A DNA stretch of 50,022 nucleotides from an uncultured Oscillospiraceae bacterium (GTDB lineage Bacteria; Bacillota; Clostridia; Oscillospirales; Oscillospiraceae): the NCBI GenBank assembly GCA_947625965.1, contig CANQQO010000004.1, positions 1-50,022 on the forward strand, in the 5' to 3' direction. Below are positions 1 to 50,022 of the stretch, in pieces (position 1 is the stretch's first letter; each line of letters begins with the position of its first letter). The notes below the pieces were generated by a model. That model worked only from the letters and a program-made list of their open reading frames with translations, was not told the DNA's origin and made no database searches. The position numbers and the translations under genes were made by a program.

Positions 1-213
1 CAGCGGCAGCAGGCCTCCGCCATTGTGGACGCCCGGAAGCTGATCGTGGACGGGGCCGTGGGCATGGTGGAGATGGCTCTGGAGCGGCTGAACGAGCGGA
101 ACACGGTCCAGTTGGATGAGGAGCGGAAGGCCGCCATGGTGTCCAATCTGCTGGTGGTCCTCTGCGGCAACCGGGACGCCCAGCCGGTAGTCAACTCCGG
201 GAGCCTGTATTGA
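1..213 (+). CDS. C-terminal end of an SPFH/band-7 domain protein (5' truncated by window edge)
   Basis: The reading frame is open from base 1, so the track's GTG at 25 is internal and the gene starts outside the window. The visible 70 residues, with [13 protein letters not shown] followed by [18 protein letters not shown] and the terminal VVNSGSLY, match the C-terminal tail I know from clostridial SPFH-domain proteins (membrane-associated scaffold proteins of the stomatin/flotillin type). The stop overlaps the next start codon as TGATG, so the two genes are translationally coupled. The family call rests on the tail only; the SPFH domain itself lies upstream and cannot be seen. Confidence 0.65.
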
Positions 214-392
214 TGGCCGACCAGAAGAAGCAGGTCCCCCTGCGCCTGAGCAAACGGCTTTACGACGACCTTGCCGCCTGGGCCGAGGAGGACTTCCGCT
301 CCCTCAACGGCCAAATCGAGTTTCTGCTCACCGAATGTGTCCGCCGCCGGAAAGGGACAGCGTCCGCCGGCAAGGAGCGCGAAGATCCCTGA
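213..392 (+). CDS. Small ribbon-helix-helix (Arc-like) protein
   Basis: 59 residues. An N-terminal strand (QVPLRLSKRLYDDLAAWAEE) is followed by RSLNGQIEFLLTECVRRR. This is the beta-strand, helix, helix pattern of Arc/MetJ ribbon-helix-helix DNA-binding proteins, where the strand contacts the DNA major groove in a dimer. I chose ATG 213 over the track's TTG 210 because ATG overlaps the stop of the upstream SPFH gene (TGATG). Coupling to the SPFH gene is commonly seen in Clostridia, so it may act with or regulate that gene. Its target is unknown. Confidence 0.7.
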   Translation: MADQKKQVPLRLSKRLYDDLAAWAEEDFRSLNGQIEFLLTECVRRRKGTASAGKEREDP

Positions 393-465
393 AATCGCTG
401 TCCGCCTTTTGGGTCCCCTCTATTTTCCGACGGGTCCGCGCCCCGTCCAAAGGAATGAAACAAAG

Positions 466-498
466 CTCCCATTGCCGGCTTTTCTCCGGCAATGGGAG
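466..498 (+). promoter_or_regulatory. Perfect 13-bp stem-loop directly upstream of a ribosome-binding site
   Basis: CTCCCATTGCCGG and CCGGCAATGGGAG form a perfect inverted repeat around a 7-nt pyrimidine-rich loop (cttttct). The structure has no T-tract. It ends a few bases before the AAGGAG of the downstream small membrane gene. It could be a weak terminator for the SPFH-RHH operon, an mRNA-stabilising 5' hairpin, or a translational control element. Confidence 0.6.
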
Positions 499-513
499 GG
501 ATAAGGAGTTTTG

Positions 514-708
514 ATGCAGAATTTCATTTTGGAAGCGGCGCTGACGGTTTTACTGACTGTGCCGGCCTATCTCGTCACGATCCTGATCATCGCGGCGGTA
601 CGGGCGCTGATCGCTCTGAGGAAGGGAACAGGCTATGCAAAGCAAGCCTTTCAAAAGACCTTTTGGAATCTGTTTACGGAAATGCTGAATCCTTTGAATT
701 GGTTCTGA
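514..708 (+). CDS. Small single-span membrane protein of unknown function
   Basis: 64 residues, with a long hydrophobic stretch at about residues 5-33 (ILEAALTVLLTVPAYLVTIL) followed by a basic/aromatic tail ending in MLNPLNWF. It has a good ribosome-binding site (AAGGAG, 5 nt from ATG 514), is preceded by a strong hairpin, and is followed at once by an intrinsic terminator, so it is probably an independent transcription unit. I do not recognise the family. Size and topology would suit a small regulatory membrane protein or a type I toxin-like peptide, but nothing here shows toxicity. Confidence 0.65.
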   Translation: MQNFILEAALTVLLTVPAYLVTILIIAAVRALIALRKGTGYAKQAFQKTFWNLFTEMLNPLNWF

Positions 709-713
709 CCAAC

Positions 714-747
714 GGGAGGCCCCCAAACAGGGCCTCCCTTATTTTTT
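714..747 (+). terminator. Rho-independent terminator after the small membrane protein
   Basis: GGGAGGCCC/GGGCCTCCC stem with a 7-nt loop, followed by TTATTTTTT. Confidence 0.9.
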
Positions 748-751
748 GGCC

Positions 752-1174
752 TCATGGCTCCGCCGCCAGGCTCCACTGGGTGTACTGCACGTCCACGGCG
801 CCTTCCCGGACAGACGTGGCCCGGGACAGGAGCAGGATCAGCAGGTCCAAGGCCACGAAGCCGATCAGCACCGCCGCCACGATTCGCCAGACGCGCTTCG
901 CCCGGCGGTTTTTCTCCGCAAGCTGCTCGTTCAGCCTGGCCAGCTCCTCCGCCACATCCCGCCGGGGCGCGTCCTCTGGGAGCTTTTCCCCCAGCAGGGC
1001 GCTGACGGGGACCTCCAGCACCTCCGCCAGACGGCGCAAGGCGTCCGCGTCGGGGACGGAGAGGGCCTTTTCCCATTTGGAGATAGTCTGCCGGACCACG
1101 TGGAGCCGGGCGGCCAGCTCCTCCTGGGAGAGGCCCCGCTGTTTGCGAAGGGCCTTCAAATTTTCACTGAGCAT
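752..1174 (-). CDS. XRE-family regulator with C-terminal membrane anchor
   Basis: An N-terminal HTH_3 domain (LSENLKALRKQRGLSQEELA, then RQTISKWEKALSVPDADALRRLAEVL) covers about residues 1-60. It is followed by a charged, probably coiled segment and one transmembrane helix (VAAVLIGFVALDLLILLL) near residue 115, with a short outside tail. Membrane-tethered XRE regulators of this build are frequent in Clostridia. I prefer ATG 1174 to GTG 1183 because AAGGAAG lies about 8 nt upstream of the ATG and is too close to the GTG. A 10-bp inverted repeat over its promoter suggests autoregulation. The signal and target genes are unknown. Confidence 0.85.
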   Translation of the reverse strand: MLSENLKALRKQRGLSQEELAARLHVVRQTISKWEKALSVPDADALRRLAEVLEVPVSALLGEKLPEDAPRRDVAEELARLNEQLAEKNRRAKRVWRIVAAVLIGFVALDLLILLLSRATSVREGAVDVQYTQWSLAAEP

Positions 1175-1187
1175 TTCCGCCACTTCC

Positions 1188-1227
1188 TTTCCGCTCCCAG
1201 TGTATCACAGGAGCGGAAAAAGGGCAA
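1188..1227 (-). promoter_or_regulatory. Promoter with overlapping palindromic operator for the membrane-anchored XRE gene
   Basis: On the minus strand TTGCCC is followed after 17 nt by TACACT. A perfect 10-bp inverted repeat, TTTCCGCTCC/GGAGCGGAAA, brackets the -10 box with a 12-nt centre. Placement over the -10 fits autorepression by the encoded HTH protein (inference). Confidence 0.55.
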
Positions 1228-1255
1228 GCAACGCAAAGAAACATCCCCGCAACGG

Positions 1256-2245
1256 CTACCCATTCAGGCTGTCGATCGCCTCCGCCAGGGGCTCCATGGC
1301 CGCCAGGGCCTGGGACAGGGTGTTTCCCGCCCCGCCCACCTCGATGAGCAGGGCCCCGGGACTCAGGTCCTGATTGAACCGCTGGGCGCACAGGTCCAAC
1401 GGCCTGCAAATGCCGGGCCAAAGGCTTTCCAGCGTCGCCTGGAGCTTCACCGCCAGGGCCAGATTTTCCCGCCAGGCGGGGTAGTTCAGCCCTCCGGCGT
1501 CGGAGCCCATCACCAGCATGAGCTGGGCCGCCTGCGTTCCATTTCCCTGGACGGTATGGGCCACCTGATCGCCGTTGGCGTCCTCCGCCGCGTCTCGGTG
1601 GAGGTCCAGCACCAGCCGGATGGTGGGATACTGGGCCAGATACCCTTCGATGGCCTCCCGGGCGTCCTCGTAGGAGCCGTTGTAGGAGGGGTAGTCGTGG
1701 ATGGACCGGTCGTGGATTACCGCCACCCCCCGTTCTTCCAGCAGCTCCGTCAAGCGGTCCCCCACGGAGAGCATATTGTATTGTTCCTCCAGGCTGTGGA
1801 AGTCAGAGGAGGGGGTGTACTCCCGGCCGGGCTCCTCGGTATAGCTCTCGGTGGTGTGGGTGTGGAGGATCAGCACCCTGGGCGCCGGACCTGTCAGGTC
1901 CAGGTCCAGAGGGGAGAGCAGCAGGGCCGCCAGATCCGGGTCCGCCCCGATCTCGTCCTTGATCTCCACCTTTTCCGCGTCCTGGGCGGAGAACACCGGC
2001 GCGGCCCTGGAGGGGGCGGCGGTCGTGGCCGCCGGCGTGGGCGTGGGTACGGTGGCCGTGGCGGTGGGGATCTCAGCGGGGCGGACCACTCTCCCCGTCT
2101 CCAAGTAGGTCACCAGGGACAGCACCTCCGGCCTGGCCAGCGCCAGGGTCAGGGGGGAGAAAAACCCCGTGGCCGCCAGCCGCAGGACCACAGCGCAGAC
2201 AATGATCGCCGCCCCCAGCCGCAGGCTTCTCCGCTCCTGATCCAC
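1256..2245 (-). CDS. spoIIP: Stage II sporulation protein P (SpoIIP)
   Basis: 329 residues. An N-terminal membrane anchor (about 9-30) is followed by a Thr/Pro/Ala-rich linker (60-85) and the SpoIIP amidase/endopeptidase domain. LILHTHTTESY (about 126-136), LDLHRD (213-218) and LIEVGGAGNT near residue 300 are the zinc-ligand and catalytic motifs of this family. SpoIIP with SpoIID and SpoIIM degrades septal peptidoglycan during engulfment of the forespore, at the outer face of the mother-cell membrane. The start is GTG 2245, supported by AGGAGG 7 nt upstream and by the need to keep the membrane anchor. The first 173 nt overlap the 3' part of the tadA frame. The gene implies the organism sporulates. 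Confidence 0.93.
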   Translation of the reverse strand: MDQERRSLRLGAAIIVCAVVLRLAATGFFSPLTLALARPEVLSLVTYLETGRVVRPAEIPTATATVPTPTPAATTAAPSRAAPVFSAQDAEKVEIKDEIGADPDLAALLLSPLDLDLTGPAPRVLILHTHTTESYTEEPGREYTPSSDFHSLEEQYNMLSVGDRLTELLEERGVAVIHDRSIHDYPSYNGSYEDAREAIEGYLAQYPTIRLVLDLHRDAAEDANGDQVAHTVQGNGTQAAQLMLVMGSDAGGLNYPAWRENLALAVKLQATLESLWPGICRPLDLCAQRFNQDLSPGALLIEVGGAGNTLSQALAAMEPLAEAIDSLNG

Positions 2246-2732
2246 CGGTATCCTCCTCCCTTCGCTCCCGCCAGGCCGCCCTGGGCGTCTCCCGGAGCCG
2301 GCGGAAAAACGTCCGCAGCTCCCCGGCGCACTCCTCCGCCAGCACGCCCCCCTCCACCGCCGGGCGGTGGTTGAAGGGAAGCTCGAATAAATTGCACACC
2401 GACCCGCAGGCCCCGTTCTTGGGGTCCGCCGCGCCGTATATCACCCGGGGGATCCGGGCGTTGATGATGGCCCCGGCGCACATGGGGCAGGGCTCCAATG
2501 TCACGTACAGGGCACACTCCCACAGCCGCCAGCCCCCCAGGGCATGGCAGGCCTGGGAAATGGCCTCGATCTCCGCGTGGCCCAGGGCGGTCCGGCCCGT
2601 TTCCCGCCGGTTCCGGCCCCGGCCCACGACATTTCCCTGGCAGACCACCACGCAGCCCACGGGGACCTCCCCGTCCCGGGCCGCCTCCCTGGCCAGAGCC
2701 AGGGCTTGTCTCATATACTCCCGATCCTCCAT
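2073..2732 (-). CDS. tadA: tRNA-specific adenosine deaminase TadA, with an unusual C-terminal read-through
   Basis: Deaminates adenosine-34 to inosine in tRNA-Arg(ACG). The zinc/catalytic motifs GHAEIEA (51-57) and EPCPMCAGA (80-88) are intact and the body matches TadA to about residue 150. The frame then continues for about 65 residues of Gly/Pro-rich sequence unlike the family (usual length about 150-165), overlapping spoIIP by 173 nt. The tail is probably a lost stop codon rather than a new domain. Start ATG 2732 has AAAGGAGG 7 nt upstream. A TTGACG-N17-TATGAT promoter lies just upstream, so tadA and spoIIP are likely cotranscribed. Confidence 0.88.
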   Translation of the reverse strand: MEDREYMRQALALAREAARDGEVPVGCVVVCQGNVVGRGRNRRETGRTALGHAEIEAISQACHALGGWRLWECALYVTLEPCPMCAGAIINARIPRVIYGAADPKNGACGSVCNLFELPFNHRPAVEGGVLAEECAGELRTFFRRLRETPRAAWRERREEDTGGSGAEKPAAGGGDHCLRCGPAAGGHGVFLPPDPGAGQAGGAVPGDLLGDGESGPPR

Positions 2733-2755
2733 GGCGCGCGCCTCCTTTGGGTATC

Positions 2756-2784
2756 ATCATACCCCAAGACGGCCTGTCCGTCAA
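2756..2784 (-). promoter_or_regulatory. SigA-type promoter of tadA-spoIIP
   Basis: Minus strand TTGACG, 17-nt spacer, TATGAT, ending about 24 nt before the tadA start codon. Confidence 0.6.
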
Positions 2785-2849
2785 GGCGTCCCGGCGATCC
2801 TTCCCAAAAAAGCGGCCCTTCGCGCAGTCTGTTTTCCGTGGATCTCGGG

Positions 2850-3188
2850 TCATTCTATCAGCATGGCAGCCAGCAGTACCGCCAGCTCCTGCCGGGTCAG
2901 GGCCTCGGCCCCCCGGTCCGCCGCCAGCCGGCGGGCGGCCCGAAGCCTGTCCGCCACCAGCTTTTCCAGCAGATCGTCCTCCGCAGGTTCCCGGGTCCTG
3001 CCGGTGAGCAGGAAGTCCACCGACACCCCCAGCGCCCCCGCCATTTCCACCAGCGTATCCGCCGACGGCTCCCGCCGTCCCTGTTCATACATTCCCACCG
3101 CGCTGGGGCTGAGCTTCAGCCGCCGGGCCAGCTCCGCCTGACTCATACCGGCTTGCCGCCGCAAGGCCGCGATCCGGGGACCAAGCAT
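2850..3188 (-). CDS. XRE-family transcriptional regulator
   Basis: 112 residues. The N-terminal HTH_3 domain spans about 5-60 (RIAALRRQAGMSQAELARRL, SPSAVGMYEQGRREPSADTL). A basic/Leu-rich C-terminal helix region (ADRLRAARRLAADRG) may serve dimerisation. ATG 3188 is chosen because AAAGGAGG lies 7-8 nt upstream; the track's longer start has no ribosome-binding site. A 19-bp palindrome 29 nt upstream is a candidate operator. It stands alone on its strand, so its regulon is not evident from context. Confidence 0.85.
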   Translation of the reverse strand: MLGPRIAALRRQAGMSQAELARRLKLSPSAVGMYEQGRREPSADTLVEMAGALGVSVDFLLTGRTREPAEDDLLEKLVADRLRAARRLAADRGAEALTRQELAVLLAAMLIE

Positions 3189-3216
3189 AAGCGGCACCTC
3201 CTTTTCCGAAATCACC

Positions 3217-3235
3217 ATTCGATTGTCAATAGAAT
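3217..3235. promoter_or_regulatory. 19-bp palindrome, candidate operator of the adjacent XRE gene
   Basis: The sequence ATTCgATTGtCAATaGAAT is a symmetrical palindrome with two interrupted half-sites, 28-46 nt upstream of the XRE start codon. Confidence 0.5.
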
Positions 3236-3342
3236 AGCACAAACCGGCGGCAAAATGTGGTGGAATTTGGGCCCCTACACACTTCGCGGGGAAAATGTCC
3301 CGCCCCCGACGGGAACCGCCGCCCTTCGACGCTCTGCGTCCC

Positions 3343-3371
3343 TTGACAAACCACGGTCCGTGTAGTATACT
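3343..3371 (+). promoter_or_regulatory. Near-consensus SigA promoter
   Basis: TTGACA, 17 nt, TATACT. It drives transcription toward the Zn-ribbon/sigma4-like operon through a leader of roughly 265 nt. Confidence 0.75.
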
Positions 3372-3377
3372 ACCCCT

Positions 3378-3634
3378 GGAAATAGATGGCGCAGAAACAA
3401 AATAAGGGCAACGCCGCATCGTTTTGATGGCGCGATCACGCTGTCGGATTTTTCGTCAGGCGAACCAAAAACCCAGGGGATCCTCCGTGTATTCCCGAGG
3501 GTTTGGGGAAGTGTGGCGGGAAAGCTGCAAGTAGGCGCCCCATCAAGGCGACCGCCGCAAATCGTTCGGCGCTGCCCAAGATATTCTAATTCGGCTCTTT
3601 TCTCCGGGGCAAACCGTAATACTCTCTGGAGAGG
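3378..3634 (+). ncRNA. Long structured leader or small RNA of unknown class
   Basis: Between the strong promoter and the first credible start codon (3644) lies about 260 nt with no convincing ORF. It contains local hairpins: one around CGCCGCATC..GATGGCG at 3410-3431, and a stronger one at about 3467-3505 in which AAACCC-A-GGGGAT pairs with ATTCCC-GA-GGGTTT. It does not match the riboswitch classes I can recall (glycine, c-di-GMP, T-box, yybP). It may be a cis-acting leader, a separate sRNA, or part of a dispersed repeat. No function is assigned. Confidence 0.4.
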
Positions 3635-3643
3635 ATGCTGGAA

Positions 3644-3781
3644 ATGCAAACGACCATCGAACAAACTCTGTACCCCGACCCTCAGGCCCAGACCGCGGCG
3701 GGTTTCTGCCCGATCTGCGGCGGCGAGGTCTACGCCCCGGGTATGTACTGTGCCCGCTGCGAAAGGGGGGCGGCCCGATGA
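3644..3781 (+). CDS. 45-residue zinc-ribbon microprotein
   Basis: Too short for the ORF track. The sequence ends in CPICGGEVYAPGMYCARCE, a two-knuckle CxxC...CxxC zinc ribbon. ATG 3644 is placed 9 nt after GGAGAGG; ATG 3635 is in frame but abuts the ribosome-binding site. Its stop overlaps the next start as ATGA, so three short genes are coupled. Function unknown; zinc-ribbon microproteins often bind nucleic acid or partner proteins. Confidence 0.65.
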   Translation: MQTTIEQTLYPDPQAQTAAGFCPICGGEVYAPGMYCARCERGAAR

Positions 3782-4011
3782 CCCTTCTGGAGATCAGCGA
3801 GGGCTATCATGCCGCCGCCGTGCCGCTGCGCGCCCGGCTCAAGACGCTCCGGGCGGAGCTCGGCCGCGAAACGGACCCGGAAGCGGCCTGGCGCCTGCGC
3901 CGCCGCATCGCGGAGCTGACCCCCATGCTCACGCAGATGAACGAACTGCGGGAGCTCACCGCCCATTACTATGAGAGGGGGTACTACCGCAGTGAAAAAT
4001 ATACGCTATGA
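3778..4011 (+). CDS. Small charged helical protein of unknown function
   Basis: 77 residues, mostly helical and highly charged (LRARLKTLRAELGRE, RLRRRIAELTPML), ending in a Tyr-rich HYYERGYYRSEKYTL. It is coupled to the upstream Zn-ribbon gene by ATGA, and its 3' end overlaps the next gene. Charged helical pairs next to a sigma4-like protein could act as a partner or anti-sigma-like factor, but that is inference from position. I do not recognise the family. Confidence 0.7.
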   Translation: MTLLEISEGYHAAAVPLRARLKTLRAELGRETDPEAAWRLRRRIAELTPMLTQMNELRELTAHYYERGYYRSEKYTL

Positions 4012-4234
4012 CGGATACCTTGGTCCCCGGCTGCCCCAATCGGTGCAGTTGAAGCGGGTCCAGCGGGTGATCCGGGAGGAGCTGTCCGAGCTTCAACGAC
4101 AAACTCTCATTGCCTACTATTTCCAGGAGCGGACCATTCCTCAGATCGCCCGGGACCGTGGCGTGAACAAAAGCACCGTCAGCCGTACCCTCCGCCGGGC
4201 GGAGGAGAGGCTCCGGCGCTATCTGAAATACTAG
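3992..4234 (+). CDS. Sigma-70 region 4-like helix-turn-helix protein
   Basis: 80 residues. LSELQRQTLIAYYFQERTIP followed by QIARDRGVNKSTVSRTLRRA is a sigma region 4 HTH (LuxR/sigma4 fold) without a recognisable region 2. It therefore cannot be a full sigma factor and is more likely a DNA-binding regulator. GTG 3992 is preferred because a GAGAGGGGG lies about 11 nt upstream; ATG 3971 has no such site. It overlaps the preceding gene by 20 nt. Short sigma4-only proteins of this sort occur in clostridial mobile elements, but nothing else mobile is seen here. Confidence 0.75.
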   Translation: MKNIRYDGYLGPRLPQSVQLKRVQRVIREELSELQRQTLIAYYFQERTIPQIARDRGVNKSTVSRTLRRAEERLRRYLKY

Positions 4235-4242
4235 AAAAAATA

Positions 4243-4285
4243 AAACCGGGCAGCGCGGCTCCACACCGCGGCCCGGTTTCTTTTT
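4243..4285. terminator. Bidirectional terminator between convergent genes
   Basis: AAACCGGGC and GCCCGGTTT arms enclose a further CGCGG/CCGCG stem. CTTTTT follows on the plus strand and TTATTTTTTC on the minus strand, so it can end both the sigma4-like operon and the convergent XRE gene. Confidence 0.88.
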
Positions 4286-4291
4286 GGCCGT

Positions 4292-4555
4292 TCACGGCAA
4301 AGCGGGGACGTCGGCCTCGAATGCCTCCCGCAGCTCCGCCAGGAAGGCCGTCGGGTCGTCGCAGAAATAAATTAAAAACAGCGCCAGAGTCACCGCGCTG
4401 CAGGACGTTTTTCCGTGGTCCAGGTCCACATAGGTCCTGGTCGCCATCGCCAGCCGATGGGCCATGCTCTCCTGGCTGTACCCCAGCTTTTCCCTGGTCC
4501 TGGCCAGCTTGTTGCAGAAAAAGGCTTTTAAGATTTTTTTGTATCGTTCTCTCAC
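4292..4555 (-). CDS. XRE-family regulator, short
   Basis: 87 residues. An N-terminal basic helix is followed by an HTH of Cro/C1 type (LARTREKLGYSQESMAHRLA, then TRTYVDLDHGKTSCSAVTLALF). The start is GTG 4555 with GAAGGAA upstream. A TGTCAcatttTGACA inverted repeat lies 17 nt upstream of the start and is a likely autoregulatory site. No target gene is evident; the divergently oriented 7-codon ORF at 4617 sits on the other side of the operator. Confidence 0.8.
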   Translation of the reverse strand: MRERYKKILKAFFCNKLARTREKLGYSQESMAHRLAMATRTYVDLDHGKTSCSAVTLALFLIYFCDDPTAFLAELREAFEADVPALP

Positions 4556-4571
4556 GGTTTCCTTCCCCTTC

Positions 4572-4586
4572 TGTCACATTTTGACA
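4572..4586. promoter_or_regulatory. Inverted repeat, candidate operator for the short XRE regulator
   Basis: TGTCA-CATTT-TGACA, a perfect 5-bp inverted repeat between the divergent XRE gene and a 7-codon ORF. Confidence 0.45.
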
Positions 4587-4616
4587 CGATTTTATCAGAC
4601 ATAGGAGGTAAAAACC

Positions 4617-4640
4617 ATGAGATATATCTCAGGATTTTGA
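4617..4640 (+). CDS. Seven-codon ORF with strong ribosome-binding site (leader peptide or gene remnant)
   Basis: AGGAGG, 8 nt, then ATG and codons for MRYISGF and a TGA. An intrinsic terminator begins 12 nt downstream. Such a short frame behind a strong ribosome-binding site is either a leader peptide or the stump of a gene whose body was replaced when the adjacent low-GC exporter cassette arrived. Confidence 0.35.
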   Translation: MRYISGF

Positions 4641-4652
4641 AATATTTTCCGT

Positions 4653-4699
4653 CCCTCTCTGATTTTTCTTGCAGGGATCAGAGAGGGGCCTTTTTATTT
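4653..4699 (+). terminator. Rho-independent terminator on the plus strand
   Basis: CCCTCTCTGAT pairs with ATCAGAGAGGG, followed by CCTTTTTATTT. It faces the 7-codon ORF; no longer plus-strand gene precedes it. Confidence 0.8.
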
Positions 4700-4712
4700 C
4701 TCGCGGAGCAAA

Positions 4713-5498
4713 TCAATGAATGTCTTTTTTACTGTATCGCCAATATGCCGCCGCAATACCGACGCAGGCAAACAGTATCCCGACTGCGATATATCCTGCA
4801 TTCAGCCTTCCTTCCGCTATGATATCCGCACCTTCGCAATATCCAAAGGGGGTGATGTACTTCAAAAACTTCCCATGATCTGTCATATTGGCGATCAGAT
4901 TCAGAAAGTACATCATTGCCGATAAGCCTATACCAATGCCAATGCCGCTGCGGCGCAGGAATGCGGATATGCCAAAGCAGGCCCCCGCTGATTCAAGCTG
5001 GAGCAGAAAATAAGCTCCGTGCAGCAGCATGACCTCTTTCCAGGGAATGTCCTCTCCGATTAGCCGCATCGACAGCAGGGAGAACGCAAGGATCATCAGA
5101 TCCATCACGGTGATCTGTATCAGCAATGCCGCCAGCTTTTCAGTGACAACACGTGCTCTGGAAACGGGATGGGTCAGAAGAAACTCCGCAGTCTTCTCTC
5201 TTTCCTCTTTTGAAAGAATGGAAGCACCGGCAAGCGAGGCAAAAAACGCGCCGCCAAGTCCGAGAATATTGCCGCACTCAACGGCATAAAATCCGATCAG
5301 CGTACCAATATTCAGCCGATCCATGCCGAAAGCGGCCGTAAAGCTGCCCATAGAGGCGAACAATTCACCCATTGCGTCCATATCTCCCCGCATCTCGGGG
5401 AATAGGAAGATACAGATCATGAGCAAAAACGAAATTGCCGCCGTCCAGATCAGGAAAGCCGTTTTGCCCTGACGCAGTTCATGTTTTACAATCGTCAT
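4713..5498 (-). CDS. ABC-2 type transporter permease
   Basis: 261 residues with about six membrane segments (TAAISFLLMICIFLF near the N-terminus, then ILGLGGAFFASLAGASIL, ITVMDLMILAFSLLS, YIAVGILFACVGIAAAY). The cytoplasmic signature EEREKTAEFLLTHPVSRARVV is characteristic of ABC-2 permeases of the multidrug/lantibiotic export type. It is the membrane half of the exporter whose ATPase is directly upstream (4-nt ATGA overlap). GC content is visibly lower than in flanking genes, suggesting acquisition together with the ATPase and TetR genes. Substrate unknown. Confidence 0.88.
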   Translation of the reverse strand: MTIVKHELRQGKTAFLIWTAAISFLLMICIFLFPEMRGDMDAMGELFASMGSFTAAFGMDRLNIGTLIGFYAVECGNILGLGGAFFASLAGASILSKEEREKTAEFLLTHPVSRARVVTEKLAALLIQITVMDLMILAFSLLSMRLIGEDIPWKEVMLLHGAYFLLQLESAGACFGISAFLRRSGIGIGIGLSAMMYFLNLIANMTDHGKFLKYITPFGYCEGADIIAEGRLNAGYIAVGILFACVGIAAAYWRYSKKDIH

Positions 5499-6376
5499 AT
5501 CCCGCCGCCCCCTCTCTCGTAATAGTGGAGGAAGACCTCTTCTAACTCCGGCTCAGTGACGGTGATGTCCTGGATGTCACCCTTTGAAAGTGTCTGCAAC
5601 AGAGCATTCATATTCCCGTTGTACAGAAAATCAACGCTCCCCGGTGTACTGTGGGGATCTTTCACACCGGCAAGGGAGCCGAAGTCAACGAACCCGCAAA
5701 TGCTGACCCGTTTGGCCCCCGTTCTCGAAAGCTCCGCAATACTTCCCTTGGCGATGATCGTTCCGTCTTTGATCATGGCGGCATTTGTACAGTTGTGCTG
5801 GATCTCTGATAAAATATGGCTTGATAAAAAGATGGTCGTTCCTTCTTGATTCCGCTCTCTGAGTATCTCAAAGAACTCCCTTTGCATCAGTGGATCAAGC
5901 CCGCTTGTAGGTTCGTCAAGAATGAGCAGCTCAGGTTCATGCTGCAAGGCGCAGACAATGGCGGTTTTCTTGCGATTTCCAAAAGAAAGCTCCTCCGCCT
6001 TTCGCGTCGTGTCCAACCGAAGCCTCTCACATAGCAGGCGGCTCGTTTTCCCACAATCGCGCCTCCGCAAATCGGCGGACAGCTTCAAGATATCCTTTAC
6101 CCGCATACCCGGATAGAAAGAAACTTCTGAGGGCAAGTACCCCACCCGAGCCAAAATCTTCTCCCGCTCCTTTATCGTGTCCAACCCCAATATTTGCGCC
6201 TTGCCTCCGCTGGGCCGGATAAGCCCCAGCAGCGTGCGGATCGTGGTGGACTTGCCCGCGCCGTTGGGACCGATGAAGCCGAAGAAATCGCCCTGCCGGA
6301 CAGTCAGATCGATATGTTCAATGCCCCGCCTTTTACCGTAATATTTTGTCAGGCTGTCTGTTCTGATGGCATCCAC
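5495..6376 (-). CDS. ABC transporter ATP-binding protein
   Basis: 293 residues. Walker A is GPNGAGKST (36-44), the Q-loop region is YLPSEVSF, the signature is a divergent LSFGN (130-134), Walker B is LLILDEPTSGLD (150-161) and the H-loop is LSSHILSE. The C-terminal extension of about 80 residues is typical of drug/antibiotic exporter ATPases. GTG 6376 is chosen because AAGGAG lies 8 nt upstream and the codon follows the tetR stop by 5 nt; the track's longer start runs into tetR. It forms an exporter with the downstream permease. Confidence 0.9.
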   Translation of the reverse strand: MDAIRTDSLTKYYGKRRGIEHIDLTVRQGDFFGFIGPNGAGKSTTIRTLLGLIRPSGGKAQILGLDTIKEREKILARVGYLPSEVSFYPGMRVKDILKLSADLRRRDCGKTSRLLCERLRLDTTRKAEELSFGNRKKTAIVCALQHEPELLILDEPTSGLDPLMQREFFEILRERNQEGTTIFLSSHILSEIQHNCTNAAMIKDGTIIAKGSIAELSRTGAKRVSICGFVDFGSLAGVKDPHSTPGSVDFLYNGNMNALLQTLSKGDIQDITVTEPELEEVFLHYYERGGGGI

Positions 6377-6381
6377 ATTCC

Positions 6382-6993
6382 TTACTCCTTCCGCAGATAA
6401 ATGTTTTTCCAAAATTCCAAGAGCTTCGTAAAATCCTTCTCCATCTGCTTCATGTCGACATCCCCACGCTGCACCATTTCCCAAAGGTATCCCTCCGAGG
6501 CCCAGTACATTTCCCGGTACATCATGGAGATATCCAGCCCGGGGATAAACTGCTCCGGATTGAGATTTAATCGGACTTTATCCGCTTTGAAGTTAAAATA
6601 TCTGTGATAACTCTCCTGAATAGCCGCGCTTATTTCCGCATCTTTTTCATAGAATGCCCTGATCGTAAAATTCGCCATATCGGGATACCGGCGAATGATC
6701 TCCATCTTTGCCCGCATCCCCCGCTCCATGCTTTCAAAAAGCTCCCTCTGCTCGTAGCACCCATACCGCGTCAAAACCGCTATGGTCAACTCGGCGCATT
6801 TGTCCCAAAGGAAGAGATACAGCTCTTTCTTATTCCGAAAGTAGTGGAAAAGCAGCGATTTGCTGATACCCGCCTCCGCCGCGATTTCACTCATGGGGCT
6901 GTTTTTATAGGAATTTTGTGAAAACACGCGGTAACCCGCATTGATGATCGCCTGCCGCTTTTCCTGCGGCAGGGAAAAGAACTTTTCGTTCAT
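6382..6993 (-). CDS. TetR-family repressor of the ABC exporter
   Basis: 203 residues. The N-terminal TetR HTH covers about 10-56 (AIINAGYRVFSQNSYKNSPM, EIAAEAGISKSLLFHYFRNK); the C-terminal domain is divergent and probably binds the exported ligand. It is the first gene of a three-gene unit with the ATPase and permease. Inverted repeats of GGTCAA/TTGACC directly upstream of the start codon are likely operators, giving ligand-induced export. AT-richer than its surroundings, like the rest of the cassette. Confidence 0.88.
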   Translation of the reverse strand: MNEKFFSLPQEKRQAIINAGYRVFSQNSYKNSPMSEIAAEAGISKSLLFHYFRNKKELYLFLWDKCAELTIAVLTRYGCYEQRELFESMERGMRAKMEIIRRYPDMANFTIRAFYEKDAEISAAIQESYHRYFNFKADKVRLNLNPEQFIPGLDISMMYREMYWASEGYLWEMVQRGDVDMKQMEKDFTKLLEFWKNIYLRKE

Positions 6994-7005
6994 GACCCAC
7001 CTCCG

Positions 7006-7043
7006 TTGACCCTTCGGTCAAGCAAATTGTATATCCGTTGACC
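7006..7043 (-). promoter_or_regulatory. Operator half-sites (TTGACC/GGTCAA) upstream of the TetR gene
   Basis: A perfect inverted repeat TTGACC-CTTC-GGTCAA lies 12 nt upstream of the tetR start, and a third TTGACC half-site is at 7038-7043. A TATACAAT-like -10 lies between them on the minus strand. Repression by the TetR product is inferred. Confidence 0.6.
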
Positions 7044-7094
7044 GATTTTGAGAAGACCCATACAAAAGAATTTCGAAAAAGCAGGCGTTGTTGT

Positions 7095-7169
7095 ATAGAT
7101 AGCCTCCGTCTCCCGGAGCGCCCGCTCGTCCCGGGCAATATAGAGTTCGATAATCGCCTCGTCCTCCAC
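7095..7169 (-). pseudogene. Amino-terminal remnant of a sigma-70 family (ECF-like) factor
   Basis: AGGAGGTG precedes a GTG start and 25 codons reading MEDEAIIELYIARDERALRETEAIY. This resembles the first residues of the small sigma-70 family factors common in Oscillospiraceae (IxLYxARDExALxET). The frame then continues as unrelated sequence (TTTPAFSKFF...) and stops just at the tetR start codon, giving a chimeric ORF of about 59 codons. The rest of the gene is absent, as if replaced by the tetR-ABC cassette. Too short for the ORF track; the assignment is by motif memory. Confidence 0.5.
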
Positions 7170-7382
7170 GCCTTCACCTCCTGTTCCTTTCAGGGCCCTT
7201 CACCCTATAAGTACCCTTTTCTCCCTCCCCGGTTGCGGAAAAGGGAGAAAAAAAGTAATTTTCATCAAAGCCTTTTTAGAAATGAAATGGCGACTTGACT
7301 GGGAACACAAAATCGAATTGGGACGATCAAAAAACGCCGCAGAACTGCGCGTTCCACGGCTTTGTGCTGCCCATTTACAAAT

Positions 7383-7418
7383 AAAAGCCTCGATTTTGTT
7401 CTTAAAATCGAGGCTTTT
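7383..7418 (-). terminator. Terminator after tRNA-Val
   Basis: AAAAGCCTCGATTTT/AAAATCGAGGCTTTT with a 6-nt loop, immediately after the tRNA CCA end on the minus strand. Confidence 0.9.
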
Positions 7419-7419
7419 G

Positions 7420-7495
7420 TGGTGGACGATAACGGACTCGAACCGCTGACCCTTCGCACGTCAAGCGAATGCTCTACCAGCTGAGCTAATCGTCC
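7420..7495 (-). tRNA. tRNA-Val (GAC)
   Basis: 76 nt including an encoded CCA. The acceptor stem is GGACGAT/ATCGTCC with discriminator A. The D arm has AGCTCAGCTGGTAGAGC, the anticodon stem TTCGC/GCGAA encloses loop TTGACGT (anticodon GAC), and the T arm has GGTTCGAGTCC. A terminator follows directly. Confidence 0.95.
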
Positions 7496-7533
7496 GGGAG
7501 CAGTTGCTATTATACGGCACGGTTTGCGATTTG

Positions 7534-8478
7534 TCAAGGGTTTTTTCCAGATTCCTGGGGGGAAATCACCGTGTATTCTCCGCCGGACAGGGCCGCGCCG
7601 GGAGTGGCGTAGACGCTCCCGTCTGTCAGGAGGAACACCGCCTCAAAATCCCGGCTCTCCCGCCAGAGATCCGCCCCGGCTTCCAGGCCCAGGACAAACA
7701 GGGCCGTGGACAGGGCGTCAGCCGTCATGCCGTCGGCGCAGATCACCGTCACCGAGGCCACGCCGCTGTCCGCCGGACAGCCGGTCTTCGGGTCCATGAT
7801 GTGGTGATAGCGGACCCCGTCCACTTCAAAATAGCGCTGGTAGTCCCCGGAGGTCACCACCGCCATGGCGCCCGTCACCTGGACCGTCAGCTCCCGGCCC
7901 TGGTCCCGGGGGTCCTGAAGGGCGACGACCCAGGGCTCGCCCTCCGGCTTGCTGCCGTAGGTCTGGACGTTGCCGCCCAGATTCAGCACTGCCCGGTCCA
8001 CGTCCAGCCCGGACAGAAGCGATACCAGCTTTTCTCCTGCGTAGCCCTTGATGACCCCGCCCAGGTCGTATTTTTTCACCGCCAGGGCGGAGGCGATCTC
8101 CGCTTGGCTGGGGACCCGGTAGTCCCCCGAGAAGAAGCCCCAAGCCTCCGTCACGGCGTAGAGCTGGGGATCGAAGGCGCCGCCGGTCCGCGCTTTCAGG
8201 GCCAGGGCCCGGTCCAGGACCGACTGGACCTCCTCGGAGACCGGCTCCCCCGCCTCCAGGGCGGCCAGGGCCGAGGCCGGCGAGGAGGCGTTCCAGGTCC
8301 GGTCCAGATCCAGAAGCGCCTCCTCCAGGACCTGGGCGGCCTTTTCCGCTTCCCGGCCCCAGATCCGCAGGTCCATCACCGTGTCCATACAGAAAACCGT
8401 CTTCTCCGCCGGCGACTGGGGGGCGCAGCCGGTCAGCAGCGCCGCCAGAAGGAGCAGCGCCAGAATCCTCTTTTTCAT
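7534..8478 (-). CDS. apbE: FAD:protein FMN transferase (ApbE family lipoprotein)
   Basis: 314 residues. A lipoprotein signal peptide ends at LLTGC (Cys18). The ApbE domain contains FCMDTVMDLRI, DPQLYAVTEAWGF, the flavin-binding DLGGVIKGYA (138-147), LNLGGNVQTYG and a C-terminal TADALSTALFVLG metal-site motif. It attaches FMN covalently to threonine in secreted or membrane flavoproteins such as Rnf/Nqr subunits or FMN-binding domain proteins; no such substrate gene is in this window. The ribosome-binding site GGGAGGGAAGG precedes ATG 8478. It is separated from the upstream gene by a family-1 repeat element. Confidence 0.92.
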   Translation of the reverse strand: MKKRILALLLLAALLTGCAPQSPAEKTVFCMDTVMDLRIWGREAEKAAQVLEEALLDLDRTWNASSPASALAALEAGEPVSEEVQSVLDRALALKARTGGAFDPQLYAVTEAWGFFSGDYRVPSQAEIASALAVKKYDLGGVIKGYAGEKLVSLLSGLDVDRAVLNLGGNVQTYGSKPEGEPWVVALQDPRDQGRELTVQVTGAMAVVTSGDYQRYFEVDGVRYHHIMDPKTGCPADSGVASVTVICADGMTADALSTALFVLGLEAGADLWRESRDFEAVFLLTDGSVYATPGAALSGGEYTVISPQESGKNP

Positions 8479-8496
8479 CCTTCCCTCCCAACAGAC

Positions 8497-8784
8497 GGAC
8501 GGCCAGGCAAAGCGCCTGGCTGTGTAAGGCTGTCAAAAACGAAAGTTTTTGACAGCCTTCCAAATGGAACCCGCTTCGCTGGGCTTCCATTTGGAGGGGA
8601 TTGCAGGCTGAACCGCGCACTCGCCGGGGGCCTTGCCCCCGACTCGCACACTCTCAGCCTGATAGGTATTTTTTGCCAGGTACACGCCCTGGCAAAAAAT
8701 GATTGAAATGGATTTGCCGTCTGCGGACGGCAAACTCTGCGAGGCTTTTTGACAAGCTGGGACGGCCAGGCGAAGCGCCTGGCC
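8497..8784. repeat. Family-1 multi-hairpin repeat, copy 1, with duplicated flanking stem-loop
   Basis: The core is about 8526-8759 and begins AAGGCTGTCAAAAAC and ends in TTTTTGACAAGCTG, an imperfect terminal inverted repeat. Inside are successive hairpins: a 13-bp GGCTGTCAAAAAC arm with a GAAA loop, a CCAAATGG/CCATTTGG stem, a CAGGCTGA/TCAGCCTG stem enclosing CGGGGGC/GCCCCCG, a 12-bp TTTTTTGCCAGG stem, and a TTTGCCGTC/GACGGCAAA stem. A 29-nt sequence containing the GGCCAGGC..GCCTGG stem-loop occurs on both sides of the core (8497-8525 and 8760-8788) with two substitutions. It separates the nucleotidyltransferase gene from apbE. No gene is seen in this stretch. Confidence 0.8.
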
Positions 8785-8796
8785 GTGTGCGTTTTT

Positions 8797-9723
8797 TCAG
8801 CGCTCCCAGAGGCCCCGGGGGTACTTTCCCTGGGCCGTCAGGTCCGCCAGGGCTTGGATCACCTGGGGCTTGTCGGCGGCGTAGGTGACGCCGAACCAGC
8901 GGTCCGCCGAGTGGAGGACCTTCACCCGGGCCTTCCCCGCCGTCAGCAGCGCCTCCACCGCCAGGGGCAGGAAATACTCCGCCTTGGCCGGATTCGCCGC
9001 CGTCTTCAAAAAGTCCGGGAAGCGGGCCTGGGCCTCGTCCAGAAAGCTGGGGGTGAAGCCCCACATATTCATGGAGACCGTGGTGTCCGCCGGAACCTCC
9101 ACCCAGTGCTCCCCGTCCTCGGTGAAGTGGATGCCGCCGGGGTACTTTTCGATCCGGGTCCGCTCCTGGATCTCCGTCAGGCAGTCGTTTTCGTCCACCT
9201 TGCAGATGCCCCGGGCCACGGAGCCGTGCTCCGTTACCGTGTTGCCCAGACGGTAGCCCACCATGCAGTAGTCATAGAACGCCCCGTCCTGAGCCACCTT
9301 CAGGGCGTCATAGATGGTCTGAAAGGCGGACTGACCATAGTAATCGTCGGAATTCACCACGGCGAAGGGCGCGCCATCAATGGCCTCCCGGGCACAGAGG
9401 ACCGCGTGGGTGGTGCCCCAGGGCTTGGTCCGGCCCTCGGGAATGGCGACGCCCTCCGGCAGGAGGGAGTCCAGCTCCTGATAGGCGTAGCGGATCTCCA
9501 GGGGGCACTTTTTCAGCCGCTCCCCCACATAGGTCATGAAATCCGCCTCGATGGCCTTTTTAATAATAATGACCGCCGTCCGGAAGCCGGCCTTCCAGGC
9601 GTCATACAGGGAAAAATCCAAAATTGCCTCGCCCTGGCAGCCCACGGCGTCGATCTGTTTCAGGCCGCCGTACCGGCTGCCCATGCCCGCCGCGAGAACC
9701 ACCAGAACCGGTCCTTTGTTCAT
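8797..9723 (-). CDS. Sugar-phosphate nucleotidyltransferase family protein
   Basis: 308 residues. The N-terminal nucleotide-binding signature VLAAGMGSRYGGLKQ (8-22) is typical of NTP_transferase (GT-A like) enzymes that make NDP-sugars or NDP-polyols from sugar phosphates. Further family features are WGTTHAVLCA, VNSDDYYG and MNMWGF. The start is ATG 9723 with AAAGGAGG upstream; the track's earlier start lacks one. The exact sugar and nucleotide cannot be told. It stands alone, so it probably supplies a cell-envelope or reserve pathway encoded elsewhere. Confidence 0.85.
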   Translation of the reverse strand: MNKGPVLVVLAAGMGSRYGGLKQIDAVGCQGEAILDFSLYDAWKAGFRTAVIIIKKAIEADFMTYVGERLKKCPLEIRYAYQELDSLLPEGVAIPEGRTKPWGTTHAVLCAREAIDGAPFAVVNSDDYYGQSAFQTIYDALKVAQDGAFYDYCMVGYRLGNTVTEHGSVARGICKVDENDCLTEIQERTRIEKYPGGIHFTEDGEHWVEVPADTTVSMNMWGFTPSFLDEAQARFPDFLKTAANPAKAEYFLPLAVEALLTAGKARVKVLHSADRWFGVTYAADKPQVIQALADLTAQGKYPRGLWER

Positions 9724-9849
9724 GGGATGACCTCCTTTTTTTACCGCTTGATGCGTGATTTTTATTATATGACAAAAAAACGAAATACGCAAGATGAAAA
9801 TTGTCGTTTTTGCAAGGAATTTCGGAAGAAATCTGCGGGGAGGCCGCCC

Positions 9850-11025
9850 TCACAGGACCCGCAGGATGCAGCCCTTGAGATAGCTGCTGGTTTCGCTGGA
9901 CAGCACCGCCGGATGGTCCCGGCTCTGGGTCAGGGTCTCCAGCAGCAGGGCCTCCCGGCCCACGTCCGCCGCCGCCTCCCGGAGCATTTTCAGAAACAGC
10001 GGCGCGGTCATGTACTGGCTGCACGAGAAAGTGGCCAGCACTCCGCCGGGCTCCAGGAGCTTCATGCAGCGCAGATTCAGCTCCTTATATCCCCGATAGG
10101 CCCCCTCCAGGGCCTTCCGGTTCTTGGCGAAGGCCGGCGGGTCGCAGATGATCAGGCCGTAGCGCTTCCCCGCCTCGCTCTCCCGACGGACCAGATCGAA
10201 GACATTCTCCTCCTGGGTGGCGATCCGCTCCGCCACGCCGTTGCGGCGGGCGTTTTCCATCACCATGGGCAGGACCTCGGCGCTGATGTCCACCGCCTTT
10301 ACCGTTCTGGCCCCGTAGATGGCGGCGTGGACGGCGAAGCCCCCCGTGTGGCAGCACAGGTCCAGCACGTTCCGGCCGGGACTGTAGGGCTTGATCCGGC
10401 CCCGGTTCTCCTGCTGGTCCAGGAAATGGCCGGTCTTCTGGCCATGGAGCAGGTCGGCGGACATCCGGGCGTCGTGCTCCCAGAATTCCACCCGCTCCGG
10501 CAGTGTCCCGTAGACCACCCCGGCCCGCTGGGGCAGACCCTCCAGCTCCCGAATGGCCAGGTCGTTCCGCTCCACGATGCCCTTGGGGTCAAAGAGCTCT
10601 CCCAGGAGCACCACGATCTCCCGCTGAAAGGCCGCCATGCCCAGGCAGGTGATCTGAAAGCTGAGGTAATCCCCAAATTTGTCCACAGTCAGCCCCGGCA
10701 GGCCGTCGGCGTCGCCGTAGACCACCCGGCAGGCGTTGGAAAAGCCCAGCTCCCGCCGCATCCGCCAGGCGGAGGCGATCCGTTCCCGCAGAAGCCGGGA
10801 ATCCACCTCCACCCGCTCCCGGGCCAGGAGCCGGACCAGGATCTTGGACCGACTGTTGAAAAATCCCCGGCCCAGAAACGCCCCGTCGGACCGGGTCACG
10901 TCCACCACGCCCCCGTCGGCGCAGTCCTCGTCCACCCAGGCGGCCTGATTATCATAGACCCACCGCCCTCCGGCGGCCAGGCCCCGTTCCTCCCCCCGGC
11001 GGAGGCGCACTTCTCCGATTGCCAT
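9850..11025 (-). CDS. rlmI: Class I rRNA large-subunit methyltransferase (RlmI family)
   Basis: 391 residues. An N-terminal PUA domain (about 1-75, VRLRRGEERGLAAGGRWVYD) is followed by a central EEHEE-type region and a Rossmann SAM-binding domain: LDLCCHTGGFAVHAA for motif I, KAVDIS for motif II, LIICDPPAFAKN for the catalytic motif IV. RlmI in E. coli makes m5C1962 in 23S rRNA; the same position is assumed here but not provable. The last gene of a three-gene run with gluQRS and an acidic membrane protein. ATG 11025 (6 nt after GGGAGG) is preferred to ATG 11031, which abuts the ribosome-binding site. Confidence 0.85.
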   Translation of the reverse strand: MAIGEVRLRRGEERGLAAGGRWVYDNQAAWVDEDCADGGVVDVTRSDGAFLGRGFFNSRSKILVRLLARERVEVDSRLLRERIASAWRMRRELGFSNACRVVYGDADGLPGLTVDKFGDYLSFQITCLGMAAFQREIVVLLGELFDPKGIVERNDLAIRELEGLPQRAGVVYGTLPERVEFWEHDARMSADLLHGQKTGHFLDQQENRGRIKPYSPGRNVLDLCCHTGGFAVHAAIYGARTVKAVDISAEVLPMVMENARRNGVAERIATQEENVFDLVRRESEAGKRYGLIICDPPAFAKNRKALEGAYRGYKELNLRCMKLLEPGGVLATFSCSQYMTAPLFLKMLREAAADVGREALLLETLTQSRDHPAVLSSETSSYLKGCILRVL

Positions 11026-11027
11026 GG

Positions 11028-11957
11028 TCATCCTCCCAGTAATTGTAAAAAGGTATCCGGATCCAGGGTCACCGCCTCCCCCTTGAGGCGGTCCCAGGAA
11101 AATTCCCCCGCCAGCTCCCGGGCGGAGACGGGCTCGCTTCGGTCGATCAGCCTCGCCGCCTTGGCCAGGGCGCCCAGCAGAGCCTCCGGCGTCGTCCTCT
11201 GCCGGAGGGCCCCCAGATCCAGGTCCCGATCCCGCTTGCTCAGCCGGCGGCCGTCGGGAGCCAGAAGCATGGGCACGTGTCCATAGCTTGGATGGGGAAA
11301 TCCCAGCAGCTCCTGCAAATACATCTGCCTGGGTGTAGAGGACAGCAGGTCCGCGCCCCGGACCACCTCCGTGACGCCGGCCTCCCCATCGTCCACGGTG
11401 ACAGCAAGCTGGTAGACGAAGACTCCGTCGGCCCGGCGGACCACGAAATCCCCACAGTCCCGGGCCAGGTTTTGGCGGTATTCCCCCTGGGCCAGGTCCG
11501 TAAACGACCACTCCCGGTCCGGCACCCGGACCCGCCAGGAGGGGGCTCTCCGGAAGGCCGCCCGCTGAGCCTCCGTCAAGTCCCGGCAGGTGCCAGGGTA
11601 GACGTAGGTCCCGTCGGACAGGTGGGGCGCGTTGGGGCTGTGGAGCAGGCTGCGGGTGCAGTAGCAGGGGTAGAGCAGCTCCCTCTCCGCCAGAATTTGA
11701 AAATAGTGTTCATAGGTCCCGCTCCGGCGGCTCTGGGCCTCGGTCTCCAGGTCCCAGTCCAGGCCCAGCCAGGTCAGGTCCTCCCGGATGGACTGGGCAA
11801 ATTCGGCGCTGGTCCGCTGGGTGTCCAGGTCCTCCATCCGCAGCAGGAAGCCCCCGCCCTGGGACCTGGCGGAGAGCCAGGCGGTCAGGGCCGCGAAGAC
11901 GTTCCCCAGGTGCATCCGTCCCGAGGGGGTAGGGGCGAAGCGCCCCAGGACCGTCAC
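11028..11957 (-). CDS. gluQRS: Glutamyl-Q tRNA(Asp) synthetase
   Basis: 309 residues, the length of the anticodon-binding-domain-less GluRS paralogue. RFAPTPSGRMHLGN (HIGH motif), a zinc site in YPCYCTR, and LSKRDRD in place of KMSKS are visible. It glutamylates queuosine-34 of tRNA-Asp. GTG 11957 overlaps the stop of the upstream membrane-protein gene as GTGA, giving tight coupling. Its own stop overlaps the ATG at 11031 of the next frame. The track start at 12164 is only an upstream extension. Confidence 0.9.
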   Translation of the reverse strand: MTVLGRFAPTPSGRMHLGNVFAALTAWLSARSQGGGFLLRMEDLDTQRTSAEFAQSIREDLTWLGLDWDLETEAQSRRSGTYEHYFQILAERELLYPCYCTRSLLHSPNAPHLSDGTYVYPGTCRDLTEAQRAAFRRAPSWRVRVPDREWSFTDLAQGEYRQNLARDCGDFVVRRADGVFVYQLAVTVDDGEAGVTEVVRGADLLSSTPRQMYLQELLGFPHPSYGHVPMLLAPDGRRLSKRDRDLDLGALRQRTTPEALLGALAKAARLIDRSEPVSARELAGEFSWDRLKGEAVTLDPDTFLQLLGG

Positions 11958-12283
11958 GCCCGCCCCCCGGCGGCCAGATACCACACCAAAAGGCCGATAA
12001 TAAAGGCCAGGAGAATGACCGCCGCGATGAGCAGCGGACTGACGGGCTCGTCCCGGTTGGGCGCTTCCTCCCGCTCCTCCGGCACTTCCTCCTCCAGCTC
12101 CGGTTCGCCGTCCTGCCAGTCCTCCTCGGAGAAGAGGGCGTCCAGGTCCAGCGAGCTGTCCCACTCCGGCTCCGGCTGGGGCTCGTCGTCTTCAAAATTG
12201 TAAATCTCCTGCCGTTCCGTCTGCTCCTCTTCCAGCAGCGCCCGGTTCAGCCGGTCCAGCTCCTGATCCCGGTCCCGAAACAT
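11954..12283 (-). CDS. Acidic membrane protein of unknown function
   Basis: 109 residues. A strongly acidic cytoplasmic segment (about 1-80, with EDDEPQPEPEWDSSLDLDAL) is followed by one C-terminal membrane helix (PLLIAAVILLAFIIGLLVWYL), the layout of a tail-anchored protein. Start ATG 12283 has GGGAGG upstream and a TTGACC-N17-TATAAT promoter 29-57 nt upstream. First gene of the unit with gluQRS and the rlmI-like gene. I recognise no domain. Confidence 0.7.
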   Translation of the reverse strand: MFRDRDQELDRLNRALLEEEQTERQEIYNFEDDEPQPEPEWDSSLDLDALFSEEDWQDGEPELEEEVPEEREEAPNRDEPVSPLLIAAVILLAFIIGLLVWYLAAGGRA

Positions 12284-12311
12284 AGGGGACCCTCCCTTCC
12301 GTTTTTTGACC

Positions 12312-12340
12312 ATTATAGCAGGTCCCGGCCCAAAGGTCAA
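12312..12340 (-). promoter_or_regulatory. SigA promoter of the gluQRS operon
   Basis: Minus strand TTGACC, 17 nt, TATAAT. Confidence 0.7.
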
Positions 12341-12415
12341 GAATTCTCCGGTCCGGCGGTGATATTCCCGTCTCCGGCGAATAGACTTGTCTCACTAAGG
12401 CATTGGAGGGATGTT

Positions 12416-13588
12416 ATGAAACGGGCCGTTTGGATGATGGTTTTGTGCGCGATGGTGATCTCCCTGCTCCCCGGCAGGGCCCACGCGGTAGATTTGAATG
12501 TGGCGGGGAAAAGCGCGGTACTCATAGACATCGCCACGGGGACGGTGCTCTACGAGTCCAACTCCCATGAACCCCTGGCTCCGGCCAGCGTGACCAAGGT
12601 GATGACCATGCTGCTGATCATGGAGGCGGTGGACTCCGGCCGCATTTCCTGGGACGACATGGTGACGGCCTCCGAGGCGGCCAGCGCCAAGGGCGGCAGT
12701 CAGATCTACCTCAAGGCAGGGGAGACCATGACCGTCCGGGAGATGGTCAAGTCCATCGCGGTGTCCTCCGCCAACGACTGCGCCTGCGCCATGGCGGAGC
12801 ACATTGCCGGCAGCGAGGCGGCGTTTGTGGAGATGATGAACGCCAAGGCCAAGGAGCTGGGCATGGCGGACACCAAATTCGTCAACTGCACCGGTCTCGA
12901 TGACGACGACAGCGCCAAGGAGCATCGGACCTCCGCCTACGACATTGCCCTCATGTCCCGGGAGCTGCTGAAAAATCACCCGGACATCACCCAATTCACC
13001 ACCATCTGGATGGACACGGTCCGAAACGGGGCCTTCGGTCTTGCCAACACCAACAAGCTGATCCGTTTCTACTCCGGCGCCACGGGCCTGAAGACGGGCT
13101 TCACCTCCGGGGCGGGCTACTGCCTGTCCGCCTCCGCCGAGCGGGAGGGCCTTGGGCTGATCGCGGTGGTGATGGGCTGCGCCACCAGCCAGGACCGCTT
13201 TTCCGCCTGCAAATCCATGCTGGACTATGGCTTTGCCAACTATGCCTTGGTATCTCCGGAGCTGACGGAGGAAGCGGCGGTGCCGGTCAAGCTGGGGGCG
13301 GAGGAGACGATCCGGGTCAAGCTGGGGGAGGACCCGACCCTGCTCATTGACAAGGCCCAGCGGGCCAGCGTCTCCACGGACATTGTTCTGGACGAGTCGG
13401 TCACGGCGCCGGTCAGCGAGGGCCAGCGCTTGGGGACGATGACGGTCCGCTCAGGGGAGCAGATACTATCGCAGGTGCCCCTTGTGGCGGAAAAGGCGGT
13501 CCCCCGGCTGACCTGGGGAGACCTGTTCTGGAAGGTCCTCCGGCAGACTGCAATGGGCCGGCAGCCATCGGACGCGGACAACGCCTAG
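12416..13588 (+). CDS. dacF: D-alanyl-D-alanine carboxypeptidase (DacF/PBP5 type)
   Basis: 390 residues. A cleavable signal peptide ends near GRAHA (24). The S11 peptidase domain has the nucleophile motif SVTK (58-61), SAN (about 117-119) and KTG (about 221-223). A C-terminal PBP5_C beta domain is followed by an amphipathic tail (WGDLFWKVLRQT) for membrane association. It trims the terminal D-Ala from peptidoglycan stem peptides; in spore formers such enzymes tune crosslinking of the cortex or wall. ATG 12416 follows GGAGG; the longer track start has no support. A terminator and family-1 repeat copy 2 follow. Confidence 0.92.
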   Translation: MKRAVWMMVLCAMVISLLPGRAHAVDLNVAGKSAVLIDIATGTVLYESNSHEPLAPASVTKVMTMLLIMEAVDSGRISWDDMVTASEAASAKGGSQIYLKAGETMTVREMVKSIAVSSANDCACAMAEHIAGSEAAFVEMMNAKAKELGMADTKFVNCTGLDDDDSAKEHRTSAYDIALMSRELLKNHPDITQFTTIWMDTVRNGAFGLANTNKLIRFYSGATGLKTGFTSGAGYCLSASAEREGLGLIAVVMGCATSQDRFSACKSMLDYGFANYALVSPELTEEAAVPVKLGAEETIRVKLGEDPTLLIDKAQRASVSTDIVLDESVTAPVSEGQRLGTMTVRSGEQILSQVPLVAEKAVPRLTWGDLFWKVLRQTAMGRQPSDADNA

Positions 13589-13685
13589 GCGGGCGGCTGA
13601 ATCCTTCGGCCCTGTGTAGAAGCGCGGGCAACGGTGGGTCCGTACCCTTGCCGGCAGGCAGGAATCGGACGCGCGCGGGATTCTA

Positions 13686-13714
13686 ACGCCCCCGGTTGGC
13701 AAAACCGGGGGCGT
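13686..13714 (+). terminator. Stem-loop after dacF
   Basis: ACGCCCCCGGTT/AACCGGGGGCGT, a 12-bp perfect stem. It is cut off from any T-tract by repeat element copy 2, which begins 2 nt later. Confidence 0.6.
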
Positions 13715-13715
13715 C

Positions 13716-13924
13716 TGAGGCTGTCAAAAAAGCCCTTCCGAGTTTGCCGTCCGCAGACGGCAAACCCATTTCAATCATTTTTTGCCAGGGCGTGTACCTG
13801 GCAAAAAATACCTATCAGGCTGAGAGTGTGCGAGCCGGGCGAAAGACCGGCGAGTGCGCGGTTCAGCCTGCGATCCCCTCCAAATGGGAGCCCAGCGAAG
13901 CGGGTCCCATTTGGAAGTCTGTCA
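13716..13924. repeat. Family-1 multi-hairpin repeat, copy 2 (inverted relative to the others)
   Basis: It begins GAGGCTGTCAAAAAAG and carries, in reverse order to copies 1, 3 and 4, the GCCGTC/GACGGC, TTTTTTGCCAGG, CAGGCTGA/TCAGCCTG and CCAAATGGG/CCCATTTGG hairpins. The far end is degenerate (AGTCTGTCA) and merges with the convergent membrane-protein gene: the TCA is that gene's TGA stop on the other strand. The dacF stem-loop occurs only on the left side here. Confidence 0.75.
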
Positions 13925-14413
13925 TTCCGAAAGTGGGACCCGCTTTACCAAATATCCCGCCAGAGCCCCCACCGCAATGCCAAAGAGGGTCCCGCTCAGG
14001 ATCAAATAGGGCAAATAGTAGACGATCGCGCCGGTCCCCAGCAGCAGCCAGGCCATCAGGATTTGCCCCAAATTATGGAGCACGCCCCCAACCACACTGA
14101 CCGACACGGCGGAAAACCCGCCGATTCGTTTCAGGCCCGCCATCCCCGCCAGACTCAGGCACGCTCCGGCCAGGCTGTAAAGAAAGCTGGCCCCGGAGCC
14201 AAAGAGCATCGCGGTCACGACGACCCTGACTCCCGACACGGCGGCGGCCTCCCAGCCCCCCAGCGCGTAGAGCGCGAAAACCACGGCGATATTCGCCAGA
14301 CCGATCTTAATCCCCGGAATGGCCACAAAGGAAGGGATCTGGCTTTCCAAATAGGACAGCACCATGGCCAAGCTGGCGCAGAGGGCCAAAACCGTCAATT
14401 TTCGACTTTTCAC
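13922..14413 (-). CDS. Gx transporter family / heptaprenyl diphosphate synthase component I-like membrane protein
   Basis: 163 residues with about five membrane segments (LALCASLAMVLSYLE, IGLANIAVVFALYALGG, GASFLYSLAGACLSLAG, VSVVGGVLHNLGQILMAW, YLPYLILSGTLFGIAVGA). This is the Gx transporter / Hpre_diP_synt_I profile, an ECF S-component-like fold. Despite the old name these are thought to be transporters; the substrate is unknown. GTG 14413 follows an AGGAGACGG-type site. The stop codon coincides with the end of a family-1 repeat. It is paired with the NusG-II gene upstream (11-nt gap), a pairing known in Clostridia. Confidence 0.82.
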   Translation of the reverse strand: MKSRKLTVLALCASLAMVLSYLESQIPSFVAIPGIKIGLANIAVVFALYALGGWEAAAVSGVRVVVTAMLFGSGASFLYSLAGACLSLAGMAGLKRIGGFSAVSVSVVGGVLHNLGQILMAWLLLGTGAIVYYLPYLILSGTLFGIAVGALAGYLVKRVPLSE

Positions 14414-14424
14414 CCCACCGTCTC

Positions 14425-14781
14425 CTACAAATAAGCGTCCACACCGTCCGCTTGCCCATAGACCGTGACGGTGAGCCGGTTTGGCAGGCAGGTGATGACC
14501 TGCCCGTCCCGGGACACCCGTCCCTGCTTGACGCACAGCTTGTCGGGGCAGTTCGCGTCTGAGAGATAGGCGCAGCCGTCCTCGATGACGAGCACATTGG
14601 ACCCGCCGTTCAGGGGATAGACGCCGTCCGCGTCCAGCGAGTACCTTCCGACCTCCATCCCATCCACCCGCACGACCACGAAGGTCCCGCTCTGCCGAAG
14701 GCAGGACAGGCCAAACAGGGCCAAGCTCAGAAGCAGCAGTCCCCCGATCAAAAACAGATCCCGCCGCCGCAAAGGGAACAC
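14425..14781 (-). CDS. NusG domain II-containing membrane-anchored protein
   Basis: 118 residues. A membrane anchor (LFLIGGLLLLSLALFGLSC) is followed by a small beta domain with VRVDGMEVGRYSL and the conserved cysteine pair in NCPDKLCVKQG, the NusG_II extracytoplasmic family. The start is placed at GTG 14781 because a good promoter (-10 at 14804-14809) lies inside the track's longer ORF, which excludes ATG 14832. Cotranscribed with the Gx transporter; a role near redox or flavin maturation is suspected for the family but not shown here. Confidence 0.78.
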   Translation of the reverse strand: MFPLRRRDLFLIGGLLLLSLALFGLSCLRQSGTFVVVRVDGMEVGRYSLDADGVYPLNGGSNVLVIEDGCAYLSDANCPDKLCVKQGRVSRDGQVITCLPNRLTVTVYGQADGVDAYL

Positions 14782-14803
14782 CCCCCCGAAAAAAGGTACT
14801 CCT

Positions 14804-14832
14804 ATTATACCTTCCCGCCGGCCAAAAAGCAA
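14804..14832 (-). promoter_or_regulatory. SigA promoter of the NusG-II/Gx-transporter operon
   Basis: Minus strand TTGCTT, 17 nt, TATAAT. It fixes the start of the NusG-II gene downstream of the track's ATG. Confidence 0.75.
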
Positions 14833-14973
14833 CCTTCCGCCCGAAAAAAGGAATTTTGCTGTTTTGGACGAGGAGAAACCTTATGAAATCCAAAAAATGA
14901 CGCCGCTTTCTTGCGATATAAAAAGATTTGAACCGTTTTCAATTGACGTATCTGTCGACCCAAACAAATAAGA

Positions 14974-15016
14974 TAAAAAAACAGCCATACCCGGATCTCT
15001 CCGAATATGGCTGTTC
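14974..15016 (-). terminator. Terminator of the Gly/Ser-rich lipoprotein gene
   Basis: AACAGCCATA/TATGGCTGTT arms with TTTTTTTATC following on the minus strand. The rest of 14833-15105 holds nothing else I can support. Confidence 0.8.
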
Positions 15017-15105
15017 TCATTGCCGCACCCCTGTTTGGCGGCTGCCCTTTGTCAGTATGGTTTCGATACTGCCTTATTGGAAGCTGCCCGAAGGGGAGCG
15101 GTTTT

Positions 15106-15540
15106 TCAGCGGGCCTGGATCCGGCGGATCCGATTGGCGCCCTGGTTGGCGGAGCCGTTGCCGCCGGTCATGCCGCCGTTGTCGCCGGAGCCGCCGGTCA
15201 TGCCGCCGTCGTCGCCGGAGCTGCCGCCGGTCATATCGCCGTTGTCGCCGCCGGTGCCGTTCTCAGCGCCGCCGTTGCCGCCGCTGGGGTCCATCTGACC
15301 GCCGCTGGGATTGGTCCCGCTGGGCGTGGTGCCCTGAGAACCGCTGGGCGTGGTGGAGCCGCTGCCGCCGGTGGCGGAGCTGGGCGTGGTGGAGCTGGAG
15401 CTGGGCACGGAGCCCGAGGGCACCACCGTGGACTGACTGCTGGAGCTGGGAGTGCTGCCAGCGGACATCCCGTTGCGGCAGCCCGCCAGGCAGAACGTAA
15501 GGACAAGGGCCAGGGCAATGGCTGTGGTAAATGCTTTCAT
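15106..15540 (-). CDS. Low-complexity Ser/Gly/Thr-rich lipoprotein
   Basis: 144 residues. A lipoprotein signal ends at LAGC (about residue 20). The rest is low complexity: a Ser/Thr/Pro segment followed by repeats of GGMTGGSGDNGG type with Asp and Asn. ATG 15540 has a GAGGAGGAATC ribosome-binding site. It resembles disordered surface linkers, or the N-terminal part of larger lipoproteins, but no folded domain follows. The GC-rich triplet repeats make length variation between strains likely. Confidence 0.7.
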   Translation of the reverse strand: MKAFTTAIALALVLTFCLAGCRNGMSAGSTPSSSSQSTVVPSGSVPSSSSTTPSSATGGSGSTTPSGSQGTTPSGTNPSGGQMDPSGGNGGAENGTGGDNGDMTGGSSGDDGGMTGGSGDNGGMTGGNGSANQGANRIRRIQAR

Positions 15541-15647
15541 ATCTGATTCCTCCTCATTTTTTTGCCGCAAGGCTATTATCTCCCTTTGCGGCCGGTCTAC
15601 CCAGGAAAAATGCGGAAAAAATGGGAATCAAAAAATGGGATTTGCCA

Positions 15648-15676
15648 TTGCTTTTTTGACGTATTTCTAGTATAAT
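15648..15676 (+). promoter_or_regulatory. SigA promoter of the ferredoxin gene
   Basis: TTGCTT, 17 nt, TATAAT, 35 nt before the start codon. Confidence 0.75.
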
Positions 15677-15711
15677 GAGCCAAGACTACGAAAAAAGGGG
15701 AATCTCCTGTT

Positions 15712-16098
15712 ATGAAGAAACTCACCGTCAAGAAAAATGTGGAATGTATGGCGTGTCTGGCCTGCGTTCAGGCCTGCTCCAACGCCTTTTACAAGACCTT
15801 CCATCAGGACCTGGCCTGCATCCGGGTGGTGGCGAAGCCCGGCGGGGCCAAGCCCGTGACCTGCATTCAGTGCGGCAAGTGCGCCAGGACCTGCGAGCAT
15901 GAGGCCATCACCCAGAACCCCAAGACCGGCGTGTACATGATCAATAAGAAAAAGTGCGTCTCCTGCGGCAAGTGCAAGGAGGTCTGCCCCATGCAGGTCA
16001 TCGTCCTTCCCACCGAGGGACCCGCCTCCAAGTGCATCGCCTGCGGCATCTGCGCCAAGGCCTGCCCCATGGAGCTGCTGGAGGTCGTGGAGAAGTAA
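15712..16098 (+). CDS. Polyferredoxin with four 4Fe-4S cysteine motifs
   Basis: 128 residues. Four CxxCxxCxxxC motifs occur in order: CMACLACVQAC (12-22), CIQCGKCARTC (about 51-61), CVSCGKCKEVCP (about 83-94) and CIACGICAKACP (about 104-115). This implies up to four [4Fe-4S] clusters and resembles electron-transfer subunits of the HycB/CooF type. It carries electrons in the cytoplasm between an oxidoreductase and partner, but no partner gene is adjacent. Single-gene unit with its own promoter; its terminator hairpin is duplicated by repeat copy 3. Confidence 0.88.
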   Translation: MKKLTVKKNVECMACLACVQACSNAFYKTFHQDLACIRVVAKPGGAKPVTCIQCGKCARTCEHEAITQNPKTGVYMINKKKCVSCGKCKEVCPMQVIVLPTEGPASKCIACGICAKACPMELLEVVEK

Positions 16099-16103
16099 AG
16101 GCT

Positions 16104-16330
16104 CGCCGCCCGGAAGGGCGGCGGGAGGCTGCCAAAAACTTTCGTTTTTGCACAGCCTCCCCAATGGGACCCGCTTTCCTGGGCGCCCATTTGGAGGGGA
16201 TCGCAGGCTGAGAGGTATTTTTTGCCAAGTACACACCCTGGCAAAAAAGGATCGAAATCCATTCGCCGTCTGCGGACGGCAAACTCTGCGAGGCTTTTTT
16301 CAAAAGCTGTCGCCGCCCGGAAGGGCGGCG
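16104..16330. repeat. Family-1 multi-hairpin repeat, copy 3, with duplicated flanking stem-loop
   Basis: The core is about 16124-16310, shorter than the others because the middle CAGGCTGA hairpin region is mostly deleted. The 20-nt stem-loop CGCCGCCCGGAAGGGCGGCG occurs identically at 16104-16123 and 16311-16330. Only the right copy retains its T-tract (GATTTTTAG), so the left copy looks like a terminator severed from its tail by the insertion. No gene lies here. Confidence 0.82.
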
Positions 16331-16338
16331 GATTTTTA
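16311..16338 (+). terminator. Terminator downstream of the ferredoxin gene (displaced by repeat copy 3)
   Basis: CGCCGCCC/GGGCGGCG stem followed by GATTTTTAG. Confidence 0.7.
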
Positions 16339-16355
16339 GAAAAAGGAGGATGGTC

Positions 16356-17648
16356 ATGGTCAGTTCCGGTTGGGAATGGATCTTATATCTGCTGCTCTAC
16401 GCTTTCTTTGGGTGGATGGGAGAAGTGCTCTGGCACGCGGTGACGGACCGGCGCTTCGTCCACCAGGGCTTCCTCAATCTGCCCCTGGATCTGCCCTACG
16501 GCATTTCCTGGGCGATCATGATCCAGGTCCTGCCAACTATGGGCAGGAATTACCTGATGCAATTTGTGTTTACCACCGTGGTGCTGACGGTGGTCCGAAG
16601 CCTGTCCGGCTTCCTGCTCCGCCGGATCAGCCATATGGACCAGTGGGAGAGCCAGCGGACCATACCCCAGTCCTGGATGGTCTGGGCCGGGCGGCTGCTC
16701 ATCGCCGGCGGGATGCTGCTGTGCTACCATGTGTTCCACCCCCTGCTGGCGGCGCTGGTGCTGCTGCTGCCCAAGCTGGTGGTAAAGCTCCTGGCGATTG
16801 CCTTGGGGAGCCTGACGGTCCTGGATTTTGGCCTCATGGTCTACGCCCTTCGCCACGGCGTCCCGGCCCAGGCGATGGAGATCCGGAGCCAGACCTCCGC
16901 TCTGGCCCAGCGGCTGACGGACCGGATCTGGCGGCGGCTTCAGCGGGCCTACCCCGGCATCGAGGCCGACCCAACGCTGGAAAAGCACTACACCTTTGCC
17001 CAGGGGATGTGCCTGGACAAGCTGGTGTGGGTCTTTGTGATCAGCGCTCTGCTGGGGGATATTCTGGAGACGCTCTACTGCCGCCTGGTGGGCGGAAACT
17101 GGATGAGCCGGTCCAGCGTGCTCTATGGACCCTTCAGCTTTGTCTGGGGCCTGGGGGCGGTGGTGCTCACGGTGACGCTGCGGCACCTGGCCGGGAAATC
17201 GGACCGGTGGGTGTTCCTGGGGGGCTTTGTCATCGGCGGAGCCTACGAGTATTTTTGCAGCGTGTTCACCGAGCTGGTCTACGGCGTGGTGTTCTGGGAT
17301 TACAGCAGTATGCCGCTGAATATCGGCGGCCGGACCAATGTGCTGTTCTGCTTCTTCTGGGGCATTTTGGCGGTGGTGTGGATCAAGGTCCTCTACCCGC
17401 CTATGGAGCGGAGCATTGAAAAGCTGCCGGTGGTGGCGGGGAAGGTGCTGACCTGGGCGGTCGTGATCTTCCTCCTCTGCGACGCGGCCCTGACCGGGGC
17501 GGCCATGCTGCGCTACGACACCCGCCAGGACCGTCCGGAGGCGTCCAACGCGGTGGAAACCTTCCTGGACAGCGCGTATGACGACGACTATATGGAAAGC
17601 CGCTGGCCCAACATGAAGGTGGCGCGGACAAAAGACCAGACGGAATGA
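16356..17648 (+). CDS. CmpB-like (putative ABC-transporter type IV) polytopic membrane protein
   Basis: 430 residues with about ten membrane segments. The motif set YLLLYAFFGWMGEVLWH..FVHQGFLNLPLDLPYG in the N-terminal half is echoed in the C-terminal half by ILETLYCRLVGGNWMSRSSVLYGPFSFVWG, so the protein holds two copies of the PF06541-type domain. The family is annotated as a putative ABC permease but no ATPase is adjacent and the function is unknown. ATG 16356 is 6 nt from AAAGGAGG; ATG 16350 is too close. The C-terminus is hydrophilic and charged. Confidence 0.82.
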   Translation: MVSSGWEWILYLLLYAFFGWMGEVLWHAVTDRRFVHQGFLNLPLDLPYGISWAIMIQVLPTMGRNYLMQFVFTTVVLTVVRSLSGFLLRRISHMDQWESQRTIPQSWMVWAGRLLIAGGMLLCYHVFHPLLAALVLLLPKLVVKLLAIALGSLTVLDFGLMVYALRHGVPAQAMEIRSQTSALAQRLTDRIWRRLQRAYPGIEADPTLEKHYTFAQGMCLDKLVWVFVISALLGDILETLYCRLVGGNWMSRSSVLYGPFSFVWGLGAVVLTVTLRHLAGKSDRWVFLGGFVIGGAYEYFCSVFTELVYGVVFWDYSSMPLNIGGRTNVLFCFFWGILAVVWIKVLYPPMERSIEKLPVVAGKVLTWAVVIFLLCDAALTGAAMLRYDTRQDRPEASNAVETFLDSAYDDDYMESRWPNMKVARTKDQTE

Positions 17649-17699
17649 CCGTCAAGCCGGCAAAGCACATCAACTGTCCGCCCTGCGCTCCGCAAATGC

Positions 17700-17741
17700 A
17701 AAATCCGCGCCTTTTTGGGATGAAAAAGGCGCGGATTTTTT
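17700..17741. terminator. Terminator between convergent units
   Basis: AAAATCCGCGCCTTTTT pairs with AAAAAGGCGCGGATTTTT, a T-rich tail on the plus strand. It ends the CmpB-like gene and probably also serves the convergent pseudogene. Confidence 0.88.
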
Positions 17742-17805
17742 ATGTGTGTTTGGGCCGGGGCACATTCCCTGCGGGGCGTGTCCGGGACCCGCCTGGCATA
17801 GCGCG

Positions 17806-18320
17806 TTATCTTTTGAGGGCCTTGCGCACCTCGTCGGCCAGCGCGTCTACGGACTGCCCCATCGATGGGATTCGGATCACGTCGGAAAACGCCGCCTGCC
17901 TCTCCAGGCAGAAAGGAATGTGCTCCATGCACCAGCAGCCCTCCTCCTCCCCCCGGGCGAGGATCCGGGCGTGGACGATCTCGTAGGTGGATTCCAGAAG
18001 GATGTGTTCCACCCGGACGCTTTTTTTCGCAGGGGCCCGGCGATTTTTCCGAAGGAGTCCGGCAGGGCCAGCGTCATGGGGACGAAAACGGTCCCCGAAT
18101 AGCTTCCGGCGATGTCTCCCAGCAGCGCGGCGCACATTTGAAACCAGAGGGGATACGACTCGTAGAGAGGGCCGCGATACAGCTCCTTGGGCAGATTGTC
18201 CCGCACCGCGTCGCCCACTCCCTCTGCGTCAAACAGGAAGCTGTCCGGGATCCGGGCGTGCAGCGTCTCCGCCAGGGCAGTTTTTCCCACGCCGTAGGGG
18301 CCGTTGATCTAGAGGATCAT
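17806..18320 (-). pseudogene. Broken P-loop kinase-like gene (TmrB-like)
   Basis: Reading from ATG 18320 gives MIL, an in-frame TAG at 18309-18311, then INGPYGVGKTALAETL, a P-loop. The frame runs to about residue 97 (GPLRKK) and must shift at a run of seven A on the minus strand (18023-18029) to continue as SVRVEHILLESTYEIVHARI...DEVRKALKR. Joined, this is a protein of about 170 residues like TmrB-type AAA/kinase proteins that confer nucleoside-antibiotic tolerance; that function is inferred from general resemblance. Two independent lesions argue for decay, though sequencing error at the homopolymer is possible for one of them. Confidence 0.7.
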
Positions 18321-18321
18321 C

Positions 18322-19758
18322 TCAGTACGCGACTCCCCAGTAGAGCATCTTCTCCGCTTTTTTCCCGCAGATGGCGCAGGTATCGCCCAAATGCTCCTGG
18401 GCAAAGGGGATGCACCGGGAGGACATTCCGGCCTCGTCCTTCATCCGGTTTTCACATTCCACGCTGCCGCACCACATGGTCTTGATAAAGCCGCCGCTGC
18501 GCTTTTGCAGCTCCCGGGCCTCCTCCAGGGTGGAGGCGGCGAAGATGTGGCTGTCCAGATTGGCCTTGGCCTTGGCGTAGAGGCCGTCGTGGACCGCCTG
18601 GAGAGTCTCGGCCAGAGCCTTCTCCAGCTCGTCCAGGGAGACCACCCGCTTCTCCCGGTTGTCCCGGCGGACCAGGACGCACTGGTTCTGCTCCAGGTCC
18701 TTGGGGCCCAGCTCCAGGCGGACGGGGACGCCCTTCATCTCGTATTCGGCGAATTTCCAGCCGGGGCTCTGCTCCGAGTCGTCCATCTTTACCCGGAAGC
18801 CGGCTTTTTTCAGCCGGTCCCGGACCTGGGCGGCGGCGTCCAGGACCCCGGGCTTGTGCTGGGCAATGGGCAGGATCACGCACTGGATGGGAGCCACCTT
18901 GGGCGGCAGGACCAGGCCGTTGTTGTCCCCATGGGTCATGATGATGCCGCCGATGAGCCGGGTGGACAGGCCCCAGGAGGTCTCGAAGGGCACCTGAAGC
19001 TGGTTGTTCTTGTCGGTGAAGTGGATGTCGTAGGCCCGGGCGAAGCCGTCGCCAAAGTAGTGGGAGGTGCCGGCCTGGAGGGCCTTGCCGTCGTGCATCA
19101 TGCACTCGATGGTGTAGGTCCGCTCCGCGCCGGAGAACTTCTCCTTGTCCGTTTTGACGCCCTTGATGACGGGCATAGCCAGGTAGTTTTCGCAGAAATC
19201 GGCGTAACATTCCAGTTGGCCCTCGGTCTCCGCGATGGCCTCCTGAGCGGTGGCGTGGAGGGTGTGGCCCTCCTGCCACAGAAATTCCCGGTGCCGCAGG
19301 AAGGGCCGGCTGGTCTTCTCCCAGCGCAGCACGCTGCACCACTGGTTGTATTTGACGGGCAGGTCCCGCCAGGAGTGGACAATGTCCTTGAAATGGTCGC
19401 AGAACAGCGTCTCCGAGGTGGGCCGGATGCAAAGGGGCTCCTCCAGCTCCTCGCTGCCCCCTCTGGTCACCCAGGCGCACTCCGGGGCGAAGCCCTCCAC
19501 ATGGTCCTTCTCCTTCTGCAAAAGGCTCTCGGGGATCAGCAGGGGCATATAGACATTCTCATGGCCCGATTCCTTGAACATCCCATCCAGAACGCGCTGA
19601 ATATTCTCCCAGAGTGCGTAGCCGTAGGGCCGGTAGACGAAGACACCCTTGACCCCGGTGTAGGCGATCAGGTCCGCCTTTTTGCACACGTCGGTGTACC
19701 ACTGGGCGAAGTCCTCCTCCATGTCCGTGATCTGGGCTACCATTTTTTCCTTTGCCAT
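18322..19758 (-). CDS. proS: Proline--tRNA ligase, archaeal/eukaryotic-type (ProS type 3)
   Basis: 478 residues. Class II motifs are present: VYRPYGYALWENI, motif 2 RWEKTSRPFLRHREFLWQEGH, and motif 3 within LSTRLIGGIIMTHGD. The anticodon-binding domain begins near residue 285 and a C-terminal zinc-type domain holds CGSVECENRM and CAICGKKAEK. The shorter length, lacking the bacterial editing insert, is the type found in some Firmicutes. ATG 19758 follows GGGAGGAG. Essential for protein synthesis. It immediately precedes the broken TmrB-like gene. Confidence 0.95.
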   Translation of the reverse strand: MAKEKMVAQITDMEEDFAQWYTDVCKKADLIAYTGVKGVFVYRPYGYALWENIQRVLDGMFKESGHENVYMPLLIPESLLQKEKDHVEGFAPECAWVTRGGSEELEEPLCIRPTSETLFCDHFKDIVHSWRDLPVKYNQWCSVLRWEKTSRPFLRHREFLWQEGHTLHATAQEAIAETEGQLECYADFCENYLAMPVIKGVKTDKEKFSGAERTYTIECMMHDGKALQAGTSHYFGDGFARAYDIHFTDKNNQLQVPFETSWGLSTRLIGGIIMTHGDNNGLVLPPKVAPIQCVILPIAQHKPGVLDAAAQVRDRLKKAGFRVKMDDSEQSPGWKFAEYEMKGVPVRLELGPKDLEQNQCVLVRRDNREKRVVSLDELEKALAETLQAVHDGLYAKAKANLDSHIFAASTLEEARELQKRSGGFIKTMWCGSVECENRMKDEAGMSSRCIPFAQEHLGDTCAICGKKAEKMLYWGVAY

Positions 19759-19861
19759 AGTATTTCTCCTCCCTTTTTCTGTATTTTTTATTGTATCACA
19801 CCTGTCAAGGCCCCGCATAGGATGGGGGGAAGTTTTTTTCAGTTCTTCTAGGGAGGCCCTT

Positions 19862-20044
19862 ATGATACAGGTGACGCTTACGCTGGAACCGGCCTTGGTA
19901 CAATTCTATACCCGCGTGGCCCAGGCCTCCGGCCGGACTCTGGAGCGGGTCCTCCAGGACGCCCTGTTCAAGCTGGCGGGGGAGCTTTCCCTGGAGGCCC
20001 TCCGAGCGGCGGAAGACGGGGATTTTTTGAAAAAACCGTTGTAA
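19862..20044 (+). CDS. Small protein of unknown function (possible ribbon-helix-helix)
   Basis: 60 residues from ATG 19862, which follows GGGAGG by 5-6 nt. An initial strand (MIQVTLTLEPAL) is followed by helices (LVQFYTRVAQASGRTLERVL, DALFKLAGELSLEAL), resembling the RHH/MetJ-Arc layout. The last codons TTG TAA double as the -35 of the sdaA promoter. No clear partner; the next gene starts 49 nt later. Confidence 0.6.
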   Translation: MIQVTLTLEPALVQFYTRVAQASGRTLERVLQDALFKLAGELSLEALRAAEDGDFLKKPL

Positions 20045-20067
20045 AATCCGGTCATTTTTGCTATACT
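20039..20067 (+). promoter_or_regulatory. Candidate promoter of sdaA
   Basis: TTGTAA, 17 nt, TATACT, 26 nt before the sdaA start; the -35 overlaps the stop codon of the preceding small ORF. Confidence 0.6.
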
Positions 20068-20093
20068 GAAGAAAACGCAAGGAGGCGGAGGCC

Positions 20094-21317
20094 ATGAAGT
20101 CCATTCGGGAGGTCTACAAGATCGGGAAGGGCCCGTCCTCGTCCCACACCATGGGGCCGGAACGGGCCGCGAAGCTGTTTCGCGGGGAGCACCCCGAGGC
20201 GGAGGCCTTTCGGGTGGTGCTCTACGGCTCCCTGAGCAAGACCGGCGTGGGCCACGGCACGGACCGGGTCCTCCGGCAGGTCCTGGCGCCCGCTCCCACG
20301 GAGATCGTCTTCTCCCAGGAGCAGCTTCCAAACAGCCACCCCAACACCATGGATTTCTTCGCCTTCTCCGGCGGACGGGAGATCGGCTCCCTCCGGGTGG
20401 AGTCCATCGGCGGCGGGGACATCCGCATCCCCGGCCGGCCGGAGGTCCAGGGGCCGGAGGTGTACCCGGAGAACTCCTTCGCGGAGATCGCGGATTTCTG
20501 CAAGTGGCGCTATATCGGCTCCCTCAGCGAGTATGTGGAGATCAACGAGGGCCCGGAGATCTGGGACTTCCTGATGGAGGTCTGGCAGGCCATGAAGACC
20601 TCCATCGACGAGGGTCTGAAGGCCACGGGCACCCTCCCCGGGGGCCTGGGGGTCCAGCGGAAGGCCCGGTATCTCTACGAGCAGGAGCTGTCCACGGAGG
20701 TGCCCCAGGTCCGGGAGTGCCGCCTGATCTGCGCCTACGCCTACGCCGTCTCCGAGCAGAACGCGGACAACGGCACCATCGTCACCGCCCCCACCTGCGG
20801 GGCCAGCGGCGTCCTTCCGGCGGTGCTGAAATATTTCCAGGACACCCAAAACGCCACGGACGATCAGATCCTCCGGGGCCTGGCCACGGCGGGGATCATC
20901 GGCAGCCTGACCAAGCGGAACGCCTCCATTTCCGGTGCGGAGTGCGGCTGTCAGGCGGAGATCGGCACCGCCTGCTCCATGGCGGCGGCGGCCCTGGCGG
21001 AGCTCTACGGGCTGGATCTGGATCAGGTGGAGTACGCGGCGGAGATGGCCATGGAGCACCACCTGGGCCTGACCTGCGACCCCATCAGCGGCCTGGTGCA
21101 GATCCCCTGCATCGAGCGCAACGCGGTGGCGGCCATGCGGGCGATGAACGCCTGCAATCTGAGCTATTTCCTCTGCGGCACCCGGAACATCAGCTATGAC
21201 ATGGTCTGCAAGGCCATGTATGAAACGGGGCTGAATTTAGCCAAACAGTACAAGGAGACCAGCGAAGGGGGCCTGGCAAGGTTCCTGGGCCGGAGAAGGG
21301 GCGGAAGAGACGCCTGA
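20094..21317 (+). CDS. sdaA: L-serine ammonia-lyase, single-chain
   Basis: 407 residues. The N-terminal beta domain starts VYKIGKGPSSSHTMGPERAA (about 6-26), and the alpha domain contains TAPTCGASGVLPAVL and AECGCQAEIGTACSMAAAAL. It ends with GLTCDPISGLVQIPCIERN; conserved cysteines in these segments bind the [4Fe-4S] cluster. It converts L-serine to pyruvate and ammonia in the cytoplasm and is oxygen-sensitive, which suits an anaerobe. Both domains are fused in one chain, unlike the two-gene sdaAA/sdaAB arrangement of many Firmicutes. The C-terminal tail is basic (RRRGGRDA). Confidence 0.93.
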   Translation: MKSIREVYKIGKGPSSSHTMGPERAAKLFRGEHPEAEAFRVVLYGSLSKTGVGHGTDRVLRQVLAPAPTEIVFSQEQLPNSHPNTMDFFAFSGGREIGSLRVESIGGGDIRIPGRPEVQGPEVYPENSFAEIADFCKWRYIGSLSEYVEINEGPEIWDFLMEVWQAMKTSIDEGLKATGTLPGGLGVQRKARYLYEQELSTEVPQVRECRLICAYAYAVSEQNADNGTIVTAPTCGASGVLPAVLKYFQDTQNATDDQILRGLATAGIIGSLTKRNASISGAECGCQAEIGTACSMAAAALAELYGLDLDQVEYAAEMAMEHHLGLTCDPISGLVQIPCIERNAVAAMRAMNACNLSYFLCGTRNISYDMVCKAMYETGLNLAKQYKETSEGGLARFLGRRRGGRDA

Positions 21318-21397
21318 GAAACCGCCCCTGTCCCCAAAGGCGCCTCCTTGGACAGAGGGGAGCGGGATATTTTGTAAAAATGTCGCGGTGGACGGTC

Positions 21398-21568
21398 CTT
21401 CCGTCCGCTACGACGTGGGGACAAAGTCGGGCCTTGCCCGCGTTTTGCGCTGCAAAAAGGGTCCCGCCAGTGCACGCACTGGCCGCCGACAGCCTGCCGG
21501 GCTGTTGGATTTGATCTTTCAAGTCCCTCTACCAAAATAAACCCGCCCTAAGGGCGGGTTTATTTTGG
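21398..21568. repeat. Solitary diverged relative of the tRNA-Ser-tail repeat
   Basis: Contains the same signature order as the tandem array at 22.4-23.0 kb: TTTTGCGCTGCAAAA, GCCAGTGCACGCACTGGC, the CAGCCTGCCGGGCTG hairpin, GGATTTGATCTTTCAAGTCC, then a terminator-like palindrome ending TTATTTTGG. The left tRNA-like arm is not recognisable. No gene is present between 21318 and 21650. Confidence 0.65.
21532..21568. terminator. Strong palindromic terminator downstream of sdaA
   Basis: CCAAAATAAACCCGCCCT and AGGGCGGGTTTATTTTGG form an 18-bp perfect stem with T-rich flanks on both strands; it can serve sdaA and the convergent methyltransferase gene. Confidence 0.8.
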
Positions 21569-21650
21569 CGAATAACCGTAATTTTGATACAAACGACCCC
21601 CCTTTTCGGTTAGGGGGGCACTTTTGCAAAAGTAGGTTCACATGGTGGTT

Positions 21651-22325
21651 TTAATGCCTCTTGACTACTGCGAACATCATTTGCGGAAAATCCGGCTCGA
21701 CTGCGGTCATGCCTTTTTTGACTACATCAAGACCATTTTGCGCCAGTTCTGCTTCAAAGGTTTGGAAATTAACAATTCTACAGGAAGTTCCGGCGATTTG
21801 TACGGTTTTTCCCGAGGGTTCATGGATTCGTTCATTGAGGTCGAATGCCGTGCGGACATCAGTCTGCCGCTCATAGGCACCGTCGCCCATAGTACAGATT
21901 AAGGCAGTTCCAAAGGGAGCTAAATGCTTATGAATGAAGCGATAAAATGCAGTTCGGTCATCGTCCAAAACAAGCATATGAAGAACAGCCACAGCGTAAA
22001 TAAAGTCGAATTTACTGTCAAGCTCTCCGGCAACACAATCAACGACCTGAAAATGCATTGCAAAATCGGGAAACGCTCTCCTGCAAAAACCAATCGCTTC
22101 CGGCGATACATCGGTCGCCAAAAGGTCAAATCCCTGCAAGAGAAGCGGATGCGCGTCGCGCCCCTCGCCGCAGCCGATCTCTAATAGCTTGCTATTAGGC
22201 GAAATGGAAAAGCTGCGAATCGTTTCCGCTACGATGGGGGACGGATCTTCGCTGAACCATTTTAGATCTTGTTCATGGATCTGCCTGAAACGGTCATCAT
22301 AGGCTTCGTAATATTTCCTCTCCAT
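21651..22325 (-). CDS. Class I SAM-dependent methyltransferase, low-GC
   Basis: 224 residues. The Rossmann motif I is LLEIGCGEGRDAHPLLLQGF (47-66), followed by LLATDVSPEAIGFCRRAFPD and YAVAVLHMLVLDDDR, typical of tellurite-resistance/TehB-like and small-molecule methyltransferases. The acceptor is unknown. ATG 22325 follows AAGGGAGA; the track's longer start reads into the repeat. Base composition is clearly lower in GC than neighbouring genes and codon use includes ATA/TTA-rich stretches, consistent with horizontal acquisition. It lies between two members of the tRNA-tail repeat family. Confidence 0.82.
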   Translation of the reverse strand: MERKYYEAYDDRFRQIHEQDLKWFSEDPSPIVAETIRSFSISPNSKLLEIGCGEGRDAHPLLLQGFDLLATDVSPEAIGFCRRAFPDFAMHFQVVDCVAGELDSKFDFIYAVAVLHMLVLDDDRTAFYRFIHKHLAPFGTALICTMGDGAYERQTDVRTAFDLNERIHEPSGKTVQIAGTSCRIVNFQTFEAELAQNGLDVVKKGMTAVEPDFPQMMFAVVKRH

Positions 22326-22360
22326 TTCTATATCTCCCTTATACAAAGTGCTTTTTTGGC

Positions 22361-22989
22361 GGAGAAGGAGGGATTTGTCTCCGTTTTTGCTGCGCAAAAA
22401 CAAAGGACCGGCCAGTGTGCGCACTGGCCGCCGACAGCCCGCCGGGCTGTCGGATTTGATTATTCAAATCCCTCCTAAGGCCAAAATGAAACCGCCCTTA
22501 GGGAGCTTTGTTTTGGCGGAGAAGGAGGGATTTGTCTCCGTTTTTGCTGTGCAAAAACAAAGGACCGGCCAGTGTACGCACTGGCCACCGACAGCCCACT
22601 GGGCTGTCGGATTTGATCGTTCAAATCCCCCCTAAGGCCAAAATGAAACCGCCCTTAGGGAGTTCCGTTTTGGCGGAGAAGGAGGGATTTGTCTCCGTTT
22701 TTGCTGCGCAAAAACAAAGGACCGGCCAGTGTGCACACTGGCCGCCGACAGCCCACTGGGCTGTCGGATTTGATTATTCAAATCCCTCCTAAGGCCAAAA
22801 TGAAACCGCCCTTAGGGAGTTTCGTTTTGGCGGAGAAGGAGGGATTTGTCTCCGTTTTTGCTGCGCAAAAACAAAGGATCGGCCAGTGTGCGCACTGGCC
22901 GCCGACAGCCCACTGGGCTGTCGGATTTGATCGTTCAAATCCCCCCTAAGGCCAAAATGAAACCGCCCCTAGGGCGGTTTCATTTTGGC
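22361..22989. repeat. Four 157-bp tandem repeats built on the 3' end of tRNA-Ser
   Basis: Units start at 22361, 22518, 22675 and 22832, and the next unit start (22990) is the tRNA-Ser gene itself. Each begins GGAGAAGGAGGGATTTG, identical to the complement of the tRNA's last 17 nt before its NCCA end. It continues through three hairpins (TTTTTGCTGCGCAAAAA; GGCCAGTG..CACTGGCC; a CAGCCCRCYGGGCTG stem) and an inverted tRNA-like arm (TTCAAATCCCTCCT), and ends in a copy of the tRNA terminator whose right arm has decayed in all but the last unit. Track ORFs inside are shadows. Confidence 0.88.
22952..22988 (-). terminator. Terminator of tRNA-Ser
   Basis: CCAAAATGAAACCGCCC paired with GGGCGGTTTCATTTTGG, overlapping the tRNA CCA end on the minus strand. 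Confidence 0.8.
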
Positions 22990-23077
22990 GGAGAAGGAGG
23001 GATTTGAACCCTCGATACCCTTTTGGGGTATACACGATTTCCAATCGTGCGCGCTCGGCCAGCTACGCGACTTCTCC
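22986..23077 (-). tRNA. tRNA-Ser (GGA)
   Basis: 92 nt with encoded CCA. The acceptor stem is GGAGAAG/CTTCTCC with discriminator G. The anticodon stem CACGA/TCGTG encloses loop TTGGAAA (anticodon GGA). The long variable arm TACCCCAAAAGGGTA is diagnostic of a class II tRNA, and the T arm is GAGGGTTCAAATCCCTC. Confidence 0.95.
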
Positions 23078-23178
23078 AGGTCCAGCCCGAATATAATACC
23101 TTATTCGGTGCCGTTTGTCAAGCCTTTTTTTCGGCTTTGACGAAAACCGCCCCGGACTTTTCGGCCCGGGGCGATCCG

Positions 23179-24195
23179 TTATCCTTCGTAACCGTTGGGA
23201 TTCTGCTTCTGCCAGTTCCAACTGTCCCGGCACATCTCCTTCAGGCTGTGCTCCGCCTGCCAGCCCAGGACCTCCCGGCTCTTGGCGGGGTCGGCGTAGC
23301 AGGTGGGCAGGTCCCCAGGACGGCGGGGGGCGATCTCATAGGGGATCGTGATCCCGGTGGCGTCCTGGAAGGCGTGGACCATGTCCAGCACGCTGTAGCC
23401 CTGGCCCGTGCCCAGGTTAAAGACCTCCGTCCCTGTGTGGGACAGCAGATACCGAATGGCCGCTACATGGCCCTTTGCCAGGTCCAACACGTGGATGTAG
23501 TCCCGGACGCCGGTGCCGTCGGGGGTGGGGTAGTCGTCGCCGAAGACATTCAGATGGTCCCGCTTGCCCACGGCGGTCTGGGTGATGAAGGGCATCAGAT
23601 TGTTGGGAATGCCGTTGGGATGCTCGCCGATGCGTCCGCTTTCATGGGCGCCCACGGGATTGAAGTAGCGCAGCAGCACCACGGACCAGGCCGGGTCGCT
23701 CTTGGCGGTGTCCCGGAGGATCTGCTCGCCCATGTACTTGGTCCAGCCGTAGGGATTGGTGCAGCCGCCGGTGCGGGAGGTCTCCTTCAGGGGCATCTCG
23801 TTGTCCCCGGAGTAGACCGTGGCGGAGGAGGAGAAGATAATGGCCTTCACCCCGTGGCGGGACATGACCTTGCACAGGGAGATGGTGGCGCCCAGGTTGT
23901 TTTCATAATAGGTAAGAGGGATCTGCACAGACTCGCCCACGGCCTTGAGACCGGCGAAGTGAATGACGCAGGAAATGGTGTGCTCCGTGAAAATGCGGTC
24001 CAGCAGGGCCTCGTCCCGGACATCTCCGGGATAGAAGGGGATCTTTCCGCCGGTGAGGGCCTCCACCCGGGCCAGGCTCTCCGCGCTGGAATTGCAGAGG
24101 TTGTCGATGACGATGGGCTCCATCCCCGCCTCCAGCAGGGTCAGGCAGGTGTGACTGCCGATGTAGCCGGCGCCGCCGGTGACCAGTACCTTCAT
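23179..24195 (-). CDS. galE: UDP-glucose 4-epimerase
   Basis: 338 residues, the normal GalE length. The NAD-binding Rossmann motif is VTGGAGYIGSHT (4-15); SSSATVYSG and YGWTKYM give the catalytic Ser and YxxxK; NLGTGQGYSVLDM and RRPGDLPTCYADP are substrate-binding family motifs. It interconverts UDP-glucose and UDP-galactose for the Leloir pathway and surface polysaccharide. AAGGAG precedes ATG 24195 by a long spacer. Single gene with its own promoter. Confidence 0.95.
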   Translation of the reverse strand: MKVLVTGGAGYIGSHTCLTLLEAGMEPIVIDNLCNSSAESLARVEALTGGKIPFYPGDVRDEALLDRIFTEHTISCVIHFAGLKAVGESVQIPLTYYENNLGATISLCKVMSRHGVKAIIFSSSATVYSGDNEMPLKETSRTGGCTNPYGWTKYMGEQILRDTAKSDPAWSVVLLRYFNPVGAHESGRIGEHPNGIPNNLMPFITQTAVGKRDHLNVFGDDYPTPDGTGVRDYIHVLDLAKGHVAAIRYLLSHTGTEVFNLGTGQGYSVLDMVHAFQDATGITIPYEIAPRRPGDLPTCYADPAKSREVLGWQAEHSLKEMCRDSWNWQKQNPNGYEG

Positions 24196-24245
24196 AAACG
24201 CTTTCAGCTCCTTAGAATTATTGGAAAGATTTGATGTCTCCTAAT

Positions 24246-24273
24246 AGTTTAACCGATTTTTCTAAAAAAGCAA
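24246..24273 (-). promoter_or_regulatory. Candidate galE promoter
   Basis: Minus strand TTGCTT, 16 nt, TAAACT. Confidence 0.5.
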
Positions 24274-24404
24274 GCATTATTTCCGTCCGCCCATGTAAAA
24301 CAATCCGCCCCCTTCGCCCACGTCCCGCGGACGGCCGCAAGCGCCCTGTACACTTTGCCCGAAAACCGGAAAAAATCCTGTCGGATTTCGTGGGATTGTG
24401 GAAA

Positions 24405-24433
24405 TTGACAATCAAGCGAAAAGATTTTATACT
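24405..24433 (+). promoter_or_regulatory. SigA promoter of the esterase/ATP-grasp operon
   Basis: TTGACA, 17 nt, TATACT, 48 nt before the first start codon. It sits in AT-rich sequence between divergent galE and this operon. Confidence 0.78.
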
Positions 24434-24481
24434 ATATTTTACATTCTACAAAACTTTTTGCCTGTCAGGGAGGCCAGTTTT

Positions 24482-25237
24482 ATGGTAAAAGTCTGGGAAA
24501 CTACCATCCCCCAGCTATCTGGGGAGGAGACCCGGCGCGTCTATGTGTATTTGCCAAAGTCCTACGCCAAAAAGCCGGAGCGGCGATACCCGGTGATGTA
24601 TATGTTCGACGGACACAACGTCTTCTTCGACGACCACGCCACCTACGGAAAGTCCTGGGGAATGGGGGAATACCTGGACAAAACCGAGAAGGATCTGATC
24701 GTGGCGGCGGTGGAGTGTACCCACCAGGGGAACAACCGTCTCAGCGAATATTCTCCCGTCAGCTTCGCCAACGAGGTTCTGGGCAAGGTCCGGGGCCGGG
24801 GCCGGGAGTACATGACCTGGCTCCTGGGGGAGCTGAAGCCCCAGATCGACCGGGACTATCGGACATTGCCGGACCGGCGGAACACCCTGATCTGCGGCTC
24901 CTCCATGGGCGGGCTCATGGCCCTCTACGCGGCGGTGAATTATAACAATGTATTCCAGCGGGCGGCCTGCCTGTCCCCCAGCCTGTGGGTGGACACGGGG
25001 AAGGTCCTCTCCCTTATCGCCCGGGGCCGGATGAAAACGGATACCTGCCTCTACATGGACTACGGCAGCCGGGAGCTGTTCAACCACAACGCCAGCACCG
25101 AGGCCCTGGTTGCCGCGTCTCAGCTTCTGCTGATCAAACAGGTGAACCTGACGCTGCGGATCGTCCCCGGCGGGGAGCACACCGAGGCGTCCTGGGAGCG
25201 GCAGATCCCCGTGTTTCTGGAATGCCTTGGGATTTAA
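24482..25237 (+). CDS. Alpha/beta hydrolase (esterase D-like), first gene of the ATP-grasp operon
   Basis: 251 residues. The nucleophile elbow is GSSMGG (139-144, Ser141); a probable catalytic acid is Asp193 in YMDYGSRE and the His is in GGEHTEASW (His233). YVYLPKSY, VMYMFDGHNVF and AAVECTHQGNNRLSEYSP match the putative esterase (enterochelin esterase/esterase D) family. No signal peptide, so cytoplasmic. ATG 24482 follows AGGGAGG. The next gene starts 11 nt later and encodes a second esterase of the same size, so the pair may act on one substrate. Substrate unknown. Confidence 0.85.
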   Translation: MVKVWETTIPQLSGEETRRVYVYLPKSYAKKPERRYPVMYMFDGHNVFFDDHATYGKSWGMGEYLDKTEKDLIVAAVECTHQGNNRLSEYSPVSFANEVLGKVRGRGREYMTWLLGELKPQIDRDYRTLPDRRNTLICGSSMGGLMALYAAVNYNNVFQRAACLSPSLWVDTGKVLSLIARGRMKTDTCLYMDYGSRELFNHNASTEALVAASQLLLIKQVNLTLRIVPGGEHTEASWERQIPVFLECLGI

Positions 25238-25247
25238 GGAGGAAGAA

Positions 25248-26003
25248 ATGGAAGTACAATATCACCGCCATTACTCCGGCGCCCTGGGCCGGGATATGGA
25301 ATTCAAGGTCTATGGTCACGCCGGCAAGCCGGTCCTGTTCATCCCCTGCCAGGGGGGCCGGTTCTTCGACTTCGAGAATTTCCGCATGACCGATTATTGG
25401 TACAAGTGGATCGACGCGGGAATGTGCACGGTCTACTCCGTGGACACCGTGGACAACGAGACCTACGCCGACCTGGGCGGCGACCCCCGGCGGCGCATCG
25501 AGCGGCACGAACAGTGGTATCATTACATCGTGGACGAGATGGTCCCCACCATCCGCCACATGAGCGGCCTGCGGAACGGCTACGATCAACGGATCATGCC
25601 CTTTGGCTGCTCCATGGGGGCCATGCACGCTGCCAACCTGTTCTTCCGGCGGCCGGACCTGTTTGACAAGGTCTTCGCCATCTCCGGACTGTATGACTCC
25701 CGGCTGTTCTTCGGGGACTATATGGACGACCTGCTGTACCAGAACACGCCGGTGGTGTACCTGTCCAATATGCCCCAGGATCACCCCTATATTCAGATGT
25801 ACAACGAGCGGACCATCCTGATCGTGGTAGGCCAGGGGGCCTGGGAGGACGAGCTCCTGGGCAGCACCCGCTGGCTGGACACGGTGCTGGCCCAGAAGGG
25901 CATCCGCGCCCGGATCGAATACTGGGGGTACGACGTGGATCACGACTGGCCCTGGTGGTATAAAATGGTGGACTATTATGTGCCCCAGCTTCTCAGCGAA
26001 TAA
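25248..26003 (+). CDS. Esterase family alpha/beta hydrolase, second gene of the ATP-grasp operon
   Basis: 251 residues. The nucleophile elbow is GCSMGA (120-125, Ser122) with PVLFIPCQGGRFFDFENF near the N-terminus and a likely catalytic His in DVDHDWPWW. The sequence differs strongly from the preceding hydrolase, so this is not a recent duplication. No signal peptide. AAGGAGG precedes ATG 25248. It is 18 nt upstream of the ATP-grasp gene. This family is common next to ATP-grasp proteins in gut Firmicutes and lactobacilli as far as I recall, but has no settled function. Confidence 0.83.
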   Translation: MEVQYHRHYSGALGRDMEFKVYGHAGKPVLFIPCQGGRFFDFENFRMTDYWYKWIDAGMCTVYSVDTVDNETYADLGGDPRRRIERHEQWYHYIVDEMVPTIRHMSGLRNGYDQRIMPFGCSMGAMHAANLFFRRPDLFDKVFAISGLYDSRLFFGDYMDDLLYQNTPVVYLSNMPQDHPYIQMYNERTILIVVGQGAWEDELLGSTRWLDTVLAQKGIRARIEYWGYDVDHDWPWWYKMVDYYVPQLLSE

Positions 26004-26021
26004 AGAAGGAGAGAGACGACT

Positions 26022-27218
26022 ATGAAAAACTTTATCTTCATTTCCCCCAATTTCCCAGTGACCTACTGGAAATTCTGCGCCGAGCTGAAAAACAACGGCC
26101 TGCGGGTCCTGGGCATCGGGGACTGCCCCTATGACCAACTGACCCAGCAGCTCCGGGACTCCCTCCATGAGTATTACAAGGTCTCCTCCCTGGAAAACTA
26201 TGACGAGGTCTTCCGCGCCGTGGCTTTCTTCACCTATAAGTACGGCAAGATCGACTGGCTGGAGTCCAACAACGAATACTGGCTGGAGCGGGACGCCAGA
26301 CTGCGGACGGAGTTCAACATTACCAGCGGCTTCAAGAGCGAGGACATGGAGCGGGTCAAGTGCAAGTCCGCCATGAAAGCCTACTACGCCAAGGCCGGCA
26401 TCCCCACCGCCCGGTATCACCTGGTGGAGGGCTATGACGACGCCGCCGAATTTGCCCACATGGTGGGCTACCCCGTCATTGTCAAGCCGGACAACGGCGT
26501 GGGCGCCAACAACACCTACCGCCTGAACAGCGACGACGATCTGCACTTCTTCATCGACACGAAGGACAGCAACGTCTATATCATGGAGGAATTCATCAAC
26601 GGCTACGTCCGCAGCTACGACGCCATCATCGACTCCCATGGCGACCCGGTCTTCGAGTCCGGCAACATCACGCCCAACTCCCTGATGGACATCGTCAACT
26701 CCCAGAGCAACTGCCTGTACTACCTGGTGCCCTACCTGCCCGAGGACTTCCGGCAGATGGGACTTCGGACGGTGAAAGCCTTTGGCGTCCGCAGTCGGTT
26801 CATCCACCTGGAGTACTTCGTTCTGAACCAGGACCAGGAGGGCCTGGGGAAGAAGGGGGACGTGATCGGCCTGGAGGTGAATATGCGCCCCGCCGGGGGA
26901 TACACCCCCGATATGTACGACTACTCCGCCGAGACTGACGTTTACAAGATGTGGGCGGACATGATCGCCTTTGACCGCTGCACCCTGCCCCAGGACAAGC
27001 CCCGGCACTTCTGCGCTTTCTGCGGCCGCCGGGACGGGAAGAAGTTCTACCTGGACCACAACGCCATCATGACCAAGTACGGTCCCAATATGCGGATGTG
27101 GGGCCGGATCCCCGACGCTCTCTCCGGCGCTATGGCCAATCAGATGTACGTGGCCGTATTCGACACGGAGGAGGAGATGTGGCGCTACTACCAGGATCTG
27201 CTGAACTGCGAGGAGTAA
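26022..27218 (+). CDS. ATP-grasp domain ligase
   Basis: 398 residues. The N-terminal preATP-grasp region (FIFISPNFPVTYWKFCAEL) is followed by the ATP-grasp fold: KSAMKAYYAKAGIPTARYHL, GYPVIVKPDNGVGANNTY (149-166), YIMEEFINGYVRSYDAI, and the metal-site motif VIGLEVNMRPAGGYTPDM. Such enzymes join a carboxylate to an amine or thiol through an acyl phosphate. The motif MRPAGGYTPDM is unlike the usual D-Ala-D-Ala or biotin carboxylase proteins. Together with two esterases it suggests a small-molecule or peptide modification pathway; the product is unknown. AGGAGAGAG precedes ATG. Confidence 0.85.
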   Translation: MKNFIFISPNFPVTYWKFCAELKNNGLRVLGIGDCPYDQLTQQLRDSLHEYYKVSSLENYDEVFRAVAFFTYKYGKIDWLESNNEYWLERDARLRTEFNITSGFKSEDMERVKCKSAMKAYYAKAGIPTARYHLVEGYDDAAEFAHMVGYPVIVKPDNGVGANNTYRLNSDDDLHFFIDTKDSNVYIMEEFINGYVRSYDAIIDSHGDPVFESGNITPNSLMDIVNSQSNCLYYLVPYLPEDFRQMGLRTVKAFGVRSRFIHLEYFVLNQDQEGLGKKGDVIGLEVNMRPAGGYTPDMYDYSAETDVYKMWADMIAFDRCTLPQDKPRHFCAFCGRRDGKKFYLDHNAIMTKYGPNMRMWGRIPDALSGAMANQMYVAVFDTEEEMWRYYQDLLNCEE

Positions 27219-27232
27219 GTATAGATCTATCT

Positions 27233-27269
27233 CAGGGATGGTATGACAAACGTCTGCCATCCCTGTTTT
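27233..27269 (+). terminator. Terminator of the esterase/ATP-grasp operon
   Basis: CAGGGATGG/CCATCCCTG stem followed by TTTT. Confidence 0.75.
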
Positions 27270-27356
27270 GATCCCGGCCTTCCTCCGAAGATACCCGGCC
27301 ACGTTTTCAGACCCGAGAGCGGAGAGCGCTGTTCCCTTGGCGCGGCGAAAAAAAGA

Positions 27357-27385
27357 TTGCGCGGCGGGAAAAATTACGGTATAAT
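27357..27385 (+). promoter_or_regulatory. SigA promoter of the ArsR-type regulator
   Basis: TTGCGC, 17 nt, TATAAT, 32 nt upstream of the start codon. Confidence 0.7.
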
Positions 27386-27417
27386 AGCGGTATCGAGACA
27401 AAAGGAGGGGGAAGCCC

Positions 27418-27711
27418 ATGGAACCCATGCCTGAAAAGGAGGTCCTGACCCAGATCGCGGAGCTGTTCAAGGGCTTCAGCGACGCCACCCGGGTGGAGAT
27501 ATTGTCCTTGCTGGTGGGGAAGGAGCTGTGCGTCAACGACATCGCCCAGGCGGTGGAGCTGAGCCAGAGCGCCGTCAGCCATCAACTGGGCCTGCTCAAA
27601 CGGATGCACCTGGTGAAAAACCGGCGGGAGGGCAAGAATCTGCTCTACTCCCTGGACGACAACCATGTTTTGACCATCCTGCAAACCGGATTGGAGCACG
27701 TCCGGGAATGA
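27418..27711 (+). CDS. ArsR-family winged-helix regulator
   Basis: 97 residues. LFKGFSDATRVEILSLLVGKELCVNDIAQAVELSQSAVSHQLGLLKRMHLVKNRREGKNLLYSLDDNHV is the ArsR/SmtB winged helix with the recognition helix SQSAVSHQL. ELCVND has the single Cys of the alpha-3 metal site (CxC reduced to one Cys), and the C-terminal LQTGLEHVRE lacks an obvious alpha-5 His/Asp site, so metal sensing is uncertain. Single-gene unit with its own promoter and terminator, so its target is elsewhere (possibly itself). Confidence 0.87.
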   Translation: MEPMPEKEVLTQIAELFKGFSDATRVEILSLLVGKELCVNDIAQAVELSQSAVSHQLGLLKRMHLVKNRREGKNLLYSLDDNHVLTILQTGLEHVRE

Positions 27712-27725
27712 TCTCTATGCGCGTT

Positions 27726-27759
27726 CGCCGCTCCCCCGAGGGGGAGCGGCGTTGTCTTT
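27726..27759 (+). terminator. Terminator after the ArsR-type gene
   Basis: CGCCGCTCCCCC/GGGGGAGCGGCG stem followed by TTGTCTTTA. Confidence 0.8.
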
Positions 27760-28732
27760 ATAATCCCTGTTCCCGCAAAAGCCCCAACAGGTCTTGGCCC
27801 CAGGGGAGGGGGGACAGGCGGGAGGACAGCGCTTCCTCCGTCAGGCGGCAGCCGGTGAGGGCCCGCTCCGTCCGCTCCGAAAGGGTGAAATCCATGGCGT
27901 CGGTGTAGACACGGGCGCTTTGGACCCTCCCCGCCTCGATTTGGAGCAGAAGCTGGACCCCGCCCCAGGGAAAGCGGCCCCGGCAGTCCAGGGTGAAGGG
28001 CAGGTCCCGGCCGTAATTCCACTCCCAGCTCGCGTTGCGGGCCGCCAGAGCGGCCACCGTTTCCGGCTCCGGCGGGGGCGCGGGAAGGGCCTGACCGCCG
28101 TAGACCCGGGAGAAGGCGGCTTCCAGAGCCTCCGCCAGCATTTCCACCGTCAGATCCTCCTTTAGGTCCGCCAGATTGCCCACCCGGCTCCGGACCGAGG
28201 CCACGCCCTTGGCCTCCAGCTTGGCCTTGGCGGGGCTCAGATAGCGGCTCAGCTTTTCCATGTCCGCCCGGACCAACAGGGTGCCGTGGTGATAGGCGGC
28301 GCCGCCGCCGTGATAGTAGGCGTTTCCCGAGAATTTCCGGCCCCCCGCCATCAAGTCGTTCCGGCCGGACCGCTCCGTGGGGATGCCCAGGGCGGCCAGG
28401 GCGGACTGGATCACGGACAGTTGGCGGGGAATGTCAAATTCCGCCTGGGGGGTGAGGATGGTGAAATTCAGATTCCCCAGATCGTGGAACACCGCCCCGC
28501 CGCCGCTCTGGCGGCGGGCCAGGAGGCCCCCCTCCCGCTCCAGCAGTCCGGTCCGACATTCCAGCCAGGGGTTCTGGTTCCGGCCGATGACCACCGTGTT
28601 CTGATTCTGCCAGAGGTAGAGGACCGTGGCCCCCGCCCCAGCCAGCTCCAGAAGGGCCGCCTCCACCGCCAGATTGTAATAGGGGTCGAAGGAGGTCCCC
28701 CGGTGGAGATAGAGGGTCACTCCGGTTGACAT
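27758..28732 (-). CDS. lplA: Lipoate--protein ligase
   Basis: 324 residues, with RRQSGGGAVFHDLGNLNFT, the catalytic region GRNDLMAGGRKFSGNAYY, YHHGTLLVRADM and a C-terminal accessory domain from about residue 240. It activates and attaches lipoate to the GcvH lysine (and related domains). It is last in the glycine cleavage operon, overlapping gcvPB by 16 nt. ATG 28732 lacks a clear ribosome-binding site, so translation is probably coupled to gcvPB. Its presence implies scavenging of lipoate rather than only synthesis. Confidence 0.92.
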   Translation of the reverse strand: MSTGVTLYLHRGTSFDPYYNLAVEAALLELAGAGATVLYLWQNQNTVVIGRNQNPWLECRTGLLEREGGLLARRQSGGGAVFHDLGNLNFTILTPQAEFDIPRQLSVIQSALAALGIPTERSGRNDLMAGGRKFSGNAYYHGGGAAYHHGTLLVRADMEKLSRYLSPAKAKLEAKGVASVRSRVGNLADLKEDLTVEMLAEALEAAFSRVYGGQALPAPPPEPETVAALAARNASWEWNYGRDLPFTLDCRGRFPWGGVQLLLQIEAGRVQSARVYTDAMDFTLSERTERALTGCRLTEEALSSRLSPLPWGQDLLGLLREQGL

Positions 28733-30117
28733 AATATAGGATTCCGGGCCGCCCGGACCTCGTCGGGCCGGCGGATCTGGGCGTGGTGAGGCGCCTCGTG
28801 CATATAGGCCGGGTCCTCGTGGGCCAGGTCGTAGAGCTTTAGAAACACCTCCGCCGCGTGGTCCAGGGTCTCCCGGCTCTCGGTCTCCGTGGGCTCCAGC
28901 ATCAGCGCCTCGTGGACGATGAGGGGGAAGTACATGGTGGGCGGGTGGATGCCGTAGTCGATGAGGGTCTTGGCCACGTCCAGGGCGGTGACGCCGGTCT
29001 CCTTCTTCAGCTCGCTCAGGTCCAGCACAAATTCGTGCATACACAGCCGGTCATAGGCGGGGCGATAGCGGGCCTTCAGCTTTGCCAGGAGGTAGTTGGC
29101 GTTCAGAACGGCGTTTTCCGCCGCCTCGGGGACGCCCTCCCGGCCCAGGGTCAGCAGGTAGGCCAGGGCCTTTACCACCACCAGGAAGTTCCCGGCGAAG
29201 GCGCGGACCTGGATGCCCTCTCCGCCGTCCATCAGGCGGGACTTGGGCAGATACTCCGCCAGGAAGCCCTTGCAGCCCACGGCCCCCGCTCCGGGACCGC
29301 CGCCGCCGTGGGGCGTGGCGAAGGTCTTGTGGAGGTTCAGATGGACGCAGTCGAAGCCCATGTCTCCCGGACGGGCCAGCCCCATGACGGCGTTCAGGTT
29401 GGCCCCGTCATAGTAGCACAATCCCCCGGCCCCGTGGACCAAACGGGTGATCTCCAGGATGTTTTTGTCGAAAATACCGACGGTGTTGGGATTGGTGAGC
29501 ATCAATCCGGCGATGTCCTCTCCCAGGACGGCCTTCAGCGCGTCCAGGTCCACGCAGCCGTCGGGCCCGGAGGGAATGTTCACGATCTGATAGCCGCACA
29601 TGGCGGCGGTCGCCGGGTTGGTGCCGTGGGCGGAGTCGGGGACCAGGATCTTGCACCGCTTTTTGTCCCCCCGGGCGTCGTGGTACTGCTTGATGAGCAG
29701 AACGCCGGTAAACTCGCCGTGGGCCCCGGCGGCGGGCTGGAAGGTCATGTCCTCCATGCCGGTGATCTCGCACAGGAGCTTTTTGGCCATGTCCAGGACC
29801 TCCCGGCAGCCCTCCGTGGCGGACCGGGGGGCCAGGGGATGGATGCCGGTGAAGCCCGGCAGGGCGGCCATTTCCTCGTCGATCCGGGGGTTGTATTTCA
29901 TGGTGCAGGAACCCAGGGGATAGAAGCCGCTGTTGACCCCGTGGACCCGGCGGCAGAGCTCGGTGTAGTGGCGGCTCAGGTCCGTTTCGCTGACTTCCGG
30001 CAGCTTGGGCGGGTCCGCGCGGCCCATGCCCTCCGGCAGGGAGACCTCCGGCACGTCGCACTCCGGCAGGTATTCCGTGCCCCGGCCGGGGACGCTTTTC
30101 TCAAAGATCAGATTCAT
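28717..30117 (-). CDS. gcvPB: Glycine dehydrogenase (aminomethyl-transferring) subunit 2
   Basis: 466 residues. The PLP-dependent aspartate-aminotransferase fold carries the Schiff-base lysine in HLNLHKTFATPHGGGGPG. Other P-protein motifs are SCTMKYNPRIDEEMA and PDSAHGTNPATA. It pairs with GcvPA as the P-protein that decarboxylates glycine onto GcvH. ATG 30117 overlaps the gcvPA stop as ATGA. The split P-protein is the usual Firmicute form. Confidence 0.95.
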   Translation of the reverse strand: MNLIFEKSVPGRGTEYLPECDVPEVSLPEGMGRADPPKLPEVSETDLSRHYTELCRRVHGVNSGFYPLGSCTMKYNPRIDEEMAALPGFTGIHPLAPRSATEGCREVLDMAKKLLCEITGMEDMTFQPAAGAHGEFTGVLLIKQYHDARGDKKRCKILVPDSAHGTNPATAAMCGYQIVNIPSGPDGCVDLDALKAVLGEDIAGLMLTNPNTVGIFDKNILEITRLVHGAGGLCYYDGANLNAVMGLARPGDMGFDCVHLNLHKTFATPHGGGGPGAGAVGCKGFLAEYLPKSRLMDGGEGIQVRAFAGNFLVVVKALAYLLTLGREGVPEAAENAVLNANYLLAKLKARYRPAYDRLCMHEFVLDLSELKKETGVTALDVAKTLIDYGIHPPTMYFPLIVHEALMLEPTETESRETLDHAAEVFLKLYDLAHEDPAYMHEAPHHAQIRRPDEVRAARNPILCQPE

Positions 30118-31424
30118 GAGAGCACCTCCTTCACGATCTCCACGGCCCGGTCCAGCGCCTCCCGGGAGACCTTCTCCGTGGCGCACCAGAGCACGCCGCC
30201 CTCGATGGGCAGGCCCCCCAGGATCCCCGCGTCCTCCAGGGCGGAGAGGACCTCCGCCGTCTTGGGCAGGGTGGTGACAAATTCATGGAAGAAGGCTCCC
30301 CCGTGGACCCGCTCCACGCCGGGAAGGGCGCAGAGCTTCTCCGCCAGATAGTGGGCCTTGGCCATGGACTCCCTGGCCGCCTTGGCCATGCCCGCCGGCC
30401 CCATGGCCGCCATGTACACGCCGGCGGTGAGGGCGCACAGCGCCTCGTTGGAGCAGATGTTGGAGCTGGCCTTCTCCCGGCGGATATGCTGCTCCCGGGC
30501 CTGGAGGGACAGCACGTAGGCCCGCTCTCCGGCGGCGTCCACCGTCTGGCCCACGATGCGGCCGGGGAGCTTCCGCATATATTTGGCCGTGGTGGCCATG
30601 AAGCCCAGGTAGGGCCCGCCGTAGCTCAGGGGCATACCCAGCGGCTGGCCCTCGCCCACGGCAATGTCCGCCCCGGCCTCCCGGGGCGTTTGCAGGATCG
30701 CCAGGGCGATGGGGTTGCAGCCAAGGATATACATGGCCCCGGCGGCGTGGACCGCCTGACCGATCTCCTGGGCCGGCTCCAAAAGCCCATAGAAATTGGG
30801 CTGCTGGACGTAGACCGACGCCACCTCGGGGGTCAGCATGGCGGCGAGGGCCTCCAAATCGGTCCGGCCGTCCTTCTGCGGGATCAGACGCAGCTCCGCC
30901 CCGGCGGCGTAGCAGTAGGTCTTCACGGTTTGGATGGTGTCGGGATGGGCGGCGGCGGAGATCAGGGTCACCCGGCGCTTCCGGTCCCGGCACATGGCGG
31001 CGGCCTCCGCCGCGGCGGTGGCCCCGTCGTAGACCGAGGCGTTGGACACGTCCATCCCGGTCAGGCGGCAGATCATGGTCTGGTATTCAAAGATGGACTG
31101 CAAAATGCCCTGGCTCATCTCCGCCTGGTAGGGCGTGTAGGCGGTGAGGAATTCCTCCTTGGCGGGGATGTACTTGACGATGCTAGGGATATAGTGGTCA
31201 TAGGCCCCGGCCCCCCGGAGGACTGTGGGGAACACCCGGTTTTTCTCCGCCATGGCGGAAAGGCTCCGGGCCACCTCCAGCTCGCTTTTGCCCTCGGGGA
31301 GGTCCAGCTCCGGCCGGTACATTTCCTCCGGCACGTCCCGGTACAGCTCCCGGAAGGAGGCCACCCCCACGGCGGAGAGCATTTCCTGCCGCTCCGCCGG
31401 GGTGGAGGGGATGTAGCTGCCCAT
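30114..31424 (-). CDS. gcvPA: Glycine dehydrogenase (aminomethyl-transferring) subunit 1
   Basis: 436 residues. It begins YIPSTPAERQEMLSAVGV and contains YQAEMSQGILQSIFEYQTM, GMDVSNASVYDGATA and GEGQPLGMPLSYGGPYLGF, all hallmarks of the N-terminal half of the P-protein, which lacks the PLP lysine supplied by subunit 2. Starts 1 nt after the gcvH stop with GGAGGG nearby and overlaps gcvPB by 4 nt. Confidence 0.95.
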   Translation of the reverse strand: MGSYIPSTPAERQEMLSAVGVASFRELYRDVPEEMYRPELDLPEGKSELEVARSLSAMAEKNRVFPTVLRGAGAYDHYIPSIVKYIPAKEEFLTAYTPYQAEMSQGILQSIFEYQTMICRLTGMDVSNASVYDGATAAAEAAAMCRDRKRRVTLISAAAHPDTIQTVKTYCYAAGAELRLIPQKDGRTDLEALAAMLTPEVASVYVQQPNFYGLLEPAQEIGQAVHAAGAMYILGCNPIALAILQTPREAGADIAVGEGQPLGMPLSYGGPYLGFMATTAKYMRKLPGRIVGQTVDAAGERAYVLSLQAREQHIRREKASSNICSNEALCALTAGVYMAAMGPAGMAKAARESMAKAHYLAEKLCALPGVERVHGGAFFHEFVTTLPKTAEVLSALEDAGILGGLPIEGGVLWCATEKVSREALDRAVEIVKEVLS

Positions 31425-31425
31425 A

Positions 31426-31803
31426 TCAGCCCTCCTGCTGGCAGTAGACCTGATAGTCCTCGGCGGACATCAGGTCCTCGCTGTCCGTCACGTCCTCCAC
31501 CTGGATGATCCAAGCGCCGTAGGGGTCCTCGTTGAGGCTCTCGGGGGCGTCCTCCAGGGCGGTGTTCACCTGGCACACCACGCCGGTGACGGGGCTGATG
31601 AGATCGGAGACCGCCTTGACGGACTCCACGTCCCCAAAGCTCTCCCCGGCAATGACGGTGTCGCCCACGGCGGGCAGGTTCACGAAGACCACGTCCCCCA
31701 GGGCGTCCTGGGCATAGTCGGAGATGCCGACGACGGCCACGTCTCCCTCGTCCCGCAGCCATTCGTGGGAACGGGTGTACTTGAGATCGATCGGGTAATT
31801 CAT
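31426..31803 (-). CDS. gcvH: Glycine cleavage system H protein
   Basis: 125 residues. The lipoyl lysine is Lys63 in GDVESVKAVSDLISPVTG; YTRSHEWLRDEGDVAVVGIS and LGDVVFVNLPAVG are family motifs. It carries the aminomethyl intermediate between P, T and L proteins. GAGGAGG precedes ATG 31803. No dihydrolipoamide dehydrogenase (L protein) gene lies in the window. Confidence 0.96.
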   Translation of the reverse strand: MNYPIDLKYTRSHEWLRDEGDVAVVGISDYAQDALGDVVFVNLPAVGDTVIAGESFGDVESVKAVSDLISPVTGVVCQVNTALEDAPESLNEDPYGAWIIQVEDVTDSEDLMSAEDYQVYCQQEG

Positions 31804-31833
31804 GATAGTTTCCTCCTCAAAAATGTCTGTATT

Positions 31834-33009
31834 TTAGATCAGTTCCGCCCGGCCATAGGGGGGCAGATCCTGGCGCATATGACGTTTGACGATCCGGGCG
31901 TTCAGGAGTTTGCCCCGGACATTGACCTGGACCGTGTCTCCCACGGTCAGGGCGCTGTCCACATAGGCAAAGGCGATGGCCCGCTTGCCGGTGGCGTCCA
32001 AAGGCTCCCCGGCCTGGTCGAAGCGGTAGTAGGGGACCATGGTGCCGCTGGTGACCCAGCCGGCGGGGGCCCCGTCCCGGAGGACCTCCATTCCCGCCCG
32101 GATAACGCCCCGGTCCTCCAAGGCAATGGGGACGACCCGTTTGGCGGTCCCGCCCTTCTGGGCTTCCAGAAGCTCCCGGGCCACAAAATCCCCCTTCTCC
32201 GGGGCGAAGCTGACGGCGAACCGGGCCAGGGGCACCGCGAAAATGGGGATCTCCGCCCCGCCGGGATCCGTCCCCAGCTCGTGGCCGTAGAGGGGCAGGC
32301 CCGCCTCCAGCCGGAGCGTGTCCCGGGCCCCCAGGCCCGTGGGACGGGCCCCCTGGGCGATCAGCAGGTCCCAGAGCCACACCGCGTCGCCGGCGGGGAG
32401 GAAGACCTCGTAGCCGATGGGGTCCCCGGTGTAGCCGGTCTTGGACACCCGGACGGCCCTGCCCTGAATGGTGATCTGGCCCAGGTCGTTCTTTCGGGGA
32501 CCGGTGATGGTCTCCGCCCCGGAGAGGGCTTTCAGAATAGCCTCCGCCTCCGGGCCCTGGACGGCGATGGAGGAATACCGGTCCGTGATGTTTGTGATTC
32601 GGCAGTCGTACTCCGGCAGATACTTGGCGAAGTGGGCCAGGTCCTTGTCGGTGTTGGAGGCGTTGACGACCAGCATATACCGCTCCGCCTCGAACAGATA
32701 CACATAGGCGTCGTCTACCGCGCCGCCGGTCTCCGTGGGGATCATGCAGTACTGGGCCCGTCCAGGCGTCAGGGCCGCCACGTTGCTGGTCAGGACCCTC
32801 TGCAAAAAGGCCAGCCGGTCCGGCCCCTCCACCAGGAGGCGGCCCATGTGGGACACGTCGAAAATACCGCATTTCCGCCGGTCATACAGATGCTCCGCCA
32901 CGATGCCGGTGGGGTACTGGATGGGCATTTCCCATCCGCCGAAGTCCACCATGGCAGCTCCCGCCGCCAGGTGGGCCGGATAAAGGGGGGTGCGCTTCAA
33001 TTCACTCAT
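31834..33009 (-). CDS. gcvT: Aminomethyltransferase (glycine cleavage T protein)
   Basis: 391 residues. TPLYPAHLAAGAAMVDFGGW, CGIFDVSHMGRLLVEGPD, GYTGDPIGYEVFLP and GLGARDTLRLEAGLPLYGHEL are characteristic. It transfers the methylene group to tetrahydrofolate, releasing ammonia. AGAAGGAGG precedes ATG 33009, which lies 8 nt inside the metF 3' end. Slightly longer than E. coli GcvT, as is usual for clostridial forms. Confidence 0.95.
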   Translation of the reverse strand: MSELKRTPLYPAHLAAGAAMVDFGGWEMPIQYPTGIVAEHLYDRRKCGIFDVSHMGRLLVEGPDRLAFLQRVLTSNVAALTPGRAQYCMIPTETGGAVDDAYVYLFEAERYMLVVNASNTDKDLAHFAKYLPEYDCRITNITDRYSSIAVQGPEAEAILKALSGAETITGPRKNDLGQITIQGRAVRVSKTGYTGDPIGYEVFLPAGDAVWLWDLLIAQGARPTGLGARDTLRLEAGLPLYGHELGTDPGGAEIPIFAVPLARFAVSFAPEKGDFVARELLEAQKGGTAKRVVPIALEDRGVIRAGMEVLRDGAPAGWVTSGTMVPYYRFDQAGEPLDATGKRAIAFAYVDSALTVGDTVQVNVRGKLLNARIVKRHMRQDLPPYGRAELI

Positions 33010-33964
33010 GGTTACCTCCTTCTGAGCTTGCCTCCGCCCGGGGGACGGGGGCGGTTTCTTCACAGATATGGACGCCGGCCATTTCCAGCAAACCGGGAAC
33101 GCTTTTTTCCGCGCCGATGGCCATGATATGGACCCCGGCACACAGCTTCCGCTCCCGCAGCTCCGCCACCAGCTCCGCCGCCATGGCCAGCCCCAGCCGG
33201 GCTGGGCTGCCGCCGGCGGCCTTCTCCGCCGCCAGGGCGTCGATCTGGCTTTGGGGCACCGCGATGCCCGGGACGTGCTCGTTCATGAATTTCGCCATGC
33301 CGGCGGATTTCAGCGGGATGATCCCGGCCAGGATCGGGACCCGGATCCCCGCCCGGTCCACCCCTTCCAGGAAGGGAAGGAGGCTCTCCGCGGAGAAGAC
33401 CGCCTGGGTCTGGAGGAACCGGGCCCCGGCGTCCGCTTTCCGCTTGAGTCTGGCGATCTGCAGGGGCAGGGGGTCGTACACCGGCGTGGCCGCCGCGCCT
33501 CCAAAGAATCGGGGGGCCTCCCCCGTCAGGGGATTTCCGCCGCAGTCCCGGCCGGCCTCCAATTCCCGCAGCAGCTCCAAAATGCCCACGCTGTCCAGAT
33601 CGTAGACGGGCTTGGCGTCCCGGCAGTCCCCCACGGCGGGGTGGTCCCCCGTGAGGCAGAGCACCGTGTCGATGCCAAAGGCGGCGGCGGTGAGCAGATC
33701 GGCGGCCAGGGCCATCCGGTTCCGGTCCCGGCCCGTCATTTGCAGGATGGGCTCGAAGCCCGCCTGCCGGAGGGCTGTGCAGAGCCCCAGGCTGGAGGCT
33801 TTGAGGCAGGCGGACTGCATATCCGTCACGTTGAGGCTGTGGACCTTCCCCCGGAGGACCTGGGCGGTTTCCAGGGCGGGCCGGAAGTCCGCCCCCTTGG
33901 GTGGAGCCATCTCGGCGGTGACGGCGAATTGGCCCTGCTCCAGGGCACGCTGAAGCCGGCTCAT
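33002..33964 (-). CDS. metF: Methylenetetrahydrofolate reductase
   Basis: 320 residues in the TIM-barrel MTHFR fold. FAVTAEMAPPKGADF, NVTDMQSACLKASS and DTVLCLTGDHPAVGD are visible substrate and flavin regions. It reduces 5,10-methylene-THF to 5-methyl-THF. It overlaps the zinc/Fe-S MetV-type gene upstream (ATGA) and gcvT downstream. In a glycine cleavage operon it can take the methylene-THF made by GcvT onward to methyl-THF for methionine or one-carbon metabolism. Confidence 0.92.
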   Translation of the reverse strand: MSRLQRALEQGQFAVTAEMAPPKGADFRPALETAQVLRGKVHSLNVTDMQSACLKASSLGLCTALRQAGFEPILQMTGRDRNRMALAADLLTAAAFGIDTVLCLTGDHPAVGDCRDAKPVYDLDSVGILELLRELEAGRDCGGNPLTGEAPRFFGGAAATPVYDPLPLQIARLKRKADAGARFLQTQAVFSAESLLPFLEGVDRAGIRVPILAGIIPLKSAGMAKFMNEHVPGIAVPQSQIDALAAEKAAGGSPARLGLAMAAELVAELRERKLCAGVHIMAIGAEKSVPGLLEMAGVHICEETAPVPRAEASSEGGNHE

Positions 33965-34605
33965 TTCCGCACCTCCCGCAGATTCAAGTGGGCCGGATGG
34001 GCGGCGGGACGCCGGCCGCCGGTGGGGGAGAGGAGGGCGTCCAGCTTGCCCAGCTTTTCCAGGCGGCGGTAGATCAGGACCCAGGCGCAGTCGTTTTCCG
34101 GGTCCACCTCGCATTTGCCGTTCCTCTGGCCGCCGCAGGGGCCGTTGACCAGGCCCTTGGCGCAGCGGGTCACGGGGCAGATACCCCCGGTAACGCCCAG
34201 GACGCAGTCCCCGCACATCCGGCAGTACTCGTGGAAGATGCCCACCCGCTCCACCTGGCCCAGGAACAAGGTGTCGTTGGCGGGGTAGACGGGCAGGTCC
34301 ACGTTGTCCGCCACGGTCTGGACCCCGTCGCCGCAGGCCAGGCCCACCACGGCGTCCACGTCCAGGCCCCGGAGGACCTTCAGATCCCGCTTCACCAGCA
34401 TTTTGTGGCAGCACTCGTCGGGCAGGACCGTGGCGGCCACCTGGAAGCCCCGGGCCTCCAAAAAGGCTTTCATTTCCCCGATCTCCTTCTCTCCGCCGGT
34501 CTGGCAGGCGGCTGCGCAGCTTCCGCAGCCCACGATGGCCACCCGTTTGGCCCCCTGGAGCATGGACAAAAGAGCCTCCTCCGGTTTCTTTCGGGTGATG
34601 ATCAC
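33961..34605 (-). CDS. metV: MTHFR-associated cysteine-rich protein (MetV type)
   Basis: 214 residues, Cys-rich: VGCGSCAAACQTGG (about 33-46), DECCHKM, CRMCGDC, ICPVTRCAKGLVNGPCGGQ and NGKCEVDPENDC. This is the MetV-like domain found with MetF in acetogens and many Clostridia, thought to carry Fe-S and zinc and to feed electrons to MetF. GTG 34605 is preferred (VIITRKKPEEALLSML) since AGGAGA is 6-7 nt upstream; ATG 34611 abuts it. First gene of the operon, directly behind the riboswitch terminator. Confidence 0.85.
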   Translation of the reverse strand: MIITRKKPEEALLSMLQGAKRVAIVGCGSCAAACQTGGEKEIGEMKAFLEARGFQVAATVLPDECCHKMLVKRDLKVLRGLDVDAVVGLACGDGVQTVADNVDLPVYPANDTLFLGQVERVGIFHEYCRMCGDCVLGVTGGICPVTRCAKGLVNGPCGGQRNGKCEVDPENDCAWVLIYRRLEKLGKLDALLSPTGGRRPAAHPAHLNLREVRK

Positions 34606-34623
34606 GCGCATTCTCCTTTCCGC

Positions 34624-34671
34624 AAAATAAGACGGAGGCACGGCGGGGGCGAAATCCCCCGCTGTGCCTCC
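34624..34671 (-). terminator. Expression-platform terminator of the glycine riboswitch
   Basis: GGAGGCAC-a-GCGGGGG pairs with CCCCCGC-c-GTGCCTCC, followed on the minus strand by GTCTTATTTTG. It lies between the second aptamer and metV. Confidence 0.88.
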
Positions 34672-34842
34672 GCTGAATGTACCTGAGAGATTCCCCGCGA
34701 GAAAGCGGGTTGCACCTTCGGCGTGGGGGCAAGCCCCACTCTACGGAGTATCGTCCTGGCCCGGTCCTTTTGCCTGAGAGTTTCCGCGTTCCCCTTCGGC
34801 GCCAAATCCGGTCTCTCCCGGGCCATTCATCCGATACGAAGC
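34672..34842 (-). ncRNA. Tandem glycine riboswitch (gcvT-type, two aptamers)
   Basis: On the minus strand aptamer 1 shows CGGGAGAGACC, GGCGCCGAAGGGG and CTCTCAGGCAAAAGGACC; aptamer 2 shows ACGCCGAAGGTGCAACCCGC and AATCTCTCAGGTACA. These are the conserved blocks of the glycine class, in the usual tandem arrangement. The following terminator indicates transcriptional control, presumably ON with glycine as in B. subtilis gcvT. Confidence 0.95.
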
Positions 34843-34862
34843 TATGGAGTTGTTACGTCGCC

Positions 34863-34891
34863 ATTCTAGCACAGCCCCGGGGAAAAAGCAA
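34863..34891 (-). promoter_or_regulatory. Promoter of the glycine cleavage operon
   Basis: Minus strand TTGCTT, 17 nt, TAGAAT, placing the transcript start just before aptamer 1. Confidence 0.75.
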
Positions 34892-34958
34892 GTGATAATT
34901 GTGAAAAATTTCTGATTTTTTCCATGAAACAGGGGACAAGTCTGTGGAATAATGCCAA

Positions 34959-34987
34959 ATGACAAGCTCCCGTCTCGGAATTATAAT
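34959..34987 (+). promoter_or_regulatory. Promoter of the DUF1508 gene
   Basis: ATGACA, 17 nt, TATAAT, 25 nt before the start codon. Confidence 0.65.
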
Positions 34988-35012
34988 AAGGTGCGGAAGG
35001 GAGGCGCGGAAA

Positions 35013-35387
35013 ATGGAGCGGTTTGTCGTCCGTAAAACCCCGTCGGGATACAAATTTGACCTCCGGGCCGCCAACGGGGAGACCGTGGCCTCCTCCCAGG
35101 TCTACGCCACCCGGGCGGCCTGCCTCCGTGGAGCGGAGGGCCTGATCCGGGCGGCCCTGGACGCCCGGGTCTGGGACCGGACCGGTGCCGACGCGCCCGC
35201 CCGGAATCCCCGGTTTGAGATCTACCGGGACCGGGCCGGGGCCTGGCGCTTCCGCCTCCGCGCGCGGAACGGCGCCGTGGTGGCCTCCTCGGAGCCCTAC
35301 GCGGGCCGCGCCGGCTGCGAAAACGGCATCCAAAGCGTGCGCCGCCTGATCACGGAAGGTTTTTCCCCGGAAGTTTTGGGGGAATGA
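35013..35387 (+). CDS. DUF1508 (YegP-like) protein with two tandem repeats
   Basis: 124 residues containing two copies of the YegP motif: FVVRKTPSGYKFDLRAANGETVASSQVY (about 4-31) and a second copy starting FEIYRDRAGAWRFRLRARNG (about 68-87). Each ends in an ARNG/AANG turn and a SS.(V/P)Y strand. The family forms small beta dimers with unknown function. ATG 35013 follows GGGAGGCG; the longer track start overlaps the promoter. aspS follows after 67 nt, possibly with its own promoter. Confidence 0.88.
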   Translation: MERFVVRKTPSGYKFDLRAANGETVASSQVYATRAACLRGAEGLIRAALDARVWDRTGADAPARNPRFEIYRDRAGAWRFRLRARNGAVVASSEPYAGRAGCENGIQSVRRLITEGFSPEVLGE

Positions 35388-35416
35388 TTGACTTTTTTCC
35401 CATTTTATGAGACAAT
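35388..35416 (+). promoter_or_regulatory. Weak candidate promoter of aspS
   Basis: TTGACT, 17 nt, GACAAT immediately after the DUF1508 stop codon. Confidence 0.4.
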
Positions 35417-35454
35417 ACACCAAAGAATCCAACAAAAAAGAGAGGTTTCCATTT

Positions 35455-37227
35455 ATGACCCAATCCAGGACCCATACCTGTGGGGAGCTGCGGCTCTCCG
35501 ACGTGGGCAAGACCGTGACCCTGTCCGGATGGCTGGAAAACATCCGGGAGGTGGGGGCCAACTTCGCCTTTCTGGTGCTGCGGGACTTTTACGGCACCAC
35601 CCAGGTAGTGGTTCAGACCCCCGAGCTGATGGCTGTCGTCAAGGGCATCAACAAGGAGTCCACCATCTCCGTCACCGGCGTCGTCCGGGAGCGGGAGAGC
35701 AAGAACCCCAAGCAGCCCACCGGCGAGATCGAGGTGGAGCCCACCGCCATCACGCTGCTGGGCCGGTGCCGCTTTAACGCCCTGCCCTTCGAGATCAACA
35801 AATCCCGCTCCGCCGACGAAAACGTCCGCCTCAAGTACCGCTTCCTGGACCTGCGGAATCCGGCGGTCAAGGCGAACGTCGTTCTCCGCAGCCAGGTGGT
35901 GGCGGAGCTGCGCCGCCGGATGACGGAGGAGGGCTTTTTGGAGATCACCACCCCCATTCTGACGGCGTCCAGCCCCGAGGGGGCGAGGGACTACCTGGTG
36001 CCCTCCCGGAAGCACCCCGGCAAATTCTACGCCCTTCCCCAGGCGCCCCAGCAGTTCAAGCAGCTTCTCATGACCGCCGGCTTTGACCGCTATTTCCAGA
36101 TCGCCCCCTGCTTCCGGGACGAGGACGCCCGGGGCGACCGTTCCCCCGGGGAGTTCTACCAACTGGACATGGAGATGGCTTTCGCCACCCAGGAGGACGT
36201 GTTCTCCGTCATGGAGCGGGTCCTGCCCCCCATTTTCGCGAAATACGGCGCTTACAATATCGCCTCCCAGGCCCCCTTCCGCCGGATCCGCTTCAACGAC
36301 GCCATGGATCTCTACGGCACCGATAAGCCGGACCTTCGCATCGACCTGACCCTCCGGGACATGACGGCCCTGGCGAAGCAGACGCAGGGCTTCGCCCCCT
36401 TCGAGGAGGCCGCCATGGTGAAGATCGTGCCCTGCTCCGGCGCGGCGCTGACCCGGAAGCAGATCGACAAGCTCTGCGACGAGGTGGCGGTCCAGGCGGG
36501 ACAGAAGCCCTACTGGGTCCGGATGGACGAAAACGGCGCCCTGGCGGGAGGCGTGGCTAAGTTCCTTGCCGGCCATGAGGAGGAGCTGAAGGTCCTGGGG
36601 ATGGTCCCCGGCAGCCTGGCCCTCATCGCCGCGGGAGATCAGAACGGGGCCCGGAAGACCGGCGGCGTGGCCCGGAAGATGCTGGGCGCGGCGGTGCCCG
36701 GCCATATGGATGAGAAGCGGTATGAATTCTGTTGGATCGTGGACTTTCCCATGTTCGAGATCGGCGAGGAGTCCGGCGAGCTGGAATTCTGCCATAATCC
36801 CTTCTCCATGCCCAACGGCGGCCTGGAGATCCTGGAAAAGGCCGAGCGGGGGGAGGCCGATCCTCTGGACATCTACGCCTACCAGTACGACCTGGTGTGC
36901 AACGGCGTGGAGCTGAGCTCCGGCGCGGTGCGGAACCACGACCCGGAGATCATGGTGAAGGCCTTCGAGCTGGTGGGCCTGGGGGAGGCGGAGGTCAAGG
37001 CCAAGTTCCCGGCCCTGTACAACGCTTTCTGCTACGGCGCGCCCCCTCACGCGGGCATCGCCCCCGGTGTGGACCGGATGGTGATGCTCCTGGCGGGGGA
37101 GGAGTCCATCCGGGAGGTCATTCCCTTCCCCATGAACAAGAACGCCCAGGACCTGATGATGGACGCCCCCAGCGCCGTCACGGAAAAGCAGTTGGAGGAA
37201 GTACACATCCAGATTCGGAAGGAGTAA
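35455..37227 (+). CDS. aspS: Aspartate--tRNA ligase
   Basis: 590 residues, the bacterial length. The N-terminal OB anticodon-binding domain covers about 1-105 (VTLSGWLENIREVGANFAFL). Class II motifs follow: GFLEITTPILTASSPEGARD, motif 2 APCFRDEDARGDRSPGEFYQLD, and motif 3 GIAPGVDRMVMLLAGEESIRE. The central GAD insertion domain lies at about 285-410 (bacterial type). Discriminating or not between tRNA-Asp and tRNA-Asn cannot be decided by eye. A bidirectional terminator follows. Confidence 0.96.
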   Translation: MTQSRTHTCGELRLSDVGKTVTLSGWLENIREVGANFAFLVLRDFYGTTQVVVQTPELMAVVKGINKESTISVTGVVRERESKNPKQPTGEIEVEPTAITLLGRCRFNALPFEINKSRSADENVRLKYRFLDLRNPAVKANVVLRSQVVAELRRRMTEEGFLEITTPILTASSPEGARDYLVPSRKHPGKFYALPQAPQQFKQLLMTAGFDRYFQIAPCFRDEDARGDRSPGEFYQLDMEMAFATQEDVFSVMERVLPPIFAKYGAYNIASQAPFRRIRFNDAMDLYGTDKPDLRIDLTLRDMTALAKQTQGFAPFEEAAMVKIVPCSGAALTRKQIDKLCDEVAVQAGQKPYWVRMDENGALAGGVAKFLAGHEEELKVLGMVPGSLALIAAGDQNGARKTGGVARKMLGAAVPGHMDEKRYEFCWIVDFPMFEIGEESGELEFCHNPFSMPNGGLEILEKAERGEADPLDIYAYQYDLVCNGVELSSGAVRNHDPEIMVKAFELVGLGEAEVKAKFPALYNAFCYGAPPHAGIAPGVDRMVMLLAGEESIREVIPFPMNKNAQDLMMDAPSAVTEKQLEEVHIQIRKE

Positions 37228-37262
37228 AGCGGCCCGCCTGCGGCTCGGAAAAGAAAACCAGA

Positions 37263-37317
37263 AAAACGCGCCCCATTGCCGATCCCGCCGGGATCCGGAA
37301 ATGGAGCGCGTTTTTTA
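37263..37317. terminator. Bidirectional terminator between aspS and the TM2 gene
   Basis: AACGCGC..CCATT and AATGG..GCGCGTT arms, TTTTTTAAT on the plus side and GCGTTTTTC on the minus side. Confidence 0.85.
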
Positions 37318-37377
37318 ATATTTTGAAAAAAATAAGGAATCTCCCGCCTGAGGGTTGTATAAGGAGTGCCCGCTCCG

Positions 37378-37782
37378 TCAGTCCGTCAGGGGGATGCCGT
37401 TGGCGTCGGTGTTGTACTTGCCGGTCAGGTAGAAGATCCCCTCCACCAGACCCCAGACCCCGCTGACGATGCCCAGGGTCCCGCAGCTCAGCACCGTGAT
37501 GAGAAGCTGGCCCACGGCCTTGCCGGTGTAGCCCAGGTAGAAGTTGTGAATGCCCAAACATCCCAGCAGGATGCCCAGCAGGCCCGCCGCCAAGCGGCTC
37601 TTGGCCTGACTGTTGACCAGACCCTTGAGGCCGCAGCCGCAGGCTGTGCAGACCACCGCCTGGGGCGAGGTGGGCTTGCCGCAGGCGGGGCAGTAGGAAA
37701 GGCCCGTGCCCTTGGCGCAGCCGCAGCGGACGCAGACCGCCGCGTTGGGGTCCATGGGGTTGCCGCAATTTCTGCAATACAT
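37378..37782 (-). CDS. Double zinc-ribbon TM2 domain protein
   Basis: 134 residues. The N-terminal ribbons are MYCRNCGNPMDPNAAVCVRCGC and YCPACGKPTSPQAVVCTACGC (CxxC pairs), and the TM2 domain has GCLGIHNFYLGYTGKAVGQLL, SCGTLGIVSGVWGLVEGIFYL. TM2 proteins are two-helix membrane proteins of unknown function, often with zinc ribbons in Firmicutes. It shares an orientation with the DUF2752 gene 22 nt upstream, with which it is commonly paired. Confidence 0.88.
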   Translation of the reverse strand: MYCRNCGNPMDPNAAVCVRCGCAKGTGLSYCPACGKPTSPQAVVCTACGCGLKGLVNSQAKSRLAAGLLGILLGCLGIHNFYLGYTGKAVGQLLITVLSCGTLGIVSGVWGLVEGIFYLTGKYNTDANGIPLTD

Positions 37783-37804
37783 CTTTTTCTCCTCCTCAAA
37801 AATG

Positions 37805-38167
37805 TCAAATGACGCTGTGCCCCATCAGCTCCGCCGTCAGGCGGAGGACGTAGCAGCCCAGCACCAGGGCGGCCAGGAGCAGGGCGAAAGCGGTGTTCTG
37901 GCTCCGCTTCGGGAACAGCTCGCCGTCGAACCAGACCAGCAGCCCCGCCGCCGGGACGGTCCAGAACATGGGATGGGCTCGGAACGCCCCCGCGATATCC
38001 AGCCGCAGCAGGGCCAGCCAGGCCCGGGACATACCGCAGCCGGGACAGATATGGCCGGTGAGCCGCCGAATGGGGCAGGGGAGGTCCAGAGCGACCCAGA
38101 GGCCCAGCACCGCCGCCGCCAGCAGAAAAACAGGCAGCTTCCGCTTCCACCGCGCCGGACGGTCCAT
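37805..38167 (-). CDS. DUF2752 membrane protein
   Basis: 120 residues. Contains HICPGCGMSRAWLALLRLDI, the DUF2752 signature (CPGCGxTR), with three membrane helices (VFLLAAAVLGLWVAL, MFWTVPAAGLLVWF, ALLLAALVLGCYVL). ATG 38167 is placed 8 nt after GGAAGGGGA; the track start is further upstream without support. Forms an operon with the TM2 gene; function unknown. Confidence 0.85.
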   Translation of the reverse strand: MDRPARWKRKLPVFLLAAAVLGLWVALDLPCPIRRLTGHICPGCGMSRAWLALLRLDIAGAFRAHPMFWTVPAAGLLVWFDGELFPKRSQNTAFALLLAALVLGCYVLRLTAELMGHSVI

Positions 38168-38259
38168 GCGCTCATCCCCTTCCATTTTTATTTTACCACA
38201 TCCGCCCGGGGGATTCAATAGGGCGATTCGGAAATTTACACACTGTTTACGCCCCATTC

Positions 38260-38288
38260 TTGACAGCCCGCCCGGCCCTTGCTATAAT
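38260..38288 (+). promoter_or_regulatory. Consensus SigA promoter of mntP
   Basis: TTGACA, 17 nt, TATAAT. The transcript leader would be about 30 nt, so there is no room for a yybP-ykoY manganese riboswitch. Confidence 0.8.
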
Positions 38289-38324
38289 ACTTTCTAAGGC
38301 TGTTTCGTAAGGGGCGATGGGAAA

Positions 38325-38888
38325 ATGGGCTTGTGGGAGTTGATCCTTCTGGGCGTGGGACTGAGCATGGACGCCTTTGCCGTGTCCGTGTGCAAGGGTC
38401 TGGCCATGCGGGAGGCAAAATGGAAGGCCCAGCTCACCTGCGGCGCCTGGTTCGGCGGCTTTCAGGCCCTGATGCCCCTGGTGGGCTACTTCCTGGGCAG
38501 CCTCTTCGCCCAGGCCATCGCGGCGTTTGACCACTGGGTGGCTTTCGGCCTGCTGAGTCTCATCGGGGCCAATATGCTCCGGGAGGCCCTGAGCCACGAG
38601 GAAGAGGAGGCCGACGGGGACCTGTCCTTCGGGGCCATGCTGATCCTGGCGGTGGCTACCAGCATCGACGCCCTGGCCGTGGGCATCTCCCTGGCCATGG
38701 CGGGCCAGGTCAACATCTTCCTGGCCGTGGCCATCATCGGCGCGACCACCTTCTGCCTTTCCGCGCTGGGCGTCAAGGTGGGGTCCGTATTCGGCAGCCG
38801 GTATGAAAAGAAAGCGGAGGCCGCCGGAGGGATCATATTGATCCTGCTGGGCGTGAAGATCCTGCTGGAGCATATGGGGGTCCTATGA
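38325..38888 (+). CDS. mntP: Manganese efflux pump MntP
   Basis: 187 residues, six membrane helices. LGVGLSMDAFAVSVCKGLAM and the repeat SIDALAVGISLAMAG carry the conserved Asp residues of the two internal repeats. It exports Mn(II) from the cytoplasm. It starts a run with the VanZ-family gene (ATGA overlap) and a lipoprotein gene. No manganese riboswitch precedes it, unlike many mntP genes. Confidence 0.95.
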   Translation: MGLWELILLGVGLSMDAFAVSVCKGLAMREAKWKAQLTCGAWFGGFQALMPLVGYFLGSLFAQAIAAFDHWVAFGLLSLIGANMLREALSHEEEEADGDLSFGAMLILAVATSIDALAVGISLAMAGQVNIFLAVAIIGATTFCLSALGVKVGSVFGSRYEKKAEAAGGIILILLGVKILLEHMGVL

Positions 38889-39334
38889 AGGGAAAGTTAA
38901 AACTATGCGTGGCGCTGCTCCTCGCCTGCCTGGTCTTTATCTGGGGCAACTCTCTGATGCCCGGGAGCGTTTCCGGGGCCATCAGCGACTTTGTCCGGAG
39001 AATCATCGGCAAGCTCCTCTTTTTCCTGCCCCAGAACGGGGACACGGGCCACGGCCTGCTGCGAAAGCTGGCCCATTTTACGGAATTTGCCTGCCTCGGC
39101 GCCATCCTTGCCTGGCTCCATGTCCTTCTGGGACGGCGACCCTGGTGGAGCCTGGCCTGGGGCTTCCTGGCCGCCTGCACAGACGAGACGATCCAGCGCT
39201 TTGTCCCCGACCGGGGACCCAGCTTCTTCGACGTGCTCATCGACACCGGCGGCGTCACCTTGGGTATACTCCTGCTTCTGGCGGGATTTGCCATACATCA
39301 GAAAATGCGTTTGAACGGAGGAAATGAGAAATGA
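38885..39334 (+). CDS. VanZ-family membrane protein
   Basis: 149 residues, four membrane helices (LCVALLLACLVFIWGNSL, LAHFTEFACLGAILAWLHVL, WWSLAWGFLAACTDETIQRF, GGVTLGILLLLAGFAI). KLAHFTEFACLG and DETIQRFVPDRGPSFFDVLIDTGG are VanZ signatures. VanZ gives mild teicoplanin resistance in enterococci; homologues in Clostridia have unclear roles. Overlaps mntP and the next lipoprotein gene by 4 nt each. Confidence 0.92.
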   Translation: MKGKLKLCVALLLACLVFIWGNSLMPGSVSGAISDFVRRIIGKLLFFLPQNGDTGHGLLRKLAHFTEFACLGAILAWLHVLLGRRPWWSLAWGFLAACTDETIQRFVPDRGPSFFDVLIDTGGVTLGILLLLAGFAIHQKMRLNGGNEK

Positions 39335-39999
39335 AAAAAACCATTGCGCTTCTTTTGGCCCTGGCGCTGACCGCCGCCCTGGCCGCCGGCTGTGCCCCTT
39401 CGGGCCCCGCCAGCACCGAGCCCAAGGGAACTACCACCGCGCCCCAGAGCGAGCCCACCGATCCGCCCACCCAGGCCCCCACCCAGGCCCCCACGGAAGG
39501 AAACACCCAGGGCACCGAGTCGGAGGCCAGCCCCCTGAGCGACCTGATCGCCCAGATCTATGAGGTCCATCCCGTGGCGCTGATGCTGGGCGACGTGCCC
39601 GACGATATGCTGGAGGGTATGATTCCGTATTATACCGGCCTGGAAAGCGACGCCGACCTGGCGGACATCGTGGTGTCCGAGCCCATGATGAGCTCCATCG
39701 CCTACTCCCTGGTGGTGGTCCAGGTGAAGGACGCTTCCAAGGCCCATGACATCGCCACGCAGATGAAGGACAACATCGACCCCCGGAAGTGGGGCTGCGT
39801 CAGCGGCGATGATCTGATGGTGGCCGGCAAGGGCGACATCGTCATTCTGATCATGATCGATCCCCAGTTTGCCGAAGGCGATACTCCCACCAGCGCCCAG
39901 GATATCGTGGACGCCTTCCAGCAGGTGATGGGCGGCGAACTGGACTTTGCCGAGAAAGGCGAGGGCAAACCGGGCGGCGTCGCCATCCCCATGCCCTGA
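39331..39999 (+). CDS. Lipoprotein of unknown function
   Basis: 222 residues. A lipobox LAAGC (about residue 21) is followed by a Thr/Pro/Gln linker (PTDPPTQAPTQAPTE, to about residue 66) and a compact C-terminal domain (about 70-205) with SSIAYSLVVVQVKDASKAHDIATQMKD and KGDIVILIMIDPQF. The layout resembles DUF4358-type lipoproteins of Clostridia, but I am not certain of the match. It ends the mntP-vanZ unit and its terminator is duplicated by repeat copy 4. Confidence 0.75.
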   Translation: MKKTIALLLALALTAALAAGCAPSGPASTEPKGTTTAPQSEPTDPPTQAPTQAPTEGNTQGTESEASPLSDLIAQIYEVHPVALMLGDVPDDMLEGMIPYYTGLESDADLADIVVSEPMMSSIAYSLVVVQVKDASKAHDIATQMKDNIDPRKWGCVSGDDLMVAGKGDIVILIMIDPQFAEGDTPTSAQDIVDAFQQVMGGELDFAEKGEGKPGGVAIPMP

Positions 40000-40015
40000 C
40001 CGATCCAACCGAAAA

Positions 40016-40293
40016 AGCAGCGGCCCCCGGCCGCTGCTGAGGTTGTCAAAAAACGAAGTTTTTTGACAACCTCCCAAATGGGACCCGCTTCGCTGGGCTC
40101 CCATTTGGAGGGGATTGCAGGCTGACCCGCGCACTCGCCGGTCTTTCGCCCGGCTCGCACACTCTCAGCCTGAGAGGTATTTTTTGCCAGGTACACGCCC
40201 TGGCAAAAAATGATTGAAATCCATTTGCCGTCTGCGGACGGCAAACTCAGAAAGGCTATCTGACAGCCTCAGCAGCGGCCCCCGGCCGCTGCT
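40016..40293. repeat. Family-1 multi-hairpin repeat, copy 4, with duplicated terminator stem-loop
   Basis: The core is 40039-40270, starting GAGGTTGTCAAAAAACG and ending CTGACAGCCTC. The first hairpin reads GGTTGTC/GACAACC where copy 1 reads GGCTGTC/GACAGCC, a compensatory change. The hairpins CCAAATGGGA, CAGGCTGA, TTTTTTGCCAGG and TTTGCCGTC all recur. A 23-nt stem-loop built on AGCAGCGGCC..GGCCGCTGCT is exactly duplicated at 40016-40038 and 40271-40293, and only the right one keeps a T-tract. No gene is present here. Confidence 0.85.
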
Positions 40294-40345
40294 TTTGGTA
40301 AGGGCTCCGCCAAACCGGCGGCCCATGTGAGAAGGGAGGATGCCC

Positions 40346-41746
40346 ATGCTGTTTTCCAGCGTTCCGTTTTTGTTTTACTTCGCCGTAGCCACGGCGCTGG
40401 CCTATTTTCTGGTGGCCCTGCTGCTGCGCAGGTGGATGCTGCCCCGCAACGCGGTGCTGCTGCTGTCCAGCCTGATCTTCTACGGCTGGGGGGAGCCCAA
40501 GTACCTGGCCCTCATGATCTTCTCCATCCTGGCCTTCTATGGCTACGGGCTTGCCATCTCCTTCTGTAAGTCCCAAAAGCTGCGGAAGCTGTGGCTGGTT
40601 TTGTCCATCGTGACGGGGGTGGCCCTGCTGGGGGTCTTTAAGTATGCGGATTTCTTTATCTCCAGCTTCAACGCCGCCACGGGCCTGGCGGTGCCTCTGC
40701 TCCGTCTGGCCCTGCCGATCGGCATCAGCTTTTACACCTTCCAGTGCATGAGCTATGTGGTGGACGTGTACCGGGGACAGGTGGACGCCCAAAAGAATCC
40801 CATCAGCTTCGGCGCCTATGTGTCCTTCTTCCCCCAGCTCATCGCCGGGCCCATCGTCCGGTATGTGGACATCGCCCGGGAGCTGAAGGAACGGTCCACC
40901 CACGCCGACGACCTGTATCTGGGCCTGCGCCGGTTCCTGACGGGCCTGGCCAAAAAAGTGCTGCTGGCCAACCAGTTTGGGGAGCTGACCGCCCTTTTCC
41001 GGGCCTCCGGGGAAAAATCCGTGGCGTTTTACTGGGCCTATGCCGCTGCCTTTACCCTTCATATCTACTTCGATTTCTCCGGCTATTCCGACATGGCGAT
41101 CGGCCTGGGCCGGATCTTCGGCTTCCGGTTCCCGGAGAATTTTAACTACCCCTACCTGTCCAAGAGTGTCACCGAATTCTGGCGGCGCTGGCACATGACC
41201 CTGGGCGGCTGGTTCCGGGACTACGTCTACATCCCCCTGGGCGGCAACCGGGTGGGCAAATTCCGCTGGGTGCTGAACATCCTGGCGGTGTGGATGCTCA
41301 CCGGCCTCTGGCACGGGGCGGCCTGGAATTTCGTCCTCTGGGGCCTGCTCTTCGCCGTCCTCCTGCTCATTGAGAAGTGGGTCCCCGCCCTGCAAAAGCT
41401 GCCAACGGTCCTCCGCCGGGCCTATGTGCTCCTGGCGGTGGTGCTGAGCTTCGTCCTGTTCAACGCCAACGACATGGCCCAGGCGGGGCAGGATTTTGCC
41501 GGGCTCTTCGGCCTGGCGGGACTGCCCCTCAGCACCACCCAGACGGTGTACTATCTGCGAAGCTACCTGGTCCTGTTCGTCGTCGGCGTCGTCGGCGCGA
41601 CGCCCCTGCCCAGGACGCTGGAGGCCAGGCTCCCGGAGAAGGTCCGGGCCTTCCTGGAGCCTGTGGGGATGATCGTCCTGCTGCTGCTGTGCAGCGGCTA
41701 CCTGGTGGATGGGTCCTATAACCCCTTCCTCTATTTCCGCTTTTAA
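40346..41746 (+). CDS. MBOAT-family membrane-bound O-acyltransferase (AlgI-like)
   Basis: 466 residues, about 11-12 membrane helices. SFYTFQCMSYVVDVYRG, FFPQLIAGPIVRY, DFSGYSDMAIGLGRIFGFRFPENFNYPYLSKSVTEFWRRWHMTLGGWFRDYVYIPLGGNR and LTGLWHGAAWNFVLWG are MBOAT motifs; the His in LWHG is catalytic. AlgI-type proteins pass acetyl groups across the membrane. ATG 40346 is 6 nt from AAGGGAGG; ATG 40340 is too close. The DHHW gene follows after 12 nt. Confidence 0.93.
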   Translation: MLFSSVPFLFYFAVATALAYFLVALLLRRWMLPRNAVLLLSSLIFYGWGEPKYLALMIFSILAFYGYGLAISFCKSQKLRKLWLVLSIVTGVALLGVFKYADFFISSFNAATGLAVPLLRLALPIGISFYTFQCMSYVVDVYRGQVDAQKNPISFGAYVSFFPQLIAGPIVRYVDIARELKERSTHADDLYLGLRRFLTGLAKKVLLANQFGELTALFRASGEKSVAFYWAYAAAFTLHIYFDFSGYSDMAIGLGRIFGFRFPENFNYPYLSKSVTEFWRRWHMTLGGWFRDYVYIPLGGNRVGKFRWVLNILAVWMLTGLWHGAAWNFVLWGLLFAVLLLIEKWVPALQKLPTVLRRAYVLLAVVLSFVLFNANDMAQAGQDFAGLFGLAGLPLSTTQTVYYLRSYLVLFVVGVVGATPLPRTLEARLPEKVRAFLEPVGMIVLLLLCSGYLVDGSYNPFLYFRF

Positions 41747-41758
41747 GGAGGACGTGCC

Positions 41759-42865
41759 ATGAAAGAGAATCGCAAGTATCTTCTGGGCGCGGCGGCGGTG
41801 CTGGCGGTGTGGCTGGGTCTGGCTCTGGCGGCCTGGTTCGGCCCCAAGCAGGACGTGTCCGTCTCTGAGCGGCGGAAGCTGGAGCAGATGCCGGAGCTGA
41901 CGGCGGAAAACGTCCTGTCCGGGTCGTTTATGACGGATTTTGAAAGCTACAGCCTGGACCAGTTCCCCCTGCGGGACCAGTTCCGGCAGCTCAAGGCCCT
42001 GTTTCACTACTACTGCCTGGGCCAGAAGGACAACAACGGCATCTACATCGCGGGCGGCTATGCCGCTAAGGTGGAATACCCCCTGGATGAAAAATCGGTA
42101 AGCTACGCGGTTTCCCGGTTCCAGAATGTCTACGACACCTATCTCAAGGACACCGGGTCCAAAATCTTCTTCTCCATCGCCCCGGACAAGGGCTTCTATC
42201 TCTCCGAGGCCAACGGGTATCCGGCCCTGGACTACGCCGACCTGACGGACCAGGTGACCTCGAGGCTGCCCTGGGCGCAGTACGTGGACATCACGGGGGA
42301 GCTTACCGGCGGGGACTACTACCGCACCGACACCCACTGGCGACAGGAGCGGCTGCTCCCGGCGGCGGCGAAGCTGTGCCAGGCGCTGGGCGTCCCCGAG
42401 CCGGAGGCGGGGGACTACACCCAGACGGCGGTGGAAAAGCCCTTCTACGGGGTCTACTATGGCCAGGCGGCCCTTCCCATGGAGCCGGAGACCATCTACT
42501 ACCTCCAAAGCGACCTGCTGAAAAGCTGCACGGTCTTCAACTACGAGAACAACAAAACGACCCAGGTCTACGACCTGGAAAAGCTGGACAGCCGGGACCT
42601 GTACGACGTGTTTCTCTCTGGCGCGGCGGCCCTGCTGACCATTGAGAACCCCCAGGCCGCCACGGACCGGGAGCTGATCGTCTTCCGGGACTCCTTTGGC
42701 AGCTCCATGGTGCCCCTGCTGATCCAGGGCTACAAAACGGTGACAGTGGTGGACATCCGCTATCTCATGAGCAGTCTCCTGGGAAACTTTATCGACTTCC
42801 ATGGGCAGGATGTTCTGTTCCTGTACAGCACCCTGGTCCTCAACAGCAGTTCCACCCTGAAATAA
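41759..42865 (+). CDS. DHHW-family (AlgJ/AlgX-like) protein, MBOAT partner
   Basis: 368 residues. One N-terminal membrane anchor (YLLGAAAVLAVWLGLALAAW) exposes the rest outside. YYRTDTHWRQERLLPAAAKL holds the D-x-H-W motif and VFRDSFGSSMVPLL the Ser motif of the SGNH-like fold that receives acyl groups from MBOAT proteins and passes them to polysaccharides or other surface polymers. Directly coupled to the MBOAT gene. The acceptor glycan is not encoded nearby. Confidence 0.9.
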   Translation: MKENRKYLLGAAAVLAVWLGLALAAWFGPKQDVSVSERRKLEQMPELTAENVLSGSFMTDFESYSLDQFPLRDQFRQLKALFHYYCLGQKDNNGIYIAGGYAAKVEYPLDEKSVSYAVSRFQNVYDTYLKDTGSKIFFSIAPDKGFYLSEANGYPALDYADLTDQVTSRLPWAQYVDITGELTGGDYYRTDTHWRQERLLPAAAKLCQALGVPEPEAGDYTQTAVEKPFYGVYYGQAALPMEPETIYYLQSDLLKSCTVFNYENNKTTQVYDLEKLDSRDLYDVFLSGAAALLTIENPQAATDRELIVFRDSFGSSMVPLLIQGYKTVTVVDIRYLMSSLLGNFIDFHGQDVLFLYSTLVLNSSSTLK

Positions 42866-42893
42866 GGACCGCTATCAGGCGGCGGAAAAAGCT

Positions 42894-42931
42894 CGGAGCG
42901 GCATGAATTTCCTCATGCCGCTCCGAATTTT
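42894..42931 (+). terminator. Terminator of the MBOAT-DHHW operon
   Basis: CGGAGCGGCATGA/TCATGCCGCTCCG followed by AATTTTG. Confidence 0.85.
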
Positions 42932-42943
42932 GCGCGGATGCGG

Positions 42944-42993
42944 AAAAGACCGCCCTTTCACCGGAAAGCCGGTGCAGAGGCGGTCTATTTTTC
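42944..42993. terminator. Second, bidirectional terminator before convergent dnaJ-like gene
   Basis: AGACCGCC/GGCGGTCT outer stem with an inner CACCGG/CCGGTG, ATTTTTC on the plus strand and TTTTCC on the minus strand. Beyond it, 42994-43142 holds nothing I can support. Confidence 0.75.
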
Positions 42994-43142
42994 GGGATTC
43001 GGTTTGAATGGGCGGGGCGACAAAGGAAAGGGGTTCAAGATGCCAGCCCTTTTCCGAAGCGCGCACCTCCCCGCCGCCGGCCAGACCGGCGGTGGCACTG
43101 TCTTGGGCAGCCGTGCGCCCGACCGGAAGGACGCACCGGTTT

Positions 43143-43805
43143 TCAGCAGCAGATGTAGCCCCGACAGCAGAAGAGCTGGACCAGATAGCACATACACAGG
43201 GACGGACAGACCGAGCCCCCAGCGGAGAAGCCCCGGTAGGAGCCGGCCTGACGGCGGTAGGCCGCCTCGCCGTTTTCCATCTGCCGGAGGGCCTGGAGGT
43301 ACTCCATGTTGTCCGGGTCCATACTCACCGCCCGGCGAATGTGCTCCATGGCGGTGATCTGATTGCCCAGACCATCGTTGGCCAGGGCGCTGAGATAGTA
43401 CCAGCGGGCGTCCCGGTTCTGGGAGGATGCAAGAATGTTCAGCGCCTCCTGATACCGGCCGTAGACGATGTACTGATAGGCCCCCCGCTGGTAGCTGTCC
43501 TCCTGGCTGCCCTGGGTGTAGGTCCGCTGGTAGCCGCCAAAGGGACCGTAGCCGTAACCCCCGTAGCCGCCATAGCCGCCGTAGCTCTGGCCGTAGCCGC
43601 CCTGGCCGCCGGAGCTCTGGGACGCCTTCTCTGGGTTCTTGATCTGCTCGTAGGCGGCGTTGATCTCCTGCATCTTTTTGGCGGCGGCGGCATCGCCGGG
43701 GTTCCGGTCCGGGTGGTACTGCTTCGCCAGCCGCCGGTAGGCCGCTTTGATCTCCTCGTCGCTGGCGTCGGGGCTGACGCCCAATACCTTATAGGGATCA
43801 TCCAT
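43143..43805 (-). CDS. DnaJ-domain protein with Gly/Tyr-rich linker, helical repeats and Cys-rich tail
   Basis: 220 residues. The J domain covers about 1-60 with [20 protein letters not shown] and the HPD motif in YHPDRN. A Gly/Gln/Tyr-rich linker follows (about 65-95), then a TPR-like helical region (about 105-180, [35 protein letters not shown]). The last residues are strongly Cys-rich ([21 protein letters not shown]), an odd feature that could insert into membrane or bind metal. It overlaps the DUF5685 gene by 8 nt. No DnaK is nearby, so it is a specialised J protein rather than the general co-chaperone. Confidence 0.85.
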
Positions 43806-44631
43806 CGTTCTGCCCTCCCGCCTTGTCGCCGCGCCGGCGGCGGTACTCCGCCCAGACGCCGCTGTAAAGAATGTTGTTTAGAATCGCCTTGTCCTGGACC
43901 AGAGGCAGCCGCTCAAAGGCGTCGGCGCACCGGGCCATAGCAAGGACCAGGGATTCCTCCCGAGCGCTTTCGTCCCCGCCGCCCATGGCCAGGAAGGGAT
44001 TGTACGCGCCCCTCTTCGCGTCCCGGCGGAGGTCCACCGCCGCGTCGGCCAGGTAGATAAACCGGCCCAGAGCCATGCCCATCTGCCGCAGCGTAGGGGC
44101 CCACAGGTCCTCCCGCATCACCAGCAGCTCCGCCATGAGGCGGCCAAAGCACCCCGCCGGAAGATCCGGGTTAGGGCAGTTCTCCTTTTCCAGTTGGGAC
44201 AGGGCCTCCAGCGCCTCCTGGATGGCCTGACTCTGCCGGGGGTATTCCCGCCGGGCCTTCTCCCGACCCGCCTCCAGGACCCGCGCCAGGGCGGCGGCAG
44301 GCAGATTTTTATCGTCCCGCCAGTGGTCCTCGGCGCTGTAGCAGGCCAGGATCACGTTCATGTCCGCCGCGTAGCGGACCGCGTCGCTGTCCACCCAGGG
44401 CCGGGGCCGGAAGGGGTGGAGCCCGCAGGCCCGGCTGCCGGAGCTCTCCTCCGGCTCGTACAGGCTCATGTGCAGCAGGGCCAGGAAGGCCATGTCATAG
44501 CGCAGCGCCAGCCGGGAGAGAGAGGAGGCCCGAAGCCGGATCTCCCGGCAAATGCCGCAGTAGACAGCCCCATAGCGGTCCTTTTCCGCCTGGGTCAGCT
44601 CCTCTAAATTGGCGGCCACAAAGCCAAACAT
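43798..44631 (-). CDS. DUF5685 family protein
   Basis: 277 residues. Starts [31 protein letters not shown], the DUF5685 N-terminus with a CxxC, followed by [21 protein letters not shown] and a DHWRDDKN motif; mostly helical with metal-ligand-like Cys, His and Asp residues ([15 protein letters not shown]). Function unknown. ATG 44631 has AGGGAGG upstream. Coupled to the DnaJ-domain gene, a pairing that suggests the J protein assists DUF5685 or a shared partner. Confidence 0.87.
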
Positions 44632-44692
44632 GGTCCCACCTCCCTTTTTCCCCATTTTATCCGGGGAATGTGAACGGCGAATAAACGGAAGC

Positions 44693-45523
44693 CTACTTTT
44701 TCTTGTCCATCAAATAATAATTCAGAGCCCCGCCGTAAAAAACAATGGAAATGCAGAAGTAGAGCCACAGCATACTCAGCGCCACGGCGTACACCGAGCC
44801 GTAGATATTGGCGTAGCTGGGGAAGTGCTCCACGTAGACCGAGAAGATGTCCGTAAACACCAGCCAGCCGATGCTGGCCAGCAGCGCCCCGGGCAGGGAA
44901 TCCGGCAGACTGTTTCGCCGGTTGGGAAAGGCCATGAACATGGCGCAGAAAAACCCGGTCTGGACAAAGAGCAGCAGGAAAAACCGCAGATCCAGCAGCT
45001 CCCCCAGGACCCGCAGCAGGGCATTGTCGGCGGCGTGGAGCCACTCGATCAGCTCCGCGCCGAAGACATGGAGGCCCAGGGTCAGCATCACGACCATGAT
45101 GAAGAGAAAGGTATACACCACGCTGATGCCCCGGGTATACCAATACCCCCGGTCCTCGGACACGTGATAAATGGCGTTGAGCCCGGTCAGCAGCCCAAAG
45201 ATCCCCCGGCTGGCGGACCAGAGGCCCGTCAGAGCGGACAGACCCACCAGGGCCCGGCTGGTATTGGAATAGGTGCTGATGATGAGCCGTTCCGCCGCAG
45301 GCAGCAGAGCCGCCGGCAGCAAACCGGAGAGCATATCTGTCAGCATCTCCACCCGCAGTCCCGTGTAACGCAGCAGACTCAGAATGAGCACCAGCCCGGG
45401 AAACACGGACAGCACGATGAAATACCCCGCGTGAGCGGCGTGAAAGGAGATATGAAGCTCACCGACGGCCTCGAAAATACGGTAAATTTTTCCGAGCAGC
45501 CCGCCCTGGGGGAATCGTTTCAA
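44693..45523 (-). CDS. YihY/BrkB family membrane protein
   Basis: 276 residues, six membrane helices (YFIVLSVFPGLVLILSLL, ALVGLSALTGLWSASRGIFG, VVYTFLFIMVVMLTLGLHVF, FFLLLFVQTGFFCAMFM, LLASIGWLVFTDIFSVYVEH, YAVALSMLWLYFCISIVFYG). YIHY/BrkB signature in SRGIFGLLTGLNAIYHVSEDR. Long mis-named ribonuclease BN; function unclear. The start is uncertain: TTG 45523 (FPQGG N-terminus) has AAAGGA and GCGAGGG upstream, while GTG 45592 lies in an inverted repeat without a ribosome-binding site. Confidence 0.82.
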   Translation of the reverse strand: MKRFPQGGLLGKIYRIFEAVGELHISFHAAHAGYFIVLSVFPGLVLILSLLRYTGLRVEMLTDMLSGLLPAALLPAAERLIISTYSNTSRALVGLSALTGLWSASRGIFGLLTGLNAIYHVSEDRGYWYTRGISVVYTFLFIMVVMLTLGLHVFGAELIEWLHAADNALLRVLGELLDLRFFLLLFVQTGFFCAMFMAFPNRRNSLPDSLPGALLASIGWLVFTDIFSVYVEHFPSYANIYGSVYAVALSMLWLYFCISIVFYGGALNYYLMDKKK

Positions 45524-45710
45524 ACCCTCGCGTCCTTTCCGGAGAAAAAATGGGAAGACGTGCCGCGCCAACGCGCGGCACGCCCTATTCACAAATCAAG
45601 CCATTGCCCCCCTACTGCCCGCCTAAAGGGGCCTCCCTTCCGCCGCAATACCGCTACCGGTCAAAAAGAATCAGGTAACGAATCCAGACGGCCCTGTACG
45701 CTCTGTCAGC

Positions 45711-46080
45711 GGCGGCACGCCGCCCGCCGCCCTCGGGGCAAAGGATTGCCCCTTCCTCCGCAGGAACGACACCAAGCTGGTGACAAGGGTAACGACACCA
45801 GAGCGCTATCGCGCCCGCAGAAACGACACCGGGCAAAGGAATCGGGTGACGAATACAGAGGACCCCGTGCGCGTTGGCTGCGGGCCCTGCCCGCCGGCGG
45901 CACGCCGCCCGCCGCCCTCGGCAAAAGGGTTGCCCCTTCCTCCGCAGGAACGATACCAGGCTGGTGGCAAGGGTAACGACACCAGAGCGCTATCGCGCCC
46001 GCAAGAACGATACCGAGCGAGCCCGGGAGGTGTAACGATCTCCACCAGGCTCGCGCACGCATTGACCGCGGCGGCACGCC
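45711..46080. repeat. Family-3 repeat, two ~185-bp direct units with GTAACGAYACC-like motifs
   Basis: GGCGGCACGCCGCCCGCCGC starts units at 45711 and 45896 (period 185). Both share TTGCCCCTTCCTCCGCAGGA and CAGAGCGCTATCGCGCCCGC. The short motif (G)AACGA(T/C)ACC recurs at roughly 25-60 bp intervals (for example 45767, 45790, 45822, 45948, 45974, 46006), with looser forms at 45676 and 46033. The stretch 45593-46085 holds no gene; track ORFs here are shadows of the repeat. Confidence 0.75.
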
Positions 46081-46085
46081 GCCGG

Positions 46086-47711
46086 CTATTCGGCGGAGAT
46101 TAGGTAGTAGTAGACCGGTTGACCGCCTTTGAGGAGATTTACGTCCGCACCGGAGCAGATGTCGGTGAAGACGTCGGCGGCTGTCTGCGCCTGACTTTCG
46201 GCAATGTCCTCGCCATAGTAAATGGTGATGTACTCCTTCCCCCCGTCCCGGACCTTTTCTGCCAGGGATTGGAGCAGCACCTTGATGTCCCGGCTGGTGC
46301 CGAAGAGAGCGCCGCCGTACATGGCAAGATAGTCTCCCTCGTGGATCCGGTAGCCGCCAAAATCCGAGTCCCGGGCGGCGTAGGTGATCTGTATCGTTTC
46401 CACAGTGGACAGGGAGTCATTCATGGCCTGAGTGTTCTCCGCCTCGCTCAGATCCGGAGCGAAGTTCAGCATGGCCGTGACGCCCTGGGGCACCGTCTTG
46501 CTGGGGATCACCACCACGTGCTTGGGCGTCAGCGGGTCCACCTGCTGGGCGGCCATGATGATGTTCTTGTTGTTGGGCAGGACGAAGACCGTCTCCGCCG
46601 GTACCCGGTTCACCGCAGTAAGAATGTCCTGGGTGCTGGGATTCATGGTCTGCCCGCCGGAAATGATGCCGTCCACCCCTAAATTGGTGAACACATCCGC
46701 CAGCCCGTCCCCGGCGCACACGGACACCACGCCAAGGGGCTTCTCCGGCTCGGCGATCTTGGGCGCCATCTCCTGCTCGGTCATGACCTTCTCAGTGTGC
46801 TGAAGACGCATATTCTCGATCTTCACAGTGACGAAGGAGCCGTAGGTCAGAGCCTCCTGTAGGGCGGTGCCGGGGTTGTTGGTGTGGACATGGACCTTGA
46901 TGATCTCGTCGTCATCCACCAGCACCAGGCTGTCCCCCAGCCCGGAGAGGAAAGTACGCAGGGCCTCCGGGTCCTTCTTGTTCTCCCGGGAGACGATGAA
47001 CTCGGTGCAGTAGGTAAAAGTAATGTCCTCGGTGGCGAAGTCGGAAAAGCTGGCCTGCTCCTTCACCTCGACGGTTTCCTCGGGAACGGTGACGTCCTCC
47101 CCCCGGAGGGCGGAGAGCATGGCCTCCAGCGCCAGGACCCAGCCCTTGCCGCCGGCGTCGATGACCCCAGCCTTTTTCAGCACCGGGTTCTGATTCACGG
47201 TGTTGGCCAGGGCGGTCTTGGCCTCGGCCAGGGCGGCCTCGTGGACGTATTCCAGATAGTTGTTCTCCTGGGCGGCCTGGACAGCCTTCGCGGCGGCCAG
47301 ACGGGCCACGGTGAGGATGGTGCCCTCGGCGGGCTTCATCACCGCCTTGTAGGCCGCGTCCACGCCCTTCTGCAGGGCGTCGGCCCACAAAGCGCCGTCA
47401 CATTCCTGGGCCCCCTTGAGCTTCTTGGAGATGCCCCGGAACAGCAGGGAGAGGATCACGCCGGAGTTGCCCCGGGCCCCCCGCAGGGTGGCGGAGGCGG
47501 TGACGGCGGCGGCCTTCTCCAGGGTGGGATCCTCGGCTTTCCGCAGGTCCGCCGCGGCGGAGCCGATGGTCATGGACATATTGGTGCCCGTGTCCCCGTC
47601 GGGGACCGGGAAGACGTTTAACTCGTTGATCTCTTGCTTGTGGATCTCGATAGAGGCGGCCGCGCTGAGAATCATTCTGCGAAAATCGGCCCCGTTCATG
47701 GTCTGCCTCAA
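46086..47711 (-). CDS. fakA: DAK2-domain fatty acid kinase subunit (FakA-like)
   Basis: 541 residues. The N-terminal DhaL/DAK2 domain carries NVFPVPDGDTGTNMSMT (about 32-48) and LRGARGNSGVILS (about 76-88); the C-terminal FakA domain includes VVSVCAGDGLADVF and LPNNKNIIMAAQQV. FakA with FakB phosphorylates exogenous fatty acids for phospholipid synthesis. TTG 47711 follows GGAGGTG; an internal ATG 47699 is possible. It directly follows asp23 as in B. subtilis yloU-yloV. Confidence 0.93.
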   Translation of the reverse strand: MRQTMNGADFRRMILSAAASIEIHKQEINELNVFPVPDGDTGTNMSMTIGSAAADLRKAEDPTLEKAAAVTASATLRGARGNSGVILSLLFRGISKKLKGAQECDGALWADALQKGVDAAYKAVMKPAEGTILTVARLAAAKAVQAAQENNYLEYVHEAALAEAKTALANTVNQNPVLKKAGVIDAGGKGWVLALEAMLSALRGEDVTVPEETVEVKEQASFSDFATEDITFTYCTEFIVSRENKKDPEALRTFLSGLGDSLVLVDDDEIIKVHVHTNNPGTALQEALTYGSFVTVKIENMRLQHTEKVMTEQEMAPKIAEPEKPLGVVSVCAGDGLADVFTNLGVDGIISGGQTMNPSTQDILTAVNRVPAETVFVLPNNKNIIMAAQQVDPLTPKHVVVIPSKTVPQGVTAMLNFAPDLSEAENTQAMNDSLSTVETIQITYAARDSDFGGYRIHEGDYLAMYGGALFGTSRDIKVLLQSLAEKVRDGGKEYITIYYGEDIAESQAQTAADVFTDICSGADVNLLKGGQPVYYYLISAE

Positions 47712-47730
47712 TGGTTACACCTCCGAATTT

Positions 47731-48084
47731 TTATCCGATCATCATGGAATCGATATATACGTTTACCGCCCGGACCTGGGTGCCCGTGCATTTGGTGACG
47801 ACGTAACGCACCTCGGAAATAATGGACGTGCCCACAGCCCCCAGGTTCACCCCGTTGTCTACCATGATGTGCAGATCGATGGAGATGGTGTCGTCCTCAT
47901 GAAAATGGACGCGGACGCCCTTGGCAAGGGACTCCTTCCGCAGCAGGTGGTACACCCCGTCGGTGACGGACCGGGCCGCCATGCCCTTCACGCCGAAACA
48001 GTTGGTGGCGGCGTTGCCCACGATGTCGGTATACACGCTGGTGCTGACATTGACGGAACCGTTTTCATTGTTCAGCCGGATCAT
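47731..48084 (-). CDS. Asp23/Gls24 family protein (YloU-like)
   Basis: 117 residues, with NVSTSVYTDIVGNAATNCFGVKGMA, VHFHEDDTISIDLHIMVDNGVNLGAVG and TSIISEVRYVVTKCTG. This is the Asp23/Gls24 alkaline-shock/envelope-stress family in its short form. ATG 48084 follows CAGGAGGG. It sits between gpmI and fakA; the pairing with fakA is the conserved yloU-yloV arrangement and links it to membrane lipid or envelope homeostasis. Confidence 0.92.
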   Translation of the reverse strand: MIRLNNENGSVNVSTSVYTDIVGNAATNCFGVKGMAARSVTDGVYHLLRKESLAKGVRVHFHEDDTISIDLHIMVDNGVNLGAVGTSIISEVRYVVTKCTGTQVRAVNVYIDSMMIG

Positions 48085-48107
48085 AAGATTCCCTCCTGAA
48101 AAGATTT

Positions 48108-49670
<1,563 letters not shown>

Positions 49671-49727
49671 AGGAATAACCTCCAGAACAGGAAAAACCTA
49701 GTTTTCCAGCCATAATATTGTTATTTT

Positions 49728-49756
49728 ATTTTACATCATTTCTTCCCAAGTTACAA
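49728..49756 (-). promoter_or_regulatory. Candidate promoter of gpmI
   Basis: Minus strand TTGTAA, 17 nt, TAAAAT. Confidence 0.5.
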
Positions 49757-49784
49757 CCCATTTTTGAAAATTTCCGTAACGCAC

Positions 49785-49806
49785 AAAAAAGGGGACAAAA
49801 TCCCCC
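49785..49806 (-). terminator. Terminator for a minus-strand unit outside the window
   Basis: GGGGA/TCCCC hairpin followed by TTTTTTGTGC on the minus strand. Confidence 0.55.
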
Positions 49807-49831
49807 TCAAATTTCAGCAAAGCATCTTGCA

Positions 49832-50022
49832 GGCGGCGGGCAGGGCCCGCTGCCAAAGCGTGCGCCAGCCTGGTGGGGATCGTTACACCTCCCGGGCTCG
49901 CTCGGTATCGGCGGCGTGCCGCCGCTGTCAATGCGCACGGGGATTGCGGAAATCGTTACCGACCCCCCTGTGCCCGGTATCGTTACTGCGGGCGCGATAG
50001 CGCTCTGGTATCGTTACCCTTG
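49832..50022. repeat. Family-3 repeat in inverted orientation, truncated by the window edge
   Basis: Reverse complement reads GTAACGATACC, AGAGCGCTATCGCGCCCGCA, GTAACGATACC, ..GTAACGATTTCC, GGCGGCACGCCGCC, GAGCGAGCCCGGGAGGTGTA, ACGATCCCCACCAGGCTGGC, in an order similar to 45.7-46.1 kb but opposite in direction. No gene is seen between 49671 and the window end. Confidence 0.72.

Follow-up and report, generated by a model that had tools for sequence, protein, structure and literature searches.

L-amino acid ligases (EC 6.3.2.28) form amides via an acyl phosphate (PMC9321006). The solved members closest to the protein described here are RizA (4wd3), BL00235 (3vot) and BacD/YwfE (3wnz, 3vmm), all of them ATP-grasp enzymes. 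The Pfam Esterase family (PF00756) unites alpha/beta hydrolases such as S-formylglutathione hydrolase/Esterase D, Ag85, the feruloyl esterases and the siderophore esterases (BES 2qm0, IroE-like 3gff). In a 50,022-nt stretch of DNA from an uncultured Oscillospiraceae bacterium (the window) we analysed an operon in which a ligase-like gene, gene G, follows two genes of the Esterase family, A and B.

Layout of the A-B-G operon

The unit consists of the following features, all on the forward strand:

24405..24433 (+), sigma-70-type promoter, TTGACA-N17-TATACT, 11 of 12 consensus positions
24482..25237 (+), gene A, 251 aa, alpha/beta hydrolase, Pfam Esterase PF00756
25248..26003 (+), gene B, 251 aa, alpha/beta hydrolase, divergent PF00756 member
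26022..27218 (+), gene G, 398 aa, ATP-grasp ligase, L-amino acid ligase-like
near 27233..27266 (+), intrinsic terminator hairpin followed by TTTT

The A-B-G operon is real. The first-pass annotation had described three open reading frames of these lengths, separated by 10 nt (A-B) and 18 nt (B-G) and packed between a promoter and a terminator, and all of this was borne out. Both promoter hexamers and their spacing are identical in the close relatives L063 and L064, where the bases around them are only about 72-73% identical. After gene G an 81-nt stretch folds strongly (-35.3 kcal/mol, z -5.6), and in L063 and L064 the same site is occupied by hairpins with T-runs whose sequences differ. An automated terminator scan did not call the hairpin after G, probably owing to the short run of just four T behind its stem.

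Codon changes in A, B and G relative to their relatives are biased towards silent ones. The dN/dS against L063/L064 was 0.07-0.13 and covers A and G; the stop of gene B lies two codons earlier in that comparison. Against more distant copies it was 0.27-0.37 for the three genes, with 0.28-0.37 for gene B against L065 and L032. We rejected an 802-aa antisense open reading frame (25134-27542) as a shadow ORF: the operon is high in GC, and gene calling by codon usage retains A, B and G in its place.

Elsewhere in the window, a 157-bp unit is repeated head to tail about 4.2 times with 94% matches (22354-23006, +), and this array abuts a tRNA gene (22989-23077, -). In the 2.03-Mb assembly this unit is confined to that site, save for one diverged copy at 21446-21554. 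On the other side of the operon, a lipoate-protein-ligase-like gene lies beside glycine cleavage system genes (27758-31424, -; read from the translations only).

Enzyme classes of A, B and G

The first-pass annotation had suggested a structure prediction for the ligase, and the resulting model of gene G (pLDDT 92.7) ranked L-amino acid ligases first. Foldseek returned RizA (E 5e-24), then BL00235 and BacD/YwfE, which share with gene G a similar length and the ATP-grasp fold over the whole chain. RizA also came first in the profile search with the gene G family (E 2.9e-17), which makes the L-amino acid ligases the closest relatives in both rankings. The fold match, the conserved Lys and Glu, and an E-x-N-x-R metal/phosphate site place gene G in the ATP-grasp superfamily, and residues K155, E189, E190, R259, H262, E264, E285, N287 and R289 are invariant in 119 of 119 sequences. 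The motif NMRPAGGYTPDM (NMRPAGG), previously flagged as an unusual metal site, turned out to be the usual E-x-N-x-R site, since the profile alignment sets LEVNMRPAGG of gene G opposite GEIAMRIGGG of RizA, so that E-x-N-x-R-x-x-G meets E-x-A-x-R-x-x-G.

Gene G is only 13-18% identical to these best structural matches. It differs from them in having no MFS exporter or other antibiotic-type genes as regular neighbours and two PF00756 proteins as partners. Pfam ATP-grasp models matched it mostly weakly, with CPSase_L_D2 just over its cut-off, and the best score with a curated NCBIfam ATP-grasp ligase model was 31 bits, where 625 would be needed, no listed model being reached. It had been proposed that a match to a known characterised family would refute the first-pass reading. 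Gene G indeed stays under the cut-off of every NCBIfam ligase model that it matched, but its fold is not an orphan, the closest solved structures being those of L-amino acid ligases. As those enzymes form amides via an acyl phosphate, gene G would, by analogy with the RizA/BacD-type relatives, most likely join a carboxylate to an amine, and its substrate would be amino-acid-like. The substrate switches easily in ATP-grasp enzymes.

The two hydrolases had been called unrelated, which is too strong. BLASTP found no significant match between A and B, but both belong to PF00756 (gene A, E 3.5e-26 and 92.9 bits; gene B, E 1.6e-11 and 44.9 bits; gathering cut-off 22), and they are therefore divergent members of one family. 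The putative catalytic triad of gene A consists of S141, H233 and, as the acid, E198 (or D193), and these candidates are invariant in 76 of 76 homologues. In gene B, which has an HDWPWW motif, the predicted triad S122-E200-H232 is invariant in 98 of 98. Since the Ser, acid and His candidates are preserved throughout both sets, A and B are probably both active enzymes.

Gene A shares with the feruloyl and siderophore esterases a GSSMGG nucleophile motif and a catalytic histidine region GGxHxEASW. Unlike them, it has no carbohydrate-binding module and no siderophore genes as regular neighbours, none being found among the conserved neighbours of the trio. As an enterochelin/trilactone esterase it scored 43.9 bits against an equivalog cut-off of 222. 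The predicted model of gene B (pLDDT 94.4) has S-formylglutathione hydrolase, feruloyl esterase and Ag85C as its nearest folds. Gene B has the alpha/beta hydrolase fold and GxSxG nucleophile of S-formylglutathione hydrolase/Esterase D and Ag85, and with Ag85 also the HxWPxW region. It differs from these enzymes in lying far under any equivalog cut-off (12-21% identity in fold matches), in its highly conserved GQGAWE acid loop and in having an ATP-grasp ligase as partner.

Neighbourhood and distribution of gene G

We compared 119 loci that were chosen for holding gene G and in which close relatives are over-represented, so the counts describe G neighbourhoods and not a random sample. The order was A-B-G in 76 loci, B-G in 12, B divergent to G in 6, A-G in 4 and G-B in 4, while G stood alone in 17, some of them at contig ends. 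The neighbourhood analysis proposed at first pass thus found at least one of B and A next to G in 102 of the 119 loci, well beyond the genus. Same-strand gaps in these loci are mostly short, and the genes flanking the trio vary between genomes. No other gene family recurred to a similar degree in the 119 loci; the next was an ABC ATPase group (20 loci), which is a large and widespread family. As noted at first pass, the unit includes no transporter, carrier or precursor gene.

Co-occurrence was very strong. In the family sample 25 genomes held both G and B, 3 only G, 1 only B and 122 neither (Fisher p 4e-24); the phylum sample gave 10, 2, 0 and 387 (p 3e-18). Both genes were thus found in 25/29 and 10/12 of the genomes having either, and genomes with B also carried G in 25 of 26 and 10 of 10 cases, respectively. 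Every family genome with a close gene A (E below 1e-40) carried G (19/19), and four genomes in which A does not adjoin G had a divergent A elsewhere. B is a near-obligate partner of G across phyla and A a second, more often optional one. The link between G and B is not absolute, since a few near-complete genomes have G without B, and B-like proteins occur in Rhizobium and Thiodictyon with no recognised G adjoining. The whole trio is missing from one 99% complete genome of the genus (G136), which fits gain or loss as a single block. The distances of A, B and G correlate with rho of 0.70-0.84, exceeding all 500 permutations and partly mirroring shared host ancestry.

Gene G was present in 38 of 61 genomes of the genus, in 28 of the 151 genomes sampled from the family (22 of 106 genera) and, phylum-wide, in 12 clear cases among 399 genomes; two more weak matches belong to a different group. 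In a collection of genome contigs we confirmed at least 583 stretches coding for homologues in species-representative genomes, and the best 80 of these came mostly from uncultured Clostridia. Gene G lies on large plasmids in Peptoclostridium, Sinorhizobium and Pararhizobium, with B adjoining in each, and the G-B pair of the Rhizobiaceae is 3 nt apart. One cultured carrier is Peptoclostridium acidaminophilum DSM 3953, whose plasmid bears the G-B pair. Restriction of the trio to one genus had been named as a result that would refute the first-pass reading; instead, the trio or the G-B pair spans families and phyla.

We also considered some candidates that were rejected. In two large-genome Bacillota (L168, L169), the ATP-grasp genes close to apparent MFS transporters are divergent, with 22-26% identity, and form a different group. 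Three 'Bacteriophage sp.' records match, which raised the idea of phage cargo; the record that we inspected, an unverified contig of faecal origin, also has an apparent phosphoglycerate mutase gene and is thus probably bacterial DNA. The ArsR/SmtB-type regulator downstream of the operon (27418-27711, +) adjoins G in only 6 of 119 loci, with gaps of -8 to 199 nt, and we did not count it in the unit since genomes of the genus often carry it where G is missing or lies at a distance. Its C-terminal D-x-H...H-x2-E pattern is like that of zinc sensors, and its homologue in L122 begins before G ends.

Several related arrangements were seen as well. Two genomes of the same genus (G593, G614) have extra gene G paralogues, 44% identical, beside the orthologous copy. 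In another genome (G110) the ligase is accompanied by a third alpha/beta hydrolase that differs from A and B, and these two are paired on another contig with no G adjoining (L046 10535-11311, -; L170 7727-9265, +). In Massilia litorea (L176 7875-11176, +) a distant gene G homologue with 29% identity follows aminotransferase and methyltransferase genes at gaps of 10 and 1 nt, which suggests a related small-molecule pathway.

Possible functions of the unit

We give about even chances to the reading that the three enzymes of A-B-G make up a dedicated pathway in the cytoplasm for a single small metabolite, with G forming an amide and A and B serving as acyl hydrolases or transferases. G would spend ATP to convert a carboxylate, most likely that of an amino acid or amino-acid-like acid, into an acyl phosphate and would couple this to an amine, so that a dipeptide-like amide results. 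B and A would either release the carboxylate substrate from an ester or thioester, or cleave or transfer the acyl group of the product; most likely they prepare the acid or process the product in the cytoplasm. Here we assume that all three enzymes act on the same compound, and we assume the order of steps. The metabolic role first suggested for a ligase with two hydrolases is plausible for genes sharing one operon, but the sequence does not separate recycling from detoxification.

Scavenging or detoxification, with A and B cleaving ester-linked compounds from the diet or the host and G then attaching an amino acid to the acid that is released, is the strongest of the alternatives and still unlikely. 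Many loci from the genome-contig scan come from gut or rumen MAGs, feruloyl and siderophore-trilactone esterases are among the closest solved relatives of gene A, and neither an exporter nor a carrier is part of the unit. An importer is likewise absent, though, and the N-termini of A and B have no obvious signal sequence. Moreover, the pair is also found in soil Rhizobiaceae, mud Peptoclostridium and large-genome Bacillota, so diet is no general explanation.

Somewhat less probable still is a purely biosynthetic unit in which the two proteins with a hydrolase fold finish the product as acyltransferases or cyclases. The mycolyltransferases Ag85C and PS1 are among the profile and fold matches of gene B, and B has the H-x-W-P-x-W surroundings of Ag85 with a glutamate as the putative triad acid; the folds of S-formylglutathione hydrolase and feruloyl esterase, however, match B equally well or better, and the H-x-W region is also found outside transferases.

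Some ATP-grasp ligases act on peptides and proteins, and G might accordingly modify a macromolecule (a peptide tag, the cell wall or a protein side chain) from which A and B take the modification off. We consider this improbable: the pairing fits the logic of a ligase plus an eraser, but no gene for a peptide, the cell wall or a target is conserved in the 119 neighbourhoods, and the nearest structures of G use free amino acids. That A, B and G are neighbours by inheritance only, with no shared pathway, is very hard to credit: members are occasionally unlinked or missing, but the order is the same in many genera with changing flanks, the genes recur together across phyla and their co-occurrence is very strong. 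A search for anti-phage defence with PADLOC models matched no family at E 0.01.

Returning to the small-metabolite pathway, the trio is real, widespread and apparently undescribed, although it is built from known kinds of enzymes and is not a categorically new system. Open-literature searches for the trio or for COG4947 turned up no relevant paper and none that describes the trio. We tentatively propose, as a possibility somewhat short of even, that an undescribed small-molecule pathway, common in gut Clostridia and found in soil bacteria too, uses an L-amino acid ligase-like G and two serine acyl-hydrolases or transferases to synthesise, remodel or turn over amide metabolites of a new class. 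If this amide reading is true, A, B and G, all small and soluble, would define a compound that is widespread among gut bacteria and easy to reconstitute in vitro.
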